Source of the DNA: Candidatus Nitrosotenuis uzonensis
GTDB taxonomy: Archaea > Thermoproteota > Nitrososphaeria > Nitrososphaerales > Nitrosopumilaceae
NCBI RefSeq assembly: GCF_000723185.1
Contig: NZ_CBTY010000001.1
Location: 1 to 64,000, forward strand
DNA: 64,000 bases
Reading direction: 5' to 3'
Shown here in pieces: positions 1-64,000 of this stretch. The position numbers and the translations under genes are program-made. The notes under the pieces were generated by a model that worked only from the letters and a program-made list of their open reading frames with translations, searched no databases and was not told the origin of the DNA. Each line of letters opens with the position of its first letter. The first letter of the stretch is position 1.

Positions 1-1
1 G

Positions 2-577
2 GCTCCAAAGCTTGTAATTCCAGATAACATAATAGTTAATGCAGTATCTCTATTCACTCCTGTTGAAATCGGAAGTGCCACTGCAAGCGATCTAACGGAT
101 AGTCTGCCAAAAATCACAAACGACGCTCCAGAGACATTCCCAATTGGGAAGACAACGATCACATGGACTGCAGTGGATATGCTTGGCAACTCGATGACTC
201 AAACACAGATTGTGACCGTGGAGGCATGCGGAAAGCCAGAGTCGGCATACAACAAGATAATTGGTAGCGAGGACGATGACGTCCTATTCGGAACCACACT
301 TGCAGATCTGATAATCGGCCTTGGTGGTGATGATATCATCTATGGCGATAAAGGAAATGATTGCATACTTGCAGGGGATGGCGAAGACGTAGTGTATGGA
401 GACGAAGGAAACGATTATGTCCACGGCGGCGATGGTGCAGATATCATAAAGGGACAATCAGGAGATGATATGCTGATTGGTGGCCTTGGCAATGACATAA
501 TCGATGGTGGAGATGATTACGACAGATGCATCATGACAGAAAACGATAATGACATAGTAGTCAAATGTGAATCCTGA
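2..577 (+). CDS. Secreted HYR/RTX calcium-binding repeat protein, C-terminal part
   Basis: The reading frame is open from the window edge, so only the last 191 residues are visible. The first ~75 residues look like a hyalin repeat (HYR) domain: a beta-rich stretch with the P-I-G-x-T-x-x-T-W-T-A-x-D signature. From about base 263 to 520 there are tandem glycine/aspartate nonapeptides of the RTX type (e.g. GDKGNDCIL, GDEGNDYVH, GGLGNDIID), which in known families fold into a parallel beta-roll binding Ca2+. The protein ends shortly after the repeats without a C-terminal membrane anchor. HYR domains are common in large thaumarchaeal surface proteins; RTX tails are better known in bacterial type I secretion substrates. 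Role in the cell (adhesion, S-layer association) is inference. The N-terminus lies outside the window. Confidence 0.85.
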   Translation, partial: APKLVIPDNIIVNAVSLFTPVEIGSATASDLTDSLPKITNDAPETFPIGKTTITWTAVDMLGNSMTQTQIVTVEACGKPESAYNKIIGSEDDDVLFGTTLADLIIGLGGDDIIYGDKGNDCILAGDGEDVVYGDEGNDYVHGGDGADIIKGQSGDDMLIGGLGNDIIDGGDDYDRCIMTENDNDIVVKCES

Positions 578-631
578 CTGATACAAACGCAGGCAATCTA
601 AAACTCACGCGTCAGGAATAATAATCCCAAA

Positions 632-1915
632 ATGCAGCGCAAGTTATTGCCAAATTCCAAGTCGCTATTTGACAGTGCAAGGAAGGTGATTCCATCAGGA
701 GTCAACAGTCCAGTCAGATACTATGCACCGTACCCATTCTTTGTTAAGAAGGCGCATGGAAGCTCAATTTGGGATGTTGATGGCAACAAATACGTGGATT
801 ATTGCAACGGGTATGGCGCACTCCTGCTGGGTCATGCAAACAAGAATGTGATACATGCTGTCAAAAAACGGCTTGCTTATGGTACATTGTATGGCGCACC
901 TATAGAACAAGAAGTTGATCTAGCGCGTCTGATATCAAAACTTTACCCAACCATGAAGAAGGTGCGGCTAATGAACAGCGGTTCTGAGGCAACGATGACT
1001 GCAATACGTCTTGCCAGAGGAATAACGAAACGAAAAAAGATAATCAAATTTGAAGGATGCTATCATGGGGCGCATGAATCGATGTTGGTACATGCGGGTT
1101 CTGCCCACAATAGTATATCCATTTCCGACGGAGTGCTTAATGACTTTGCAAGGCATACTATAGTAGTACAATATAACAACATAGAGCAGCTTGAGAGCGT
1201 CATATCAAAAAACAATGACATTGCAGGTGTCATAGTGGAGCCTGTTCTTGGCAACATGGGTCTAATACTTCCGGAAAAAAACTACCTTGCACGGATGAGA
1301 AAAATCACAAAACAACATGACGTGCCATTGATCTTTGATGAGACAATAACTGGATTTAGAATGTCAATAGGAGGAGCGCAGCAATACTATGGGATAAAAC
1401 CTGATATCACTACTCTCGGCAAGGCACTTGGAAACGGATTTGTAATATCTGCACTAGGTGGAAGAAATGACATAATGGATCAACTTGCGCCAAATGGTAA
1501 GGTTTACGCTGCCAGCACTTTTGCGGGTAATCCGGTTTCTGTGGCCGCGGCTATATCTACGATAAAGACACTCATTAAATCAAAATCAAAACTATATCCT
1601 AGACTTGCAAAATACACGCAGGAGATCGTAAACGCAATAGGTGACATTGCTGATGATTTGAAAATAGCACACCAGATAAACTCTATAGAATCAATGTTTC
1701 AGATATTTTTTACATCTTCTCCTGTGTTTGATTATGTATCGTCAAAGAAATCAGACACAAAGAAATTTCATGCGTTTTTTCACTATCTGTTGAAAAAAGG
1801 AATATTCATTCCGCCCTCTCAATTTGAGACTGCATTTCTCTCCTCATCTCACTGTGAAGCGGATGTATTAAAGACAATTGCAGCCTACGATCAGGCATTG
1901 AGGATGGTGCGATGA
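632..1915 (+). CDS. hemL: Glutamate-1-semialdehyde 2,1-aminomutase
   Basis: Converts glutamate-1-semialdehyde to 5-aminolevulinate, the second step of the C5 tetrapyrrole route. 427 residues, the usual family length. The PLP-binding lysine is in TTLGKALGNGF (K264), the substrate/PLP region NSGSEATMTAIRLARG and the FDETITGFR motif are intact. It begins a four-gene run (hemL-hemC-cobA-hemD); its TGA overlaps the ATGATG start of hemC, so translation is probably coupled. The glutamyl-tRNA reductase that makes its substrate is at 16847-18106, not in this operon. Confidence 0.96.
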   Translation: MQRKLLPNSKSLFDSARKVIPSGVNSPVRYYAPYPFFVKKAHGSSIWDVDGNKYVDYCNGYGALLLGHANKNVIHAVKKRLAYGTLYGAPIEQEVDLARLISKLYPTMKKVRLMNSGSEATMTAIRLARGITKRKKIIKFEGCYHGAHESMLVHAGSAHNSISISDGVLNDFARHTIVVQYNNIEQLESVISKNNDIAGVIVEPVLGNMGLILPEKNYLARMRKITKQHDVPLIFDETITGFRMSIGGAQQYYGIKPDITTLGKALGNGFVISALGGRNDIMDQLAPNGKVYAASTFAGNPVSVAAAISTIKTLIKSKSKLYPRLAKYTQEIVNAIGDIADDLKIAHQINSIESMFQIFFTSSPVFDYVSSKKSDTKKFHAFFHYLLKKGIFIPPSQFETAFLSSSHCEADVLKTIAAYDQALRMVR

Positions 1916-2847
1916 TGAATCTAGTGCTTGGAACAAGAGGTAGTCAACTCTCTTTGGCACAAACAAACTGGGTTATAGAAGAACTCAAAAAGAAAAATCC
2001 AGACTGCCAGTTTGAAATCAAGACAATAAAAACAAAAGGGGATACTGACGCAAGACCGTTATTTACGATAGATCAAAAAGGGATATTTGAAAAAGAAATT
2101 GACAAAGCTGTTTCTGATGGTCAAATAGATTTTGCAGTACACAGTCTTAAGGATATACCGTCAGTCCTGATGGATAATCTCGTGCTTGGTTGCGTACCAA
2201 TACGTGAAGCAGTAAATGATGTTCTTATCACAAAAGATGGCGTGTCACTGCGTGAGGTGCCATCTAACTCTGTTATCGGTACAAGCAGTCTTAGGAGAGC
2301 AGTACAGATATCGCGCATAAGAAGTGATATCAAGGTTAAATCGATTAGAGGTAACATTGAAACTAGGATAAAAAAGGTTGAGAGCGGACAGTATGACGGC
2401 ATAGTGCTAGCTCAGGCAGGCATCAACAGGATAGGAATTGATGTAAGACATTATGATCTTCCAATCAACGAATTTCCTCCATCGCCTGGTCAGGGAGCGA
2501 TAGGTATAGTTTGCAGGTCTGATGATACAAGCACACAAGTTATGCTAAAAACAATCGAAGATCAAAACACAAGAACTGCAATAGAAGCGGAAAGAACATT
2601 ATCCGAGTTTGTGGACTCTGGCTGCAGATTTCCGATAGGGGCATACGGAAAGGTTGAGGGCAGTATGGTGGAGCTGAATGTGGTGGCTTACTCCATAGAT
2701 GGAAAAGAGTCAATAACGGTGAAAAAAAGTGGCTCTGCTTTGGATCCGCACCAAGTAGGTAAACAAGCAGCGGACGAGCTGAGAGCAAAAGGAATCGCCA
2801 AACTTGCTGCAAACTGGAGAAAAAAACTTGAGGAGTGGAACAAATGA
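1912..2847 (+). CDS. hemC: Porphobilinogen deaminase (hydroxymethylbilane synthase)
   Basis: Polymerises four porphobilinogens into hydroxymethylbilane. 311 residues, normal for the family. The N-terminal GTRGSQLSLAQT motif, HSLKDIP and the SSLRRAVQ region are present, and the cysteine that carries the dipyrromethane cofactor is C238 in VDSGCRFPIGAYG. Start is ATG ATG overlapping the hemL stop by 4 nt; the second ATG (1915) is an equally possible start. The 3' end overlaps the next gene with an ATGA junction. Confidence 0.97.
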   Translation: MMNLVLGTRGSQLSLAQTNWVIEELKKKNPDCQFEIKTIKTKGDTDARPLFTIDQKGIFEKEIDKAVSDGQIDFAVHSLKDIPSVLMDNLVLGCVPIREAVNDVLITKDGVSLREVPSNSVIGTSSLRRAVQISRIRSDIKVKSIRGNIETRIKKVESGQYDGIVLAQAGINRIGIDVRHYDLPINEFPPSPGQGAIGIVCRSDDTSTQVMLKTIEDQNTRTAIEAERTLSEFVDSGCRFPIGAYGKVEGSMVELNVVAYSIDGKESITVKKSGSALDPHQVGKQAADELRAKGIAKLAANWRKKLEEWNK

Positions 2848-3587
2848 GCGGAACTGTATACTTGGTTGGTGCAGGACCGGGGGATCCTAAACTGATCACC
2901 CTCCGTGCAGTGGATCTGATAAAAAAAGCAGACGTTGTTCTCTATGACCGACTTGTGAGTGAGAAAATAATAGAAATGATTCCAAAAAAGACAAAAAGAA
3001 TCTATGTTGGACGAGAAGTCGGCGACGATTACAAACATCAGGACTCTACCAACCAAATGATGGTGAGCCTTGCAAGAAAGCACAACTCCATAGTGCGACT
3101 AAAGGGGGGAGACCCGTTCATATTTGGAAGAGGTGGTGAGGAAGCCGAATTTTTGCTAAAACATAAAATAAAGTTTGAAATCATACCTGGAATAACATCG
3201 GGAATAGGCTCCGCGGTATATTCTGGAATTCCTCTAACTCACAGAAAATATTCATCATCTGTTGCATTTGTAACGGGCCATGAGGATCCTATGAAGACAA
3301 AAGATCCTGTAAACTGGAAGAAACTGGCAAAGTCTGTGGAGACAATAGTGATAATGATGGGGCTCTCGCGAATAGGATCCATATCAAAACAACTTGTTGC
3401 CGGCGGCCTACCTAAAAACACTCCTGTGGCAGTAATACAGCATGGAACTACAGAAAAACACAAACTGTTGATCGGTACACTGTCCAATATAGAGCAAAAG
3501 ATCAAACAAAACAAGATAACGCCGCCCTCAATAATTATAATAGGAAACGTAGTAAAACTCCACAAAACAGTGGGATGGAGAAAATGA
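2844..3587 (+). CDS. cobA: Uroporphyrinogen-III C-methyltransferase (SUMT)
   Basis: SAM-dependent methylation of uroporphyrinogen III at C2 and C7 to give precorrin-2, the entry to sirohaem, cobalamin and the alternative haem route. The N-terminal YLVGAGPGDPKLITLRA, GGDPFIFGRGGEE and PGITS motifs of SUMT are intact; 247 residues. I prefer the ATG at 2844, which overlaps the hemC stop as ATGA; an in-frame GTG at 2835 would add three residues. Lies between hemC and hemD, so one transcript makes uroporphyrinogen III and methylates it. Confidence 0.95.
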   Translation: MSGTVYLVGAGPGDPKLITLRAVDLIKKADVVLYDRLVSEKIIEMIPKKTKRIYVGREVGDDYKHQDSTNQMMVSLARKHNSIVRLKGGDPFIFGRGGEEAEFLLKHKIKFEIIPGITSGIGSAVYSGIPLTHRKYSSSVAFVTGHEDPMKTKDPVNWKKLAKSVETIVIMMGLSRIGSISKQLVAGGLPKNTPVAVIQHGTTEKHKLLIGTLSNIEQKIKQNKITPPSIIIIGNVVKLHKTVGWRK

Positions 3588-4384
3588 TATCTGGCAAAAC
3601 TATCGCGATAACTCGCTCAGAGCAGGATTCAGAGGAATTTTCTGAGCTTGCAGTAAGGGAGCATGCGATTCCGATATCGCTTCCGACAATTGAGCTCGTG
3701 AGCAAAGGGGACGAAATAGTGAACCAATTCATTGCAGATGTGACTCAATTCGAGCCTGATTATTCCGTCTTTATGAGCTCCAAGGCAGTAAAACTGTTAT
3801 TTGACGTGGCAAGAAAGAATTCAAAACAACACGAGCTTCAACTTACCATTGCCAATACAATAGTGATAGCAGTAGGGCCAAAAACAAAACTTGCGCTCGA
3901 AACAGAGGGAATACGGGTTGCTTATGTGCCGGAAAGATACTCATCTGTTGGAGTCGGAGAGTTGTTCACAAGACTAAACGCGGTAGGAAAAAAAGTGATA
4001 GTGCCTAGAAGTGGCGCATCAACTGAATTTCTGGCAAATCTCCTACACAAAATTGGACTAGAAGTAAAAGAGAACTATCTTTACGATGTGAAATCTTTTT
4101 CAGACACTGCACAATGGGGTGCATTTAAAGAAAAACTCACAAATAACAAAGTGGACGGAATTGTTTTCACGAGTGCTTCATCTGTACGAGGATTTTTTGA
4201 AATCATGCTGCAAGACAGAAGCGAGTCTGATCTTCTAAAGCAATTGCAAAAGGTCAAGATCGTATCAATCGGTCCATTCACAGCTGAAGAGCTGAAAAAA
4301 TTCAACGTTAACACTACGGTTGCTGATGTACATACTGTCTCCGGCGCATTTGATGCAATGAAAAATATTTTTTCATTAGCTTAA
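3575..4384 (+). CDS. hemD: Uroporphyrinogen-III synthase
   Basis: Cyclises hydroxymethylbilane with inversion of ring D. 269 residues; hemD is a poorly conserved family, recognised here from the N-terminal GKTIAITRS, the two-lobed alpha/beta pattern with FMSSKAVK and VFTSASSVRGF segments, and its place after cobA. Its start overlaps the end of cobA; ATG at 3575 or 3584 are both possible, the latter giving an ATGA overlap. Last gene of the haem operon; about 80 nt separate it from the suf operon. Confidence 0.93.
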   Translation: MEKMISGKTIAITRSEQDSEEFSELAVREHAIPISLPTIELVSKGDEIVNQFIADVTQFEPDYSVFMSSKAVKLLFDVARKNSKQHELQLTIANTIVIAVGPKTKLALETEGIRVAYVPERYSSVGVGELFTRLNAVGKKVIVPRSGASTEFLANLLHKIGLEVKENYLYDVKSFSDTAQWGAFKEKLTNNKVDGIVFTSASSVRGFFEIMLQDRSESDLLKQLQKVKIVSIGPFTAEELKKFNVNTTVADVHTVSGAFDAMKNIFSLA

Positions 4385-4438
4385 GCTACATTAGCTCTAC
4401 CTACTCCGTAAAACAGCTAGTAAACAGTGTATAATCTA

Positions 4439-4445
4439 TTTATAA
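4439..4445 (+). promoter_or_regulatory. TATA box of suf operon
   Basis: TTTATAA centred about 25 nt before the sufB ATG at 4467. This spacing places the transcription start at or next to the ATG, so the mRNA is probably leaderless. Confidence 0.6.
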
Positions 4446-4466
4446 GATAACGGACTTTGAACTCTC

Positions 4467-5867
4467 ATGACTGCAGAAAATCTTGAGATGGATTATTCAA
4501 AATATGATTTTAAAGATTCGACTGAGATGTATGTTCATCTTAGCAAAAAAGGACTCTCAAAAGAAGTTGTAATGGAAATAAGCAAACTGAAAAATGAACC
4601 GCAATGGATGCTTGATTTTAGACTGAGATCTTTTGAAGTATTTATGAAAAAACCAATGCCGAATTGGGGTCCTGATCTAGGTGCTATTGATTTTCAAAAC
4701 ATCTATTATTATGCAAAGGCCTCAGAAAAGACCGAGAAAAGCTGGGATGACGTTCCGGCGGATGTAAAGAAAACATTCGACAAGCTTGGCATACCGGAGG
4801 CCGAAAAAAAGTTCTTGGCAGGTGTAGGAGCACAGTATGAATCAGAAGTAGTATACCACAACCTAAGAGAGGATCTTGCAAAAAAAGGCGTCATATTCCT
4901 TGATACTGACACTGCACTCAAAGAGCATCCTGAGATATTCAAAAAATATTTTGGCAAGATAATTCCGCCGGAAGACAACAAATTTGCGGCCCTGAACAGT
5001 GCCGTCTGGAGCGGTGGATCCTTCATATACATACCTCCAGGGGTCAAAGTAGACATGCCACTTCAGGCATACTTTAGAATCAACGCAGAAAATATCGGAC
5101 AGTTCGAAAGAACCCTTATAATTGCAGATGAAGGCTCTGAAGTCCATTACATTGAAGGTTGCACGGCCCCTGTCTATTCTTCAGAATCGTTGCACTCTGC
5201 TGTAGTAGAACTAGTGGCACACAAGGATGCAAAGCTACGATACACCACAATTCAAAACTGGAGTAGCGATGTATACAACCTTGTCACAAAACGTGCATAT
5301 GCATACCAAGGAGCAAAAGTCGAGTGGATTGACGGCAATATAGGAAGCAAAATTACCATGAAGTACCCTGGAATATACTTGCTTGAGCCAAAAGCACACG
5401 GTGAAACACTCTCAATTGCGTTTGCAGGAAAAAATCAACATCAAGACACTGGAGCAAAAATGGTACATCTGGCGCCTGACACAACATCCAGAATAACGTC
5501 AAAATCTGTAAGCAGACTAAATGGAAGAACTACCTACCGAGGGTTACTTCATGTGGGAAAAGGTGCCACAAACGTTAAGGCATCAGTTCGATGTGATGCT
5601 CTTCTCTTAGATGATACTTCGAAGACAGACACTTACCCGTATATGGAAATTAATCAGGAAGATGCTACTGTGACACATGAGGCAACAGTGGGGAAAATCG
5701 GCGACGAACAAATCTTCTACCTTATGACTAGAGGATTCTCAGAAGAAGAAGCTCTCACACTGATTGTAAACGGATTCATGGAGCCATTTACAAAAGAGCT
5801 CCCAATGGAATATGCCGTAGAACTAAACAGACTCATAAAGCTTGAAATGGACGACTCTGTAGGATAG
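4467..5867 (+). CDS. sufB: Fe-S cluster assembly scaffold SufB
   Basis: Core subunit of the SufBCD scaffold complex that builds and hands over Fe-S clusters. 466 residues, typical. Features include the N-terminal [39 protein letters not shown], the right-handed beta-helix centre, and the C-terminal [18 protein letters not shown] segment shared with SufD. First gene of sufB-sufD-Rieske-sufS-sufU with its own TATA box. The partner ATPase sufC is not in this operon but at 24221-24985 on the other strand. Confidence 0.97.
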
Positions 5868-5894
5868 CAATCCTTCACACTTTTCGTTGGTAAA

Positions 5895-7295
5895 ATGCAA
5901 ACTCTTGCCCTGTCCACAATAACATCAAGTCACGTAGACGAGATCTCAGCCTCAAAAAATGAGCCGGAATGGCTAAAACAGTTCAGGAAGAAATCACTCT
6001 CAATTTATCAGGAACTCCCACCAGAAGTCTCTCCACTATACAACAAATACACTGACGCAAAAAGGATGGATCCTTCGCAGGTATCTCTTGCAATCTCATC
6101 TGATGGTGCAATATTTGACAAGTTAAAACCAAGATTAGAAGAACTGAAAAACGAAATACATATCATCCAATCTGGAACTGGGATATTTGGCATTAACATA
6201 CCTGATGAGTTAAAATCAAAGGGTTTGATCATATCTTCAATTTATGACGCAATACGAAATGACGGGGATCTGATAAGAAAAATTCTGGAGTCAAGTGATC
6301 CAAAGGAAGACAAATACACCGCGCTAAATCACGCTGCATTCAATTCTGGAATGTTCATAAAAATTCCAAAAAATCTTGTATTGGAAAAACCGATACACAT
6401 TGTATCATCGCTGTCCCCCGACGGAACATCTACAATCTCAAGGAACATAATCCTGGCAGAGCAGGGAAGCAAAGCAAGTCTAGTACAAGAGCTTTACTCA
6501 CCAAAAGGATCAAAACAGCAGGCCTATATGGAACTGCTTACTGCAGATCTGCAACCTAATAGCAATCTGAACATAACAACATTTGAAGCGCTTGATCAGT
6601 CTTCAGTTAGCTTTTCTACAAGATACTGTAACGTACAACAGGATGCAAAAATAAGCTGGTATCTTGGACTGTTTGGCTCTATGCTATCGCGATATAGAAC
6701 AAACTATTATCTGAATGGCACTGGGGCATCAGCTGATGATGCAGAAATTGTATTTGGACACAACGAGCAATCCTTTGATCTTGCTGCTAACCTAATTCAT
6801 CAAAAGCCTTCTACAGAAGGGAAAGTCGTTCAGAGAGCTGTGCTCAAAAACAAGTCACGCTCGCTTTTCAAGGGCATGATAAGGATTTTAGAAGGAGCAT
6901 CCCAATCAAAATCATTTCTTTCCGGGCGTTCCATATTACTTGACAAAGATGCCAAATCAGATGCCATACCTGGGCTTGAGATACTCACAAATGATGTCAA
7001 GGCAACCCATTCCGCATCCGTGGCGCAGGTTGATGAGGAACAAATCTTCTATCTTGGATGCCGTTGTCTTGACAGACAGGAAGCGGAACGAATCATAGTT
7101 GAAGGATTTTTGGAACCTATGTCACGTTCGATGTCTTATCAGGTAAGAGCATGGATAGCATATCTTATTGATGCCAAGTGGAGCGGACGAGACCTTGTAA
7201 TAAAATCTGATGAGAATCTAAGGGCAATAGTAGAAGTCGAGGAAGTAAGATACAAAGAAGCTGATCAGCTAGAGACCCACTACAAATACCGGTGA
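5895..7295 (+). CDS. sufD: Fe-S cluster assembly protein SufD
   Basis: Paralogue of SufB that completes the SufBC2D complex. By chance 466 residues, like SufB. It has the SKNEPEWLKQFRKKSL N-terminal motif, ALNHAAFNSGMFIKIPK, and a C-terminal DEEQIFYLGCRCLDRQEAER stretch where SufB family members end. The SufB-type glutamate/cysteine pair is less clear, as usual for SufD. Starts 27 nt after sufB; its end overlaps the following Rieske gene by 4 nt. Confidence 0.94.
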   Translation: MQTLALSTITSSHVDEISASKNEPEWLKQFRKKSLSIYQELPPEVSPLYNKYTDAKRMDPSQVSLAISSDGAIFDKLKPRLEELKNEIHIIQSGTGIFGINIPDELKSKGLIISSIYDAIRNDGDLIRKILESSDPKEDKYTALNHAAFNSGMFIKIPKNLVLEKPIHIVSSLSPDGTSTISRNIILAEQGSKASLVQELYSPKGSKQQAYMELLTADLQPNSNLNITTFEALDQSSVSFSTRYCNVQQDAKISWYLGLFGSMLSRYRTNYYLNGTGASADDAEIVFGHNEQSFDLAANLIHQKPSTEGKVVQRAVLKNKSRSLFKGMIRILEGASQSKSFLSGRSILLDKDAKSDAIPGLEILTNDVKATHSASVAQVDEEQIFYLGCRCLDRQEAERIIVEGFLEPMSRSMSYQVRAWIAYLIDAKWSGRDLVIKSDENLRAIVEVEEVRYKEADQLETHYKYR

Positions 7296-7609
7296 ACGGA
7301 ATGGCTAGGTGGATAAGGGCATGTACAATGGGCCAAGTTGGGAAAAATGAAATGTATAGCTTTGACTTTGAAGACAAGAGATTGCTGATAACTAATTTGG
7401 GTGGAAAAATATTTGCTAGTGATAGAATATGTACACATGAAGAAGCTGATCTTTCTACCGGATTTCTGAGCAGCGAGGGAGTAAGATGCCCATTACATCT
7501 TTCTGTTTTCAATTTGGAAAATGGCATACCGCAAAATCCTCCGGCAGAAAGACCACTGAAAATATACAATGTTAAAATAGATCAAAACGAGATCTACGTT
7601 GAGGTATGA
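7292..7609 (+). CDS. Rieske-type [2Fe-2S] ferredoxin
   Basis: Small Rieske protein of 105 residues or less. The cluster ligands C-x-H and C-x2-H are clear (CTHEEADLS...VRCPLHLS), the usual pattern of NirD/biphenyl-dioxygenase-like Rieske ferredoxins. The listed start is a GTG overlapping the sufD stop; ATG at 7301 or 7328 would give a shorter, more standard N-terminus. Its position inside the suf operon suggests it supplies electrons to cluster assembly or is a client co-expressed with it; that role is inference. Confidence 0.9.
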   Translation: MNGMARWIRACTMGQVGKNEMYSFDFEDKRLLITNLGGKIFASDRICTHEEADLSTGFLSSEGVRCPLHLSVFNLENGIPQNPPAERPLKIYNVKIDQNEIYVEV

Positions 7610-8857
7610 ATGATGCAAACAGCACTCTCAATTGAAAATATTCGCAAAGACTTTCCAATTCTGCAAAGAAAGGTAAGAAACGACAAACAGCTTGTATATC
7701 TTGATAACGCTGCAACTACACAAAAGCCTATACAGGTAATCAATGCTATATCTGATTACTATACCAATCATAACTCAAACATACACCGTGCCGTGCATGC
7801 CTTGGCAGAAGAGGCAACGGAAGCTTATGAGGTAACAAGGGACAAGATTGCGCAGTTTTTGAACATAAAGGACAGGCAGGAAATAGTTTTTGTTCGCGGC
7901 ACCACCGAGGCAATCAACTTGGTGGCATACGCTTGGGGGCGCCAGAATGTATCGCAAAATGACATTATAGTTACAACTGAATATGAACACCACAGCAACA
8001 TTGTGCCTTGGCAGCTCTTGACACAGGAAAAGAAGGCAAAGCTACAATATATCGGTGTTGATGACAACGGAGAGCTGATACTGGATCAGCTTGACTCCTA
8101 TCTTGAATCCGGCAGAGTAAGACTAGTGACTGTGAGCCAAATGTCAAATGTGCTTGGAACAATTACGGACACTGAAGAGATAATACGTAGGTGCAAAAAG
8201 GCCGGGGTGAGAGTCCTGGTGGACGGAGCTCAATCTGTACCTCACATGAAAGTTGATGTTGACAAACTAGGTTGCGACTTTTTTGCATTCTCTGCTCACA
8301 AGATGCTTGGCCCCACCGGAGTGGGTGTACTGTGGGCAAGAAAGGAACTGCTTGAAAATATGGCTCCCTTTCATGGTGGAGGAGACATGATACGTGAAGT
8401 TCACAAATACGAAACAACATGGAACGATCTTCCGTATAAATTCGAGGCGGGAACACCAAATATTGCAGATGTGATAGGATTTGCGGCCGCAATTGATTAT
8501 CTTAACAAACTTGGGATGGATTTTGTTAGGCAACATGAAATTGAAATAACAAAATACGCGCTAGAAAAACTATCTCAAGTAAAGGGTATGAAGTTGTACG
8601 GTACATCCGATATCACAAAAAGAGGGGGCGTGATCTCATTTAACCTCGGAGACATACATCCACACGACTTGGCTACCATAATAGATGAAGATGGGATTGC
8701 CATAAGATCTGGACATCATTGCGCACAAGTTCTTATGGAACGACTTGATGTTGCAGCTACTTCAAGGGCAAGCTTTTACATTTACAATACCAAAGAGGAA
8801 GTTGACGCTCTGGTAAGATCACTGCATAGGGCAGCGAGGTTGTTTAAGCTTGAGTAA
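7610..8857 (+). CDS. sufS: Cysteine desulfurase SufS
   Basis: PLP enzyme that removes sulfur from cysteine as an enzyme-bound persulfide for Fe-S assembly. 415 residues. PLP lysine K231 in SAHKMLGPTGVGVLW; the catalytic cysteine is C371 in RSGHHCAQ; N-terminal YLDNAATTQKP is typical of group II desulfurases. Starts directly after the Rieske stop (ATG ATG, second ATG 7613 also possible) and overlaps sufU by 8 nt. Confidence 0.97.
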   Translation: MMQTALSIENIRKDFPILQRKVRNDKQLVYLDNAATTQKPIQVINAISDYYTNHNSNIHRAVHALAEEATEAYEVTRDKIAQFLNIKDRQEIVFVRGTTEAINLVAYAWGRQNVSQNDIIVTTEYEHHSNIVPWQLLTQEKKAKLQYIGVDDNGELILDQLDSYLESGRVRLVTVSQMSNVLGTITDTEEIIRRCKKAGVRVLVDGAQSVPHMKVDVDKLGCDFFAFSAHKMLGPTGVGVLWARKELLENMAPFHGGGDMIREVHKYETTWNDLPYKFEAGTPNIADVIGFAAAIDYLNKLGMDFVRQHEIEITKYALEKLSQVKGMKLYGTSDITKRGGVISFNLGDIHPHDLATIIDEDGIAIRSGHHCAQVLMERLDVAATSRASFYIYNTKEEVDALVRSLHRAARLFKLE

Positions 8858-9290
8858 CAATGCAGACATTTACCATGAAATGATAGTCGATTATTCTAGG
8901 AACCCAAGTAATTTTGGGAAAATAGAAAATGCTGATGTTATGTACCACGACAGCAATCCACTATGCGGGGACAGCATAGACATTTACATAAATGTCTCTG
9001 ATGATAAAATATCTGATATCAAATTTCATGGTAGGGGATGCGCTATATGTATGGCCTGCTCCTCGGTTTTAACTGAGATAGTCAAGGGCAAGACAATAGA
9101 GGAGGCAAAGAAAATCCAGAAAAACGATGTTCTGAGCGAGCTTGGACTGGAAAATCTTCAGGCAGTTAGAATAAAATGCGCATTGCTATCTTTGAAAGTG
9201 TTCAAATATGGTCTTTACACTTATCTTGCAAAGCATTTAAAGTCGGGGGACGCAGATGTGCTAAAACAAGAAGCATCTTCACTATATTAG
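8850..9290 (+). CDS. sufU: SufU-type scaffold/sulfur transfer protein
   Basis: IscU/SufU family protein that accepts sulfur from SufS. The three conserved cysteines are C39 (PLCGDSIDI, followed by the conserved Asp), C64 (GRGCAICMACS) and C110 (RIKCALLSL); the gap before the second Cys with extra residues points to SufU rather than IscU. 146 residues. The start is TTG inside the sufS end, chosen because the family N-terminus (YHEMIVDYSRNPSN) follows at once. Last of the core suf genes. Confidence 0.95.
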   Translation: MSNNADIYHEMIVDYSRNPSNFGKIENADVMYHDSNPLCGDSIDIYINVSDDKISDIKFHGRGCAICMACSSVLTEIVKGKTIEEAKKIQKNDVLSELGLENLQAVRIKCALLSLKVFKYGLYTYLAKHLKSGDADVLKQEASSLY

Positions 9291-9298
9291 GAATCAGT

Positions 9299-9622
9299 AT
9301 GTCGGATCTCTCCAATCAAATACGTAAAATAATTTTTGAAAAGTACAACGACCCTGATACGCGCTTTACAAACGATGAAGTGTTTGCCGTACTACAACAA
9401 AACAACTTGGTTGACAAATCATTGATCATAGATGACATGGAGCCACACTTTGAGAATCTATGCAGCTCTGGTATGATGAGAAACATAGCGCAAAATTTTA
9501 CCACTCAGTGGTTCAAATTATTCGAGCCATTGGAAGAGAAAAAATGCTCATCGTGCGGCATGCAGAATTTTCTTTCAAAATCGGAAGAGTCTAACTGTCT
9601 TTATTGCCAAAAACCTATTTGA
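9299..9622 (+). CDS. Small C-terminal zinc-ribbon protein
   Basis: 107 residues from the ATG at 9299, 8 nt after sufU. The N-terminal two thirds are charged and helical with a winged-helix look (RFTNDEVFAVLQQNNLVDK); the C-terminus carries two CxxC pairs (KCSSCGMQN and NCLYCQKP), a zinc ribbon. A longer in-frame extension into sufU exists but lacks a plausible start. No family recognised; likely last gene of the suf transcript, possibly a regulator. Its end overlaps the convergent pgk by 8 nt. Confidence 0.75.
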   Translation: MSDLSNQIRKIIFEKYNDPDTRFTNDEVFAVLQQNNLVDKSLIIDDMEPHFENLCSSGMMRNIAQNFTTQWFKLFEPLEEKKCSSCGMQNFLSKSEESNCLYCQKPI

Positions 9623-10823
9623 CTCTGGTCCGCATAGCTGCCTTCTCTAGCATCTGAATCATCGGGAGCTTCTCACCTGTCAGGTACAAAACAAGCGCCC
9701 CGCCTGCAGTGCTGATGTGAGTTATCTTTTCCACAAGACCATACTTTTTGAGTGCTGATGTAAGATGACCACCGCTTACAATGGTCGTAGCCATGGAATT
9801 AGCAACCGATTCGAGAAGGCTTTTTGTCCCAATGCTAAAATTTTCCATCTCAAAGAATCCGGGCGGGCCGCTGATAAAGACTGTTCCTGCGCTTGCTATT
9901 ATTCTGGAATAGTGTTCAATTGTCTTCTGTCCTATGTCATAAATCTGGTCGCCTTTGTTAAGCAGTCTTACGTCAAGCTCAGTTCTCTGCCCATCTTTGT
10001 TTATTGCTACATCCACTGGTGTGTTGAACACATCGGGATATTCTCCCAAAAGAGCGTGAGCCTTGGATACTGCATCATCCTCACCTTTGATACCTAAAGG
10101 ATACTTGATTCTGGCCTGCGCGCGCATAAACACATTGCCAATCAGACCCGTAAGCAGTATCTGGTCCGCCCGTCCACGCTTGATGAGCATCTTGATTGCC
10201 TCCAGTCTATCTGCCACCTTGGAACCTCCTAACACCACGACATGGGGGGCTTTGGCTACAGTTAGGATCTCCTCCAGCTTGCGTACTTCACGTTCTACAA
10301 CCTTTCCTGCGCAGGCAGGGATGATGTTGGCAAATCCTACCAAGGAAGGATGAGAACGATGAGCGCTTGGAAAACAATCAAGAACACACAGATCAAATAA
10401 ATGCCCAAGACGCTTTACCATTATTGTACTTGCAGCATCATCTGGCGTGAACTCGTAATTCTCCTCCGCGCAAAATCTTAGATTGTCTAGTAGCAAAATA
10501 TCACCGTTCTTCATTTTCTTGATCTCTGACTGGGCAAGTGAGCCCATCACATCTTCAACATAAATAATTTTTTTCCCAAGAAGCTTTTCTAGAATTTTTG
10601 CATGCTGTTCCATTCCAATATAGTCCTTGTTTCCGACTCTTCCTTGATGCGAGGCCACTACAACTTTTGAGTCCTTCAGAGCGTTAATCGTCTCTATTGT
10701 TTCTTCAATTCTTTTTGTACCTGATATCTCTCCCGTTTTTGGATCTATTGGACAATTCATATCAACTCTCAAAAGCACTGTCTTTCCTTTCAAGTCAAAG
10801 TCAGCCAGTGTAAGAATATCCAC
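9615..10823 (-). CDS. pgk: Phosphoglycerate kinase
   Basis: Interconverts 1,3-bisphosphoglycerate and 3-phosphoglycerate with ADP/ATP; in this autotroph-like archaeon used mainly in gluconeogenesis. 402 residues. Motifs: RVDMNCPIDPKTG, SHQGRVG, DNLRFCAEE, LGGSKVADRLEAI, GPPGFFEME and VSGGHLTSAL. Start is GTG at 10823, 26 nt after a TATA box, so leaderless. Its stop lies within the convergent zinc-ribbon gene. Confidence 0.97.
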   Translation of the reverse strand: MDILTLADFDLKGKTVLLRVDMNCPIDPKTGEISGTKRIEETIETINALKDSKVVVASHQGRVGNKDYIGMEQHAKILEKLLGKKIIYVEDVMGSLAQSEIKKMKNGDILLLDNLRFCAEENYEFTPDDAASTIMVKRLGHLFDLCVLDCFPSAHRSHPSLVGFANIIPACAGKVVEREVRKLEEILTVAKAPHVVVLGGSKVADRLEAIKMLIKRGRADQILLTGLIGNVFMRAQARIKYPLGIKGEDDAVSKAHALLGEYPDVFNTPVDVAINKDGQRTELDVRLLNKGDQIYDIGQKTIEHYSRIIASAGTVFISGPPGFFEMENFSIGTKSLLESVANSMATTIVSGGHLTSALKKYGLVEKITHISTAGGALVLYLTGEKLPMIQMLEKAAMRTRVK

Positions 10824-10845
10824 AACCTGAGTCTTTTATTGCCAT

Positions 10846-10852
10846 CTTAAAA
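10846..10852 (-). promoter_or_regulatory. TATA box of pgk
   Basis: TTTTAAG on the minus strand, centred 26 nt upstream of the pgk GTG, consistent with a leaderless mRNA. Confidence 0.5.
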
Positions 10853-10855
10853 TCT

Positions 10856-11596
10856 TTGAGCCGATCAGAATTCGGAAGAATCTGCACATCTAAGGAAAAA
10901 TTAAAAAGAGCAGTTCTGGGTTGTCTGTGTTTGCAAAATTGGTTATTCGGCATCCGATCTAGACCTTTTTTTGTACTGGTTACCGCATTTGTAGTCATGT
11001 CAATTTTGGTGGATCAAAAAATAACTTCTGAGTTTGATAAATCCGCTATGATACACTTCCAATCATCTGCTGGCAATTACGCATTGGACATGGCAATGTG
11101 GATGATTACGGAGATAGGCGATGTAATGTGGCTTGTTCTGTTCAGCATTGTGATCTTTGTCATAAGAAGAACTAGGCGCACCGGCCTGATACTACTTCTC
11201 TCACTTGTAGCAGGCACGATAGGGGCTGGCTACCTCAAAGGATATGTTGTAGACAATCCTAGGCCAAATCTGGAATTTATGGGCTCGACACTGCCGGGGG
11301 ATATCGGCAGAGATACATTCGTGCTAGGGACTGACGGGTCATTTCCTTCAGGACATGCTGCAAGAGCTGCAATAATTGCGCTTATCCTAGGATTTGCTCT
11401 CTCACAAAGGTTTCCAAAGTGGTGCTATCTGATATGGATATTTCCGGTACTGGAGTCAATCAGCAGGGTATACGTCCTACAGCATTATCCGATGGACGTT
11501 CTTGGTGGCACGGTGTTTGGAATCCTGATTGCAGGTGTGATAGGCAAAAAATTAAGGCTCTATGATATATTCAAAAAATCAGAGCCCGAGCTCTGA
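10856..11596 (+). CDS. PAP2-family membrane phosphatase
   Basis: Lipid or polyprenyl phosphatase of the PAP2 superfamily with about six membrane helices. The three phosphatase motifs are present: K-x6-RP (KGYVVDNPRP), PSGH (FPSGHAARA) and SR-x5-H-x3-D (SRVYVLQHYPMDVLGG), with active sites outside the membrane in known members. Substrate may be a polyprenyl diphosphate in glycan assembly (inference). The TTG start at 10856 sits in the pgk promoter; a TATA-like AATTAAAAAG near 10889 and TTG at 10931 suggest the protein may really begin 25 residues later. The end overlaps the convergent gene by 18 nt. Confidence 0.9.
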   Translation: MSRSEFGRICTSKEKLKRAVLGCLCLQNWLFGIRSRPFFVLVTAFVVMSILVDQKITSEFDKSAMIHFQSSAGNYALDMAMWMITEIGDVMWLVLFSIVIFVIRRTRRTGLILLLSLVAGTIGAGYLKGYVVDNPRPNLEFMGSTLPGDIGRDTFVLGTDGSFPSGHAARAAIIALILGFALSQRFPKWCYLIWIFPVLESISRVYVLQHYPMDVLGGTVFGILIAGVIGKKLRLYDIFKKSEPEL

Positions 11597-11890
11597 GAAA
11601 ACATTGGCGCTGATAAGAACAATGGCATAATTTTCATCATCGTGATGGTATGTCCAATATCTAAGATTGCGTTCCTGTCTTAGCTTTCTTAGTCTAAAGT
11701 TCAGCTCAGACGTTATTGTGAATCCTATCCGTTTTGCAAGTTTTTCCTGTTTTGGCATCAGAACTTTGAACCCTCCCTTCTGGTTCTCAAATCCGATCTC
11801 AGTCATCTGGGCAGCCGACTCGGAAGCGGCTTTTTCGTCCTTTACTGTGAATGTTTTTACGATCGGGATTTGTGATGGGTGAAACTCCAT
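11579..11890 (-). CDS. Conserved hypothetical protein
   Basis: 103 residues, no signal peptide or membrane helix. Alternating beta strands and one amphipathic helix rich in Arg/Lys (ELNFRLRKLRQERNLRYW) ending in a beta strand; compact alpha/beta domain. I do not recognise the family. The start MEFHPSQIPIVK is an ATG; the frame is otherwise uninterrupted and codon use matches the neighbours. It overlaps the PAP2 gene tail to tail. Confidence 0.7.
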   Translation of the reverse strand: MEFHPSQIPIVKTFTVKDEKAASESAAQMTEIGFENQKGGFKVLMPKQEKLAKRIGFTITSELNFRLRKLRQERNLRYWTYHHDDENYAIVLISANVFSELGL

Positions 11891-12032
11891 ACTGCAAACT
11901 CGTAGGAGTTTAATTTAACTAATGACGATCAGATCTGTTTCACAATGCCTAGTTATGTGTTAAAATTCTTAACTCACAAGTCAAATACTGATTATAGTTA
12001 ACACTTATCGATAATCATATGCGAGTTCAAAC

Positions 12033-12821
12033 GTGGCGTCATTAGCTAAATTAGCTGAAAAGCTAAAACATGAAAAGCAACAGGCGGCAAAGCTTAGGCG
12101 ACAGACAGAAAACAAGCTAAAGGCCGCCATGTCACTCGGACGCCGTTCCTCATCTGGTCTCTCTTCGCTTGAAAGGCGCATTGAGGATTCTAAAGAGAAA
12201 TTAGGTGAGATTAACGCAGAGTTTAATCAAATTCTATCCAGAAAAGAAAGCATAGATAGATTGATTCAGGCAGCACAGGAAAGGCTGGCACTTGAAACTC
12301 AATCAAAGGAGCAGGCAGAAATTGATATGGCAAACGCAGATTCTGATGCGGCAAGACAGAGCGCCTCTGAGAGAATTGCCCAGATTACCGAGAAGATTGG
12401 CGAGCTAGAATCTGAAATCAAGCAAAGAGAATCTGCTGCACAAAAGCTTGTCAAGCTAATTGAGAGCTTTAAAAAATCAAAAGATCATACATCTCACCAA
12501 CTGCATAAACAGACAAAAACAAAGCCATCGCTGATCAACCTGATAAAGAAAAGCAAATCTGACTCTGAAAAACTAAAAAAACAGTTTGAAATTGCTGCAA
12601 AAAAGGAAACTGCAGTTAGCAAGAACCTGACCAAAGTAACTGAAAAACTGGAGATGATCCTTGCTAAAAAAAGAAAAGCAGCAGCAAAAAGGGCCGCAAT
12701 AAAGAGGTCTAGGAAAAAGGCATTAACAAAGAAGAAATCCGCAGCAAAAAGAAAAACATCTGCCAAAAAAACAGGCAAAAAACAGGCAAAAAACAGATCC
12801 AAAACAAAATCAAGACGCTAG
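12033..12821 (+). CDS. Coiled-coil protein with histone H1-like lysine-rich tail
   Basis: 262 residues from a GTG start. Residues ~1-145 and ~160-210 are long charged heptad-type helices (coiled coil) with almost no hydrophobic core otherwise; residues 211-262 are an Ala/Lys/Arg/Ser tail in which 27 of 52 residues are Lys or Arg, with AAKR/KKAA-type repeats like the C-terminal domain of histone H1 or bacterial Hc1/AlgP-type proteins. No signal peptide, so cytoplasmic. A DNA- or RNA-binding, chromosome-organising role is inference from composition. Upstream (about 11961-11975) is GTTAA-N5-TTAAC, a possible operator. Single-gene transcript. Confidence 0.75.
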   Translation: MASLAKLAEKLKHEKQQAAKLRRQTENKLKAAMSLGRRSSSGLSSLERRIEDSKEKLGEINAEFNQILSRKESIDRLIQAAQERLALETQSKEQAEIDMANADSDAARQSASERIAQITEKIGELESEIKQRESAAQKLVKLIESFKKSKDHTSHQLHKQTKTKPSLINLIKKSKSDSEKLKKQFEIAAKKETAVSKNLTKVTEKLEMILAKKRKAAAKRAAIKRSRKKALTKKKSAAKRKTSAKKTGKKQAKNRSKTKSRR

Positions 12822-12867
12822 AAGGACTTCATTCTGAATATAAAGCGGAAGCAAGAGTATACTTTAG

Positions 12868-13467
12868 ATGAATAAACGTGGAATTATTGTATCTGTGGCC
12901 GGGCTGTTTATGATTATAGGCTCATTTGCAATAGCTGCATCATTACTTGGTAGTGACGGGTTTGACGGTGAGGTGTCTATACCATCTCTACTTGAGGGTA
13001 TGTTTGATCAAGTTACAGATAACACACAACTGCGACCTGGCGAGAGCATGTCGTTTGAATTCGACGCGTCACACGATACAAAAAATATTCTTTGGGGTAT
13101 GCAGATAACCGATTATCAGAGTGGGGACAAAGTGCAAGTATCGATCACAAACATTTATGGAGACAAATTCGGAACGTTTCAGTCTGATCAGCCTGCATTT
13201 TTTGAAACCTTGGAAATTACTCAGAGCGAATCACTCAACTTTAATGTTGAAAATAAAGGATCAAGAACAATCACATTTGTCATGATGTTCACGAAAAACC
13301 CTGGAGAGAATGAGCGATTCTCAGACCCTGATTCGCCACTGAACAAAACACTTGTTCCGCTTGCAGCAATAGGAATACTGCTAATACTTGGAATTATAGT
13401 GGTGTGTGCAGGTGTAATACTTACTGTATTTGATTATAAAAAAAGACAAAATTCTGAATACGTCTAA
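12868..13467 (+). CDS. Membrane protein with extracytoplasmic beta domain
   Basis: 199 residues: membrane helix at ~5-27, a polar beta-rich middle domain (~40-150; LRPGESMSFEFDA, FNVENKGSRTITFVMMF) facing outside, a second helix at ~162-188, and a short basic cytoplasmic tail (YKKRQNSEYV). The middle domain resembles beta-sandwich GOLD-like domains in pattern only. A family of such proteins occurs in thaumarchaea to my knowledge, function unknown. Stop overlaps the convergent OB-fold gene by 4 nt. Confidence 0.7.
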   Translation: MNKRGIIVSVAGLFMIIGSFAIAASLLGSDGFDGEVSIPSLLEGMFDQVTDNTQLRPGESMSFEFDASHDTKNILWGMQITDYQSGDKVQVSITNIYGDKFGTFQSDQPAFFETLEITQSESLNFNVENKGSRTITFVMMFTKNPGENERFSDPDSPLNKTLVPLAAIGILLILGIIVVCAGVILTVFDYKKRQNSEYV

Positions 13468-13730
13468 TCTTTTACGATTAGCTCGCCGTATTTTCCTTTT
13501 GCAAGCGATACTTCATTTTTGAATGTACTGGTATATGCGTTCTTGAACGCTACTTTCGAGCCGTTCTTAACTTTGGCGATGTCTTCCCCCCACAAGGTTA
13601 TCTTGATCTCGCCTACTTCATCGACAAGGTATGCATTGCAGACCTCGGTAGTTCCGCCAGTCTTTAGATTAACCGTTCGTGGTTCTTCCATCCTTTCTAT
13701 GGTTCCTTCGATGTCTATTCTGTTTCGCAT
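13464..13730 (-). CDS. Single OB-fold nucleic-acid-binding protein
   Basis: 88 residues from the ATG at 13730 (RNRIDIEGTIERMEEPR); an upstream GTG at 13775 would add 15 unconvincing residues. The pattern is an RPA/SSB-like OB fold: G-x-I strand, TTEVCNAYLVDEVGEIKITLWG, then KVKNGSKVAFKNAYTSTFKNE. Similar one-domain proteins in archaea bind single-stranded DNA or RNA. No C-terminal acidic tail is present, so it is not a bacterial-type SSB. Confidence 0.8.
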   Translation of the reverse strand: MRNRIDIEGTIERMEEPRTVNLKTGGTTEVCNAYLVDEVGEIKITLWGEDIAKVKNGSKVAFKNAYTSTFKNEVSLAKGKYGELIVKD

Positions 13731-13853
13731 GTTTTTTGCTTGTTCTGTGGTTACCACAAATCTGCTCGGGCACAAACCAGTATTAAGTTTTTAATTTCTA
13801 AAGATGGATTTGTCTTTTCAACTGACAAACTCTCGGCATTAACTCTATAGCAG

Positions 13854-13861
13854 TTATATAC
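13854..13861 (+). promoter_or_regulatory. TATA box of tRNA-Leu
   Basis: TTATATAC centred about 25-26 nt before the first tRNA base (13883). Confidence 0.6.
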
Positions 13862-13882
13862 TCTGAATTGAAAACTGCTCTT

Positions 13883-13980
13883 GCAGGGGTATCGAAGCCC
13901 GGTCAACCGAGAGGGACTCAAGATCCAAATAGGAAATCCCTTCCCTCAGGGGTTCGTGGGTTCAAATCCCACCCCCTGCA
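13883..13980 (+). tRNA. tRNA-Leu(CAA) with a 13-nt intron
   Basis: Acceptor stem GCAGGGG/CCCCTGC with discriminator A, T8 and A9, three-pair D stem TCG/CGA, anticodon stem AGGGA/TCCCT, loop CTCAAGA with anticodon CAA (13919-13921), 14-nt type II variable arm, T arm GTGGG-TTCAAAT-CCCAC. The anticodon stem only closes when 13 nt (about 13923-13935) after G37 are removed; this leaves an 85-nt class II tRNA, the normal size for Leu. The intron sits at the canonical archaeal 37/38 site. CCA is not encoded. A T-run follows directly. Confidence 0.93.
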
Positions 13981-13988
13981 CTTTTTAG
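13981..13988 (+). terminator. T-run terminator after tRNA-Leu
   Basis: Five T residues begin one base after the tRNA, fitting archaeal poly-U termination. Confidence 0.4.
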
Positions 13989-14270
13989 ACTTCGATTATA
14001 TCTGCACGGGTAACATGATGATTAGAAAGTGTCTTGTGAAGATCTGCCACGGACTGCTCGCGGAAGATTAGGTTACACCTATAACACTTCCACGCTCTGG
14101 CACTCATGGTTATATAGTACATTCTTAAAATTTAAGGATATTGGACCTTTCATCCACTTTTTTGCATAATGCGATCAAAATAGCTAAAAATTACATATTA
14201 CTATCAAAATATTGATGAATTTATCGGATGCTGCCCAAACTAATTTACTTGAGGCGCAAAAACCTGATCC
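13989..14270 (+). other. Intergenic region, no gene found
   Basis: About 280 nt between tRNA-Leu and the VTT-domain gene. No convincing ORF; an ATGATGA at about 14015 and TTGATGA near 14211 have no matching D boxes, so no C/D RNA is called. The strongly AT-rich part (14115-14220) has several TATA-like runs. Confidence 0.4.
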
Positions 14271-14891
14271 GTGAGCGACATTTTAGCCATTTTTGCAAAT
14301 CTGTGGTATTTTGGGGTGTTTCTTTTCATGTATGTGTTAAACACAGCTCCAATACTGATGCCTCCTACATGGATAGTTTTGGTATCATTCCATGCCCTAG
14401 ACCCTGGACTTGACCCGCTTGTTCTTGCCGCAGTAGGTGCTAGCGGCGCCACACTGGGGCGGTTTACCCTCTTGCGAGCAACATCATATTTTCGAAGGTT
14501 TCTTAGCAGCGATAGAAAATCAAGTCTTGATAAAATACAGAACTACTTGCAAACAAAAAAACTCGGATATTTTCTTGCATCCTTCGTATTCGCTACTACT
14601 CCACTACCAGACAACATGCTGTTTATCACATATGGTCTCATGAAGGTAAAGAGCGTCCAGGTCTACTGCGGATACTGGATAGGGCGCCTTATAGCATATT
14701 ATGTAATGCTCTCAATAAGTTCAGCAGTGCTTACGCCATTTATGCAGATGTTTGAGGAAAAATATGTGGGCGTATTGGTTATAGATTTGCTCAGTATAGT
14801 AATGCTAATTGTCTTTGCGTCTATAAACTGGAACGTTCTGGTGTCGGAAAAAAAGATACGCTTTGTCAAACCAAAATTCTGGAAGATGTGA
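14271..14891 (+). CDS. VTT/DedA-like membrane protein
   Basis: 206 residues starting at GTG, with about five membrane helices. The central FATTPLPDNMLFITYGLMK and the following helix match the VTT (SNARE-associated/DedA) domain core, in which a conserved Pro and a Gly-Leu loop sit in re-entrant helices. DedA proteins are implicated in lipid carrier flipping and proton-coupled transport; the substrate here is unknown. It is shorter and more divergent than bacterial DedA, and is followed after 1 nt by an HD hydrolase. Confidence 0.8.
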   Translation: MSDILAIFANLWYFGVFLFMYVLNTAPILMPPTWIVLVSFHALDPGLDPLVLAAVGASGATLGRFTLLRATSYFRRFLSSDRKSSLDKIQNYLQTKKLGYFLASFVFATTPLPDNMLFITYGLMKVKSVQVYCGYWIGRLIAYYVMLSISSAVLTPFMQMFEEKYVGVLVIDLLSIVMLIVFASINWNVLVSEKKIRFVKPKFWKM

Positions 14892-14892
14892 T

Positions 14893-15513
14893 ATGAACAA
14901 GATAGACGAACTGCAGTCATATGTCAGAGAAAGGATACAGAACGATCCTGCACATGATTTTGATCACATAATGCGTGTATACAACAACGCCAAGATGATT
15001 GCCAAACACGAGAAGGTGGATCTTCATCTGGTACTGGTTGCAACATTATTGCATGACATTGTGACCTTTCCAAAGTCTGATAGGCGATCGAAAACAGCAT
15101 CAGTCAGAAGTGCAAAAGAGGCGCAAAAGATTCTGAAAAAACAAGGATATTCAAAAAAGGACATTGCCATAATATGTGATGCAATAAGGGATCACAGCTA
15201 TTCAAGGAACAAGATACCTAAAACAATGGTGGGTAAAATTCTTCAAGATGCTGATAGACTTGATGCACTTGGAGCGATAGGAATCGCAAGAACTTTTGCT
15301 GTCGGCGGTGCAGAATCAAGACTGATTTACAACAGATTAGATCCGTTTTGTCAAAAGAGAGAGCCCGACGACAAGTCGTGGACTGTGGATCATTTCTATC
15401 GTAAATTATTGGTTTTGGAAAAAAAGATGAACACCAAGTTTGCAAAAAAGGAAGCACGCAAAAGAACCAAAGTCATGAGGGATTTTCTGCTTGAACTAAA
15501 GCGTGAAATCTAG
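14893..15513 (+). CDS. HD-domain phosphohydrolase
   Basis: 206 residues from ATG 14893, directly after the VTT gene. Metal ligands of an HD domain are visible: DFDHIMRV (H), LLHDIV (HD pair), AIRDHSY (H) and LQDADRLDALGAIG (D). The pattern is that of the YedJ/uncharacterised HD hydrolase family acting on nucleotides or other phosphoesters. The TTG-initiated longer version overlaps the upstream gene and is less likely. Its TAG shares a CTAG with the convergent gene's stop. Confidence 0.9.
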   Translation: MNKIDELQSYVRERIQNDPAHDFDHIMRVYNNAKMIAKHEKVDLHLVLVATLLHDIVTFPKSDRRSKTASVRSAKEAQKILKKQGYSKKDIAIICDAIRDHSYSRNKIPKTMVGKILQDADRLDALGAIGIARTFAVGGAESRLIYNRLDPFCQKREPDDKSWTVDHFYRKLLVLEKKMNTKFAKKEARKRTKVMRDFLLELKREI

Positions 15514-15821
15514 CCATAATCTATGTATCTTTTGTACCTTTTTTCAACTTCCGGATTCTCGCCATCAAGAATTTTCCTTATCTCCACATCATGTCTGCTT
15601 CTAATGTATGATTTTATTGGCAAAAACTGCTCATTGTCGGGAAGATACTGTCCTAGCCTTTCAAGTGCACTAAAATATTCGGCAACCTTGTCCCGGAATT
15701 CTTGCACAGTGGGGTTTTTGATCTTGTTAAGCCTAAAGTATATCGATGCCCAGCTTGCGCCTACAACATGAGGTAGCAGATCATACGCACGCTCTATCTC
15801 GAATCGTTCGTCTTCTCTCAT
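15510..15821 (-). CDS. Conserved hypothetical protein next to hemB
   Basis: 103 residues, mostly alpha-helical and acidic/basic mixed (EIERAYDLLPHVVGASWASIYFRLNKI...). No known motif recognised. Its start overlaps the hemB stop by 4 nt, so the two are translated from one mRNA; a link to tetrapyrrole synthesis is possible but not shown. Soluble by sequence. Confidence 0.7.
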   Translation of the reverse strand: MREDERFEIERAYDLLPHVVGASWASIYFRLNKIKNPTVQEFRDKVAEYFSALERLGQYLPDNEQFLPIKSYIRSRHDVEIRKILDGENPEVEKRYKRYIDYG

Positions 15822-16801
15822 CTGTTAAGATACTCGGCCATCTTTTTTGCAAAATATGTGACTATCATGTCCGCACCTGCACGCTTTATTGAATATAGTA
15901 TTTCGGCCATTATTTCGTCTTCGTTAATCCAGCCTTGTTTGGCTGCACCTTTGACGAGTGCATATTCGCCTGACACACTGTATGCGGATACAGGAACGTT
16001 GAATCTCTCTCTTGTCTTTGCAATAAGATCAAGATAGGATAGAGCCGGTTTTACCATGACTATGTCCACTCCCTCACTCACATCCATCTCGATTTCCCGC
16101 ATAGCTTCTCTTGGGTTGGTGAAAGGCACTTGGTATGTCTTCCTATCGCCAAACTGTGGCGCGCAATCAGCTGCATCTCTGAATGGGTTGTAAAACGATG
16201 ATCTGTGTTTTGCAGAGTGCGACATGATTCCAACATCTGAGAAGCCTTTTTCATCTAGTGCATTCCGGATGGCCTTTACTTGCCCATCCATCATGGCAGA
16301 TGGTGATACGATGTCTACGCCAGACGCTGCCTGGCTTAATGCAATTCTGGAGAGCGTCATCAGGCTTGAATCATTATCTATGATGTTGCCATTTAATATG
16401 CCACAGTGACCTGAGGATGTATACTGGCAGAGACACACATCTGACATTATTACCATGCTGTCTCCGAAACTCTTTCTTATCTCCGAGGCTGCCTTTTGTA
16501 CTATGCCGTCGTCTGCGAATGCACCTGTCCCATATTCGTCCTTTTTTTCTGGTATCCCAAACAGCATGATGGCAGGTATGCCTAGATCTTTTATCGATTG
16601 AACTTCCTGCGTGACGTCTGAGAGTGGCAGACGCTGTATGTCAGGCATTGATTCTACAAACGTCCTTGACTTGAGATTTTCTTGAACAAATACGGGACAA
16701 ATAAGATCGTTTACTGAAAAGGTTACTTCTTGCACAAGGTTGCGCATCTTTTCATTTTTTCTTAATCTTCTTAACCTTCTTGTAGGGAATGGTGCAGACA
16801 T
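15818..16801 (-). CDS. hemB: Delta-aminolevulinic acid dehydratase (porphobilinogen synthase)
   Basis: Condenses two 5-aminolevulinates to porphobilinogen. 327 residues. The two Schiff-base lysines are K198 (SHSAKHRSSFYNPFRDA) and K251 (VMVKPALSYLD). The metal site is the three-cysteine zinc type: C123, C125, C133 in DVCLCQYTSSGHCG. It is downstream of hemA (45 nt gap) in a second haem block, reading opposite to hemL-hemD. Confidence 0.97.
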   Translation of the reverse strand: MSAPFPTRRLRRLRKNEKMRNLVQEVTFSVNDLICPVFVQENLKSRTFVESMPDIQRLPLSDVTQEVQSIKDLGIPAIMLFGIPEKKDEYGTGAFADDGIVQKAASEIRKSFGDSMVIMSDVCLCQYTSSGHCGILNGNIIDNDSSLMTLSRIALSQAASGVDIVSPSAMMDGQVKAIRNALDEKGFSDVGIMSHSAKHRSSFYNPFRDAADCAPQFGDRKTYQVPFTNPREAMREIEMDVSEGVDIVMVKPALSYLDLIAKTRERFNVPVSAYSVSGEYALVKGAAKQGWINEDEIMAEILYSIKRAGADMIVTYFAKKMAEYLNR

Positions 16802-16846
16802 GATAAAGATCTGCCTTGATTCAATATATTCCTAGATCACAAACTG

Positions 16847-18106
16847 CTAGTCTTTTTTCTTATAATCAAAAATCTTTGTAGCTGCGCTGAGGATATCCTC
16901 ATCTTCTTGCTCCGAGGCCCGTCTCAGGTTGTTCATCGGAGTTGATATTATCCCTTCTACTATGGCCTTGGTTAGATCGTCAATTATTTTGATTTTTGAT
17001 TGGTCCGTCTCGCCAAGCATACGAAGAGCCTTCTCAAGCTCCTTGGCCCTTTTCATATCTATGTCCTTAAAGATCTCTTTGACTACTGGCTCCACCTCCA
17101 ATCTTCTCATCTGTGCTCTTAGTACTGCCGCCTCTTCGTTAATTATTTTTTCTGCGCTTGTGCGCTGGTTTGAACGATACTTGATGTTCTTGTCAACCAT
17201 TTCAGCTATCTGATCAAGGTTCATCATCTTGATTCCGCCAATCGTGGCCACTTTCTCGTCTACAGTTCGTGGGTTGGAAAGGTCCAATATCATCATGCCT
17301 GTCTTTTTTGTTTTCATGGCATCTCTGATTCTATCGTACGTTACAAGAAAGTACGGAGCTATTGTTGCCACAAACAATACATCATAGTTTGAAAATCCGG
17401 AAAGTACATCCTCAAATCCTATTGGTATGCCGCCAACCGTCTCTGAGAACGCCTGCGAACGCTGCAACGTTCTACTTGTGACAAAAAACCTGTAACCTCT
17501 CTTGTTTAGAGATTTTGCTACAAGTGTTGCAGCCTCACCAGTTCCAATAAGCAAAATATTCTTAGTCTTCAGGTCATCGATGTTTTCTTCGGCCAGCTTG
17601 ACTGCCATCGAACCAACCGAGATTGTTCCCTTGTTGATTCCAGTTGCATTTCTAACACGCGTACCGATTTTGATTGCCTTGTCAAAAAGCGTGTTGAGGT
17701 ATTCTCCTGACGTTCTCATCTCCTTTGCAGTGATCATGGCTTCCTTTACTTGGCCAAGAATCTGCTCTTCGCCCAAAACCATGGAATCAAGGCCCGATGT
17801 AAGCTTCAGCAAGTGCTCGTAAACCTCATCATCTGATGAGATCTCGAAATTTTCATTAAATGCAACTTCTTCGAGACCTGACAGCGAGGCCCACGTCTTT
17901 TTGATTTTGCCTATATTCATTTCCTTGGTGGAACCAAATATCTCTACCCTATTGCATGTCTGCAGGATTACTATTTCGTTTAGACCAGAATGTTTTTTGA
18001 ACGACTCGTACGCAGAATCTAAATCCTTGAAAGTAAACTTTTCTAGAATGTGGATTGGCGAATTCCTGAATGTAACACGCGCGTTTATTATGTTGCTCAT
18101 TTCCAT
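16847..18106 (-). CDS. hemA: Glutamyl-tRNA reductase
   Basis: Reduces glutamyl-tRNA to glutamate-1-semialdehyde with NADPH; first committed, usually regulated step. 419 residues. Catalytic cysteine C51 in LQTCNRVEIFG; LTSGLDSMVLGEEQILGQV and the GTGEAATLVAKSL nucleotide-binding loop are intact; the C-terminal dimerisation helices are present. Start could be the first ATG or MSNIINA two residues on. Its start overlaps the end of the precorrin-2 dehydrogenase gene by 10 nt. Confidence 0.97.
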   Translation of the reverse strand: MEMSNIINARVTFRNSPIHILEKFTFKDLDSAYESFKKHSGLNEIVILQTCNRVEIFGSTKEMNIGKIKKTWASLSGLEEVAFNENFEISSDDEVYEHLLKLTSGLDSMVLGEEQILGQVKEAMITAKEMRTSGEYLNTLFDKAIKIGTRVRNATGINKGTISVGSMAVKLAEENIDDLKTKNILLIGTGEAATLVAKSLNKRGYRFFVTSRTLQRSQAFSETVGGIPIGFEDVLSGFSNYDVLFVATIAPYFLVTYDRIRDAMKTKKTGMMILDLSNPRTVDEKVATIGGIKMMNLDQIAEMVDKNIKYRSNQRTSAEKIINEEAAVLRAQMRRLEVEPVVKEIFKDIDMKRAKELEKALRMLGETDQSKIKIIDDLTKAIVEGIISTPMNNLRRASEQEDEDILSAATKIFDYKKKD

Positions 18107-18750
18107 CCCTCTAGCATATTCATTACTTCTCTTTGTGCACTTGGCAAGTCATCTTCTTTTAATAACTGTTTTATCTTGTTGTTATTTAAAACAGAGTAGA
18201 GGAATTTTTTTCGCTGGATAACAGTTGGGATCTTTTGTTTTGCAGCATCACGCGCTATTTTCTGCAATTTTATTTGATAGATATCTTCCTTATTTATGGC
18301 ATCTTTGAATATTTTCTCCACCTTTAGCTTTAGCTTACGCGCCATTGCAGGGCTCCTACCACCTGTAGATATGGCTATCTGAACTGTATCTTCTATGTTT
18401 ATCACTGAGGGATGAGCAAAATCGGAGACTTCAGGATCATCGGCCGCATAAGCGTAGCACCTCATCGACTTTGCTTGCTGCACTATCTTTCGATTAAGCT
18501 CTCGGTCATCAGTTGCAGCCATGATAAGAATTGGATCGTACTCTGTGAGGAATTTGGCATTCTCAAGTTTCATTTTCTTGAATTCAATCTTGCCTTCCTT
18601 GGCAAGCTTTAGAATTTGAGAGCTTGCACTATCTGATATTACGAGAATTTGGCAATCCTGAGTGAGAAGTGAGTTGACCTTTTTTAGCCCTTCGCCGCCC
18701 GCACCGACTACTATGACCAATCTGCCTTTTAGGTTTAGGTCTACAATCAC
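18097..18750 (-). CDS. Precorrin-2 dehydrogenase (sirohydrochlorin-forming, possibly ferrochelatase)
   Basis: Met8p/CysG N-terminal-type protein, 217 residues. N-terminal Rossmann loop VVGAGGEGLKKVNSLL, DDRELNRKIVQQAK, and the ISTGGRSPAMARKLKLKVEKI motif of the dimerisation region. It oxidises precorrin-2 (product of CobA at 2844) to sirohydrochlorin with NAD+; whether it also inserts iron cannot be read from sequence alone. First gene of the hemA-hemB transcript, with a GTG start 26 nt after a TATA box, so leaderless. Confidence 0.93.
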   Translation of the reverse strand: MIVDLNLKGRLVIVVGAGGEGLKKVNSLLTQDCQILVISDSASSQILKLAKEGKIEFKKMKLENAKFLTEYDPILIMAATDDRELNRKIVQQAKSMRCYAYAADDPEVSDFAHPSVINIEDTVQIAISTGGRSPAMARKLKLKVEKIFKDAINKEDIYQIKLQKIARDAAKQKIPTVIQRKKFLYSVLNNNKIKQLLKEDDLPSAQREVMNMLEGWK

Positions 18751-18771
18751 GATCAGGGCACGTCCGAAATT

Positions 18772-18781
18772 GTATTTATAC
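18772..18781 (-). promoter_or_regulatory. TATA box of precorrin-2 dehydrogenase-hemA-hemB operon
   Basis: GTATAAATAC on the minus strand, centred 26 nt before the GTG at 18750. Confidence 0.6.
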
Positions 18782-18818
18782 GATTGCCAGAGTTGCGACC
18801 GTGCATATCTCTCGTTAC

Positions 18819-18827
18819 ATTTTTAAT
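18819..18827 (+). promoter_or_regulatory. TATA box of ahbAB
   Basis: ATTTTTAAT centred about 26 nt before the ATG at 18850. It decides in favour of that ATG over the upstream in-frame TTG at 18784. Confidence 0.5.
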
Positions 18828-18849
18828 CAAAACTGAGATTTTAAAATTA

Positions 18850-19872
18850 ATGGCCCAGCTGGACACGCTTGATAAGGAGATACTAAATGAAATACAGTGG
18901 TCATTTCCGTTGGTCGCAGAACCGTATAGGGAACTAGCTATACGATTCAACATCCCGGTAGATGAGATGAAAAGACGCATTCTTGCCATGAAAGAGAGTG
19001 GAATACTAAGACAGCTATCGGCAATCTTTGACACACGAAGACTTGGCTACAAAAGTTCACTGGTGGCCATGGCAATAGACTCTGACAAGCTCGATTACGT
19101 TGCAAATCAAATCAATAGACATCCTGGCGTGAGCCACAATTATGAGAGAAACCACGAATACAATCTTTGGTTTACACTTGCGACTCCTCCTGGAAGTGAT
19201 CTTAAGACAGAAGTTGACAAATTCTCAAAGCTCTCGGGAATCCGTAAGGTCAGATTACTTCCAACAATAAAGCTGTTCAAAATCGGAGTAAAACTTGACA
19301 TGGTTGATGACAAGAAAAAACAAGTGGCGCCCACCGAGGAAAAGAAAAAGATTCATGAAACAAAGTTCGTCCCAACTGAGGAAGACAAGGAATTCATAAG
19401 GCAACTACAAAAAGACCTTCCAGTAATAGACCGACCTTTCCTCCCTGCTGCACAAAACCTTGGTATGACAGAGGTTCAGGTATTTGAGAAATTAAGACAC
19501 TATGAAGAAATTGGAGTAATGCGAAGATATGCTGCAATACTTAGGCACAGGGATGCAGGATTTGTAGCAAATGGCATGATTGTCTGGCGCGTACCTGAGG
19601 ATAGAATCGAACAGGTTGGCGCAACACTTGGTTCATTTCCACAAATAAGCCACTGCTATCAAAGACCTGTCTATGCGGATTGGCCTTACAACGTGTTCTC
19701 CATGGTTCACTGCAAGTCGGTGAGCGAAGCAGAAGATATGGCAAAAGAAATACAAAAACACATCAATGTGGACGACTATAGAATACTATTCAGCTCACGA
19801 GAATTCAAGAAAACACGCGTGGAATATTTTGTTGAACACGAGTTCACTCTTGAAGAAACTATCCCTGCCTAG
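18850..19872 (+). CDS. ahbAB: Sirohaem decarboxylase, AhbA-AhbB fusion
   Basis: Removes the C12 and C18 acetate carboxyls of sirohaem to give 12,18-didecarboxysirohaem in the alternative haem pathway of archaea and sulfate reducers. 340 residues with two Lrp/AsnC-like halves: residues ~1-145 (LDKEILNEIQWSFPLVAEPY; FDTRRLGYKSSLVAMA; HPGVSHNYERNHEYNLWFT) and ~175-330 (FIRQLQKDLPVIDRPF; RHRDAGFVANGMIVW; HCYQRPVYADWPYNVFSMV). The paired His/Tyr segments match the AhbA/B substrate site. Separate genes in many archaea; here one chain. Divergent from the precorrin-2 dehydrogenase gene; leaderless start. Confidence 0.93.
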   Translation: MAQLDTLDKEILNEIQWSFPLVAEPYRELAIRFNIPVDEMKRRILAMKESGILRQLSAIFDTRRLGYKSSLVAMAIDSDKLDYVANQINRHPGVSHNYERNHEYNLWFTLATPPGSDLKTEVDKFSKLSGIRKVRLLPTIKLFKIGVKLDMVDDKKKQVAPTEEKKKIHETKFVPTEEDKEFIRQLQKDLPVIDRPFLPAAQNLGMTEVQVFEKLRHYEEIGVMRRYAAILRHRDAGFVANGMIVWRVPEDRIEQVGATLGSFPQISHCYQRPVYADWPYNVFSMVHCKSVSEAEDMAKEIQKHINVDDYRILFSSREFKKTRVEYFVEHEFTLEETIPA

Positions 19873-20645
19873 GATGCAACATTTGATGATCTTCCAAACA
19901 GCCTGATATGAGAGTAAGCTCCAAATGCGAAAAATACGTAAGACCAAACAAAGAACATATCTGCTACACTTCCTGGCCTGAATTCGTCATTGTACGATTC
20001 TATAAGGTATAACGTGTCGCCTGCGACAGAAAAAACAAACGCAATTAGCACTGAAATCCACAAAAAATTAACCTGTCCTCTGAAAAATAGGATTATGGCA
20101 ATTATGGTGGGAACAAGCACCATGCCGTCAAGAACGGGATAAATTAAATTCAATAAAACCTCGACATCTGCAGATATTTTGTTGTGAACAAAGTAGATAC
20201 TTGGAATTACAAAGCATGTGGCAATTGCGATTGAAACAATTATTGCATTTTTGGTGATCTTTGCCTTTCTGGGCTTGAGATAGAACAGTGCAAAGGTAAA
20301 ATAGAATAGGTAGCCTGCTATGTAGAGCCAGTCTGAAGGATAGGGGCCTGAGAATTGATAATATTCGTTATCATAAGAGTAGATCTGGTCTGCTGCAAAC
20401 CATGATATTGTCGCAACAAAAAATAGAATCCAAGATATGGCATGACTGCCGCTGATCTTGTATCGTGCAACAAGTATGGCCGAGACGACGAGTACAGCTA
20501 GAGGGGCAACAATGAACAAAAAGTCCGTATAATACCATTTGTCAGCAACCAGATATTCCTGATATCCTGTGACGTTTACAGCAGCAAAAAATGCTGCCAC
20601 GAATACTAGGCACGCAAGAAGTGCTTCTTTTTGAGAAATTATCAT
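19869..20645 (-). CDS. Polytopic membrane protein, about eight helices
   Basis: 258 residues with hydrophobic helices near residues 8-26, 40-60, 68-86, 104-121, 131-150, 163-185, 190-208 and 222-243. Short conserved-looking polar motifs: DQIYSYDNEYYQFSGPYPSDW between helices 3 and 4 and GDTLYLIESY in helix 7. The layout recalls 7-8 helix sensor domains of archaeal histidine kinases but there is no kinase part. No function recognised. Followed upstream by a small soluble gene 16 nt away. Confidence 0.75.
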   Translation of the reverse strand: MIISQKEALLACLVFVAAFFAAVNVTGYQEYLVADKWYYTDFLFIVAPLAVLVVSAILVARYKISGSHAISWILFFVATISWFAADQIYSYDNEYYQFSGPYPSDWLYIAGYLFYFTFALFYLKPRKAKITKNAIIVSIAIATCFVIPSIYFVHNKISADVEVLLNLIYPVLDGMVLVPTIIAIILFFRGQVNFLWISVLIAFVFSVAGDTLYLIESYNDEFRPGSVADMFFVWSYVFFAFGAYSHIRLFGRSSNVAS

Positions 20646-20661
20646 GTTCTTGTCTTGTAGG

Positions 20662-20946
20662 TCATCTTGACATGGCTACAAGAAAATCCGAATAATATTT
20701 CTGAGAGACAAATTCGCCAAATTCCTTCCGTATTTCTCTTAGAATGTCATCGTATGCATTGCCGTAAACATCTTCCAGTATTCGCTTTAGGTATTGGGGG
20801 TTTTCCGCGCAGTTTACAAGAAAGCAGTCGTATTCGTTCTTCAGACGTGCCACAACAAGCTCGTATTCTGGTTGGCCCATCTTCATTAGTACCTTTTCGA
20901 TGGAAAAAACCAGTAGAGCTCTCTTAGCATTGTTTTCCACATTCAT
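20662..20946 (-). CDS. Small helical protein, NitrOD5/DUF3227-like
   Basis: 94 residues, all alpha, with KRALLVFSIEKVLMKMGQPEYELVVARLKNEY and a following helical pair. The pattern fits the small archaeal domain named NitrOD5 (also found as an output domain in thaumarchaeal sensors); this match is from memory of the pattern and not certain. Preceded by GTGATG, a fair Shine-Dalgarno site, and a TATTTAATA box. Probably co-transcribed with the membrane protein downstream (16 nt gap), which could be its sensor partner. Confidence 0.7.
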   Translation of the reverse strand: MNVENNAKRALLVFSIEKVLMKMGQPEYELVVARLKNEYDCFLVNCAENPQYLKRILEDVYGNAYDDILREIRKEFGEFVSQKYYSDFLVAMSR

Positions 20947-21064
20947 AATATCATCACAGTCTATTTTAGATATTAAATATGGTGGATTTTAGGAATTGTT
21001 TTTAGAACCGTTCTTGAAAAAACGCGCCAAAATTGCATTCCAAAATGGCATACTTGCGTATTTA

Positions 21065-22060
21065 CTATGTAATGGCGGTGGCCTTGATCTCGTATGGCGG
21101 CCACGACATGTACAGTGAAGCGATCTCTACCATGTCAGTACTTGGTAGGTAGTGACCGTCCGACATTGCGGCAAACTGCTCGATCTCCTCCACACTTACA
21201 ACCGTAGGCAAAACAGACGATACGGGATTTTTTGACAGAATGAATTTGATTGCAAGCTCTGTTATACTCAGCCCGTTTCTCTGAGCTATTGGTCTTAACT
21301 GTTCTACTTTTTGTAGCGCGGATTTTATCCATTCTCCGCGCCTTACGGAGCGGTGATCCTTTTCGTCTATCTTGGTGTCTGCAGTAACCTTCCCTGTGAG
21401 AATTCCTGATGCGTCTGGAACACGGACAAGTATTCCGACATCTTTTGTAGCTGCAGCATCGATAAGCTCGTTGCCTGGCGTCTGCTCCAAAATGTTGTAT
21501 ACTGTTTGCACTGCGGACACATTAGGTCTTTTCATTGACTCTAATCCCTCCTGCGTCCAGCCTATTGCGGGGCCAAGCGCAACTTGGTATGTTCCTATGA
21601 CTCCCTCGTTAATCTTGTTATCAAGAGTATGAAATATGGTGTCGTCCTTGATATGATACATCTTGGGGTTATGCAGGCCGTAAACATCTATGTGATCAGT
21701 CTGCAGCCTAGCAAGGCTGTTTTTCAGCGCATGTTCTGTGAACAAGGGATCAAACCTCTGTGGAAGCTCGCTATGTCCTATTTGAGTCACCCCCTCGAAC
21801 TCATACCCATACTTTGTCGAAATCACAATTTCGTTGCGCATTCCTTTGAATACTTCTCCTATCAGCTTCTCACTCTTGCCTTTTCCATACATGTCACCAG
21901 TTTCAAAAAAATTAATGCCAAGATCGTATGCGCGTTTTAACATCCTTTTTGCCTCATCATCATCTATTTTCTTGCCCCACCAATCAAGTGCTATCGTCCA
22001 TGCGCCAAATCCTATCTCTGAAACCCTGATGCCGCTTTTACCAAGAGTTCTATACTTCAA
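21065..22060 (-). CDS. Aldo/keto reductase
   Basis: 331 residues, NADPH-dependent (beta/alpha)8 oxidoreductase of the YajO/general stress 69-like group. The catalytic tetrad is visible: Asp in FFETGDMYG, Tyr in the same motif, Lys in VISTKYGYEF and His in VYGLHNPK. The start overlaps the end of the DUF1802 gene by 4 nt, third gene of a chlorite-dismutase-like operon. Substrate unknown. Confidence 0.92.
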   Translation of the reverse strand: MKYRTLGKSGIRVSEIGFGAWTIALDWWGKKIDDDEAKRMLKRAYDLGINFFETGDMYGKGKSEKLIGEVFKGMRNEIVISTKYGYEFEGVTQIGHSELPQRFDPLFTEHALKNSLARLQTDHIDVYGLHNPKMYHIKDDTIFHTLDNKINEGVIGTYQVALGPAIGWTQEGLESMKRPNVSAVQTVYNILEQTPGNELIDAAATKDVGILVRVPDASGILTGKVTADTKIDEKDHRSVRRGEWIKSALQKVEQLRPIAQRNGLSITELAIKFILSKNPVSSVLPTVVSVEEIEQFAAMSDGHYLPSTDMVEIASLYMSWPPYEIKATAIT

Positions 22061-22602
22061 CTTACAATCTCCTTGAACTTTTCAAGTCTTGATGCAATTT
22101 CTGATTCGCCAAGCACTGGTCTTCCAGATTCCAAATTTGCATTTATGTCTATCCAAGATTTGCAGCCCTGATACTCTGGCTTTAATGTTATTGTGATGTC
22201 AGGTATTCTGTATGTCTTGAGAAATATTGCCTTCATTGCCTTTTGTGGCATCCATCCCATACGAGTCTTTACGTAAGAATCGCTCCATATGTGAAAATCC
22301 GCGAGTCTGCCTATGGTTTTCTCTGATTTGATGTCTGATTCGGCAAGAACTTCTGCGTACGAGGCAATAGTATTGGTGCCTTGCGGGGGAACGTGATTTT
22401 TTACGAACTCTAGATGCGCATGAAACTGAGGTTTGATGTTATCGAATGCCTGATGCTCATATGTGGGAAATAGCAGGAATTTTTTTGATTCTATTACAAA
22501 CCCTGATGCTGTCTCCAAAATGCCTCCCTTGCGAAGCAGAACTGTCTGCTCGCCTGACTCCAAGGCCCGCACTACCGTTGCCCATTCCTTTAACGCGTTC
22601 AT
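22057..22602 (-). CDS. DUF1802 family protein
   Basis: 181 residues. N-terminal LKEWATVVRALESGEQTVLLRKGG and FLLFPTYEHQ are typical of the DUF1802 family, whose function is unknown. No membrane segment. It begins right after the stop of the chlorite-dismutase-like gene and overlaps the aldo/keto reductase gene by 4 nt, a tight three-gene operon. Confidence 0.85.
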   Translation of the reverse strand: MNALKEWATVVRALESGEQTVLLRKGGILETASGFVIESKKFLLFPTYEHQAFDNIKPQFHAHLEFVKNHVPPQGTNTIASYAEVLAESDIKSEKTIGRLADFHIWSDSYVKTRMGWMPQKAMKAIFLKTYRIPDITITLKPEYQGCKSWIDINANLESGRPVLGESEIASRLEKFKEIVS

Positions 22603-23271
22603 TTATCCAAGACTTGCAACAAGCGGAATAATATCCTTCTTGACACACACTATCATGGGAGTATCACGTTCAACATACCGTGAGACCTGTGTTTCACGCA
22701 ACTCCATTATTAGGTCTTGAAATGCGTGTAGATCGTCTGTCTCAAAAGCGAGCATAAAGTCTTCATCATGTATCCCAAAAGAATAGGTGGTGTTCAGGAG
22801 AATCTGTGGGTATTTGTGGCCTACTTGGATGTGTTCATCCATCATCTTTTTCCTTTCATCAAGAGGAAGCAGGTACCATTCACGCGTCTTGACAAACGGA
22901 TATACTATGACATATTTTTTTGGCTCATCGCCTGCGACAAAGGATATGCTCCGCCCCATCTTCGCATAGATTGACGGCCTTGTAGATGAGATGTATACTC
23001 TGGACGCGATGATGTATTTTCCAAATACTGTAGAATATATCTTCGATATCACGCCTTGGATTTCCTCAATGGATTCGGAGGCAAACCAGAGAAGGAATTC
23101 TGTATCATCCCTCAAACCAAGTGTGGAATATGACCTGCATTTTACTTTGGAGTTTCTTATCACCTGCTCGACCTCTTTTGCGGATTCTTCTTTTGCAAGA
23201 TCTGCCATCCATCTCCATTTTGGGTCTATCTTAAAAAATGAGAAATTAAAAAAAGTCCTTGCCGCTTCCAT
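22603..23271 (-). CDS. Chlorite dismutase-like haem protein (HemQ family)
   Basis: 222 residues. C-terminal half carries the family core: TREWYLLPLDERKKMMDEH, then GHKYPQILLNTTYSFGIHDEDFMLAFETDD. H147 or H152 in the EHIQVGH segment is the expected region of the proximal haem ligand. Members are coproheme decarboxylases (HemQ) or chlorite dismutases. A canonical coproporphyrin pathway is not seen here, where an AhbAB sirohaem route exists, so a HemQ role is doubtful; haem handling or peroxide/NOx-linked chemistry are options. First gene of an operon with DUF1802 and an aldo/keto reductase. Confidence 0.88.
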   Translation of the reverse strand: MEAARTFFNFSFFKIDPKWRWMADLAKEESAKEVEQVIRNSKVKCRSYSTLGLRDDTEFLLWFASESIEEIQGVISKIYSTVFGKYIIASRVYISSTRPSIYAKMGRSISFVAGDEPKKYVIVYPFVKTREWYLLPLDERKKMMDEHIQVGHKYPQILLNTTYSFGIHDEDFMLAFETDDLHAFQDLIMELRETQVSRYVERDTPMIVCVKKDIIPLVASLG

Positions 23272-23417
23272 GTTGTTGCTCGACTCATTCCATATTTATT
23301 GATAGTCAAGATTTGCAATCTCGGCAGAGTTCTTATCTTGGCGCACAGGCATGGGCTCATTTGTGGCTATCTTGCTTGGTTTGAAATGTTAATTTTCTAC
23401 CTACTACTATTGAAGAT

Positions 23418-24161
23418 ATGAGCGGTGTTGCACATCCTGTGGATGTGATAAAGAAGCTGTTTGCAGACAGAAAATGGGATGAGGTAATAGAGTTTTGCAA
23501 GAAAATGTTAGACGATGACCCTGATGACATGATCGCACTTCAGAATCTGGCGTCAGCATACATTCGGATAGGACGATTTGCTGATGCAGTATCTGCATGT
23601 GATACTGTACTATCACTTAATCCGTATGACGAGTATGCCTTGAAGAACAAAGTGTACGCACTTGAGAGTCTCAAAAGATACGAGGAGGCAATGATACTGT
23701 ACGATAAACTCTTGGAAAAAAATCCATCTGATATATGGGCAATGGACGGCAGAGGACTTGCTCTTAACCAGATTGGACGGCATGAGGAGGCTCTATCATG
23801 GTATGACCGAGCCTTAAAGCACAATCCAAACGATGTTACTGCACTGGTAAACGCGGCCGCAACACTTGCATTTCTGAAAATGTATGGTGATGCCATATCG
23901 TACTATGATCGTGCACAAAAAATCGATCCGTCGCTTAAGGGCGTAGCAATCGCAAAATCCGAAGCATACTACGGTCTCGGTATGGAAGATGACGCACTTC
24001 TTGCAGCACAGGGAATGCTAAATGAGGACATAGGCAAGCTCAAAGAGGAGGCCAGAAAGAGAAGAATGCGACCATTTGATCTGCTTTGTCTAAACGAATT
24101 CAACGAACTTGAGGCAAAAGAAAAGCACCATCGGGAAAAAATGAGTTCAAAATCTGTTTGA
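23418..24161 (+). CDS. TPR-repeat protein
   Basis: 247 residues with about five tetratricopeptide repeats between residues ~10 and 185 (e.g. ALQNLASAYIRIGRFADAV, AMDGRGLALNQIGRHEEAL), each with the W/L-G-Y-A-P type helix pair, followed by a charged helical tail (RKRRMRPFDLLCLNEFNELEAKEKHHREK). No signal peptide; a cytoplasmic protein-protein interaction scaffold. Partner unknown. Monocistronic, convergent with sufC. Confidence 0.88.
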   Translation: MSGVAHPVDVIKKLFADRKWDEVIEFCKKMLDDDPDDMIALQNLASAYIRIGRFADAVSACDTVLSLNPYDEYALKNKVYALESLKRYEEAMILYDKLLEKNPSDIWAMDGRGLALNQIGRHEEALSWYDRALKHNPNDVTALVNAAATLAFLKMYGDAISYYDRAQKIDPSLKGVAIAKSEAYYGLGMEDDALLAAQGMLNEDIGKLKEEARKRRMRPFDLLCLNEFNELEAKEKHHREKMSSKSV

Positions 24162-24220
24162 TCTAGTCTGTTTTATTTCGCTTTAAGAAATCTGGTCAAG
24201 TTCTTGCACATGCGCTGCAT

Positions 24221-24985
24221 CTAGGCTTTGACAATCCAGTCGTAGCCTTTCTGTTCAAGCTCGTCTGCTAGCTGTGCGTTGCCAGATTTCAGAATCTTTC
24301 CCTGCGCAAAAACATGCACATAGTCAAGCTTTTTGAGGAATTTGAGTATTCTTGCATAATGTGTGATCACTATTACTGTCGCATCAGGGGTGGATACGTC
24401 GCTTATTGCTTTTGCAACTGCTTGGACTGCATCAATATCGAGGCCAGAATCTGGCTCGTCAAGAATGGACACTTTTGGTTTGAGCACTGCCATCTGCAGT
24501 ACCTCTGATCTTTTCTTCTCTCCTCCGGAGAATCCTTCGTTAAGATATCTGCCCAAAAAATCGTCTCGCAGTCCTACTGTCTGGAGATTTTTCTTCAGAT
24601 AATTTTGAAATTCTCTTACTGTGATAAACACTTCTCTGTTGCTACTTTGCAATGATTTGCTAAGTGCATTGTATGACGTTCTAAGGAAGTGCGAATAGCC
24701 AACACCTGACACTTCAGTTGGATACTGGAATCCTAAGAACAGTCCTTTTTTTGCGCGCTCATCGGTGGGCGCCTCTGTTATGTCTTCGCCATCAAGAAGA
24801 ATTTTTCCCTGAGTGACCTCGTACTTTGGATGACCTAGCAGCGTGTATGCCAGTGTGCTCTTGCCTGAACCGTTAGGCCCCATTATTGCATGCACCTCGC
24901 CTGAACCTGTTTTGAGGTTGACGCCTTTGAGAATCGGCTTTCCCTCCCTTTGGACGTGTAGGTCTACTATTTCCAGTACTGCCAT
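24221..24985 (-). CDS. sufC: Fe-S assembly ATPase SufC
   Basis: ABC-type ATPase of the SufBCD complex. Walker A GPNGSGKSTLAYTLLG, Q-loop GFQYPTEVSGVGY, signature FSGGEKKRSEVLQMA, Walker B SILDEPDSGLDIDAV, and the H-loop VIVITHYARIL are all present. The ATG at 24985 is preferred over GTG 24991, being 27 nt from a good TATA box. It stands alone, 15 kb from sufB/sufD, unusual compared with the sufCBD order of most genomes. Confidence 0.97.
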   Translation of the reverse strand: MAVLEIVDLHVQREGKPILKGVNLKTGSGEVHAIMGPNGSGKSTLAYTLLGHPKYEVTQGKILLDGEDITEAPTDERAKKGLFLGFQYPTEVSGVGYSHFLRTSYNALSKSLQSSNREVFITVREFQNYLKKNLQTVGLRDDFLGRYLNEGFSGGEKKRSEVLQMAVLKPKVSILDEPDSGLDIDAVQAVAKAISDVSTPDATVIVITHYARILKFLKKLDYVHVFAQGKILKSGNAQLADELEQKGYDWIVKA

Positions 24986-25008
24986 ATGCACAAAAGTAAT
25001 TTTTTTCT

Positions 25009-25016
25009 CTATATAA
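25009..25016 (-). promoter_or_regulatory. TATA box of sufC
   Basis: TTATATAG on the minus strand, centred 27-28 nt before the ATG at 24985; leaderless mRNA expected. Confidence 0.6.
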
Positions 25017-25066
25017 CCCCGACGGATTTTAGCTGTTCCTAACCAAAAAACAAAAAGAGGGGAGTG

Positions 25067-26026
25067 TTAGCTTTTGGCAAAAGTTGGTCTGAGTGTCAGT
25101 TTCAGCTTGTAGCACGATAGTATCTCCTTGCATCTGTTTCGTATTGTCACCTCGGTCACACCGGCCACACTTGAAACGTCTCTTTGTAGGACATTCTGGC
25201 CTAGCAAAATCGAGCCGATGTACAAGTACGCGGCCGCTATGCCATTTGGAGCCTTGCCGTCTGCAACGTTCATGTCCTTGGTCTTCTCTGCTATCTCCAA
25301 GGCCAATCTTTCTACTCGTACGTCAGTATTTGTCAGATTGGATATCTTGGAGATGTACTTGTCCATGGTTATCACCGGAGCCGTTACGGAGCCCAGCTCC
25401 ATGACCAGCGTGCGATAGTATTTTGCGGCAAGTTTTGTCTTCATCTTCAGGTCTTTTGCAAGACCGGTTCCAGCGCAAATTTCCTCAAGGGATCTTACGA
25501 CGTCGCATTGCTTGCACGCCATGTATATGACAGCAGCTGCTATGCATGCGACAGATTTTCCCTTCACTTCAACACGGTTGTCGAGATTTCGGTATATCAT
25601 CGAGGCCGTCTCCAAGACATTATCTGACAGAGACTGGTTTTGACATGCGGTTCCTATCACTGATAAGACGTTTGCCAGTCTTCTCTCTCGTGGTGACGAT
25701 ACTCTGACCCTTTGTTGCCATTTTCTCAGATTATGCATCTGGTTGGCAACCTGATAGTTGATCGTCTTGCCGCTAAAGTCTTTTGTGGAGATTGCTATCT
25801 CTGTGGTGATCCCCAAGTCATGTTGCGAGTATGTTGTCTGTCCGCTTGCGCGCGTTACTTTGAATCTTTCTTCAAGACTTGAGCTTTTTGACTCTGGACC
25901 ATAATCTGCCAGCTGTTCCATGACGACAACGCCGCACATGGAACAGATGCGTTCACCGCTTGACAAATCATCAACAAGTGACGATTTGCATTCTGGGCAG
26001 CATGTTTCTAGTTCTGTTACGTTCAT
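25067..26026 (-). CDS. tfb: Transcription initiation factor B (TFB), first copy
   Basis: 319 residues. N-terminal zinc ribbon (CCPECKSS...ICSMCG, ligands about C10, C13, C28, C31), B-finger/linker with SSSLEERFKV, and two cyclin-fold repeats (residues ~110-205 and ~210-305) ending in VAGVTEVTIRNRCKEI. It bridges TBP and RNA polymerase and reads the BRE element. Overlaps the upstream gar1 by an ATGA junction, the well-known archaeal gar1-tfb arrangement. Confidence 0.96.
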   Translation of the reverse strand: MNVTELETCCPECKSSLVDDLSSGERICSMCGVVVMEQLADYGPESKSSSLEERFKVTRASGQTTYSQHDLGITTEIAISTKDFSGKTINYQVANQMHNLRKWQQRVRVSSPRERRLANVLSVIGTACQNQSLSDNVLETASMIYRNLDNRVEVKGKSVACIAAAVIYMACKQCDVVRSLEEICAGTGLAKDLKMKTKLAAKYYRTLVMELGSVTAPVITMDKYISKISNLTNTDVRVERLALEIAEKTKDMNVADGKAPNGIAAAYLYIGSILLGQNVLQRDVSSVAGVTEVTIRNRCKEILSCYKLKLTLRPTFAKS

Positions 26027-26265
26027 CTTCTTTGCTTCCTATTTTTTTGTTTAATCACAGGTTCATCAAGGAAGTATACCTTGGTTCCAACGTATTTTTT
26101 GATGTTGTTCGTAAGAGAGATTGCCGACGCATACGGGTTTGAAACTGGCCCGATAAGCTCTGCAACCTTTGCAATTCTCCTTCCGGATTCATCGCATACA
26201 AAGTTGCCCTCCTCTAGTTGTCGTTTGAGTCGTATGATGACTCTGCCACTACTGGCCAAGTGCAT
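26023..26265 (-). CDS. gar1: H/ACA ribonucleoprotein subunit Gar1
   Basis: 80 residues from ATG 26265. Beta-barrel protein of H/ACA RNPs that guide pseudouridylation of rRNA; core motif KVAELIGPVSNPYASAI is typical, with a basic tail (IKQKNRKQRR). The ATG is preceded by a strong Shine-Dalgarno (GGAGGT), which decides against the upstream TTG at 26286. Ends in the start of tfb. Confidence 0.93.
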   Translation of the reverse strand: MHLASSGRVIIRLKRQLEEGNFVCDESGRRIAKVAELIGPVSNPYASAISLTNNIKKYVGTKVYFLDEPVIKQKNRKQRR

Positions 26266-26275
26266 AATTTCCCCT

Positions 26276-26281
26276 ACCTCC
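26276..26281 (-). promoter_or_regulatory. Shine-Dalgarno site of gar1
   Basis: GGAGGT on the minus strand, 10 nt before the ATG at 26265; notable because most transcripts in this window look leaderless. Confidence 0.6.
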
Positions 26282-26360
26282 TGCAATTATTACTCAAAAC
26301 AGTAGTCAGCTAATCATAGACTTCTGTCAACTTTACTTTAGCTCCAAGCTGAAACGAATT

Positions 26361-26660
26361 TTATTTTGACTGTTTTGCTCTTTTTGCAACAAGACGCTCA
26401 GAAATCTTGTACATAGCTTGCATCTTCGGCGTTGATTTTGGCAGCGTGATGTAGCCTGACCTGACATAAGCCCTCCTTGGGAATCTTACCTTCTCATCTG
26501 ACTCTGTTACCTCGAATCCGGCCTCCTTTGTTGCATCAATTAGCTCTTTGAGTGATGGGTCAAAAACACATTTTTCCTTTGGAAGCCTGCGACCCATTTT
26601 TTTGGTGAGCGTCTTGTTAAAATAATCCAGCCAGATTACGAAGTGTTCGTAATCCTTCAT
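26361..26660 (-). CDS. srp19: Signal recognition particle 19 kDa protein
   Basis: 99 residues. Binds the tips of SRP RNA helices 6 and 8 and helps SRP54 assemble. The family motifs FVIWLDYFNKTLTKKMGRRL and the basic RVPRRAY-like segment FPRRAYVRSGYITLPKS are present. Only 4 nt downstream of rps8e, so translated from the same mRNA. Its partner SRP54 is at 48311. Confidence 0.95.
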   Translation of the reverse strand: MKDYEHFVIWLDYFNKTLTKKMGRRLPKEKCVFDPSLKELIDATKEAGFEVTESDEKVRFPRRAYVRSGYITLPKSTPKMQAMYKISERLVAKRAKQSK

Positions 26661-26664
26661 CTGA

Positions 26665-27045
26665 TCACTTTATGAGAATTGCGTTGACTACTCCGTGCTG
26701 CCCCGGCCTTGAGACTACTTTGCACTTGCCGTCCTCGGTTTCAAGTACTGCGCCTTTTGATATGACACCACGCCTTTGGTAGTCGTTGTTTGTTGCATTT
26801 TCTAATACCTTGAGAATTTTTGATTTCTTTACCTTGCCATCGTTTAATGCAAGATTGACATGATCTGCAGTCTTTAATGCTGTCTTGACAAGACCTGCTC
26901 TGACGTCCCTTGTGACTGTGGTCTGAGTGCCTATTACTGCCTCATTTGGGAATCTATCCATGTCGTATTTTCTTCTTGTTCTGAGAGGATGTCTTCTTCC
27001 ACCGGTTATCTTGCTTGTTGCTAGATTCTCAGTTGAGCGTTTCAC
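26665..27045 (-). CDS. rps8e: Ribosomal protein S8e
   Basis: 126 residues, small-subunit protein of archaea and eukaryotes. N-terminal SKITGGRRHPLRTRRKYDMDR is diagnostic, with C-terminal RRGVISKGAVLETEDGKCKVVSRPGQHGVVNA. First gene of an rps8e-srp19 pair, its own start 46 nt from the end of scpB. Confidence 0.97.
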   Translation of the reverse strand: MKRSTENLATSKITGGRRHPLRTRRKYDMDRFPNEAVIGTQTTVTRDVRAGLVKTALKTADHVNLALNDGKVKKSKILKVLENATNNDYQRRGVISKGAVLETEDGKCKVVSRPGQHGVVNAILIK

Positions 27046-27090
27046 AAATCGGGTTTGCAGTACTCTAATTTATACAAAGCGCATTTTCTT

Positions 27091-27651
27091 CTAGGCTTGC
27101 TGAGTCAGAGGCTGAGGCACAGAAGCCGGTCTTCTTATTTTCTTGAAGAGCTTTTCTTTGAGCACATCCGAATCTCCGCTTATTCCAAAGTATTTCTGGA
27201 ACTTTGCAGTTGTCATGTATATTTTGAGTCTACCTACATTCTGATGCGATATATAATCAAGCTGTTCAAGCTCCTTTAGGTGAGAGTAAACTCCGGTCCC
27301 TCTTGTCTCTACCAGCTGTTTTGATGATATGGGTTGCATGTAAGCAATGTATGAGAGAGTCTTCAGTGTCGCGTTTGCAAGTATGGGTTTTGAGGCGTAT
27401 CTTCTGACCACGTTGTTAAATTCCGGCTTTAACTGGAATACGTACGAGCCGTCAGGAAGTACGGCTATCTCAATGGCACGGAATGCTGTCTTTACCTTTT
27501 TCTCAAGTGCGCCAAGAAGAGCAAGAGTTTTCGTTCTTGACTCTGTGCCTGATGCCTTTATCAGCTCCTCTACCGAAAGAGGCCTGCCTGCAGAGTAAAG
27601 CGCCGCCTCCAGTCTTGCCGCCGCCTCGTTCTCATCTTCTACCTTGGTCAT
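27091..27651 (-). CDS. scpB: Segregation and condensation protein B
   Basis: 186 residues, tandem winged-helix kleisin-associated protein that works with ScpA and an SMC ATPase in chromosome organisation. N-terminal RLEAALYSAGRPLSVEELIKASG and second wing QPISSKQLVETRGTGVYSHL match ScpB. Starts 2 nt after the scpA stop. The C-terminal tail (KKIRRPASVPQP) is basic and proline-rich. Confidence 0.94.
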   Translation of the reverse strand: MTKVEDENEAAARLEAALYSAGRPLSVEELIKASGTESRTKTLALLGALEKKVKTAFRAIEIAVLPDGSYVFQLKPEFNNVVRRYASKPILANATLKTLSYIAYMQPISSKQLVETRGTGVYSHLKELEQLDYISHQNVGRLKIYMTTAKFQKYFGISGDSDVLKEKLFKKIRRPASVPQPLTQQA

Positions 27652-27653
27652 GT

Positions 27654-28325
27654 CTATGCACCTGTAGCCTGCTGAATCACGGTGATTTTGATATCGTCGT
27701 CAATCTGCTCAAGGTCGACTTTTTGATCCCTTGCAAGGAACAATATGGCAAAAAAGCATCGTATAGAGTCTGTCACATCAAGGTCTGCAACTATCTTGTG
27801 GAGAAACCCAAAACCGTCGTTTTCTATCTTGCGAAGTATGAGATCCTCGTATTTTCCTATTATGTTTTCAAGCGATACGAAATAATCCTTAAAGTCGGGA
27901 ACCTCGACCGGCTCAAAGCGAAGCTGGCTCCCCCTCCTTGATCTTGGATTTGCGATGGTCCCGATGAGATTCTCCAACAGATCTAAAAGCTCGTCCAGCG
28001 TTACTGGATATGTGGCCTCGTGCCTGTATGGGATGTTTAAAAGCTGAATGTCTACATCTGATCTTTCACGCATGGGCTTTTTTTCCATCGCTGCCTTCTG
28101 TAGTGCAAATATTCTTTCCACTTTCATTCTGTGGATCAGCGATGATGACAGGGCGGCCATTCCTGCTACACGCAAGTCCTTTTTGTCCGCCTTTTTCAGT
28201 ATTGAGATGAGAATTTCCAGAATCTGGACTATGTTGATCTCCCAGACGTCCTTTTTTGTAATAGTATTTGGGTTGAATAGAACATTCACTGGCGCCTGTG
28301 AGATGTTCTCGGCACTATGACTCAA
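27654..28325 (-). CDS. scpA: Segregation and condensation protein A (kleisin)
   Basis: 223 residues. Kleisin subunit of the SMC-ScpAB complex: N-terminal helical motif VWEINIVQILEILISILKKA contacts SMC neck, long loop in the middle, C-terminal winged helix (VTDSIRCFFAILFLARDQKVDLEQ). Directly upstream of scpB with a 2-nt spacer. The SMC gene is not in the window. Confidence 0.92.
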   Translation of the reverse strand: MSHSAENISQAPVNVLFNPNTITKKDVWEINIVQILEILISILKKADKKDLRVAGMAALSSSLIHRMKVERIFALQKAAMEKKPMRERSDVDIQLLNIPYRHEATYPVTLDELLDLLENLIGTIANPRSRRGSQLRFEPVEVPDFKDYFVSLENIIGKYEDLILRKIENDGFGFLHKIVADLDVTDSIRCFFAILFLARDQKVDLEQIDDDIKITVIQQATGA

Positions 28326-28392
28326 TAATGGAAATCTCCTGCTTGCTCAATAATACTGTGAGGCTCTATTTTTTTGCCTCAGTCTGTCAACT

Positions 28393-28400
28393 CTTATATT
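28393..28400 (+). promoter_or_regulatory. TATA box of alcohol dehydrogenase gene
   Basis: CTTATATT centred 26-27 nt before ATG 28423, giving a leaderless mRNA. Confidence 0.55.
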
Positions 28401-28422
28401 GTAATGGTATGGATGAATTCCC

Positions 28423-29472
28423 ATGAAGGCTGCAAGAATAATAGAGCCGGAAAAACCACTTGTAATTTCTGATGTTGACACACCAGAGCCAAAAGACTCC
28501 GAAGTTCTAGTCAAGGTCAAGGCAGTCGGCGTGTGCCACAGCGACCTCCACCTATGGGAAGGCGGATACGATACAGGCGATGGTTTTATGAAAGTCACAG
28601 ACAGGGGAGTAAAATTTCCTGTCATACCTGGACATGAGATTGTCGGCACGATTACCGAAGTAGGAGGCTCAGTTCAGGGATTTTCGGTTGGGGACAACGT
28701 GCTTGTATATCCGTGGATTGGATGCGGTAACTGTCCTGCATGCCGTGTAGGAAATGATAATTTGTGTGATGCGCCGCGCTCGCTTGGTGTATTTCAGAAT
28801 GGTGGTTACGCCGAATATGTGCTTGTTCCACACTTTAAGTTCTTAGCAAAGGTATCTGGAATCGACCTTGACGCTGCAGCATCGCTTGCGTGCTCTGGGC
28901 TTACTGCTTATACTGCAATAAAGAAGGCAAATGCAAACTCGCAGCACAGTATAGTGATTTTCGGTGCTGGGGGCCTTGGACTCATGGGAGTGCAGATAGC
29001 TCGTGCCATAACCAGCGCAAACATAATCTGTGTAGATATTGATGATGCTAAACTGCAGACTGCAAAAGAGCTTGGAGCAGACAGCGTGGTCAACTCCAAG
29101 GATGCTGATGCAACCCAAAAGATAATCAGTCTTTGCGGCGGCAAAGGAGCAGACAGCGTGATTGACTTTGTCAATGCGCCGCCCACTGTGAAGATGGGGC
29201 TTGCGGTTCTAAGAAAGCGCGGTAATCTTATTCTTGTAGGGCTTTTTGGAGGTTCAATTGATCTCTCACTTGTCACAGTCCCCTTGAAGGCAATCACAAT
29301 ACAAGGCGCATACACTGGAAGCTACAATGACATGCTTGAGCTTTTAGGACTTGCAAAAAGGGGTGTTATCAACCCGATAATCTCAAAGAGATATTCTCTT
29401 TCCGAGGCAAACGCCGCCCTTGAAGACCTAAAGGCTCGCAAGATACTAGGAAGGGCAGTCATCAACCCGTGA
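28423..29472 (+). CDS. Zinc-dependent alcohol dehydrogenase
   Basis: 349 residues, medium-chain dehydrogenase. Catalytic zinc ligands in VGVCHSDLHLWEGG (Cys) and PGHEIVG (His-Glu); four structural-zinc cysteines in CGNCPACRVGNDNLC; NAD(P) loop GAGGLGLMGVQIA with Asp (VDIDDAKL) favouring NAD. Resembles archaeal/threonine-type ADHs; substrate unclear. Followed 13 nt later by a PII-like gene. Confidence 0.94.
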   Translation: MKAARIIEPEKPLVISDVDTPEPKDSEVLVKVKAVGVCHSDLHLWEGGYDTGDGFMKVTDRGVKFPVIPGHEIVGTITEVGGSVQGFSVGDNVLVYPWIGCGNCPACRVGNDNLCDAPRSLGVFQNGGYAEYVLVPHFKFLAKVSGIDLDAAASLACSGLTAYTAIKKANANSQHSIVIFGAGGLGLMGVQIARAITSANIICVDIDDAKLQTAKELGADSVVNSKDADATQKIISLCGGKGADSVIDFVNAPPTVKMGLAVLRKRGNLILVGLFGGSIDLSLVTVPLKAITIQGAYTGSYNDMLELLGLAKRGVINPIISKRYSLSEANAALEDLKARKILGRAVINP

Positions 29473-29485
29473 TAAGTGAAATATA

Positions 29486-30043
29486 ATGAAAAAGATCGAG
29501 GCAATCATCCGTTCCCAAAACTTTGCAAACATAAAGGCGCAGATATCAAAGGTTGGCTCTTACATCATCGCCAAGCATAACATATCTAACAGCGAGATAT
29601 ATGAAAAACAATCAGGATCACGGCTGGGAAGCACGGGACTCAAGAGTGTGCCTCTTGTAAAAATAGAGCTTGTAGTTCCAGACTTGGAAGCAAAAGATGT
29701 CATAAAGATAATTTCTGCATCATCTGGCATAAAGCCGTCCGATGGGGGTAAGATATTCGTCTCGGAGATGACAGAGATAGTTGATATGGCAACGCTTGAG
29801 GGTGAGAAGGAGCTTGAGACGGCAGAACAATCGAACACAAAGCGAAGCAGGCTTGTACCTCTTCAAAAATACACGCTACTCAAAGTGGAAGAATTCTACG
29901 AGCAAAACAAAGAGTCTTTGCAGGCAAACTACAAAATAAAGTCGTTTAGCGACTTTGTGAACTTTTGCATACTGCAACATTTGGCGATCTTTGAAGAGAA
30001 GACAAGATCACATAAATCAGTGTATGATTTGAATACTGTCTAA
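29486..30043 (+). CDS. PII-like protein with C-terminal helical extension
   Basis: 185 residues. Residues 1-105 follow the PII/GlnK fold: start MKKIEAIIRSQNFANIKAQI, a shortened T-loop with no uridylylatable Tyr, and IKPSDGGKIFVSEMTEIVD matching the GDGKIFV B-loop. Residues ~118-185 form a separate helical domain (LVPLQKYTLLKVEEFYEQN; KSFSDFVNFCILQHLAIFEEK) not found in GlnB/GlnK. A sensor whose output is the attached helix bundle is inference. Tail-to-tail overlap of 4 nt with a second PII gene. Confidence 0.8.
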   Translation: MKKIEAIIRSQNFANIKAQISKVGSYIIAKHNISNSEIYEKQSGSRLGSTGLKSVPLVKIELVVPDLEAKDVIKIISASSGIKPSDGGKIFVSEMTEIVDMATLEGEKELETAEQSNTKRSRLVPLQKYTLLKVEEFYEQNKESLQANYKIKSFSDFVNFCILQHLAIFEEKTRSHKSVYDLNTV

Positions 30044-30375
30044 CTTTTCTTTTGTTTTGTCTGTATGTCTACTGTATAGTCTATACGTGAAACAAAGATC
30101 ATCCCGTCCCCGCTTGAGCCAGTGCTTGCAACACCTACTATTGCATCGATTATTCGGTCTACCTTATCGTCTTCTACTATGGTCATTACGGATGCAAGAC
30201 TGTTATATTCGGCTTGCTGCTTGCTTGTACCTCGCAGACTGCGAAGTGAGGGACGCACACCCTTACCCCTGCCCTTAGAGTCCGTTATGGTGATGCCACC
30301 TACTCCAATATCCTCTATGGCCGATACTACAAGGTTCAGCTTGTTGTTTGGTATTATGGTCTCTATACGTTTCAC
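30040..30375 (-). CDS. Nitrogen regulatory PII-type protein, atypical
   Basis: 111 residues. PII architecture is clear (MKRIETIIPNNKLNLVVSAI; YNSLASVMTIVEDDKVDRII; STGSSGDGMIFVSRIDYTVDI). Differences from GlnB/GlnK: the 2-oxoglutarate-binding Gln of GFGRQKG is missing (KGRGKGVRP here), the GDGK lysine is Met92, and the C-terminal arginines of R-x-R that touch ATP are absent (DIQTKQKK). The T-loop is Arg/Ser-rich. No amtB gene adjoins it. Ligand set probably differs from classical PII. Confidence 0.85.
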   Translation of the reverse strand: MKRIETIIPNNKLNLVVSAIEDIGVGGITITDSKGRGKGVRPSLRSLRGTSKQQAEYNSLASVMTIVEDDKVDRIIDAIVGVASTGSSGDGMIFVSRIDYTVDIQTKQKKS

Positions 30376-30498
30376 AACTGTGGTTTTCCTGACTGTTACA
30401 AAATCATTTTGGTTGGTTTGTAATCATCATTTGTAACTATATAGTCGAATATAGTATATGTAGAACATGCTTTAATTACGCAGGTTTTGAGCATGCGT

Positions 30499-31131
30499 AT
30501 GGGGCAGTGGCTATCATGGGTAAAGTCAAACGAGAAGGAAATTCTTACAATTCTGGATAACCTTGCATTAAAGGCAAAGGAGACATCAGAGCAGCTTGTG
30601 GATCTGTTCTTGAATATGGACAGGGCATCTGATTATCAGGAGAGAATAAAAAAATTGGAAAGGGAGGCAGACGATCTGACGCGTTCAATATTTGCAGAGC
30701 TTAACAAGACATTCATAACGCCACTTGACAGAGAGGACATACAAAGGATTGCCGCAAAGACAGATGATGTCATAGACTACATGGAAGGCATTGCTGGAAG
30801 GATCACAAGCTATCATATTGCGTCAGCCCCTCCATTCATGCTTGAGATTGCAAAGCAGCTAGCAGAGGCAATCAAGGAAGTTGAAATACTGATATCACAG
30901 CTCAAGCATGTCAAGGCAGACAAGTCGCTAATTGAGCACTGCCGGAAAATCAGCGATATTGAGCACAAAATAGATGATCTGTACAGGACTGCAGTTGGGC
31001 AGCTCTTTGAGACTAATGATGCCGTTAACATAATAAAACTAAAGGATATTTACGAGGCAATAGAGACTGCCTCGGATAGGTGTCTTGACGTAGCTGATGT
31101 AATAGAAGACATAGTTCTCAAATACACATAA
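30499..31131 (+). CDS. DUF47/PhoU-like phosphate transport regulator
   Basis: About 210 residues, all helical: LSWVKSNEKEILTILDNLALKAKET, READDLTRSIFAELNKTFITPLDREDIQRIAAKTDDVIDYMEG match DUF47 proteins (PhoU homologues), which sit next to PiT permeases and are thought to gate them. Start may be ATG 30499 (TTTAATTA 25 nt upstream), ATG 30493 or TTG 30487. Four nt before the PiT gene, so co-transcribed. Confidence 0.93.
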   Translation: MGQWLSWVKSNEKEILTILDNLALKAKETSEQLVDLFLNMDRASDYQERIKKLEREADDLTRSIFAELNKTFITPLDREDIQRIAAKTDDVIDYMEGIAGRITSYHIASAPPFMLEIAKQLAEAIKEVEILISQLKHVKADKSLIEHCRKISDIEHKIDDLYRTAVGQLFETNDAVNIIKLKDIYEAIETASDRCLDVADVIEDIVLKYT

Positions 31132-31135
31132 GGGT

Positions 31136-32128
31136 ATGTACGAGCTTGCAATTGGGGCAATAGTGGCAGCGCTAATTTTTGATTTTGTCAACGGCTGGAA
31201 TGACGCTGCAAACTCTGTTGCTACGGTGATAGGTACAAGAGTACTCAAACCACTGCATGCGGTATTGCTCTCGGCGGCTGCAAATTTTATCGGTCCTTTC
31301 CTGTTTGGCGTGGCAGTTGCTACGACAATAGCAAAGGGAATTCTGAATCCTGATGATGTTACAATATACATGATAATCGGAGGTCTGGTGGGCGCAACAT
31401 CGTGGGCATCAATTTGTACGTATTTTGGGCTGCCAATCTCCGTGAGCCACTCACTTATAGGAGGACTGATTGGAACGGGCCTGGCAGTAGTAGGATTTGA
31501 AAGATTGTTGTTTGATGGGCTCTACAAGGTGCTGATAGGGATAGTGGTCTCGCCTCTTGGTGGAATGGCCATAGGGATAATCTTTACCACAGTGATAATT
31601 ACTGTATTTGCAAAAAAGCGGCCAGGCCCTGTGAACAAGACATTTGGCAAGCTCCAACTTTTCTCGTCTGCATGGTTTGCGCTAACTCATGGCGCAAACG
31701 ACGGCCAGAAGACAATGGGGATAATCGTACTGATACTTATGTCAGAAGGGATACTGAGCACATTCGAGGTCCCAATATGGGTGATTCTGGCAGCATCGTC
31801 TGCAATAGCGCTTGGCACCTTTATCGGAGGCTTTAAGGTGATCAAGACATTGGGAATAAAAATAGCAAGACTAAAACCCTATCAGGGATTTGCTGCCGAA
31901 ACTGGTGGTGGAATAGTCCTTGCTGTATTTGCGTCCTTGGGTATTCCTGCCAGCACCACTCATGCAATAACGGGCTCTATTATGGGATCTGGTGCAGCAC
32001 GCAGAAAACACGCTGTTCGATGGAAGGTGGGAAGACAGATCGTTGCAGCTTGGCTCATAACCATACCGGGAAGCGCGGCAATCGCGTTTGCTGCCACCAC
32101 GATGATTAACTGGATAGTTGGCGTATAA
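31136..32128 (+). CDS. pit: PiT-family inorganic phosphate transporter
   Basis: 330 residues, about ten membrane helices. The duplicated signature is visible: FVNGWNDAANSVATVIGTRV at the N-terminus and LTHGANDGQKTMGIIVL in the second half, and GIPASTTHAITGSIMG near the end. Low-affinity phosphate (metal-phosphate)/H+ or Na+ symport in the cytoplasmic membrane. Preceded by AGGGT and the DUF47 gene. Confidence 0.96.
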   Translation: MYELAIGAIVAALIFDFVNGWNDAANSVATVIGTRVLKPLHAVLLSAAANFIGPFLFGVAVATTIAKGILNPDDVTIYMIIGGLVGATSWASICTYFGLPISVSHSLIGGLIGTGLAVVGFERLLFDGLYKVLIGIVVSPLGGMAIGIIFTTVIITVFAKKRPGPVNKTFGKLQLFSSAWFALTHGANDGQKTMGIIVLILMSEGILSTFEVPIWVILAASSAIALGTFIGGFKVIKTLGIKIARLKPYQGFAAETGGGIVLAVFASLGIPASTTHAITGSIMGSGAARRKHAVRWKVGRQIVAAWLITIPGSAAIAFAATTMINWIVGV

Positions 32129-32165
32129 TTTTTCAACAATGTATGTTCATAACTTGAGCAGCTAG

Positions 32166-32173
32166 TATAAAAT
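32166..32173 (+). promoter_or_regulatory. TATA box of receiver-domain gene
   Basis: TATAAAAT centred 26-27 nt before the GTG at 32196, supporting that start. Confidence 0.55.
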
Positions 32174-32195
32174 AAAACAGAATGCACTTCTTTGC

Positions 32196-32948
32196 GTGGC
32201 AAAAAAAGAGCCTGATTTTGATCTGGCGCTGACTCACCTGAGAAACAACCAGATAATGGCAGCATACAACATGTTCACCAGCATTGCGGAATCGATAAAA
32301 AACATTGATCCGGTAAAGGCCGCACTCTCGTACATTCTGGCATCTGAGTGCAGAGGGCGCCAGAACAAGGATGCCTCATCGGAGGCAACGGAGGCAGGAA
32401 GGCTATTTTTATCATATGGAAAAAAGCAAAAAGATTATCTTGCAAAATCTGCGTTTCTGTGCGCCGCAAAATGTTTTCTGAAGGCATCCAGATACGATGA
32501 TGCAAAGGACGCCTTTGAGCGCTCAAAAGAGTTTCAGATAAAAGACACAGAACAGGACCAGCGTCCTATACTAGTCGTTGATGATAGCAGGGCAATCGTA
32601 CTCAAGCTTGAAAACCATCTTGAAAACCTAGGGTATAGGAACATCCACACCGCGTCTACTGGAAACGGTGCGCTAAAGGAGGTAAAAAAACTCTTGAAAG
32701 AAAATCCGGTCGTCCTCTTGGATATGGGACTTCCCGACATAACGGGAGACGTGGTGGCAGACAAAATACTTCAGGAAAAGCCTGACACACAAATTATTCT
32801 GATAACTGCAGATGAAAAGACAACAAAGAGGGTAAAAGACACGATAAGCTCAGGTGCAGTAGCGTTCATACAAAAACCGTTTACAATAACTGAGCTGAAA
32901 AGAGCACTAGAGACTGCTGAATCAGAGTATTCTATTTTAGAGAAGTAG
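32196..32948 (+). CDS. Helical domain plus response-regulator receiver
   Basis: 250 residues from a GTG start. Residues ~7-115 form a TPR/SNAP-like helical array (LALTHLRNNQIMAAYNMFTSI; AAKCFLKASRYDDAKDAFER). Residues ~124-245 are a receiver domain with acidic pocket DD (129-130), phospho-acceptor D176 (VVLLDMGLPD), Thr in LITADE and K227 in FIQKPF. No DNA-binding output. The order, helical repeat before receiver, is unusual. Probably signals by protein contact. Its 3' end overlaps the convergent Lrp gene by 12 nt. Confidence 0.88.
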   Translation: MAKKEPDFDLALTHLRNNQIMAAYNMFTSIAESIKNIDPVKAALSYILASECRGRQNKDASSEATEAGRLFLSYGKKQKDYLAKSAFLCAAKCFLKASRYDDAKDAFERSKEFQIKDTEQDQRPILVVDDSRAIVLKLENHLENLGYRNIHTASTGNGALKEVKKLLKENPVVLLDMGLPDITGDVVADKILQEKPDTQIILITADEKTTKRVKDTISSGAVAFIQKPFTITELKRALETAESEYSILEK

Positions 32949-33437
32949 CAAAGACATGTTCACTATGTTGATGTTCTTAAAGTCAAGTTTGGTTACCCTG
33001 TAGTCAATTACATCCTCTGAGAATTTCTCAATTATCTTTGCTCCTGGATTCTTTATGCCGCGTTCGGCACGAAGCACCACCAGCATGTTCCATTCGCCCT
33101 CTATGTTTGCAACCAGCAGGTAATATGGCAGCGAGACTACATGTTCCCGTACTGACTCTTTTAGTGTGTCAAGTGATTTTGTAACCTTGAATTTGAGGAA
33201 TAGTGCTTCGTATTCGTTGGATTCTGCAACGTCGGTAAGCACTGCCTTGTATCCTTTGATAATTCCACTCTTCTCAAGGCGCTCTATTCTTTTTCTGATA
33301 GTTCTATCTGATACATCGTGGCCCATTTTGCGTAATTCGACTGCGATGTCCTTTGATGGAGTTCGTGCATTTACATTGAGAATTTCTATTATTTTCTGAT
33401 CTACCTTGTCAAGGTTGGACCATGCTTCCCCACTCAT
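32937..33437 (-). CDS. Lrp/AsnC-family transcription regulator
   Basis: 166 residues. N-terminal helix-turn-helix (VDQKIIEILNVNARTPSKDIAVELR...RKRIERLEKSGIIKGYKAV) and a C-terminal RAM-like alpha/beta domain (~75-155; LPYYLLVANIEGEWNMLVVL). Binds DNA, usually its own promoter; a CATTCTG/CAGAATG inverted repeat flanks its TATA region at 33440-33482. Effector unknown. Confidence 0.92.
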   Translation of the reverse strand: MSGEAWSNLDKVDQKIIEILNVNARTPSKDIAVELRKMGHDVSDRTIRKRIERLEKSGIIKGYKAVLTDVAESNEYEALFLKFKVTKSLDTLKESVREHVVSLPYYLLVANIEGEWNMLVVLRAERGIKNPGAKIIEKFSEDVIDYRVTKLDFKNINIVNMSLLLL

Positions 33438-33439
33438 TA

Positions 33440-33482
33440 CATTCTGAAAAAAACAAGTAGCTTTTGAATATTATGCAGAATG
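33440..33482. repeat. Inverted repeat CATTCTG...CAGAATG at the Lrp promoter
   Basis: Seven-base arms (33440-33446 and 33476-33482) flank the AT-rich GAATATTAT box upstream of the Lrp gene. Could be an autoregulatory operator; the rest of the 274-nt gap to the TFB gene shows no gene. Confidence 0.35.
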
Positions 33483-33711
33483 TCTGGACAAAATGGGGAT
33501 AATGCTCTGATCTGGCAGCCAAATGGCATTTTCCAACATTGGTAAATTGTAAAAATTATTTTGTGATTTTAGGATGTTCTGCACCTTGTATCGTCGATTA
33601 TGCTTATTGCAAGTATTGTGATTGGCCAAACTCGGATTTGTAATGGTTCTAAATACTGTGTCCGACGTACAGCATTTTCATTAGTTCTTATTAGCTGGGA
33701 CATTCTAACAT

Positions 33712-34632
33712 GTGCTTTGGCTGATGGTAATACATAATTTGGATATTGAGAGGCATTGTAGGCGTTGCAGAGGCCTAATGCTAACTGATGGCACTACAAG
33801 CGAACGTTTTTGCAGCTGTTGTGGGTACGTGGAATCTGAGCAGATCGAGGATTCTGGCCCTGAGAGACGTTTTTCAAAAGATGGACATGATGATAAGAGT
33901 CGCTCTGGAATCCCAGCATCACTTGCAATTCACGATATGGGGCTTGCCACTATGATAGGACAGTCAAACAGAGATGCTATGGGAAAGCCACTAACATCAT
34001 CGATGAGATACAGCATGAACCGTTTGAGAACGTGGGACAGTCGTAGCCAGATGCACGAGCAGATGGACAGAAATCTAAAACATGCTTTTACTCAGCTTGG
34101 CAAGTTAAGAGATAAACTCGTACTTTCTGACGCAATAGTAGAGAAGGCAGCATATGTGTATAGAAAGGCAGTGGCAAAAGGTCTTGTAAGGGGTCGTTCT
34201 ATTGAAGGAGTACTTGCGGCGGCAGTTTATGCATCATGTAGGGATGCTGAAACTCCAAGAACCTTAAACGACGTAGCTGACGCAATTAACATAAAGAGAA
34301 AGAATCTTTCTAAAAACTATCGATTACTTGTGCACGAGCTTGATCTGAGGATACCGGTGGTGAACTCAATTATATGCATGTCCAAGATAGCAAATAATCT
34401 TGGGTTAAGTGAAAAGGTCAAAAGAGATGCATTTGCAGTCCTAAAGGAGGCAAACGGAATGAGGTTGACTGCAGGCAAGGATCCAATGGGCATGGCCGCA
34501 TCCGCACTTTACATATCTTGCATGAAATATGATGTAGATATATCTCAAAGACAAATAGCGCTCGCATCTGGCGTTACCGAGGTCACAATACGCAATAGAT
34601 ACAAGGATTTGAAAAAATCCCTCAATCTATAG
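33712..34632 (+). CDS. Transcription initiation factor B, second divergent copy
   Basis: 306 residues from GTG (ATG 33724 is an alternative). Zinc ribbon ligands in HCRRCRGL and FCSCCGYV, B-finger-like GPERRFSKDG, then two cyclin repeats (residues ~110-200 and ~205-300) with SIEGVLAAAVYASCR and VTEVTIRNRYKDL. Compared with the TFB at 25067 the linker is more charged and the N-terminus shorter, so it may serve a subset of promoters. Divergent from the Lrp gene. Confidence 0.93.
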   Translation: MLWLMVIHNLDIERHCRRCRGLMLTDGTTSERFCSCCGYVESEQIEDSGPERRFSKDGHDDKSRSGIPASLAIHDMGLATMIGQSNRDAMGKPLTSSMRYSMNRLRTWDSRSQMHEQMDRNLKHAFTQLGKLRDKLVLSDAIVEKAAYVYRKAVAKGLVRGRSIEGVLAAAVYASCRDAETPRTLNDVADAINIKRKNLSKNYRLLVHELDLRIPVVNSIICMSKIANNLGLSEKVKRDAFAVLKEANGMRLTAGKDPMGMAASALYISCMKYDVDISQRQIALASGVTEVTIRNRYKDLKKSLNL

Positions 34633-34710
34633 GTCGCGTCTGAATGCCAAGCTTACTTTTCAGCACATTAGCTGAGCTGGTATTATCACTGAGCGTGTCG
34701 TAGTATAATC

Positions 34711-34845
34711 ATGAAAACAAGTCAAACACACTGGAACTATCAAGTCAAGGCACCTTTCAAAAAGGTGATTGCCTGGGACACGCTATTTTTCGTCCTTGGA
34801 ATCGGCGTAGGTGCCGGAATTGGAGCATTCCTAGCAACCGCCTAG
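34711..34845 (+). CDS. 44-residue single-span membrane protein
   Basis: A short ORF in an otherwise empty gap between TFB and a CheY-like gene: ATG AAA ACA ... GCC TAG. The protein has a polar, aromatic and basic N-terminus (HWNYQVKAPFKKVIAWDT) followed by one glycine-rich helix (FFVLGIGVGAGIGAFLATA) with G-x3-G spacing, typical of helix packing. A TATTAT box lies ~29 nt upstream and a T-run (about 34857) follows. Probably a small subunit or regulator of a membrane complex; no homologue is recognised. Confidence 0.65.
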   Translation: MKTSQTHWNYQVKAPFKKVIAWDTLFFVLGIGVGAGIGAFLATA

Positions 34846-34929
34846 GATGCCCACTTTTTTTATGATGGTATGATCTTTTCATTATAATCAAACGCCAACT
34901 CATATGTCATTACGCGTGGTTTTTTGTTA

Positions 34930-35322
34930 ATGTACAATATCCCTACTGCCATAGTGGTAGACGATGACGCAGAGACAGTCTCAGTATTTTGCGAATATCT
35001 CAAGATTCTGGATGTCAAGGTAGAGGGCTTTGGCTACAACGGGAAAGAAGCCAAGGAGCTATATGTCAAATTTCGTCCGGACATTGTATTTTTGGACCTT
35101 GTAATGCCTGACTATGACGGCTTTTACGCGCTGGAAAAGATAATGCAGGCCGATCCAGAGGCAAACGTGGTGATTTTAACAGCAAGCCATCTTGACTGGT
35201 ATGATCAAAAACGACTTGAGAAGATGCGCCCAAGCAAGGTAATACTAAAGCCATTTGATGTTGATGTGGTAGCAGAATTGGTAGACGAGCACAGAAAGCC
35301 ACTCCAACGCATCAGAGGCTAG
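34930..35322 (+). CDS. CheY-like single-domain response regulator
   Basis: About 130 residues, one receiver domain: acidic pocket DDD (residues 11-13), phospho-acceptor D56 in VFLDLVMPDYDGF, Thr in VILTASH, Lys in VILKPFDV. Nothing after the receiver but a short basic tail (HRKPLQRIRG). ATG at 34930 is preferred over TTG 34924. No kinase gene in the window. Confidence 0.93.
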   Translation: MYNIPTAIVVDDDAETVSVFCEYLKILDVKVEGFGYNGKEAKELYVKFRPDIVFLDLVMPDYDGFYALEKIMQADPEANVVILTASHLDWYDQKRLEKMRPSKVILKPFDVDVVAELVDEHRKPLQRIRG

Positions 35323-35496
35323 TGTTCAGTCTTGGGTTTGGTGCTGACTATAGTCAAGACATGGCATAAAATGACGAGCTTTATGACGCAAAGATGACAG
35401 AATGCAATGCGTGCAGTCTGCTTTTTGCGGCTGACCACAAAGTAGATCTCTGCCTACATTAGACAAATATTCGAATACGCCTGATACATCTGATGT

Positions 35497-36756
35497 TTAG
35501 CCGTCCTTTCCTTCTACCTCTTTTCTTGCGAGGCGCTCCGTGAACTTCCATCCGTATTTTATCACGTATGGAGAGATGAAAGTGGAGATAATTGTCATGG
35601 CGCCAACCATGGGAAGCACAAATGAACTAGTGGCGCCCACATCTACTCCTCCCTTTGCAGCAACAAGTGCAAGCTCGCCCCCTGATGAGGAAAGGCCCAC
35701 GCCTGTCTTGAGCGATGTGACCTTTCCAAGCTTTTGGGCTCTTGCGGATGCCCACACTGTGGAAAACTTTGCAACAAAAGAGACAAGCACCAAAATCACG
35801 GCAGGCACAATGAACATGGGCAGCAGCTTGATATCCATCAGAGCGCCAACTGAAATGAAGAAGAGGGCTGCAAACATGTCTCTAATTGGAGTGGCAAGCA
35901 CTTTGGTAGCCATTCTCATCCTGGAGCCTGCCACCAAAACACCAGCAAAGAATGCACCTGTTGCAACCGATATGTCTAGTCTGAATGCAATGAATGCAAG
36001 ACCAAAGGCTACTCCCAGTACACCTATGATCAATAACTCATCATGATTTGTTCTGCCGACCAAATCCACACATCTTGGAATTACCTTGGAGCCTACTATG
36101 ATGGCGCCCACAATGAAAGCAATTACCAGCGTGATGGAAACGCCGACCTCTGTAATGGAAAGGTTTCCAGTGGCTGCAACAGATTGCAGCACGGCAAGTA
36201 GCGAGATTATTATGACATCCTCTATCACTGCAATGCCGATGACAAGGTATGTTGCCTCGTCTTTTAGCATACCGAGCTCCTCTAGAACCCTCATTATGAT
36301 GACAGTGCTTGTCACTGATATTGCCAACGACAAAAACAAGCTATCAAAAAACGCAAATCCCATAGCTTGCGTCACTGCAAATCCTGCCATGAACGTGCCA
36401 GATGCTTCAACCACAGCTATGAATGTGGCCTTTTTTCCAATGTTTTTGAGCTTCTCAATTGGAAATTCCATGCCAATTACAAACAAGAGCAGGATGATTC
36501 CGATTTCTGCAAACACATGCAAAATGTCCACATTCACGATCAGGCTAAATGGAGGTGTATGCGGTCCTATGAGCATTCCTGCAATAATGTAAGCCATTAT
36601 CATTGGTTGCTTTAGCTTATATGAGATTAGCGCCATGATGGATGCAATTATCATAATTACTGCAAAATCCTGCACTATCAGCTCAGACGTTGAAGGAGTA
36701 GCAAAGACTTTGTCTAAAATAGGTCTTGACACCTGGGAGATGATATCAGACTCCAC
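35497..36756 (-). CDS. Kef-type Na+(K+)/H+ antiporter (CPA2)
   Basis: 419 residues with about twelve membrane helices. CPA2 hallmarks: YIIAGMLIGPHTPPFSL, FAEIGIILLLFVIGMEF, the paired unwound-helix region RLDISVATGAFFAGVLVAGS and FISVGALMDIKLL. No C-terminal TrkA-N (KTN/RCK) domain, unlike KefB/C, only a short charged tail. Exchanges monovalent cations for protons. Convergent with the receiver gene across a 174-nt gap that holds no convincing gene. Confidence 0.94.
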   Translation of the reverse strand: MESDIISQVSRPILDKVFATPSTSELIVQDFAVIMIIASIMALISYKLKQPMIMAYIIAGMLIGPHTPPFSLIVNVDILHVFAEIGIILLLFVIGMEFPIEKLKNIGKKATFIAVVEASGTFMAGFAVTQAMGFAFFDSLFLSLAISVTSTVIIMRVLEELGMLKDEATYLVIGIAVIEDVIIISLLAVLQSVAATGNLSITEVGVSITLVIAFIVGAIIVGSKVIPRCVDLVGRTNHDELLIIGVLGVAFGLAFIAFRLDISVATGAFFAGVLVAGSRMRMATKVLATPIRDMFAALFFISVGALMDIKLLPMFIVPAVILVLVSFVAKFSTVWASARAQKLGKVTSLKTGVGLSSSGGELALVAAKGGVDVGATSSFVLPMVGAMTIISTFISPYVIKYGWKFTERLARKEVEGKDG

Positions 36757-36882
36757 ACATTCTGCTCACATTCATGTTACATAAATCATATGAATTTTCG
36801 ATTTCAGCAAAATTCTCAGCACTGATAATCAGAAATGAACATCGAGTTTTGGTACTAAATATTTGTATTTTGTATTACCTGT

Positions 36883-37161
36883 ATGGTAGGACAGAACGCA
36901 ATATTTGCTGCAGTCGTAATAGGTATAGCAGTGACCGTATTTGGTGTATTTGTCTGGCCTTTTTGGAACCTGATTCCAAGCTATGTTACCGAAGAAGTAC
37001 TTGTAGTCTATGTGGACGATCAGGGAAGATGCGTTGCGCAAACTGCAGATAACTATCTTGTGCCAATAGGCAAATGCGACGCAAAACAGGGAGAGATAAT
37101 CACAACAGAGTATGATGTCAAAATCAAAGAACGTCTAGTCCAGTCCATCAGGCGGCTCTGA
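36883..37161 (+). CDS. Small membrane-anchored protein
   Basis: 92 residues: one N-terminal membrane helix (~8-30) with two Trp/Phe-rich residues at its end (WPFWNLIP), then a ~60-residue beta-strand domain with two Cys (RCVAQT; GKCDAKQG) that could pair, outside the membrane. TAAATATT 23-24 nt before the ATG supports the start. Function not recognised; lies upstream of pstS. Confidence 0.65.
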   Translation: MVGQNAIFAAVVIGIAVTVFGVFVWPFWNLIPSYVTEEVLVVYVDDQGRCVAQTADNYLVPIGKCDAKQGEIITTEYDVKIKERLVQSIRRL

Positions 37162-37284
37162 TCCATTTTTTTAATATTGGAACTGCAGGTATCTATACAG
37201 AGCCCTATATAGAAAATATTGTTTTACTGAAAAACCGTAATCTATAGTGGGCTTACAGAAATAAAGTACAATGTGAGCACATAC

Positions 37285-38793
37285 ATGAAAGTTTTCAAAG
37301 CCGCAGTGGTTTTTGCAATCTTATTTGGTGCAATGCTCTCGCAAACGGCTATTGCGCAAAGCGAGTTTACCATAACTGGCGCAGGAGCCACTTTCCCGTT
37401 CCCACTAATTGATCTGTGGCGTGTAAAGTACAACCAGGAACATCCAAACATCACTTTGAATTACCAGTCAATAGGGAGCGGCGGCGGCGTAAAACAACAC
37501 ATAGAAAACACAGTTAACTTTGCCGCAAGCGATGCGCCGCTTACTACAAACGAGATGAATCTAGTTCCAGACTCGCTACACATACCTATGACAATAGGCG
37601 GCGTGACAGTAAGCTATAATATTCCTGAGGTTCCAAGCAGTGGACTGAGACTTACTGGAGAAAATGTGGCAGACATATACCTTGGTAAGATAAAAAAATG
37701 GAATGACCCTGCGATACGGGAAAACAATCCTGATCTGAATCTTCCAGACAGGGATATTTTGGTGGCGCGTCGCTCTGATGGCTCGGGAACAACACACGTC
37801 TTTACGGAATATCTTCACCTGGTCAGTCAGGAATGGGACCAGAAGGTCGGATTTGGAAAGAGCGTTCCTTGGCCGGTGGGAGTTGGTGCTGCAGGAAACG
37901 AGGGAGTTGCAGCTACTGTGAGGACAACTCCGTACTCGGTAGGATACGTGGAGCTTGCATACGCATTCCAAAATAAAATGACATACGCGTATATTTTGAA
38001 TGGCGATGGTACTGCATTCGTAGAGCCAACACTTGACACTTTATCTGCGGCCGCAGCAGGCGCAGCGCCAAGTCTTCCTGCCGCACACGAAAACTGGGAG
38101 GGCATCACAATCAACAATGCGCCGGGGCCTAACTCGTACCCGATAACCAGCTTTTCGTACTTTTTGATACACCAGAATATGGATGTGTCAACAAAGAGCA
38201 AAGAACACGCAGCCGAAACTGTGAATTTTATAAGATGGACAATAACAAACGGCCAAAAACATTCGCCTGAACTACTGTATGTGCCGATTCCAAGCGAAGT
38301 AACAGAAATCGGCTTGCGTGGACTTGAGCGCGTTACGTATAACGGTCAGAGTTTATCGGAAACACAACCGACGATACATGAGGCAAAACCGGATTCCTCA
38401 CAGGGAGGTGGGTGCCTGATTGCAACTGCCGCATACGGTTCGGAACTTGCACCGCAAGTGCAGATGTTGCGCGAAATACGGGACGGAGTTTTGCTTAATA
38501 CTAAATCTGGCACACACTTTATGTCTGGATTCAATGTACTATACTATACGTTCAGCCCCGCAGTGGCAGACCTTGAGCGTGACCAACCTGTTTTCAAAGA
38601 GTTTGTCAAGATTGCAATAACACCAATGTTGTTGACACTTTCGGTTCTAAATTATGTTGATATTGATTCAGAACAGGAAATGCTCGGATACGGCATAGGA
38701 ATAATATTGCTAAATCTTGGAATCTATTTTGTAGCACCGACCACCTTGATTATTGCAAGAAAATCTTTTGCTACAAGAAAGAAGCGATTCTAG
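37285..38793 (+). CDS. pstS: Phosphate-binding protein PstS with CFI-box membrane anchor
   Basis: About 502 residues. Signal peptide (KVFKAAVVFAILFGAMLSQTAIAQ) supports ATG 37285 over GTG 37273. Residues ~30-345 are the PstS phosphate-binding fold: ITGAGATFPFPLIDLW, YQSIGSGGG, SDAPLT, RRSDGSGTTHVF. From residue 377 there is a 'CLIATAAYGS' box, the CFI-box seen at the C-terminus of many thaumarchaeal secreted proteins, then two membrane helices (~420-440, ~455-485) and a basic tail. So phosphate capture is tethered to the membrane. No pstCAB genes adjoin it. Confidence 0.92.
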   Translation: MKVFKAAVVFAILFGAMLSQTAIAQSEFTITGAGATFPFPLIDLWRVKYNQEHPNITLNYQSIGSGGGVKQHIENTVNFAASDAPLTTNEMNLVPDSLHIPMTIGGVTVSYNIPEVPSSGLRLTGENVADIYLGKIKKWNDPAIRENNPDLNLPDRDILVARRSDGSGTTHVFTEYLHLVSQEWDQKVGFGKSVPWPVGVGAAGNEGVAATVRTTPYSVGYVELAYAFQNKMTYAYILNGDGTAFVEPTLDTLSAAAAGAAPSLPAAHENWEGITINNAPGPNSYPITSFSYFLIHQNMDVSTKSKEHAAETVNFIRWTITNGQKHSPELLYVPIPSEVTEIGLRGLERVTYNGQSLSETQPTIHEAKPDSSQGGGCLIATAAYGSELAPQVQMLREIRDGVLLNTKSGTHFMSGFNVLYYTFSPAVADLERDQPVFKEFVKIAITPMLLTLSVLNYVDIDSEQEMLGYGIGIILLNLGIYFVAPTTLIIARKSFATRKKRF

Positions 38794-38807
38794 TCCTTCT
38801 GCCTGAC

Positions 38808-38824
38808 AAAACAGATACTGTTTT
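38808..38824. repeat. Perfect inverted repeat between pstS and phnD
   Basis: AAAACAG-ATA-CTGTTTT, 7-bp arms with a 3-nt loop, 15 nt after the pstS stop and ~40 nt before the phnD TATA box. Could be an operator for phnDCE or a weak terminator hairpin. Confidence 0.4.
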
Positions 38825-38861
38825 CGGTGTATGGTCTAAAACTATAGAATCTTCTTACGGA

Positions 38862-38869
38862 TTTAAATA
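38862..38869 (+). promoter_or_regulatory. TATA box of phnDCE
   Basis: TTTAAATA centred 26-27 nt before the phnD ATG at 38892. Confidence 0.6.
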
Positions 38870-38891
38870 ACGATTCAAATTCACGCATGGC

Positions 38892-39854
38892 ATGAACAAA
38901 CTCTACGCAATAATTCCAATAATTTTGGCCGCTGGAATCGGTATAGGATATGGAATATTCGTAGCAGCAGACAGTGGTGTTAGCACAGTGCAGACTCCTA
39001 CCAAACAAATCGTAACTCTTGCAATCCAGCCAACAGCTCAGGCAAGTGATATTGAATCACAAGCAAAAGAGCTTGAACAGTTTCTGGAACAAAAAACTGG
39101 TTATGACATACAAATCTACGTACCAACTTCGTACGCAGGTGTAGTGGAGGCACTGCGATTTGGAAAAGCAGACATGGCGTTTATGAGCGCATGGCCATCA
39201 TACCTTGCAGTGCAAAAGGCCGGAGCTACACTAGAGCTTGCAGAAGTACGCGAGGTCGTCATAGGTGACACACTGACTGCAGAAACATACTATTACTCTT
39301 ATTGGGTGGTTCCAAAGGATTCCCCGTATAACACACTTGAAGATTTGCGTGGCAAGAGCGCGGCATTTCCAAGCCCACTGTCAACATCAGGATACGTGAC
39401 TCCGATGAAGACTTTGGTGGAGACTGGACTTGTAACGGTGGAACCTGGAAAAGAGATTGATCCGAAAACATACTTTTCAGATGTCGTCTTTGCAGGCGGT
39501 TACGGACAAGCTTGGGAAGCACTAAAGAACAAACGAGTTGATGTTAGCATAATCGCAGGCGATGTAAGCGAGAAATTGTACAGAGAAGTAAGAGATGGCA
39601 CCAAAGTGATTCATGAGCAAGGTCCGATTCCATCGCACGGTGTGGTGTTTAGCAAGGACATGGATGCAACTGCAAAAAGCAAGGTAAAAGCAGCACTACT
39701 AGAGCTTGGCAAAGATGAAAGCTCAAAACAAATCATGAGAAAGCTCATATCTGCCATATTTGTGGGCTTCCGCGAGACGACTGCAGACCAACACCTTGGA
39801 AACCTCCAGGATGCGCTCAATCTGACCGGTTTGAAATATACAGAGAGAGTATAG
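38892..39854 (+). CDS. phnD: Phosphonate/phosphite ABC transporter, substrate-binding protein
   Basis: 320 residues, exported: N-terminal hydrophobic segment (KLYAIIPIILAAGIGIGYGIF) is a signal or anchor. PhnD fold features: VTLAIQPTAQASDIE, LEQFLEQKTGYDIQIYVPTSYAGVVEAL, ADMAFMSAWPSYL, SPLSTSGYVTP and GRDGTKVIHEQGPIPSHGVV-like end. Binds phosphonate, phosphite or phosphate outside the cell. First gene of phnD-phnC-phnE; leaderless. Confidence 0.93.
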   Translation: MNKLYAIIPIILAAGIGIGYGIFVAADSGVSTVQTPTKQIVTLAIQPTAQASDIESQAKELEQFLEQKTGYDIQIYVPTSYAGVVEALRFGKADMAFMSAWPSYLAVQKAGATLELAEVREVVIGDTLTAETYYYSYWVVPKDSPYNTLEDLRGKSAAFPSPLSTSGYVTPMKTLVETGLVTVEPGKEIDPKTYFSDVVFAGGYGQAWEALKNKRVDVSIIAGDVSEKLYREVRDGTKVIHEQGPIPSHGVVFSKDMDATAKSKVKAALLELGKDESSKQIMRKLISAIFVGFRETTADQHLGNLQDALNLTGLKYTERV

Positions 39855-39865
39855 TCAGGAACCAT

Positions 39866-40588
39866 ATGTCTGATGCGCTCAGCATGAACTCAGTTCAGCT
39901 GGTCATTAACAACAGAAAGATACTCAACAACCTCTCAATGTCAGTTCCGCATGGCAGCGCAGTTACGATAATGGGGCCCAATGGGGCTGGAAAGACCACA
40001 TTGCTTCGTGTAGCACTAGGGCTTGTAAAACCCACCGCAGGAGACTTGCATATTTTTGGGAATAGGGGTTTTGACAAGGAAAATCGCAAACTTCTTGGAT
40101 ACATTCCACAAAATCTGGGGCTTGTAGGCGAGCTAAGCGTTTTCTCAAATGTCATGATCGGCGCCATAAAGAGAATGCCAAGATGGCGCTCCATTGCAGG
40201 TGTGTATACAAAAGATCTTGTCACTGAAGCATACTCGTTAATGTATGACTTGAAGGTCTCCCACCTGATGAACACCAAAGTGAAAAAATTAAGCGGTGGT
40301 GAAAAACAAAGAGTAGCAATAGCACGAACTCTGATACAAAAACCATCGATTATACTTGCAGATGAGATGACAGCCAGTCTTGACTTTAAGGCAGCAGTGG
40401 CAGTAATGGATATTTTTGCAGAGATTAAAGAAAAAATGGGAATCACACTACTGATGACGCACCACAACCCTGAGATTGCGCGGATGTACAGCGATAATGT
40501 ACTTATCATGATGAACGGCAGGATAGAGAAAAATATCCAATCAAAGGATCTTACAAAAGAAGCGGTGGAAGACCTGTATGAGACCTAG
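39866..40588 (+). CDS. phnC: Phosphonate ABC transporter ATP-binding protein
   Basis: 240 residues. Walker A GPNGAGKTTLLRVALG, Q-loop YIPQNLGLVGELSVFSNVMIG, signature LSGGEKQRVAIARTLI, Walker B IILADEMTASLD, H-loop TLLMTHHNPEIA. GELSVFSNVMIGAI is a PhnC-type segment. Overlaps phnE by 11 nt. Confidence 0.94.
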   Translation: MSDALSMNSVQLVINNRKILNNLSMSVPHGSAVTIMGPNGAGKTTLLRVALGLVKPTAGDLHIFGNRGFDKENRKLLGYIPQNLGLVGELSVFSNVMIGAIKRMPRWRSIAGVYTKDLVTEAYSLMYDLKVSHLMNTKVKKLSGGEKQRVAIARTLIQKPSIILADEMTASLDFKAAVAVMDIFAEIKEKMGITLLMTHHNPEIARMYSDNVLIMMNGRIEKNIQSKDLTKEAVEDLYET

Positions 40589-41336
40589 CCGATTCCAGTA
40601 TGCGTGGATAGTACTGGTACTGGTAATAGTCGGGAGCTCAGTACATATGGGATTTAATCCTCTCTCGATATTGCAAGATGCCAACAACTCTGCAACAATA
40701 ATTGGCGAATTGCTCCAGTTTGACTTTAGCGTAGGCGACAAGGTGTTCTTCTCGCTAATTGAGACTCTTGAGATGGCGTTAATTGGCTCAAGTCTTGGAT
40801 TTGCATTGTCGATACCTGCAGCGCTGCTTGCCGCAAGGAACATCTCACCCTCCTTTATGAGTGCCATATTCAGGGGACTGCTTGGGATTCTCTGGTCCAT
40901 GCCTCCATTATTGTGGGCAATCTTACTCGTGGTGATAGTTGGACTTGGGCCGACTGCGGGAATCTTCGCAATAACGTTATACATAATGGGACTGAGTGGC
41001 AAATACCTGTATGAGATTTATGAATCACAGAATGCAGCGGCATACGATACAATGCATGTCCTTGGAGCAACTAGGATGCAGATTGCCAAGTTTGTAACAA
41101 TCCCGGAGGCGCTGCCACACATGAGCAACCAATATCTCTTCCTTCTTGCATACAGCGTAAGGGAATCCTCAATACTGGGCCTTGTAGGTGCAGGCGGAAT
41201 AGGATTTTACATAATACATCATCTTGAGAGTCTCAACTATGGTAAGGCAGCGCCATTCATACTTGCAATACTGGCAGTAACGCTTGGAATGGATTATCTT
41301 AGCACCAAACTCAGAAAGAAACTGGTGCACAACTAA
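40578..41336 (+). CDS. phnE: Phosphonate ABC transporter permease
   Basis: 252 residues with about six membrane helices. EAA-type loop DTMHVLGATRMQIAKFVTIPEALP is intact, N-terminal KVFFSLIETLEMALIGSSLG and RESSILGLVGAGGIGFYI are typical of PhnE. No catabolic phn (C-P lyase) genes follow, so the cargo could also be phosphite or phosphate. Abuts the convergent secreted-protein gene with no gap. Confidence 0.94.
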   Translation: MRPSRFQYAWIVLVLVIVGSSVHMGFNPLSILQDANNSATIIGELLQFDFSVGDKVFFSLIETLEMALIGSSLGFALSIPAALLAARNISPSFMSAIFRGLLGILWSMPPLLWAILLVVIVGLGPTAGIFAITLYIMGLSGKYLYEIYESQNAAAYDTMHVLGATRMQIAKFVTIPEALPHMSNQYLFLLAYSVRESSILGLVGAGGIGFYIIHHLESLNYGKAAPFILAILAVTLGMDYLSTKLRKKLVHN

Positions 41337-42596
41337 CTATTCTGCCTTGTATGCCTTGTACAGGCTCTGATAGTACATTGCCTTTGTTGCCACAATGTCT
41401 GCTCTGAGAGCTGTTATCTCTTCTGTTAACTGGTGGATTCTTTTTGGGTCTGGGTTTATCGTGTTCTGGGTCAGGTTGGTAAGCTCGGCCCTTGCCTGAC
41501 TAATCTTTGACTCTAGCTCCCTTATCGTGCTCTCAAGTGCGATTGTGTCGGAGACAGAGTCGACAAAGCTGGCAGTTATGCTTTCTTGCAAGGTGGCATC
41601 TATCTTGGCACCAGTTTTGTAGCACGTGTTGGCAATTACCTTGTTGAGCTTAAGCGTACTCTGCTTTCTATCCGATGAGAGGCTTATCATCGGATCTGAA
41701 ATCGGGTTATTTCCAGCGCACACTTCAAGTGCCACATCAAAGACGCCCTCCGTTCTTGCAGGAGTCAGAGAAATTATCTTCACGGAACGCTCTGTTATAT
41801 CAGAGCCAGTGAATGAGACTTTAGACTGCTGTACGGTCTTTGATTTTGGCACATCATACAACACAAAATAATATCGGTTCAGGTCATCCTTGAGGTCGCT
41901 AATTGACTGTCTCAGCTGACTAATTTTCGCTATGCTCTCATCCATTCTCTGCTTTTTTATCTCTCCGTCCTGCTCTGCTAGGATCGTGGCAAATTTCATT
42001 CGCTCCTCTTCGAGCTGTAATATTGATCTCTCAATGTCTGATCTTACAGAGGCTATCTTTGCAATAATACTGTCCTGATTTCTTAGCTCCGATTGAATGG
42101 ATTCGTCGTCTATTGCTATTATGGTTGCTGCAGATATGATACAAGAGTTTGCCGTAACGTCGGCAGATATTATCACAGTCTTTGTCTCTATGTCTGATTT
42201 TATGATTACCTCTGGCGCCACAAGGTCAATTGAGCCTGCGCAGATCTCAAATATGTGGTCATATACCGCGGTGGTGCTCTTTTTAACGCCGACACCTTCT
42301 ACTTTGGTAGTTGAGATCGGCTTTATCGTATCGTTAATCTCTGTTGTCTGTACCTGCCTGCCAGGGGCTTCCTGCCAACCTCTTTTGACAAGCGTCTCAA
42401 CTGACGAGCTCTTCACGCAAGCGGACTTGTTCTTTGCATGGTCTACTATCCTGACAAGTCCGTCATTGCATACAACCTCTGAGGGAATTATTCCTGCATT
42501 TAACTGGCGTATCGGAGATATTGCATCCCCGTACGCGCTATTCACTAGAAAAATACTTGCAATCAAGAACACCGGGAGGAAAAAAACTGCTTTCAT
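41337..42596 (-). CDS. Secreted protein with duplicated Cys domain and coiled coils
   Basis: 419 residues. Signal peptide 1-23. Residues 40-75 have the VVCNDGLVRIV...ACVKSSSVETLVKRGW motif that recurs in thaumarchaeal surface proteins. Then a duplication: Cys domain A (~113-162, C119/C152: EICAGSIDL...VTANSCIISAATI) plus coiled coil (~164-242), and Cys domain B (~285-340, C293/C325: EVCAGNNPI...VIANTCYKTGAKI) plus coiled coil (~350-417). The equal Cys spacing (33 and 32) suggests a disulfide in each. Likely an extracellular oligomeric or spacer protein; function unknown. Confidence 0.8.
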   Translation of the reverse strand: MKAVFFLPVFLIASIFLVNSAYGDAISPIRQLNAGIIPSEVVCNDGLVRIVDHAKNKSACVKSSSVETLVKRGWQEAPGRQVQTTEINDTIKPISTTKVEGVGVKKSTTAVYDHIFEICAGSIDLVAPEVIIKSDIETKTVIISADVTANSCIISAATIIAIDDESIQSELRNQDSIIAKIASVRSDIERSILQLEEERMKFATILAEQDGEIKKQRMDESIAKISQLRQSISDLKDDLNRYYFVLYDVPKSKTVQQSKVSFTGSDITERSVKIISLTPARTEGVFDVALEVCAGNNPISDPMISLSSDRKQSTLKLNKVIANTCYKTGAKIDATLQESITASFVDSVSDTIALESTIRELESKISQARAELTNLTQNTINPDPKRIHQLTEEITALRADIVATKAMYYQSLYKAYKAE

Positions 42597-42646
42597 GGAA
42601 AATGCACGATACCATCGCTAAAAAATGTTATGCAGCACGGATTTTC

Positions 42647-43606
42647 CTAAATTATTATTATGTGATTTTCCACAAGGTATTCTATTCCACGCAAAAAGTC
42701 CTCCTCTGTTATGTGTCCGTCAGAGTACCATCTTGCGTTGTTTTTGAACCAGTTGGGAATTGTGTTATCCGCGCCGCCTGCTACTGGAATGTGGCCATCG
42801 ATTGTGATTATTCCCTGTTTTATGAGCTCAGATATCCTCGAAGCAAACTGCGCATCATCAATAGCACCTGTCGCCCACCATCTTGCATACTGTTTTACCC
42901 AGCTTGGGACCAGCACCTTTACCTCTTCTGGGACTCCTACCACATCATGTATGGTCTTTTCTGGGAACTGCAAGTCAAACCATTCCTGAAATGCAGCTTC
43001 GTGTGTGTATCGCTCGATATAATATTGTGGAGAGTACTGAGGGTCAGGAAATCCTGCAACATGTGTATGTCTGTAGCCTACTATCTCATATATGGTATGA
43101 CCAGCAAATATGGAGTCAAACCATGCCTTGAATTCCGGCTCATTGTCATATCTGTCATAATAGTGCTGTGGCGGCTGCGTAATGTCTGGGAATCCCTTTA
43201 TGGTTATTTTCGGTTTTACAGGCTGCATGGGCTGCACTTGCTTATTTTCTTCAACTGACTCTTGACGTACAGGTTTTGTGTATTGGAATGATTTTTCTGC
43301 AGTCTGTCCTTGGTATGATACCATAACCGTGTATGTGCCAGATTGCTGCCACTTTGGGCCTTCTGCCTCGAAGGTAGATGAGAATGAGCCTGACTGACTT
43401 GGGAATATCTGGTTTATGCCAACAATGTCTGTCTGGCTCCTGAGCTGTATTAACACAAACATGCCTTGCTCGTACTGAACTTTGCCGGAGATTCTGATAG
43501 TATCTCCTTCGATATATGATTGCTTGTCAAGCATGATGAGCGGCTCTGCAAAAGCATTTACAAATGAGACTAGTCCAAGAACCATTATCAACAACAAATA
43601 TTTCAT
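42647..43606 (-). CDS. Secreted multi-repeat protein with WKxxARWW modules
   Basis: 319 residues. Signal peptide 1-20. Residues ~22-110 form a beta-sandwich (DKQSYIEGDTIRISGKV; GTYTVMVSYQGQTAEKSF). Next come two ~40-residue repeats (FPDITQPPQHYYDRYDNEPE... and FPDPQYSPQYYIERYTHEAA...), then two helical modules (VPSWVKQYARWWATGAIDD; IPNWFKNNARWYSDGHITEE), each ending in GI/II strands, a module widespread in thaumarchaeal exported proteins. Cell-surface role is inferred. Upstream of the Cys/coiled-coil gene on the same strand (50 nt gap). Confidence 0.82.
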   Translation of the reverse strand: MKYLLLIMVLGLVSFVNAFAEPLIMLDKQSYIEGDTIRISGKVQYEQGMFVLIQLRSQTDIVGINQIFPSQSGSFSSTFEAEGPKWQQSGTYTVMVSYQGQTAEKSFQYTKPVRQESVEENKQVQPMQPVKPKITIKGFPDITQPPQHYYDRYDNEPEFKAWFDSIFAGHTIYEIVGYRHTHVAGFPDPQYSPQYYIERYTHEAAFQEWFDLQFPEKTIHDVVGVPEEVKVLVPSWVKQYARWWATGAIDDAQFASRISELIKQGIITIDGHIPVAGGADNTIPNWFKNNARWYSDGHITEEDFLRGIEYLVENHIIII

Positions 43607-44123
43607 TATCTTCTAGTCCTATGTGGGTGTTCGTTGAAATTACATACTTAAGCATTATTCATGATTTGTGGTATGCTATGTGATCCAAATAGTTCCTATT
43701 CGTTAGAGATGTACGTTATACGATCTCGGACATATCTTGTTTTTTTGTTGTGTTTTTTGCGATCGCAGTACATACACTGACAGTAACAGAAATGTCTGGC
43801 CTAACAACTACGACAACGAGTAATGCTAGTTGAAGAGGAAAAGATAATCATCACTCACAATTCAGGCAATTAAACGCAGGGATCTACTTGAATCAAATGC
43901 AACGTCGATCTTGTGCTGACACCAAAATTTGGTAGCGGTTGCCTGCATATTTGACTGAGTGCATGGCAATCTTATTGTCAACCGTAGTTGGATGGCCATC
44001 TGACTAGGATACTGCGTATACTAAAAAGATGAAATTCGTTTTGTGAAATTTTTTTAAAAAAACCAAACATGTTTTAGCAGCTGCACGGATCGTGGTTATT
44101 AATCAGCATGAGAATCTAAACGC
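43607..44123. other. 517-nt intergenic region with inverted repeats
   Basis: No convincing ORF. Visible structure: ACCAAA-A-TTTGGT at 43921-43933 and a stem TTGCCTGCA (43939-43947)/TGCATGGCAA (43960-43969) just after it; T-runs near 43739-43755 and 44041-44055; a TTATTAA at 44096 about 25 nt before the next ATG. A non-coding RNA or regulatory element is possible. Confidence 0.45.
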
Positions 44124-44510
44124 ATGACTTCTATGAGCATTACGTCGTCAGAAGTGGAAAGTCAGATGGCACAAATCGGCATCATGACGCTTACAATAAT
44201 AAACAAAAGGGGGAGGGTTATCGATTCTTTTGGCGAAGGCAAAATGAGCATCTCAAAGGAGAAAAAAGAGATGCTTTTCATACAGACTGCTCTCCAGTGC
44301 TCCATGCAAGATGAGCAAGACGACGACTTTGGAAAAATGCAATTCCTGCTGACAAAGCGTGACAAGTCAAAATTTGTATGCAAGCAGATAAGCAAGGACA
44401 GAATAGTGGTTGCAATTGCTACAAACCTTTCGGATGATATCGCAGTCATACAATATGTGGAAAACTTGAAAAAAATCTATGATCAGGCATATTCGGGTGT
44501 AAACACATGA
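44124..44510 (+). CDS. Small roadblock/profilin-like protein
   Basis: 128 residues, soluble. Pattern of strands around a long helix (GIMTLTIINKRGRVIDSFGE; KMQFLLTKRDKSKFVCKQI; RIVVAIATNLSDDIAVIQYVENLKKIYD) resembles roadblock/LC7-type small domains, but no signature allows a firm call. Overlaps the next zinc-ribbon gene by 4 nt, so the two proteins are likely made together. Leaderless ATG suggested by TTATTAA 25 nt upstream. Confidence 0.7.
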   Translation: MTSMSITSSEVESQMAQIGIMTLTIINKRGRVIDSFGEGKMSISKEKKEMLFIQTALQCSMQDEQDDDFGKMQFLLTKRDKSKFVCKQISKDRIVVAIATNLSDDIAVIQYVENLKKIYDQAYSGVNT

Positions 44511-44695
44511 ACATTTATGATATGAAGCAGATACACTGTTATCGGTGCGGCAAGTTTATCGGAGAAATAGAGTTCGACGCTGAAATCACAATGCCATTAT
44601 GCGGCAAGTGTTCCAACCCGATGCCTGAAAACGATGATAAAATAAGCTATATTGTTACTAAATATGGCAAATCATCTGATACAATCCCTGCATGA
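44507..44695 (+). CDS. 62-residue zinc-ribbon protein
   Basis: Two CxxC knuckles (CYRCGKFIGE at residues ~11-14 and CGKCSNPM ~32-35) with a short beta hairpin between: a stand-alone zinc ribbon. The rest is polar with no helix. Translationally coupled to the preceding roadblock-like gene (4-nt overlap). Could bind nucleic acid or the partner protein. Confidence 0.7.
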   Translation: MNIYDMKQIHCYRCGKFIGEIEFDAEITMPLCGKCSNPMPENDDKISYIVTKYGKSSDTIPA

Positions 44696-44805
44696 TCTTG
44701 AGGTTCTATTCAACGAATATGCATTAATCTCATTATAATCATGCAAAAAATATGTCTCATTAATACGAGTAAATTTAATATTTGCTTAAAGTATGATATG
44801 CGCTA

Positions 44806-45714
44806 ATGACAAAAACGATACTGTTTACTGCGTTCGTTTCTGCCATACTTTTCGGTACTGTAATATCACCCACTGCAAATGCAAATACAAATCTTGTTGT
44901 CAATGGAAGCTTTGAAGAGCCAAACATTCCATCAATCTCGTTTGCTGTGTTCGGCAGCATCCCGGGATGGATAACATCGTTTGGACCTGGAATTGAAATC
45001 CAAGACAACCCAACACTTGCATTTGATGGCGATCAATATGTGGAGCTAGACAGTCATCCAAATCCTGGAAACAGTGGAATGGCACAGACATTATCTACCG
45101 CACCAGGGACATTTTATGAACTCAGCTTTGCGTATACTCCAAGACCGGGGGTTTCAGCAGAATCAAATACAATTGAAGTCTATTGGGACGGCTCCTTAGT
45201 AGATACGCTTTCAGAGGATGGCATAGGTCTTACTAGCACAGATTGGAGTGTCAAAACATACACACTTGTCTCATCAAGCGGTTCTACTGTACTTGAATTT
45301 AGGGCGGCTGGAACACCTGAAACGCTGGGAGGCTTTATTGACGACGTAAGTGTCGTTGTAGCAACCTTTGAAGCTGACATAGACATCAAACCAGGAAGTG
45401 ATCCAAACAGCGTAAATTGTAAATCAAAAGGCGTCGTACCAATTGGAATATACTCTGACGGTTCATTTGATGCGACAACAATTGATTTATCAAACATCAC
45501 CATAAACGGCAAACCGGTAACAGAGGCGCATGGAATTTTACACATTGAAGATTTGAATGAAGATTCTATTGACGATGTTGTAATCCATGTAAATACATTT
45601 GATGTTTGTGCTGCAACAACCGTGGTTAGTGGGACAGAACCAGTTACAGTGGCAGGCTCTAATGCTAACGGACTGTTTGAAGGAACAGACAGCGTTAGAA
45701 TTGTGAAAAGATAA
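44806..45714 (+). CDS. Secreted DUF642-like protein
   Basis: 302 residues. Signal peptide 1-~26 (TKTILFTAFVSAILFGTVISP). Residues ~28-185 form a carbohydrate-binding-like beta-sandwich with the NLVVNGSFEEP, PGWITSF, YVELDSHPNPG and SFAYTPRPG pattern of DUF642/galactose-binding-like domains. Residues ~190-302 hold a DIKPGSDPNSVNCKSKGVVPIGI domain found at the end of many exported archaeal and bacterial proteins. Surface glycan binding is an inference. Confidence 0.82.
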   Translation: MTKTILFTAFVSAILFGTVISPTANANTNLVVNGSFEEPNIPSISFAVFGSIPGWITSFGPGIEIQDNPTLAFDGDQYVELDSHPNPGNSGMAQTLSTAPGTFYELSFAYTPRPGVSAESNTIEVYWDGSLVDTLSEDGIGLTSTDWSVKTYTLVSSSGSTVLEFRAAGTPETLGGFIDDVSVVVATFEADIDIKPGSDPNSVNCKSKGVVPIGIYSDGSFDATTIDLSNITINGKPVTEAHGILHIEDLNEDSIDDVVIHVNTFDVCAATTVVSGTEPVTVAGSNANGLFEGTDSVRIVKR

Positions 45715-45716
45715 CC

Positions 45717-45739
45717 TTTTCTTCTTTTTTCTATTTTCT
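45717..45739 (+). terminator. T-rich terminator after the DUF642-like gene
   Basis: TTTTCTTCTTTTTT followed by CTATTTTC just after the stop codon, typical archaeal T-run termination. The remaining ~150 nt to tRNA-Tyr contains only a 16-codon ORF at 45810 that I do not call. Confidence 0.5.
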
Positions 45740-45895
45740 AATCGATGTAATGATGACGTAAATACACACTTTTAATGGATGATCGGGCATTCATTAAGTG
45801 TTGATTATTATGCAACGAAGATCATACGACGATCTGGATCCAAAGCTAGCTATGAAGTGATACTACCATATTCTATTCAACAATAAAAGTTGTAG

Positions 45896-46015
45896 TCCCA
45901 AGCGAAGGAATTGAACCTTCGACACTCCGGTTTCTGTGTGCCTAGTAGGCTGATTTCGGTTAGCCAATGGCCGACCACTACAGCCGGAAGCTCTACCAGG
46001 CTGAGCTAGCTTGGG
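45896..46015 (-). tRNA. tRNA-Tyr(GTA) with a 46-nt intron
   Basis: Minus strand. Acceptor CCCAAGC/GCTTGGG with C1-G72, the archaeal Tyr identity pair, discriminator A; D arm GCTC/GAGC; anticodon stem TCCGG/CCGGA; loop CTGTAGA with anticodon GTA (45981-45979); variable loop GTGTC; T arm GAAGG-TTCAATT-CCTTC. The anticodon stem closes only if 46 nt (45977-45932) after G37 are removed, leaving a 74-nt tRNA. Intron at the canonical 37/38 site. CCA not encoded. ATTAAATAA about 30 nt upstream. Confidence 0.94.
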
Positions 46016-46113
46016 ACAAAAATTGTCGGCACACACTGCCATTAAATAACTATCGAAAGCATCGTATTGTCGATCTAAAAAATATTAAATAGCAAAAAGG
46101 ACGGAAAATCTCG

Positions 46114-46719
46114 TTGTCGCAGACAATGCTTGATGGATATGCATGCGTCCCATACATGCATGATCATAGATCGATTGAAATCAAGGATGCGTGGTATGCA
46201 TCAAACAACGTGGAAAACATGTTTTTTGTGACCGCCACCTTTTCCAGCGATAGCAAACCGTATTTTCCGTCCCATGCTAACCACTACCTGCTGGCCAAAT
46301 TTTCAGATAATGCAAAAATTACAAAAGATATGGCAATGCATCCACAGGAAAAAACAGCATTTGTCTTTAACATAAGCAGCGAGCTTTTTGAGCGTGACGT
46401 GGAAGGCACAATGAACTTTGTTTCAGTGTATTATCTAGAATATTCAAAATCGGACGAAGATCTGTCCGATTTAGCAATGGTAGTATCAAAAAACGATCGT
46501 GTTAGCAAGGCTTCTACTGGAAACATGCTCACATTTTCCTCGGAACCGTCCAAATTCACATTCCCGTATAGTAACAATATGGTGGTGCTTGAGGTGTCCA
46601 GCCAGAAAAGCCATCAGAGTGTTAACAAATACTGCGAGATGACACGCCGTAACGTATGCAGAAAGGGAATAACAATGACCAACATGGTTGGACTATCAAT
46701 TCTTGAAAAGCTAAAGTAG
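46114..46719 (+). CDS. Conserved hypothetical protein
   Basis: 201 residues from TTG, or 197 from ATG 46126; ATATTAAATA at 46082-46091 places the RNA start near 46113. Soluble, mixed alpha/beta, with Tyr/Phe- and Ser-rich segments (NNVENMFFVTATFSSDSKPYF; TFSSEPSKFTFPYSNNMVV) and a Cys-basic stretch near the end (YCEMTRRNVCRKG). No family recognised. Divergent from tRNA-Tyr, upstream of eIF5A. Confidence 0.7.
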   Translation: MSQTMLDGYACVPYMHDHRSIEIKDAWYASNNVENMFFVTATFSSDSKPYFPSHANHYLLAKFSDNAKITKDMAMHPQEKTAFVFNISSELFERDVEGTMNFVSVYYLEYSKSDEDLSDLAMVVSKNDRVSKASTGNMLTFSSEPSKFTFPYSNNMVVLEVSSQKSHQSVNKYCEMTRRNVCRKGITMTNMVGLSILEKLK

Positions 46720-46750
46720 GATCTATCAGATCACAACTCGTTCAAAAATG

Positions 46751-46757
46751 TTAAATA
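46751..46757 (+). promoter_or_regulatory. TATA box of eIF5A gene
   Basis: TTAAATA centred 26 nt before the ATG at 46780. Confidence 0.55.
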
Positions 46758-46779
46758 TTGATCAAAAATCTGTCTTGAT

Positions 46780-47190
46780 ATGAGCAAGCCTGCAGAACTT
46801 GGTTCACTAAAGATAGGCTCTTACATACTTTTACCAGTGGCGGATCAGCCAACTGGAGAGCCGTGCAGAATAATAGAATATGATACAAGCAAACCTGGAA
46901 AACACGGAGCAGCAAAGGCAAGGATCGTAGGTGTTGGTATATTTGACAATCAAAAGCGTCCGCACGTCAGTCCTGTGAGCCAGCAAGTCCATGTGCCACT
47001 GATTGACAAGAGAACCGGCCAGATAATCTCAATTACAGGCGAACAGGTCCAAGTGATGGACAATGAGACGTTTGAAACAGTCGACGTGCAGATGATAGAT
47101 GACGAGGTTAAAGGCAAGCTTGAACAGGGTCAGATGGTCGAATACTGGAAGGTCATGGACCGAACCAAGATAATGCGAATCAAAAGCTAG
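46780..47190 (+). CDS. eif5A: Translation initiation factor 5A
   Basis: 136 residues. N-terminal SH3-like domain with the hypusination/deoxyhypusine loop KPGKHGAAKARIVGVGIF, modified lysine K41, and a C-terminal OB domain (~75-136). Relieves ribosome stalling at Pro-rich and other motifs and aids termination. Leaderless monocistronic transcript. Confidence 0.97.
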   Translation: MSKPAELGSLKIGSYILLPVADQPTGEPCRIIEYDTSKPGKHGAAKARIVGVGIFDNQKRPHVSPVSQQVHVPLIDKRTGQIISITGEQVQVMDNETFETVDVQMIDDEVKGKLEQGQMVEYWKVMDRTKIMRIKS

Positions 47191-47358
47191 ATTCACTCTC
47201 ATATCTGATATTCTGCTTGACAATACATAACGCAAAACTCCAAACATAGATGTGAGCAACGGACTCATTATGGCACGATTTCTTGATGGCTAAAGCAAGG
47301 CTCAGGCAAGCCGATTTACATACCGTATGATAGCCTAAAGGCATTACCATACCTTGGA

Positions 47359-47487
47359 ATGCAAGATACTCGTGAACGGCAAGTTCTCATTTGGCAAAAA
47401 TGCTCGGAAACTTGTAAAAAAAGAGAATTTCTTCAGGCATGCAATGAGATAAAAACCACACTTTTAATCTCTTGTAACTCTATCTGA
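47359..47487 (+). CDS. Possible 42-residue Cys-containing protein
   Basis: ATG-started ORF in the gap between eIF5A and the C/D RNA, four Cys (QKCSETCKK...QACNEI...ISCNSI) in a mostly charged, helical sequence. No clear promoter or ribosome-binding site. Could be chance; called only as possible. Confidence 0.25.
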   Translation: MQDTRERQVLIWQKCSETCKKREFLQACNEIKTTLLISCNSI

Positions 47488-47495
47488 ATAAATAA
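47487..47495 (+). promoter_or_regulatory. TATA box of C/D box sRNA
   Basis: AATAAATAA centred about 26 nt upstream of base 47517, the predicted RNA 5' end. Confidence 0.55.
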
Positions 47496-47516
47496 CGCGT
47501 AATGCCTGCCCACCTT

Positions 47517-47582
47517 GGATGCTGATGATGAGTTGGAAAAGCCATCTGAGCGTTGATGACGATTATGAGTGATGAGGCATCC
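47517..47582 (+). ncRNA. C/D box methylation-guide sRNA candidate
   Basis: 66 nt closed by a perfect 6-bp terminal stem GGATGC/GCATCC. Inside: C box ATGATGA (47525-47531), D' box CTGA (47546-47549), C' box TTGATGA (47553-47559), and a D-like ATGA (47572-47575) before the closing stem; canonical D would be CTGA. Guide lengths (14 and 12 nt) suit archaeal C/D RNAs that direct 2'-O-methylation with fibrillarin, Nop5 and L7Ae. The D' guide (GGAAAAGCCAT) predicts a target ATGGCTTTTCC methylated at its fifth base. A TATA box is at the right distance. Confidence 0.7.
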
Positions 47583-47627
47583 GCCAATCCATATGTTTAG
47601 TTATTAGGCTCGCAACATGAAAATCAG

Positions 47628-48311
47628 ATGAATCTTGCAGCGCTCTTTTCTGGAGGAAAAGACAGCACATTTTCAATATACAAAGCACAGCAACTAGGTC
47701 ATCAGGTAGTCTGTCTGATAACAATAATGCCTCAGTCAGCTGAAAGTCATCTTTTACATCATCCAAATATTGGAACCACGGCACTTCAGGCTGAGTCTAT
47801 GAATATTCCGCAGCTAATCATCGCATCAAATACTGAGGAAACACAAAAAGAGACTGAGCTGATAAAGTCGGCATTAATTGAAGCAAAAACAAAATACTCT
47901 ATCAAAGGAATAGTTCACGGCGGGATACTGAGCGAATTTCAACGCTCCAAGTTTGAAAGTGTGGCAAAGGAACTCGAACTTGAAGTGATTGCGCCAATAT
48001 GGAGATCTGATCAAAAACAGTATATGCACCAGCTGGTGGACCTTGGATTTGAATTCATAATAACATCTGTTTCATGTGATGGCCTTGACAGCTCATGGCT
48101 AGGCAAAAAAATAACAAAAACCAATATTGCAGAATTAGCATATCTTTCGGAAAAATACCACTTTAATCTAAGCTTTGAGGGAGGAGAAGCCGAAACATTC
48201 GTACTCAACTGTCCTTTATTTCACTGGCCAATTGCATTGGAAAAGACACGGTCAAGCTGGGACGGATACCGTGGAACCATTGAAATACTCCAAGCAAAAT
48301 TAGAAAAATAA
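47628..48311 (+). CDS. dph6: Diphthine-ammonia ligase (ATP-PPi loop)
   Basis: 227 residues. Makes diphthamide on elongation factor aEF2 by amidating diphthine. N-terminal PP-loop FSGGKDSTFSIYKA, GGILSEFQRSKFE and C-terminal FEGGEAETFVLNCPLF are the family hallmarks; single-domain archaeal form without the C-terminal Rid-like domain of the yeast enzyme. Its stop overlaps the srp54 start by 1 nt. Confidence 0.94.
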   Translation: MNLAALFSGGKDSTFSIYKAQQLGHQVVCLITIMPQSAESHLLHHPNIGTTALQAESMNIPQLIIASNTEETQKETELIKSALIEAKTKYSIKGIVHGGILSEFQRSKFESVAKELELEVIAPIWRSDQKQYMHQLVDLGFEFIITSVSCDGLDSSWLGKKITKTNIAELAYLSEKYHFNLSFEGGEAETFVLNCPLFHWPIALEKTRSSWDGYRGTIEILQAKLEK

Positions 48312-49636
48312 TGCTAGATAATCTCAAGACAAGCCTCAGGGCGGCAATAAAGAAAATAGTAAACTCTTCTGGGGTAGATGAGGCACTAATCAAGGAACTG
48401 GCCAAGGACGTGCAGCGCGCACTGTTACAGGCTGACGTTAACGTCAAACTAGTACTAGAGATTACAAAAAACTTGGAATATCGCTCACTGAATGAAAATC
48501 CTCCACCCGGACTTTCACGAAAAGACCACATTGTGAAAATACTATACGACGAGCTTGCAAATCTTCTTGGCAAGGAAAACGAGTTCTCATTCAAGCCTGG
48601 CAAGCTCAACAAAGTACTGATGCTGGGCATCCAAGGAAGCGGCAAGACCACCTTGACAGGCAAGCTTGCAAAATTCCTAACAAAACAGGGATATAAAGTA
48701 GGGGTAATCGGGGCTGACACGTACCGACCTGGCGCTTTGGTACAGCTGAAAACAAACTGTGAGAAAGCAAACGTGGACGTGTATGGAGAGGAGGGAAACA
48801 AAGATTCTCCGGCAATAGTGAAAAACGGGCTCAAACACTTTGCCGACTCGGGGCTTGATATCATACTAATAGATACTGCAGGCAGACACAAGGAGGAAAA
48901 AGATCTCCTCGATGAAATGAAGGAGATAAGCAAGATCGCAGAGCCTGATCTCGCACTGCTTGTAATAGATGGTACGATTGGCCAGCAGTGCTACAGCCAA
49001 GCAGAATCATTCCACAAGACAGTGCCTGTCGGGGGAATAGTGATAACAAAGCTTGACAGCTCAGCAAAAGGTGGAGGAGCACTGGCGGCATCTGCTGCTA
49101 CTGGCGCTAAGATAATGTATGTTGGAACCGGCGAACGAATAGACGACCTTGAGCTTTTCTCGCCAACAAGGTTTGTTGGCAGGCTTCTTGGCATGGGTGA
49201 CATCCAGGCACTTCTTGATCTTGCAAAACGACTAGAATCAGAGGCAGATGATGTGCGCATGAAGAGAATCTCGTCTGGCAAAATGAATATGGATGATTTT
49301 TACTATCAACTAGAAGAAGTAACAAAGGTCGGCTCACTACGCGGCTTCCTTGATAGCATGCCTGGACTTTCAGGAATGGTAAAGGAGGATCAGCTAGACC
49401 AGATGGAAGGCCGAATACAAAAATGGCGTTTTATCATCCAGTCAATGACAAAACAGGAAAAAGCAGATCCTGATCTGCTTAACGCCTCAAGGATCAAAAG
49501 AATCGCAAGAGGATCTGGCTGGCCTGAACACGAAGTAAAAGAGCTTCTCAAAAATTATAAGAACTCCAAGGGCATGATGAAGGCAGCCAAGGGAAGGCAG
49601 ATGCAAGGCTTTATGCGCAAGATGGGGCTTGGCTAG
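48311..49636 (+). CDS. srp54: Signal recognition particle 54 kDa protein
   Basis: 441 residues. N domain, GTPase G domain with G1 GIQGSGKTTLTGKLA, G3 DTAGRHKEEKDLLDEM, G4 TKLDSSAKGGGAL; methionine-rich M domain from ~300 (DSMPGLSGMVKEDQLDQMEGR and SRIKRIARGSGWPEHEVKELL) that binds SRP RNA and signal peptides. Overlaps dph6 by 1 nt and forms a block with srp19 elsewhere in the window. Confidence 0.97.
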   Translation: MLDNLKTSLRAAIKKIVNSSGVDEALIKELAKDVQRALLQADVNVKLVLEITKNLEYRSLNENPPPGLSRKDHIVKILYDELANLLGKENEFSFKPGKLNKVLMLGIQGSGKTTLTGKLAKFLTKQGYKVGVIGADTYRPGALVQLKTNCEKANVDVYGEEGNKDSPAIVKNGLKHFADSGLDIILIDTAGRHKEEKDLLDEMKEISKIAEPDLALLVIDGTIGQQCYSQAESFHKTVPVGGIVITKLDSSAKGGGALAASAATGAKIMYVGTGERIDDLELFSPTRFVGRLLGMGDIQALLDLAKRLESEADDVRMKRISSGKMNMDDFYYQLEEVTKVGSLRGFLDSMPGLSGMVKEDQLDQMEGRIQKWRFIIQSMTKQEKADPDLLNASRIKRIARGSGWPEHEVKELLKNYKNSKGMMKAAKGRQMQGFMRKMGLG

Positions 49637-49671
49637 CAAAGAAAGAATACCAAGTATCTCAAATCGATAGT

Positions 49672-50850
49672 GTGAGCGGTAATCCATCTGACGTTCTTCA
49701 TATATCAAGGAAAATACTTGGCGAATATGATCTATGCGATGACTGTCTTGGCAGACTGTTTGTAAAAAAACTGCATCTGCAATCAAACTCCCGCCTTGGA
49801 AAAAAACTACACGCGCTGCTCAGAAAAAAAACAATCAAATGTTATGTCTGCAAAAACCTCTTTGATTCATTAGAACATTACGTGGAAAAACTAGATCATA
49901 TTTCAAAGGAATACGAATTTGAGACGTTCCTTGTGGGCGCCAAGATAAAGCCTTCCATTCTAGACCGTGATGACCAAATAAGATCCCAGTTCCAGCTAAG
50001 GGGAATCGATTCGATCAAGACTGCGATAACACGCCATCTTGCACGCCAATTCTCAAAAAAAACTGGGGCAACAGCAAATCCTGCGGAACCAGACGTAGTG
50101 TTCACGGTTGATTTCAAGGCCGACTCTTGCACTATCCAGTCAAAACCATTGTTTCTTTTTGGTAGGTACACCAAAAGCGTGCGGGGCGTACCACAAAAAC
50201 AAAAGCCGTGCGAGAATTGCCTTGGAAAGGGATGCGTCACATGCAAACAACACGGTATGACGGAATTTGACAGTGTAGAAGGAATGATTTCAAAAATGCT
50301 ATTTGAGAGATTCGGGGCAGTTCAGACAAAAATTACTTGGGTTGGGGGAGAGGATGCCACAAGCAAGGTGTTGGGTTCTGGAAGGCCGTTCTTTGTCAAG
50401 CTTATCAACCCAAAAAAGCGCAATATTCGAATGGAGAAAAAAATCACAACTGACAAAATCACTGTCCTAAATCTGAAAAAAATACCAAGACTGCCGGCAG
50501 GACCGGTATCCTTTATCTCTGATGTGACGCTTTTGATCTCATCCGAACAGCCACTATCTGACCAAACCCTCTCTAAACTTGACGAACTGCAGAAATCAAA
50601 GATAACAGTATACGAGGATTCCGGAAAAAGATCTGAAAAATCTGTGCGCAACGTACGATACCGCGCCGAATCTGATAACTTGCTTACTCTTTCAATGACT
50701 GCAGAGGGAGGTTTGCCCATGAAGCATTTTGTAAGCGGAGAGAATGTATTTCCAAACATCTCTGATCTGTTAGGTACAAAATGCCGGTGTGAAACATTCG
50801 ATTTTGAAGAAATCTCGATAACAAACCAACACTTTTTACACCATGTCTGA
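49672..50850 (+). CDS. pus10: tRNA pseudouridine synthase Pus10
   Basis: 392 residues from GTG. Modifies U54 and U55 of archaeal tRNA. N-terminal THUMP-containing domain with zinc cysteines (CDDCLGRLF; CYVCKNLF); an archaeal extra segment CENCLGKGCVTCKQHG; catalytic Asp in VGGEDATSKVLGSGRPFF; C-terminal PUS core. 35 nt after srp54. Confidence 0.94.
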   Translation: MSGNPSDVLHISRKILGEYDLCDDCLGRLFVKKLHLQSNSRLGKKLHALLRKKTIKCYVCKNLFDSLEHYVEKLDHISKEYEFETFLVGAKIKPSILDRDDQIRSQFQLRGIDSIKTAITRHLARQFSKKTGATANPAEPDVVFTVDFKADSCTIQSKPLFLFGRYTKSVRGVPQKQKPCENCLGKGCVTCKQHGMTEFDSVEGMISKMLFERFGAVQTKITWVGGEDATSKVLGSGRPFFVKLINPKKRNIRMEKKITTDKITVLNLKKIPRLPAGPVSFISDVTLLISSEQPLSDQTLSKLDELQKSKITVYEDSGKRSEKSVRNVRYRAESDNLLTLSMTAEGGLPMKHFVSGENVFPNISDLLGTKCRCETFDFEEISITNQHFLHHV

Positions 50851-50862
50851 GCAGATTTTTTA

Positions 50863-51570
50863 TTGGATCATCTAGTAAAGGTCAGAGAGTCCTTTGAAAA
50901 AGGACTCATACCGCAGACCGTCTATGAGACAATCAAAGAAAGACTTTCTCTTGTCACAACTGGAATTGAAAGAATAGAGAGAGCATCTGGAACAAAATTT
51001 CCAATATACTATGTAGAGCCTTCGGCAATCCTGACAAGCTCACCTGATGTCACATTTGGCTACGGAATACTCTATGCAAGAACACTACCTGTATTCTTTG
51101 AGGAAAAGTTTCAAGTAATGATCCAGATATCCGCACCACTTGTGGCCTTTGGACTCAAGGGCACAATTCATGCTATTCTTGCTCATGAATTTTTACACTA
51201 TCTTGAACTTGTAAGAAAGGCATCAAGAATGGAGATGCTCTCAGACGAGATATCTGCCAGTCTATTCGAGAACGTCTATGCAGACAGCACAAGACTGTTT
51301 GAAGCACGTGCAGTGTTCGACGACAAAACGCTGCTCACACACATTACAAAAAAATTTCCTACCGGCTTTAAAGACTATAAGCTTGAAGACAAGACAGAAA
51401 AACTATGGATATCAAAACAGCTTCCAGTGATTAACGTTGCACTTGACGCCAACACAGTAAAGCTGTCGGCAGAATCGCTGGCAAAAATATCATGGGATCC
51501 GCAATTGCTCGAAAAAATAAAAGAATACGAAACACGCGAATCAAAACTTAGGAAGAAAAAAATCTACTGA
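50863..51570 (+). CDS. HExxH-motif protein, putative metallopeptidase
   Basis: 235 residues from TTG, 12 nt after pus10. Carries AHEFLHYLEL: a zincin-type H-E-x-x-H motif at H108-H112, in the middle of a helix, with a hydrophobic stretch (LVAFGLKGTIHAIL) before it. No signal peptide. The rest is soluble alpha/beta with a basic, lysine-rich C-terminus (RESKLRKKKIY). No known peptidase family matched by eye; could be a chaperone-like or inactive zincin. Convergent with rps27ae, stop overlap 7 nt. Confidence 0.75.
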   Translation: MDHLVKVRESFEKGLIPQTVYETIKERLSLVTTGIERIERASGTKFPIYYVEPSAILTSSPDVTFGYGILYARTLPVFFEEKFQVMIQISAPLVAFGLKGTIHAILAHEFLHYLELVRKASRMEMLSDEISASLFENVYADSTRLFEARAVFDDKTLLTHITKKFPTGFKDYKLEDKTEKLWISKQLPVINVALDANTVKLSAESLAKISWDPQLLEKIKEYETRESKLRKKKIY

Positions 51571-51743
51571 TTAAACTCTGTAAGTCCACACTTGCCGCAA
51601 GTGCGCCTGTTCTTGTGCTCTGACATAAAGACCCCTTTACCACAACGTGAGCAGACCTTATGCAGTCGCGTCACCTTGCTTCCGTCTACTTTATAGTAAG
51701 CTGCAATGCCGGCCACCTTTTTAGCTTCTTTCTTTCCTGCCAT
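51564..51743 (-). CDS. rps27ae: Ribosomal protein S27ae
   Basis: 59-residue zinc ribbon protein of the small subunit: KVCSRCGKGVF and RTCGKCGLTEF are the two CxxC knuckles, with a basic N-terminus (AGKKEAKKVAG). Start ATG overlaps the last base of rps24e stop (TAATG), so coupled translation. No fused ubiquitin domain, as in archaea generally. Too short for most ORF callers. Confidence 0.93.
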   Translation of the reverse strand: MAGKKEAKKVAGIAAYYKVDGSKVTRLHKVCSRCGKGVFMSEHKNRRTCGKCGLTEFNQ

Positions 51744-52075
51744 TACGCTGCTACCTCTTCTTTCTTTTCCTCAGCTGGTGGTGTTGCTTTTGCCTTTGCC
51801 TTTTCCAGCCTTGCAAAGATCACGGGGTTTACCTGTTTTTTTGCAAGTCCTTCATCATCGTATACATAGAATGTTCCTGTAACTTCTTGCGTACCACTAT
51901 GAGTTTTCATATTAATTGGAATGATCACCTTGCCGTCAAGCTTGAACTGTTTTGCGATCATATCGGCAGCTTCCAGTTTTTTGAGCTTACCGCCAAGTCC
52001 CTTGAAGGTGCAAACAAGCTCACGTCTTGCAAGAAACGTATTGTTGACATCGCTTACGGTCTCTATTATTGACAT
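51743..52075 (-). CDS. rps24e: Ribosomal protein S24e
   Basis: 110 residues from ATG 52075, preceded by a Shine-Dalgarno-like GAGGTGG 6 nt upstream, which decides against longer forms running into the DUF309 gene. Core (SDVNNTFLARRELVCTF; KKLEAADMIAKQFK; KTHSGTQEVTGTFYVYDDE) matches S24e. Acidic-Lys C-terminal tail. Upstream ATATAAAT is a TATA box. Confidence 0.95.
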   Translation of the reverse strand: MSIIETVSDVNNTFLARRELVCTFKGLGGKLKKLEAADMIAKQFKLDGKVIIPINMKTHSGTQEVTGTFYVYDDEGLAKKQVNPVIFARLEKAKAKATPPAEEKKEEVAA

Positions 52076-52080
52076 GTATT

Positions 52081-52087
52081 CCACCTC
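52081..52087 (-). promoter_or_regulatory. Shine-Dalgarno site of rps24e
   Basis: GAGGTGG on the minus strand just before ATG 52075. Confidence 0.5.
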
Positions 52088-52145
52088 GATTAACCATTTC
52101 ATATAAATCTTCAATCTGACCGCAAGAAGGAATTTAAGAAAAACC

Positions 52146-52721
52146 ATGTCATTGGAGATAATGGACAGGTTCATGCTACACCTGAAGAACACCGGATTTG
52201 CGCCTTCTGATACAACCAAACTCCTCGCCGATGCAAGAAGTCTTGCTGCAGGATTTGATGCCACAATACGTGATTGCCGTGTCGCAACAAAATACGTCGA
52301 ATTTGACGTATCAATAGACAAATCGCATATGAACAGCCTTGTCGAGAAGCTAAAACCCATTGCAGATATTGATCATGCAAGGCAGGTGATAGAAGAGCAC
52401 CTTGAAAAGAACGAGGCAGTCAAGCTCGGGGTCTTTTACTTTAACGAGGAGAGATTCTGGGAGGCACACGAAGTACTTGAAGGAGTCTGGAAAAAATGCT
52501 TTGAAGGCGAAAGGGATCTGGTGCAGGGAATCATACTTGTTGCAGCAGCCTTTGTACATTATCAAAAAGATGAGACATCAATATGCCTCTCTGTGCTTGG
52601 TAGAGCACTTGATAAACTCGCAAACGCGACAGGAACCTATCATAATATCAATATAGATCTGTTGCGGAACAACATCAAATCAATTATTAGTTCTGGGAAT
52701 ATCTCGCTTTTCTCTATTTGA
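52146..52721 (+). CDS. DUF309 family protein
   Basis: 191 residues. C-terminal ~90 residues are the helical DUF309 domain (FNEERFWEAHEVLEGVWKKCF; LVQGIILVAAAFVHYQKDE), usually a small soluble family of unknown function. N-terminal ~95 residues (AGFDATIRDCRVATKYVEFDVSID) are an extra domain not in the short DUF309 proteins. Overlaps apgM tail to tail by 8 nt. Confidence 0.83.
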   Translation: MSLEIMDRFMLHLKNTGFAPSDTTKLLADARSLAAGFDATIRDCRVATKYVEFDVSIDKSHMNSLVEKLKPIADIDHARQVIEEHLEKNEAVKLGVFYFNEERFWEAHEVLEGVWKKCFEGERDLVQGIILVAAAFVHYQKDETSICLSVLGRALDKLANATGTYHNINIDLLRNNIKSIISSGNISLFSI

Positions 52722-53997
52722 TCATCTGTAGCGCCGTCTTGAGCACTTGGGCCCCTTCCAAAAGTCCAATACTTCCTATTTTTGCATTTTTTTCCGTAAA
52801 CCTCATACTATTGTCTTTTTTGACCATGTCACCTGATACCAAAACCGGAACAGGATCATCACTGTGTCCTTTGTTTATACACGGTGTTGAGTGATCCGCA
52901 GATATGACCACTGCAACCTTGCCAGTATCTATATTCTCAAGCAATGTGCCAAAAAATCTCCTGTCTATTTCTTCAATGTTTTTCATCTTACCTAGTGCAT
53001 CCCCGTCGTGCCCGAATTCATCCGGTCCTTTCAGGTGTACATATATGGCATTCTCTGTCTCCATGGCCTTTGCGGCAACACGCGCTTTTTCTTCATAGTC
53101 AGTCAGTCCACCAGCATTGAACGTCTTCATCTTGAGAATCTCTGCGATTCCTATCTCTACTGGCATGTCTACAATACATGAAAATCTAAGCGAGTACAGC
53201 TCGTTTATGGGAACTGTCTTTGGGTAATGGTTTCCGGCGTCACGCAAAAGAATGCTGTTGAGAAGCTTTTTGCCCTGCTCCCTTCGTTTCTTGTTTGTGG
53301 GACTATCACATAGTATTCTGAGCGATTGCTCGGTGAACTCGTTAACCAGTTTAGCTGTCAACGACGCATTAGGTATGTCTTTGAGCGGCAGGCATCTCTC
53401 AATCTTCAAATAATCCCCTACTGCCTTTGCAATTCCCATTCCGTCCACCCTGGAATATGCCGGATCAGTGTTTGTAATTTCTGCAGAAAGTTGCTTTCCA
53501 TCACACCGTATTCTCACTACTACTCTATGGCCTATTGTGGGCGCAACGACCACTGAAGCGCCTGGAACTGAGAATTTGATCTTTTCCTCAATCTCATTTG
53601 AAACTGCTACAGCGTCCTCTCTCTCTATCTTTCTGCCCGCCCTTCTATCTATTATGATTCCATCATCATCGAGCGTGGCAAAGTTTCCTCTAAGCGCCAA
53701 GTCCCCATCTCTAAAATCTATGCCCGTGCCAACGGCTTCAATTACTCCCCTTCCAGCATACTCGGAATGCTGAAACTTGTAACCTAACATGTTAAAGACT
53801 GCAATATCTGATTCCGGAGCAATACCCTTTCCTACGGAGATTACCTCGCCCATGGCACCATTTCTTGCAAGTCTGTCAAGATTTGGTGTACTTGCATGAT
53901 CTAGTGGTGTTGTGCCCTTCAGATCTGGATGCGGAAGATCCCCGACACCATCAAGCAAAACATAAACCATCTTTACACTAGAATTTGCATCCATCAT
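52714..53997 (-). CDS. apgM: Archaeal 2,3-bisphosphoglycerate-independent phosphoglycerate mutase
   Basis: About 427 residues from ATG 53997. Converts 2- and 3-phosphoglycerate. Motifs: VYVLLDGVGDLPHPDLKG, TPLDHASTPNLDRLARNG, metal ligands DRRFF...ISADHSTPCINKGHSDDPVPV. An in-frame stretch upstream to 54120 overlaps the divergent gene and has no family similarity, so it is excluded; an AGTGAG sequence lies before 53997. Convergent with DUF309. Confidence 0.94.
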   Translation of the reverse strand: MMDANSSVKMVYVLLDGVGDLPHPDLKGTTPLDHASTPNLDRLARNGAMGEVISVGKGIAPESDIAVFNMLGYKFQHSEYAGRGVIEAVGTGIDFRDGDLALRGNFATLDDDGIIIDRRAGRKIEREDAVAVSNEIEEKIKFSVPGASVVVAPTIGHRVVVRIRCDGKQLSAEITNTDPAYSRVDGMGIAKAVGDYLKIERCLPLKDIPNASLTAKLVNEFTEQSLRILCDSPTNKKRREQGKKLLNSILLRDAGNHYPKTVPINELYSLRFSCIVDMPVEIGIAEILKMKTFNAGGLTDYEEKARVAAKAMETENAIYVHLKGPDEFGHDGDALGKMKNIEEIDRRFFGTLLENIDTGKVAVVISADHSTPCINKGHSDDPVPVLVSGDMVKKDNSMRFTEKNAKIGSIGLLEGAQVLKTALQMIK

Positions 53998-54030
53998 AAA
54001 CTCACTTGATTTTTGCATATGCAAGATCAC

Positions 54031-54036
54031 TTTAAA
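54031..54036. promoter_or_regulatory. Palindromic TATA box shared by apgM and galT-like
   Basis: TTTAAA inside ACTTTAAACTTT, a near-palindrome, is 25 nt before the ATG at 54059 (plus) and 36 nt before ATG 53997 (minus). One box may serve both divergent promoters. Confidence 0.35.
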
Positions 54037-54058
54037 CTTTCCAGAAAATTCACAATAC

Positions 54059-55126
54059 ATGCGATCATTCAAAAAAGGTTTTATCATGCACGTAATCATA
54101 GTAACGAGTATGGGGAGCATGAGAAAAGACTACATCTCTGAAAGGTTTGTGATAGTGTCCCCGAACGAGGCGCCCTCTGAAGAGACAAAAAAATGCTCAT
54201 TTTGTCCTGGAAACGAATCGATGACAAATCCCTCACTTTTATCACTTGTCGCAAAGGACGGCATGCTGCAAAGACTACAGGACAGCGAGGACAACTATGT
54301 CGAGGATTGGACGGTACGAGTCTTTGAATCAAAGTTCCCCGCAGTATCAACTTCGGCGGAAAACTCGTATTCTGAGAGGCCGCTGTACTCTGAGCCGGCA
54401 TACGGATACCATTATGTAGTAGTAGCATCAGAAAAGCACAAAGAGTCGCTTTCCACAATACCTGTGGAGCAGTGGTCCAACATCCTGGTAGTAATACAGG
54501 ACAGGCTCAGATGGCTCTACACGCAGCGCGGCGTAACTTATGTATCAATTTATGTGAACCACGGCAAGGAGGCTGGCAGCACCACGTCGCATCCGCACAT
54601 CAACATGGTGACATTTTCCACTATTCCGCCTCTCATTGAGGCTGAGGCAGAATCATCGCACAGAATTCTCAACGAAAAGGGTACATGCCCTCTATGCCAA
54701 ACTGTCAATGCCGAGACTGGAGGTCCAAGACAGATACTGCAGACAGAAGGGTTCTTGGCGTTCTGCCCATGGGCGCCGTCGCACCCCTACGAGTTCTGGA
54801 TATGCCCAAAAAAACACACAACAAGCTTCTCAAAGATCACTCAGAAGGAAATAAACGATCTCTCACTCATACTGCGCGCAACGCTTGGAGGCCTGACAAC
54901 GTCGCTCAAGAACGTTTCATACAATCTTGTATTCCATCTCTCACCTGAAAAGAAAAACTCACGGCAGATTCACTGGCACATAGAGGTGTATCCACTGACC
55001 TCCGCCTGGTCCGGACTTGAGAGAGGATATGGTGTATTCCTCAATTCCATTGCACCCGAAAAGGCAGCAGAGCAGCTCGGAGCCGCATGCAGAAAAGAGC
55101 TTGCAGGACTTGTCGGCATAGTCTAG
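54059..55126 (+). CDS. Galactose-1-phosphate uridylyltransferase-like nucleotidyltransferase
   Basis: 355 residues; HIT superfamily GalT branch. Zinc cysteines CSFCPGNES and CPLCQTV; catalytic histidine triad-like STTSHPHINMV; C-terminal half QIHWHIEVYPLTSAWSGLERGYG. Family N-terminus (MRKDYISERFVIVSPNE) begins 20 residues after the first ATG; 54059 is kept because the TATA spacing fits, but ATG 54110 or 54119 is possible. Archaeal members may transfer nucleotidyl groups to other sugar phosphates. Confidence 0.87.
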   Translation: MRSFKKGFIMHVIIVTSMGSMRKDYISERFVIVSPNEAPSEETKKCSFCPGNESMTNPSLLSLVAKDGMLQRLQDSEDNYVEDWTVRVFESKFPAVSTSAENSYSERPLYSEPAYGYHYVVVASEKHKESLSTIPVEQWSNILVVIQDRLRWLYTQRGVTYVSIYVNHGKEAGSTTSHPHINMVTFSTIPPLIEAEAESSHRILNEKGTCPLCQTVNAETGGPRQILQTEGFLAFCPWAPSHPYEFWICPKKHTTSFSKITQKEINDLSLILRATLGGLTTSLKNVSYNLVFHLSPEKKNSRQIHWHIEVYPLTSAWSGLERGYGVFLNSIAPEKAAEQLGAACRKELAGLVGIV

Positions 55127-55166
55127 CCGCACACCGTTTATTTATCTACAAATCACTCCATGATAC

Positions 55167-55586
55167 ATGGCAGTAGAAAAATACCTTGCAGTGGCAAGCC
55201 TTGGATTATTCATAATGTTCGGTGGAGAAATTAACACACTTTACAATTATCTCATCAATCCAAAATACGAGGTAGAGCCTGAACCGCAAATACTAATGTA
55301 CATCTCAATTGGGGCCGCACCTGCAATGAGCGTTGCTGGCACTGCATTCTTTCTCTCAAAGAGGTATGGCTCCAGACCTGTTGGCTCGCTGATAATAGCT
55401 GGAGGCGTAGCACTATTTGCAGGCATGTATCATGCTAATACGCTTGTGCCTCAAATAGACAAAAACTATGTTGTGTTTGCAGTGGAGATAATTCCACCAC
55501 TGTTCATGGCAGTTTCGTTTGCCGTGATGGGAGTTGGCGCTTGGCTACTGAAGACAAGACCTCGGCCTGTCAAAGAATATTTCTAG
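55167..55586 (+). CDS. Four-helix membrane protein
   Basis: 139 residues with membrane helices about 5-25, 42-60, 71-90 and 105-128. Short conserved-looking loop SKRYGSRPVGS. No domain recognised. The stop shares CTAG with the convergent GNAT gene (4 nt overlap). Confidence 0.72.
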   Translation: MAVEKYLAVASLGLFIMFGGEINTLYNYLINPKYEVEPEPQILMYISIGAAPAMSVAGTAFFLSKRYGSRPVGSLIIAGGVALFAGMYHANTLVPQIDKNYVVFAVEIIPPLFMAVSFAVMGVGAWLLKTRPRPVKEYF

Positions 55587-56032
55587 TGATCAAAGCGCAT
55601 TCCATACGAATGGGCCTTAAAACCAATCTTCTCGTAAAACGGTTTTACCTTCCTGTCGCAATCAAGAATGGTCTTGTAGCATCCCTTGGACTTTGCGTAC
55701 ATGAGGGCTGATCTGATAATCTTCTCGCCTATTCCAAGGCCCTGCATCTGCTTTGCCACCACGACATCCTCAATATGCCCTACCTTGCCACCATTATGAA
55801 TGAACTTTTGCTCTATTATCAGCGTGGTCGAGCCGACAATCATGCCGTCCTTTTCGGCAACGAAAATCACATGATCTGGGTTTGATGCTATCTTTTTTAA
55901 AATCGCATCCGCACGCCCCCTGCTAATATTGCTTGCAGTACGAAGGCTGTCAAGTGACTCTAGGAACCCCTTCTGCAGGTCAGAGCGTCTTATTTTTCGT
56001 ATAACTAATTTAGATCTTGCCAAGTTTTTCAC
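55583..56032 (-). CDS. GNAT-family N-acetyltransferase
   Basis: 149 residues from a GTG that overlaps the end of the upstream nucleotidyltransferase by 23 nt. Acetyl-CoA-binding motif A VVAKQMQGLGIGEKIIRSAL is clear; IEDVVVA strand before and CYKTILDCDRKVKPFYEKIGF after it. Resembles glucosamine-6-phosphate N-acetyltransferases (GNA1-like), which suits its operon partner, an NDP-sugar enzyme; activity is inferred. Confidence 0.88.
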   Translation of the reverse strand: MKNLARSKLVIRKIRRSDLQKGFLESLDSLRTASNISRGRADAILKKIASNPDHVIFVAEKDGMIVGSTTLIIEQKFIHNGGKVGHIEDVVVAKQMQGLGIGEKIIRSALMYAKSKGCYKTILDCDRKVKPFYEKIGFKAHSYGMRFDH

Positions 56033-56711
56033 GGAACTGCTCGTATGCCTTCTTGTACGATGCCTTGTCTCCTATGTCGATAAACCCATTCTTTGCAATA
56101 AAACTGCCTACAATTTTCTTTCTTGCAAGTGCCTTCTTTATTACATCATCCATGCCAAACGGCCTGCTCTGCGGTATGAGTGAGAATACGCCGGGTTCCA
56201 TAACATAGCATCCTATGTTTATGTTGGCAGTTATCTCTGGTTTTTCGTTCCATGCAGTGACTCTGCCGTTCTTTGCAGTCTCTATGACTCCATACTTTAT
56301 GTTGGTTTTGTATTTGTGGAGACTCATCGTTATGAATGCATTTTTCGATTTATGCTGATTTATCATCTGCCTTAGGTTAAAGTTGAAAATGGAATCACCG
56401 TACACGCAAACAAAAGTGTCGTTGATAAACGGTTCAGCCGTCTTTAGCTGGCCTGCTGTAGCAAGAGGCCTGTCTGCGACGGCATATTCTATCTTGACTC
56501 CAAACCTCCCACCGTCCTCAAAATAGTCCTCGATGGTCTTTCTTAGGTAGCTCACGCAAAGCACCATGTCTGTTATCTTGTTACGCCTTATCCAGGAAAT
56601 CAGGTGCTCAAGGAGCGGCTTTTCTCCAAGTGGCAGCATGGGCTTTGGAAGGAACGTAGTGTACGGCTGCAGCCTAGTGCCAAGGCCTCCTGCTAAAATT
56701 ACTGCCTTCAC
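56010..56711 (-). CDS. Sugar-phosphate nucleotidyltransferase
   Basis: 233 residues, single nucleotidyl transferase domain. N-terminal AVILAGGLGTRLQPYTTFLPKPMLPLG is the pyrophosphorylase signature, CVYGDSIFNFN carries the metal Asp, and WNEKPEITANINIGCYVMEPG the sugar loop. Makes an NDP-sugar from a hexose-1-phosphate; base and sugar not decidable. No left-handed beta-helix part, so not GlmU. Tied to the GNAT gene by overlap. Confidence 0.92.
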   Translation of the reverse strand: MKAVILAGGLGTRLQPYTTFLPKPMLPLGEKPLLEHLISWIRRNKITDMVLCVSYLRKTIEDYFEDGGRFGVKIEYAVADRPLATAGQLKTAEPFINDTFVCVYGDSIFNFNLRQMINQHKSKNAFITMSLHKYKTNIKYGVIETAKNGRVTAWNEKPEITANINIGCYVMEPGVFSLIPQSRPFGMDDVIKKALARKKIVGSFIAKNGFIDIGDKASYKKAYEQFREKLGKI

Positions 56712-56759
56712 AGCACTTATGATGCTGCTGGGTATTTATGTTAAATTACAAAATTATGC

Positions 56760-58061
56760 TCACTTGGAATCTAGAACTTTGAGCTTGGCAAGCACATTAC
56801 TAGGACTGGTTCCAAACACTATGATCATGGGCTCCTTTCCCACATCGCCTGTATGATACACGGCATCAGGGGCAGTATCAAGATTCCTGATTGCGTTTTT
56901 AATCCCCCACAGTATGGTGTGGTTCTCAGCTTTCTTTGTTCTTGCCGGCTCTTTTTTCCTATCATATCTTGCAACCTTGTATCCTGCACCAACAAATCTA
57001 TCCACCGTCTTTGCATCATATTTTATATTGAGAGCCGCCCTTACATGCGGGAATTTTTCTTGCATTGCCATCACGGCGGACGCAACATGCCTTGAGCCAC
57101 CATATTCTAACCTGCCTGCCAGTGTTACACTATATCCTGTCCTCACTATCCTGCCTGCAACTCCTATGATGTCGTCAACTGAAGACGCGCCTATCTTTGC
57201 ATAAACAAAATTTGTCTGAACTTCTGGTATGAGTCGCCACGCGTCAGGGATACTCTGGAATCTCCTTATCGCGCCGGCAAGCCTGTGCATCATAACATCA
57301 TCTGGCAGAGCTATCCTGACGCCTCTGCCGATGGCCTTGGCTGAGCGGATTGCCCCAATGGTAAATGACTTGGCTTGTCTTGCCGCAGTAAAAAGATCCT
57401 TCTTGTTTCCAAGCCAATACGCAAGCGCAAACGAAAAATTGCATCCGCTTCCATGGGTCTGCCAGTCTATCTTGCGGCCCGTAACTATGGCCTCCATCCC
57501 ATCTTGGTATACGTAATCAATTATCTTGTTTTTCTCAAACTCGCATCCTGTTATTATCACACTTTTGGCTCCCATTTCCGTGATCTTTTTTGCTGTGTCT
57601 TTTGCGCTCTTCAGATCTGTTATTCTTGTGCCTGCTAGCACCTCGGCCTCCGCCACGTTTGGCGTAATCGCGGTCGCAAGCGGAACAAGATATTTTCTGT
57701 AGGCAGCTAGGGCGGATTTTTTAAGAAGTACACCTCCAGTAGTTGACCTGATCACAGGATCTATTACTATTGGAGATGTCATACCAGTCAGTGCTGAGCG
57801 GATCTGACGTATTGCTCCTGAATCATACACCATGCCTATGCTTACTGCATCAACTGCAAAATCAGAGATAATAGAATCAATTTGCATTCGTAGCGTCCTT
57901 GCCGACACGGGCTGGACATCAAAAAATTTTGCAGAGTTTTGCGAAGTTACCGCCGTGACAACACCAAAGCAATAGGCACCAAGAGCGGCTGCCGCCCTGA
58001 TATCCGATTGTATTCCTGCCCCCGATGACGGATCCGAGCCGCCTATAGCTAAAACATTCAC
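56760..58061 (-). CDS. thiDN: Hydroxymethylpyrimidine kinase fused to thiamine-phosphate synthase ThiN
   Basis: 433 residues, two domains. ThiD kinase (1-~255): AIGGSDPSSGAGIQSDIRAAAALG, ITGCEFEKN and the HGSGCNFSFALAYWL anion-hole region. ThiN (~265-433): PDAWRLIPEVQTNFVYAKIG, AAVMAMQEKFPHVRAALNIKYD. ThiN replaces ThiE in many archaea, joining HMP-PP with thiazole phosphate. Divergent from thiC (111 nt between), giving a thiamine cluster. Confidence 0.95.
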   Translation of the reverse strand: MNVLAIGGSDPSSGAGIQSDIRAAAALGAYCFGVVTAVTSQNSAKFFDVQPVSARTLRMQIDSIISDFAVDAVSIGMVYDSGAIRQIRSALTGMTSPIVIDPVIRSTTGGVLLKKSALAAYRKYLVPLATAITPNVAEAEVLAGTRITDLKSAKDTAKKITEMGAKSVIITGCEFEKNKIIDYVYQDGMEAIVTGRKIDWQTHGSGCNFSFALAYWLGNKKDLFTAARQAKSFTIGAIRSAKAIGRGVRIALPDDVMMHRLAGAIRRFQSIPDAWRLIPEVQTNFVYAKIGASSVDDIIGVAGRIVRTGYSVTLAGRLEYGGSRHVASAVMAMQEKFPHVRAALNIKYDAKTVDRFVGAGYKVARYDRKKEPARTKKAENHTILWGIKNAIRNLDTAPDAVYHTGDVGKEPMIIVFGTSPSNVLAKLKVLDSK

Positions 58062-58141
58062 AATACACCCTTGGCAGCCGTCATGTATAGTTTTTTATCA
58101 CTGCAAGGACAATGCTATTTAACATCTACCCGTTCACTATT

Positions 58142-58149
58142 GTTTAAAT
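58142..58149 (+). promoter_or_regulatory. TATA box of thiC
   Basis: GTTTAAAT centred 26-27 nt before ATG 58172. The mRNA would be leaderless, leaving no room for a TPP riboswitch. Confidence 0.6.
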
Positions 58150-58171
58150 CTGGTAATCCCATACTGATACC

Positions 58172-59512
58172 ATGGGAACACAGCTTGCCGCCGCAAGACG
58201 GGGAGTGATCACAGATGAGATGAAGCAGGTGGCACGCGATGAGGATGTCACCACAGAATGGCTCCGCTCGCGCATTGCGACAGGCTCAATTATAATCCCG
58301 GCAAACAATACACGAAAACAAAAAGTCCACCGGGTGGGGATAGGCAAGGGACTCAAGACCAAAGTCAACGTCAACATAGGCACATCCACTCTCAAAGTTG
58401 ATCTTGATGAGGAGATACAAAAAGCCAAAGTCGCAGTAAAGCACCACTCTGATACAATAATGGACCTCTCAGATGGCGGCGATGTGCGAAAAATAAGACA
58501 GGCACTTCTTGAGGCAGCGCCGATCACGTTCGGAACCGTTCCGATCTACGAAGCATACAACAACGCTATCGAAAAGCACAAGAACCCCATGGAGCTGACC
58601 GAGGATGACTTTCTTAACGCCTTTGAGAACAACGCCAAAGACGGCGTGGACTATACCACAATACACTCTGGGATATCCAAAGAGATTGCCAAGAGGATAT
58701 TGAAGGTGCAAAGGTACGGTGGCGTAGTAAGCAAGGGCGGTACCATCACTGCAGCGTGGATGCTAAAATACGACAAGGAAAACCCGTACATTACTCATTA
58801 TGATTATCTTATGGAGATTGCAAAAAAATATGACGTTACGTTCAGCCTCGGTGATGCACTAAGGCCCGGCTCAATACTTGACTCGCACGATGAGCTCCAG
58901 GTACAGGAGATGATAAACATCTCGCGGCTCGTCAAGCGTGCACACGAACATGACATACAGGTTATGGTAGAAGGACCAGGACACGTGCCGCTAAACGAGG
59001 TGGCAGCAAACGTCCGTCTCGCAAAATCGCTTATCGGGGACGTGCCATATTATGTCTTGGGCCCGCTGGTCACCGACATAGCATCAGGATATGATCATAT
59101 ATCAAGTGCGATAGGTGCAGCTATTGCTGCAAGTGAGGGGGTAGACCTATTGTGCTATCTTACACCTGCTGAACACCTGGCGCTTCCAAATACGGAGGAG
59201 GTACGCGCCGGCTTGATCGCCTACAGGATTGCTGCACATGCGGGAGATCTTGTCAAGCTTCGCGAAAAGGCCATAATTTGGGATGCCAAGATGACTGAGG
59301 CAAGACGCACACTTGACTGGGAAAGACAGATATCACTTTCAATAGATCCGGAGGAAGCAGCGCGTATCCACAATAGGACGGGCCAACACACCGGCAACAA
59401 CGTTCCATGTACGATGTGCGGCGGTGCATGTGTGTACATAATGCTGCCCCAGCAGCGAAAATACACAAAGGACGAACAAAACCTACAACAAGTTGAACAG
59501 GACGTCAGCTAG
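58172..59512 (+). CDS. thiC: Phosphomethylpyrimidine synthase
   Basis: 446 residues, radical SAM enzyme turning AIR into HMP-P. TIHSGISKEIAKRI, RPGSILDSHDELQVQEM, VEGPGHVPLNEVAANV are typical. The cluster cysteines are in PCTMCGGACVYIM with spacing C-x2-C-x3-C, one less than in the E. coli type C-x2-C-x4-C; this shorter form may be the archaeal one. 3' end overlaps the convergent NUDIX gene by 30 nt. Confidence 0.96.
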   Translation: MGTQLAAARRGVITDEMKQVARDEDVTTEWLRSRIATGSIIIPANNTRKQKVHRVGIGKGLKTKVNVNIGTSTLKVDLDEEIQKAKVAVKHHSDTIMDLSDGGDVRKIRQALLEAAPITFGTVPIYEAYNNAIEKHKNPMELTEDDFLNAFENNAKDGVDYTTIHSGISKEIAKRILKVQRYGGVVSKGGTITAAWMLKYDKENPYITHYDYLMEIAKKYDVTFSLGDALRPGSILDSHDELQVQEMINISRLVKRAHEHDIQVMVEGPGHVPLNEVAANVRLAKSLIGDVPYYVLGPLVTDIASGYDHISSAIGAAIAASEGVDLLCYLTPAEHLALPNTEEVRAGLIAYRIAAHAGDLVKLREKAIIWDAKMTEARRTLDWERQISLSIDPEEAARIHNRTGQHTGNNVPCTMCGGACVYIMLPQQRKYTKDEQNLQQVEQDVS

Positions 59513-59887
59513 GCTGGGCACAGTCTGATATCTGTAAATCTCTTTTGGCTCTATCCACACGTATGAACTGTTCTCCCAGTTCAGCGAGATCCTAGGATTC
59601 TCTATCTCAAAGAGAAACGGAAAGATCACCCATTGGTGGTCCGGATACTGCGGCGATGAGACTGCCATCTCCTTTCCTGCCTTTAACAGCCTGATTGATT
59701 GGCTGTCTATGCCGATTTCCTCGTAAATCTCTATCTTTGCACGAGAAAGCGGATCCTCATTCCCCTCTATTATACCGCTCACTCCTCCCCACAGCCCTTT
59801 CATGCTCTTTACTTTCTCACTTCTCCTAAGAAGCAAAAACTTTTCGTTACTTGTGACAAAAGATGTTACTATTCTTGTAGAACGCAT
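59483..59887 (-). CDS. NUDIX hydrolase
   Basis: 134 residues. NUDIX box GGVSGIIEGNEDPLSRAKIEIYEEIGI carries the REUxEE-type glutamates (KIEIYEEIG) that bind Mg2+; N-terminal SNEKFLLLRRSEKVKSMKGLWG. Removes a nucleoside diphosphate or other nucleotide; substrate unknown. Follows tyrA by 3 nt, last gene of the aromatic amino acid operon, possibly unrelated to it. Confidence 0.9.
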   Translation of the reverse strand: MRSTRIVTSFVTSNEKFLLLRRSEKVKSMKGLWGGVSGIIEGNEDPLSRAKIEIYEEIGIDSQSIRLLKAGKEMAVSSPQYPDHQWVIFPFLFEIENPRISLNWENSSYVWIEPKEIYRYQTVPSLADVLFNLL

Positions 59888-59890
59888 TCG

Positions 59891-60745
59891 CTATTTTTCA
59901 ATAGCATTGATCATGGTGTTAAGCTTTTTGTAAGAATCTTCCAGGTTGGAGTTTTTTGCCAGATTTGACTGAACCGTCTTGATGTAGTTACTTACATCCT
60001 CTGACTTTGCCTCTTGTACATCAGTTAGAAGTCTTCCTACATCCTTCCAAAATTCTTCTGCCGGCCTTCTTATCTCCGGATTTGATATTATTGTCTCTAT
60101 GAGCTCAGGTGATTCTGTCATTATGCTCTCGCAAAGTATCTTTTGCACCTTGAATGTAGTGCCTGACATCCTCTCTGTAAGGCTGACCTTGTCATCCTTT
60201 GCAAGTATGTTTGCAAGTGCCAAGTTGACAAGGTGCGTTAGACCCAAGATGATCGCAATTTTTTTGTCGTGCTCTATTGCATCTATGGTGACAAAGTTTG
60301 CCCCTTCGAAGAGAGACTTGACAAGGGCGAGCTCTTTTTTCGCATCCTTTATCGGCACCGATATTATGTTCTGTCCCTTGATCTTTTTTGCGCCAGGCCC
60401 GAACATGGGATGTATGCACACTGGGTTTATCTTGGTCGGAATCTTCAGCAGAGCGGCTGCCGTCTTTGCCTTCTGTGAAGATATCTCGATGAGGTAGGAG
60501 CCTCGCTTCATCTCCTTTGCAATAAGTCTGATTATCTCAGGCGTCCTTCTTGTCGGTGTGCATAGTAAAACTATGTCAGTGTTTAGTACTGCCCCGACAA
60601 GCGAATCTGCCTTTCTGACCGTCTTGTCTGTGATCGGCGATTCCGAGTCATACCCTATTACGTCATATCCTGTTGATGCAAAATACTTGGCAAACCACTG
60701 GCCCATCTTACCGCCAGCGCCGATAATCGTGATGCTTTTTTTCAT
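59891..60745 (-). CDS. tyrA: Prephenate dehydrogenase family protein
   Basis: 284 residues. NAD(P)-binding IIGAGGKMGQWFAKYFASTGYDVIGYD at the N-terminus, DIVLLCTPTRRTPEII and NPVCIHPMFGPGAKKIKGQ with the catalytic His. Forms 4-hydroxyphenylpyruvate (or, with arogenate, tyrosine). Start overlaps the aminotransferase fusion stop by 4 nt. The C-terminal helical domain is complete; no ACT domain. Confidence 0.93.
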   Translation of the reverse strand: MKKSITIIGAGGKMGQWFAKYFASTGYDVIGYDSESPITDKTVRKADSLVGAVLNTDIVLLCTPTRRTPEIIRLIAKEMKRGSYLIEISSQKAKTAAALLKIPTKINPVCIHPMFGPGAKKIKGQNIISVPIKDAKKELALVKSLFEGANFVTIDAIEHDKKIAIILGLTHLVNLALANILAKDDKVSLTERMSGTTFKVQKILCESIMTESPELIETIISNPEIRRPAEEFWKDVGRLLTDVQEAKSEDVSNYIKTVQSNLAKNSNLEDSYKKLNTMINAIEK

Positions 60746-62112
60746 CTATATCCCTTCAAAACCTCATCTAATATCTTCATCCCTTCCTTTAGTTTGTTTT
60801 CGTCCTGGGCTACAGAAATGCGGATAAAACCCCTGTAGTTGCCAAATCCCTCGCCTGGGGCGACTGCAACACCCCTTTCCAAGAGCCTGTTTGTAAAGTC
60901 CAGCCCATCAAAGATGCCTGCTCCAGCCCTTGCAAACACGTACATTGCCCCGTCTGGCTCCAAAAACTCCAAGCCTATCCTCCTTGCCTCTTCTGAGACG
61001 GTGTCAAGCTTTGACTTCATGGATTTTTTGTATTGTACAAGGTCTGAGTTGAGCGCCTTGAGCGCAGCATATTGTATTGGCTCTGCCACATTCGTAATGC
61101 ATAGCGCTTGCAACTTGACCATCCTATCTATTATGCTCTTATCAGCTACTGTGTAACCAATTCTAAACCCCGTCATTGCGTGAGATTTTGAGAATGACTG
61201 TGTGACTATGGTTTTTTCATAGTTGTTTGCAAGAACACTCTTCCAGTCTCTATATGCATACAGCGAATAAATCTCATCGCTTAGCACATAAAGATCATTT
61301 TTCCTTGCAATCTCAACTATTCTATCTTGTATTGCAGGTGCCAAGATCTTTCCGGTAGGATTGTTAGGATAGTTCATCACGATCATCTTTGTGTTGGAGT
61401 TAATTGCCTGCTCAATCTGCGTTATTGATGGCTCCCATTTGTCTTCAAGTCGTGTCTGTATTGTTCGCACTTTGATTCCAGCATTGATTGCGCACTCTCG
61501 GTATGCAGGCCATGCTGGCTCTATGATGATGATCTCATCTCCTGGGTTTAGCAGGGTGTTGACTGCAAGATATACTGCAAATCTGCCTCCTGGAGACACT
61601 AGTATGTTCTCTGCAGTGGCGTTTGCTCCAAAGTTTCTTATCGCATATTCTGCAAGCGCAGCTCTTAGCCTTGGCATGCCTGCTGCCGGGCCGTATCGAA
61701 CAATTCCGCCATCAAATGCCTCATCAAATCCCGTCTTTGCAGCTGCAGGCGGCATAAAGTCTGGCTCGCCAACTTCCATGTGTATTATCTTCCTTCCTTG
61801 CTGCTCTAGGGCTTTTGCCTTCAGAAAAACGGTAAGGTGCGTTTGCTTGCCCTCCGACTGGATCTTCACCGATTCATTTAGAAGAAAGTTGAGGAATTTT
61901 TTACCCAGAGATTCGTCAAGGCCGATATCCTTGCACATCTGTGTTACCCTGACTCTTAGCTGTTCTTCCCGTGCCTCGTCTGTTACTCCAAGTCCGCTAC
62001 TCTTTTTGAGCTCTCCTATCTGTCTTGCAATATCGGTCCTGTCCTTGAAGAGTCGCAACATCTGCAGTGTTATCTCATCAATTCTGTTTCGTAGCTGGTC
62101 TATGTTTGACAT
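60742..62112 (-). CDS. Chorismate mutase-aminotransferase fusion
   Basis: 456 residues from ATG 62112. Residues 1-~85 are an AroQ-type chorismate mutase (LRNRIDEITLQMLRLFKDRTDIARQIGELKKS). Residues ~95-456 are a class I aminotransferase: MEVGEPDFMPPAAAKTGFD, YPNNPTGKI, SDEIYSLY, PLP lysine in TQSFSKSHAMTGFRIGY, and VAPGEGFGNYRGFIRISVA. The pair makes prephenate and could transaminate prephenate or an aromatic oxoacid. Starts 1 nt after aroC; ends in tyrA. Confidence 0.94.
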   Translation of the reverse strand: MSNIDQLRNRIDEITLQMLRLFKDRTDIARQIGELKKSSGLGVTDEAREEQLRVRVTQMCKDIGLDESLGKKFLNFLLNESVKIQSEGKQTHLTVFLKAKALEQQGRKIIHMEVGEPDFMPPAAAKTGFDEAFDGGIVRYGPAAGMPRLRAALAEYAIRNFGANATAENILVSPGGRFAVYLAVNTLLNPGDEIIIIEPAWPAYRECAINAGIKVRTIQTRLEDKWEPSITQIEQAINSNTKMIVMNYPNNPTGKILAPAIQDRIVEIARKNDLYVLSDEIYSLYAYRDWKSVLANNYEKTIVTQSFSKSHAMTGFRIGYTVADKSIIDRMVKLQALCITNVAEPIQYAALKALNSDLVQYKKSMKSKLDTVSEEARRIGLEFLEPDGAMYVFARAGAGIFDGLDFTNRLLERGVAVAPGEGFGNYRGFIRISVAQDENKLKEGMKILDEVLKGYR

Positions 62113-62113
62113 T

Positions 62114-63208
62114 TTACAATACTGGCTTGATGAATCCACCCATGAGCGCATGGTCCGCAAGAACTAGTGATACAAGTGAATCTACAACTGGCGGTGCCCT
62201 TGGAACAACGCACGGATCGTGCCTTCCCTGAACCTGCAGTATGACAGGTTTTTTTGTCTTAATGTCAACAGTACTCTGCCTTTTTGCAATAGATGATGCC
62301 GGCTTGAACGCAACTCTCATTACTATCGGCATGCCATTTGAGAGCCCTCCAAGTATGCCGCCGGCATTGTTAGTCTTTGTGGTTATTTTACCACCTCTTG
62401 TAACGTATGGGTCGTTGTTTTGCGATCCAAAAAGCTCCGAGCCTGCAAAACCGGAACCGAATTCTACTCCTTTAACTGAGGGAATGGAATAGATGGCCTT
62501 GCTAATATCTGATTCCAGCGATCCAAATATCGGCTCGCCCAAGCCCACCGGCACGTTGTATGTGGTTGACTCGATAATGCCTCCAAGAGTATCGCCACTC
62601 TTCCTTGCATCAAGTATTGCATTGCGCATTCGCTTCGCTGCATTTTGATCGGGGCATCTGACCTCGTTTGCATAAATCTTTTCCTTCATGCTGAGATCGA
62701 ATTTGTCTCTCATCGAAATTCTGCCTATCTTTGTAGTGTAAGAATGGGTCTCCACATTCAGGGCCACCCTGAGCAACTTTCTTGCCACCGCCCCGCCCAT
62801 GACGTGGGTCGCAGTAAGCCTGCCTGAAAATCTACCCCCGCCTCTGTAGTCGTTAAATCCGTTATACTTGACAAGAGCAGGATAGTCAGAGTGCCCCGGT
62901 CTCATCTTGGTCTGGAGCTGCTCATAATCTCTGGAATTCTGATCCTTGTTCCAGATTATCATTGCAATGGGAGCGCCGGTGGTATACCCACGAAAAACTC
63001 CGGAGAGTATCTCTACTATGTCGCCTTCCTTTCTTTGCGTAGATACAAGCGATTGTCCTGGCTTTCTGTAATCTAGCATGACTTGGACGTCCTTTTCGTC
63101 AAGCTCAAGGCCAGCAGGGCAACCGTCGAGCACCGCGCCGACGCACTTTCCATGACTTTCCCCAAAGCTGGTCAGAACAAGTCTTTGCCCAATAGAACTG
63201 CCGGCCAT
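62114..63208 (-). CDS. aroC: Chorismate synthase
   Basis: 364 residues from ATG 63208 (63214 adds two residues). FMN-dependent trans-elimination of phosphate from EPSP. FGESHGKCVGAVLDGCPAG, YRGGGRFSGRLTATHVMGG and RHDPCVVPRAPPVVDSL are conserved. Upstream partner aroA supplies EPSP (29-nt gap or less). Complete length. Confidence 0.97.
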   Translation of the reverse strand: MAGSSIGQRLVLTSFGESHGKCVGAVLDGCPAGLELDEKDVQVMLDYRKPGQSLVSTQRKEGDIVEILSGVFRGYTTGAPIAMIIWNKDQNSRDYEQLQTKMRPGHSDYPALVKYNGFNDYRGGGRFSGRLTATHVMGGAVARKLLRVALNVETHSYTTKIGRISMRDKFDLSMKEKIYANEVRCPDQNAAKRMRNAILDARKSGDTLGGIIESTTYNVPVGLGEPIFGSLESDISKAIYSIPSVKGVEFGSGFAGSELFGSQNNDPYVTRGGKITTKTNNAGGILGGLSNGMPIVMRVAFKPASSIAKRQSTVDIKTKKPVILQVQGRHDPCVVPRAPPVVDSLVSLVLADHALMGGFIKPVL

Positions 63209-63243
63209 CAACATAAAACCTCAATCTGATGCATATAACCCTT

Positions 63244-64000
63244 TTATGCAAAAGTAATCTTTGCGCCGACACCAATCATATCGTCCACAAAAGTCGGATA
63301 CGAGACGTCCACTGACTCGGGATCCGATACGGTACAGTCTCCTACATACATTGCAGCAATGCAAAATGCCATGAAGAGCCTGTGGTCATCCTCTGAATCA
63401 AGATGCGCCCCGCTTGTTTTTTCCGGTGGACTCATCACCAATCCATCATCATTTTCCTTGACGCTCACTCCTATCTTTCTGAGCTCACGCGCTATGATGG
63501 CAATCCTGTCGGTTTCTTTGAACCTTGCATGTCGTACGTTATAGATCTCAAGCGGTGCCTGACATTTGAGACAAAGTATGGAAAGAGGCGGAAGAAGATC
63601 CGGCGTATTTGAAAGATCAAATCTTCCGCCAAGCAATTTTTCTGGGGCCCTGACCTTTATTGTGTTCTTGTGCAGCGATACATCCACTCCCATCTTGCCC
63701 AGTATGTCTATTATTGCCTCATCACCCTGTGAGAGGTCTCCTATCGATGCGTTTATTGTAAGGTCCCTTCCTACCAGTACGGCCGCAGATAGCAGCAATG
63801 CAATGCTTGAGAAATCCGACGGGATGCTGACTGTGGCATGTTTGTATTCCTGGGGCGCTATTTGGTATTTTCTATATGGCTCTATTACTTGGACCGTGAC
63901 ACCAAATTTTTTCATACTCGATATGGTCGCATCAAGATACGGCTTTGAGACAAGCTCAGTGCTGATGTTTACTGTGAGGCCATTTTCCATCTTTGGCGCT
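63244..64000 (-). CDS. aroA: EPSP synthase (3-phosphoshikimate 1-carboxyvinyltransferase), C-terminal part
   Basis: The frame runs off the window edge with no stop, so only about 252 C-terminal residues are seen, of a usual ~420. Repeated beta-alpha-beta units, PSDFSSIALLLSAAVLVG, RHARFKETDRIAIIARELRKIG and EDDHRLFMAFCIAAM (catalytic Asp/His region) are typical. An internal ATG at 63990 is not the start. Heads the aroA-aroC-CM/AT-tyrA-NUDIX operon. Confidence 0.95.
   Translation of the reverse strand, partial: APKMENGLTVNISTELVSKPYLDATISSMKKFGVTVQVIEPYRKYQIAPQEYKHATVSIPSDFSSIALLLSAAVLVGRDLTINASIGDLSQGDEAIIDILGKMGVDVSLHKNTIKVRAPEKLLGGRFDLSNTPDLLPPLSILCLKCQAPLEIYNVRHARFKETDRIAIIARELRKIGVSVKENDDGLVMSPPEKTSGAHLDSEDDHRLFMAFCIAAMYVGDCTVSDPESVDVSYPTFVDDMIGVGAKITFA

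Follow-up and report, generated by a model that had tools for sequence, protein, structure and literature searches.

The initial annotation of the 64,000-nucleotide window from Candidatus Nitrosotenuis uzonensis, i.e., of the whole stretch of DNA analysed here, proposed a box C/D sRNA gene at positions 47517-47582 in which only the D box deviates from the consensus. This raises the question whether the gene represents a genuine member of this RNA class and which cellular RNAs would be methylated under its guidance.

Architecture and conservation of the sRNA gene

The gene lies on the forward strand, has a length of 66 nt and reads GGATGCT G ATGATGA GTTGGAAAAGCCAT CTGA GCG TTGATGA CGATTATGAGTG ATGA GGCATCC. 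It is composed of the 5' arm of a terminal stem (GGATGCT, 47517-47523), the C box ATGATGA (47525-47531), the D' guide with the core GGAAAAGCC (47532-47545), the D' box CTGA (47546-47549), the C' box TTGATGA (47553-47559), the D guide CGATTATGAGTG (47560-47571), the variant D box ATGA (47572-47575) and the 3' arm GGCATCC (47576-47582). The C (RUGAUGA), D' (CUGA) and C' boxes, the guides of about 10-14 nt and a total length in the range of 60-70 nt correspond to those of archaeal box C/D sRNAs, and the coordinates proposed before were found to be exact. The closing stem, originally given as 6 bp, consists of six Watson-Crick pairs plus a final U.G pair, i.e., 7 bp, the last of which is U-A in many relatives. 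The succession of a stem, the 3-nt bulge GAT and two G.A steps is the standard C/D arrangement of a kink-turn. A search for C, D', C' and D-like boxes combined with a closing stem gave a single hit in the window, and 150 random windows generated by a first-order Markov model gave none. Folding of the single sequence gave a z value of -1.96 and was uninformative, as expected for C/D RNAs.

A BLAST search with a 121-nt query detected homologues in 38 of 61 close genomes, and the matches mostly span the sRNA alone. The covariance model R1 found matches in 184 of the 250 genomes of the order, and a class-wide sample added 14 more genomes with a homologue outside the order. Within the alignment A1 of 24 homologues, the D' box, the TGATG core of the C' box and the core of the D' guide are invariant, while the D guide is nearly invariant and the C box is conserved with an ATGATAG variant in one clade. 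The terminal stem is paired in 99.4% of the alignment cells and four pairs show changes on both sides; one clade carries the stem GGGTCCT/AGGACTC. Shifting the stem by one column in a sliding control reduced the pairing to 39-51%. This control is free of the problem affecting shuffle counts, which overstate the significance of the stem, because related sequences are not independent. The covariance model also picked up further C/D-like sRNAs with other guides, namely L177 in G197, L217 in G239 as well as L167 and L168 in G054.

The D box differs between the homologues. Among those with an A-type D' guide, TTGA (22), ATGA (18) and GTGA (1) were found, while those with a G-type D' guide carry CTGA (19), CCGA (7), ATGA (7) or TTGA (2); in family f8 the D box is CTGA or CCGA, and the family of the N. 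uzonensis gene itself shows TTGA or ATGA. The deviating ATGA was thus correctly noticed before, and its sequence distribution identifies it as a shared lineage trait rather than as decay, because the variant is common to the family homologues. Moreover, ATGA retains the GA that is needed for the sheared pairs, and a family that is conserved can belong to the box C/D class in spite of a non-canonical D box. The idea of a chance motif or a decayed C/D pseudogene could refer to the ATGA in place of CTGA and to the Rfam search at gathering thresholds, which did not report the sRNA at 47517-47582, but it is hardly credible given the conservation in relatives, the compensatory changes in the stem, the spacing of the boxes and the wide occurrence of the variant D box. 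The loss of the C/D boxes in relatives, which had been named as one of the observations that would speak against the gene, was seen neither in the alignment nor in the covariance search, and the boxes that are kept refute the chance and pseudogene reading.

The TATA-like element GAATAAATAA (47486-47495, forward strand), a putative promoter, starts 31 nt upstream of the sRNA. This offset of -31 is shared by the AACTAAAATA-like box that 16 of 30 homologues carry, often overlapping there with the end of the aIF5A frame. Hence, the assumed distance of a TATA box stood the comparison, whereas its identity as such a box stood only in part, because GAATAAATAA matches the AACTAAAATA-like consensus only weakly in the N. 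uzonensis genome.

Predicted targets of the two guides

Complements of both guides were sought among the rRNAs and tRNAs of the same genome (14 contigs, 1,636,125 bases), as suggested by the initial annotation, and were found in the 23S rRNA and in the elongator tRNA-Met. Among the 39 tRNA matches of the genome, the best partner of the D guide is the tRNA at G000:C9:180404-180506. The duplex comprises an uninterrupted run of 10 Watson-Crick pairs and an additional G.U pair, and the wobble base C34 faces the fifth guide base counted from the D box, i.e., in N+5 geometry. As read here, this gene encodes elongator tRNA-Met, because removal of an intron, which we placed between G30 and A31, leaves a tRNA with the anticodon CAU, a G1-C72 pair and an anticodon stem unlike that of an initiator. 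The comparison covers the tRNAs recognised among the matches, to which the initiator does not belong; another tRNA with the anticodon CAT at C9:330506, probably tRNA-Ile2, was rejected as D target with 8 paired positions versus 11 for the elongator. The CACTCATAATCG-like sequence predicted before as partner of the D guide therefore was the right complement and resolves to the anticodon loop ACUCAUAAUC of elongator tRNA-Met. All relatives examined share the target sequence, whether or not an intron is present at that place, and one genome (G025) has a D guide with one mismatch to tRNA-Met. Two intron-bearing tRNA genes in the window were missed by ARAGORN, one for tRNA-Leu(CAA) at 13883-13980 (forward strand) and another, probably for tRNA-Tyr, at 45896-46015 (reverse strand), which only the search of the whole genome revealed.

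The D' guide complement, previously predicted as ATGGCTTTTCC, was likewise correct and resolves to GGCUUUUCC of the own 23S rRNA, with which the core GGAAAAGCC forms 9 bp, while the outer AT does not pair; the two bases next to the D' box are thus left unpaired. Within the target context CUCGAUGUCGG[C]UUUUCCUAUC the bracketed C is the N+5 base; the site GUCGG[C]UUUUCC adjoins the peptidyl transferase centre and the base corresponds approximately to E. coli C2510, counted by hand from A2503-U2504-G2505. Judged by its length, a match of 9 bp is modest. Stronger support for a 23S target comes from the comparison across families, in which the guide and the rRNA differ in step at one variable position. 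The rRNA has U and the guide A in those genomes of family f1 in which both sequences were read, while rRNA C is combined with guide G in G038, G039, G043, G047 and G048. The exception is G054, which combines guide A with rRNA C, and the matching change probably represents a single evolutionary event. A group I intron was also noticed in the 23S rRNA gene (L032, G000:C8, about 399054-399340, minus strand, near E. coli position 1931; RF00028, 68 bits), which by its coordinates matches the published archaeal intron IB4.1 with the accession CBTY010000008.1 (PMC6125680).

Collectively, the sites that are very probably methylated under the guidance of the sRNA are the wobble position of the tRNA-Met anticodon and a 23S rRNA site near the catalytic centre. 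After transcription, the C/D and C'/D' motifs would recruit L7Ae, Nop5 and fibrillarin, the latter two being encoded side by side in the genome. In the assembled complex, pairing of the D guide with the anticodon loop would lead to 2'-O-methylation of C34, while the D' guide, paired with GUCGGCUUUUCC beside the peptidyl transferase centre, would target the C around E. coli position 2510 for methylation. We regard it as highly likely that the gene encodes a genuine archaeal box C/D sRNA acting on these two substrates.

Guide turnover, gene neighbourhood and alternative readings

The two guides differ in their persistence, since the D' guide has been retained in families that lost the tRNA-Met guide. 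Scanning the N. uzonensis RNAs as a proxy, the new D guide of family f16 matches the anticodon loop of tRNA-Leu(CAA), that of family f4 matches 23S ACCUCGAUGUC and that of G054 matches 23S CUCGCCUAU. These exchanged D guides occur at L170 (G051), L171 (G039) and L028 (G054), with C34 of tRNA-Leu(CAA), 23S ACCUCGAUGUC and 23S CUCGCCUAU as the candidate targets from the proxy scan. In seven homologues (L011, L013, L014, L019, L027, L029, L030), a GGCTTTTC-like sequence of up to 10 nt, the reverse complement of the D' guide, was noticed just 3' of the stem, no more than 20 nt from the sRNA 3' end. It may represent a terminator, a guide-masking trailer or chance in T-rich DNA. Such a trailer was rejected as a general feature, since just 9 of 55 distinct 3' flanks contain at least 7 nt complementary to the D' guide within 20 nt (none in the next 20) and the N. 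uzonensis gene has no such trailer.

Upstream of the sRNA lies a gene at 46780-47190 (forward strand), which we take to encode the translation factor aIF5A. Downstream follows at 47628-48311 (forward strand) a gene with an SGGKDS motif, presumably for a DPH6-like diphthine-ammonia ligase, and then presumably the gene for SRP54. The order aIF5A - sRNA - DPH6 - SRP54 is found in most members of the family and wholly or partly in other families. The gap between aIF5A and the sRNA amounts to 326 nt in N. uzonensis (47191-47516) versus roughly 0-120 nt in other members of the genus, and a spacer of 45 nt separates the sRNA from DPH6, without overlap. In seven genomes from two families outside the order (L246-L252, L263-L265), the DPH6 frame is open from an ATG inside the D guide and runs through the D box and the stem, for example as GATT-ATG-AGTGATGAGAGG translated to MSDER...SGGKDS. 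Similarity to DPH6 has been confirmed in three of these seven (37-40% identity), with SRP54 as the next gene. A guide directed against a CAU anticodon necessarily contains AUG, hence, an overlap with the DPH6 start codon may speculatively have been favoured.

This neighbourhood leads to the question whether the element could act mainly in cis, as an L7Ae-bound kink-turn leader of the DPH6 mRNA and not as a free guide RNA. The long-lasting proximity to DPH6, the start codon inside the guide of the outgroups and the regulation of translation by L7Ae that has been proposed for archaea (PMC5539422) would fit such a role. It is nevertheless very unlikely, because a cis-acting role would not need the guides, each of which pairs with an RNA from its own genome in the correct N+5 geometry, and because the genomes of family f8 (L266, L267) keep the sRNA without an adjoining DPH6. 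More weight, albeit still that of an improbable case, may be given to a genuine C/D sRNA that guides methylation of tRNA-Met C34 only, with an orphan D' half or one directed to another target and an incidental 23S match. The tRNA-directed sRNAs of Pyrobaculum with a second guide lacking a target (PMC7994747) represent a precedent, and the shortness of the D'/23S duplex and the exceptional G054 point in the same direction. However, the core of the D' guide does not vary within the family, the guides of other families agree with the rRNA, and some of the replaced D guides match 23S sites near the D' site in the proxy scan. Our data thus favour the dual-substrate guide. Its extension to the whole class appears evenly balanced, i.e., that the D' half is fixed on the co-evolving 23S site while the D half normally addresses the tRNA-Met wobble base but has been swapped in some families to tRNA-Leu(CAA) C34 or nearby 23S sites, and that the gene is linked to DPH6 with its start codon inside the guide of the outgroups.

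Relation to known guide RNAs

For Pyrococcus and Haloferax, an sRNA guiding the formation of Cm34 in tRNA-Met is already known or has been predicted (PMC2584109; PMC7994747), including the Haloferax volcanii tRNA-Met box C/D sRNA of Joardar et al. 2011 (cited in PMC6601510), and such guidance has been demonstrated in humans (PMC6601510). Like Pyrococcus sR49 and the H. volcanii sRNA, the RNA described here is a stand-alone C/D sRNA placing C34 of elongator tRNA-Met at N+5; it differs from both in its other guide, which matches 23S rRNA. In Haloferax a part of the intron joins the pairing (PMC2584109), whereas in N. uzonensis, by our reading, the exon contains the whole core duplex A31-C40, and relatives with an intron-less tRNA-Met keep the guide. 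Human SNORD97 and SCARNA97 address the same wobble base (PMC6601510), but they are eukaryotic RNAs. In being aimed at the peptidyl transferase region of 23S rRNA, the D' guide resembles archaeal dual-guide C/D sRNAs described before (PMC4644070), and a text search of that paper did not find the site around E. coli C2510. Box C/D sRNAs overlapping the 5' end of a gene, with its start codon inside the guide, were described by Tripp et al. 2017 (reviewed in PMC7994747), and in a reporter assay a 5' overlap lowered the expression of the gene downstream. The class-level outgroups with the start codon inside the guide are alike, while the N. uzonensis gene shows no overlap.

Given the Cm34 guides already known from Pyrococcus, Haloferax and human SNORD97, the N. 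uzonensis sRNA is mostly expected, well supported biology. What is unusual is the use of one RNA for tRNA and 23S rRNA, a modest departure from the pattern in Pyrobaculum, whose tRNA-directed sRNAs were reported to carry a second guide that lacks a target (PMC7994747), as well as a guide that in the outgroups contains the start codon of DPH6. The open-access literature searched offers few descriptions of box C/D guides from ammonia-oxidising archaea, and small RNAs are not mentioned in the N. uzonensis genome paper according to a text search (PMC3835317). The present sRNA is conserved across the class and has two nameable candidate targets with testable bases, so that the predicted joining of a tRNA wobble modification and an rRNA modification in one RNA is directly accessible to experiments. 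Finally, its homologues form a natural series, with one guide retained and the other exchanged, making the turnover of guides directly testable.
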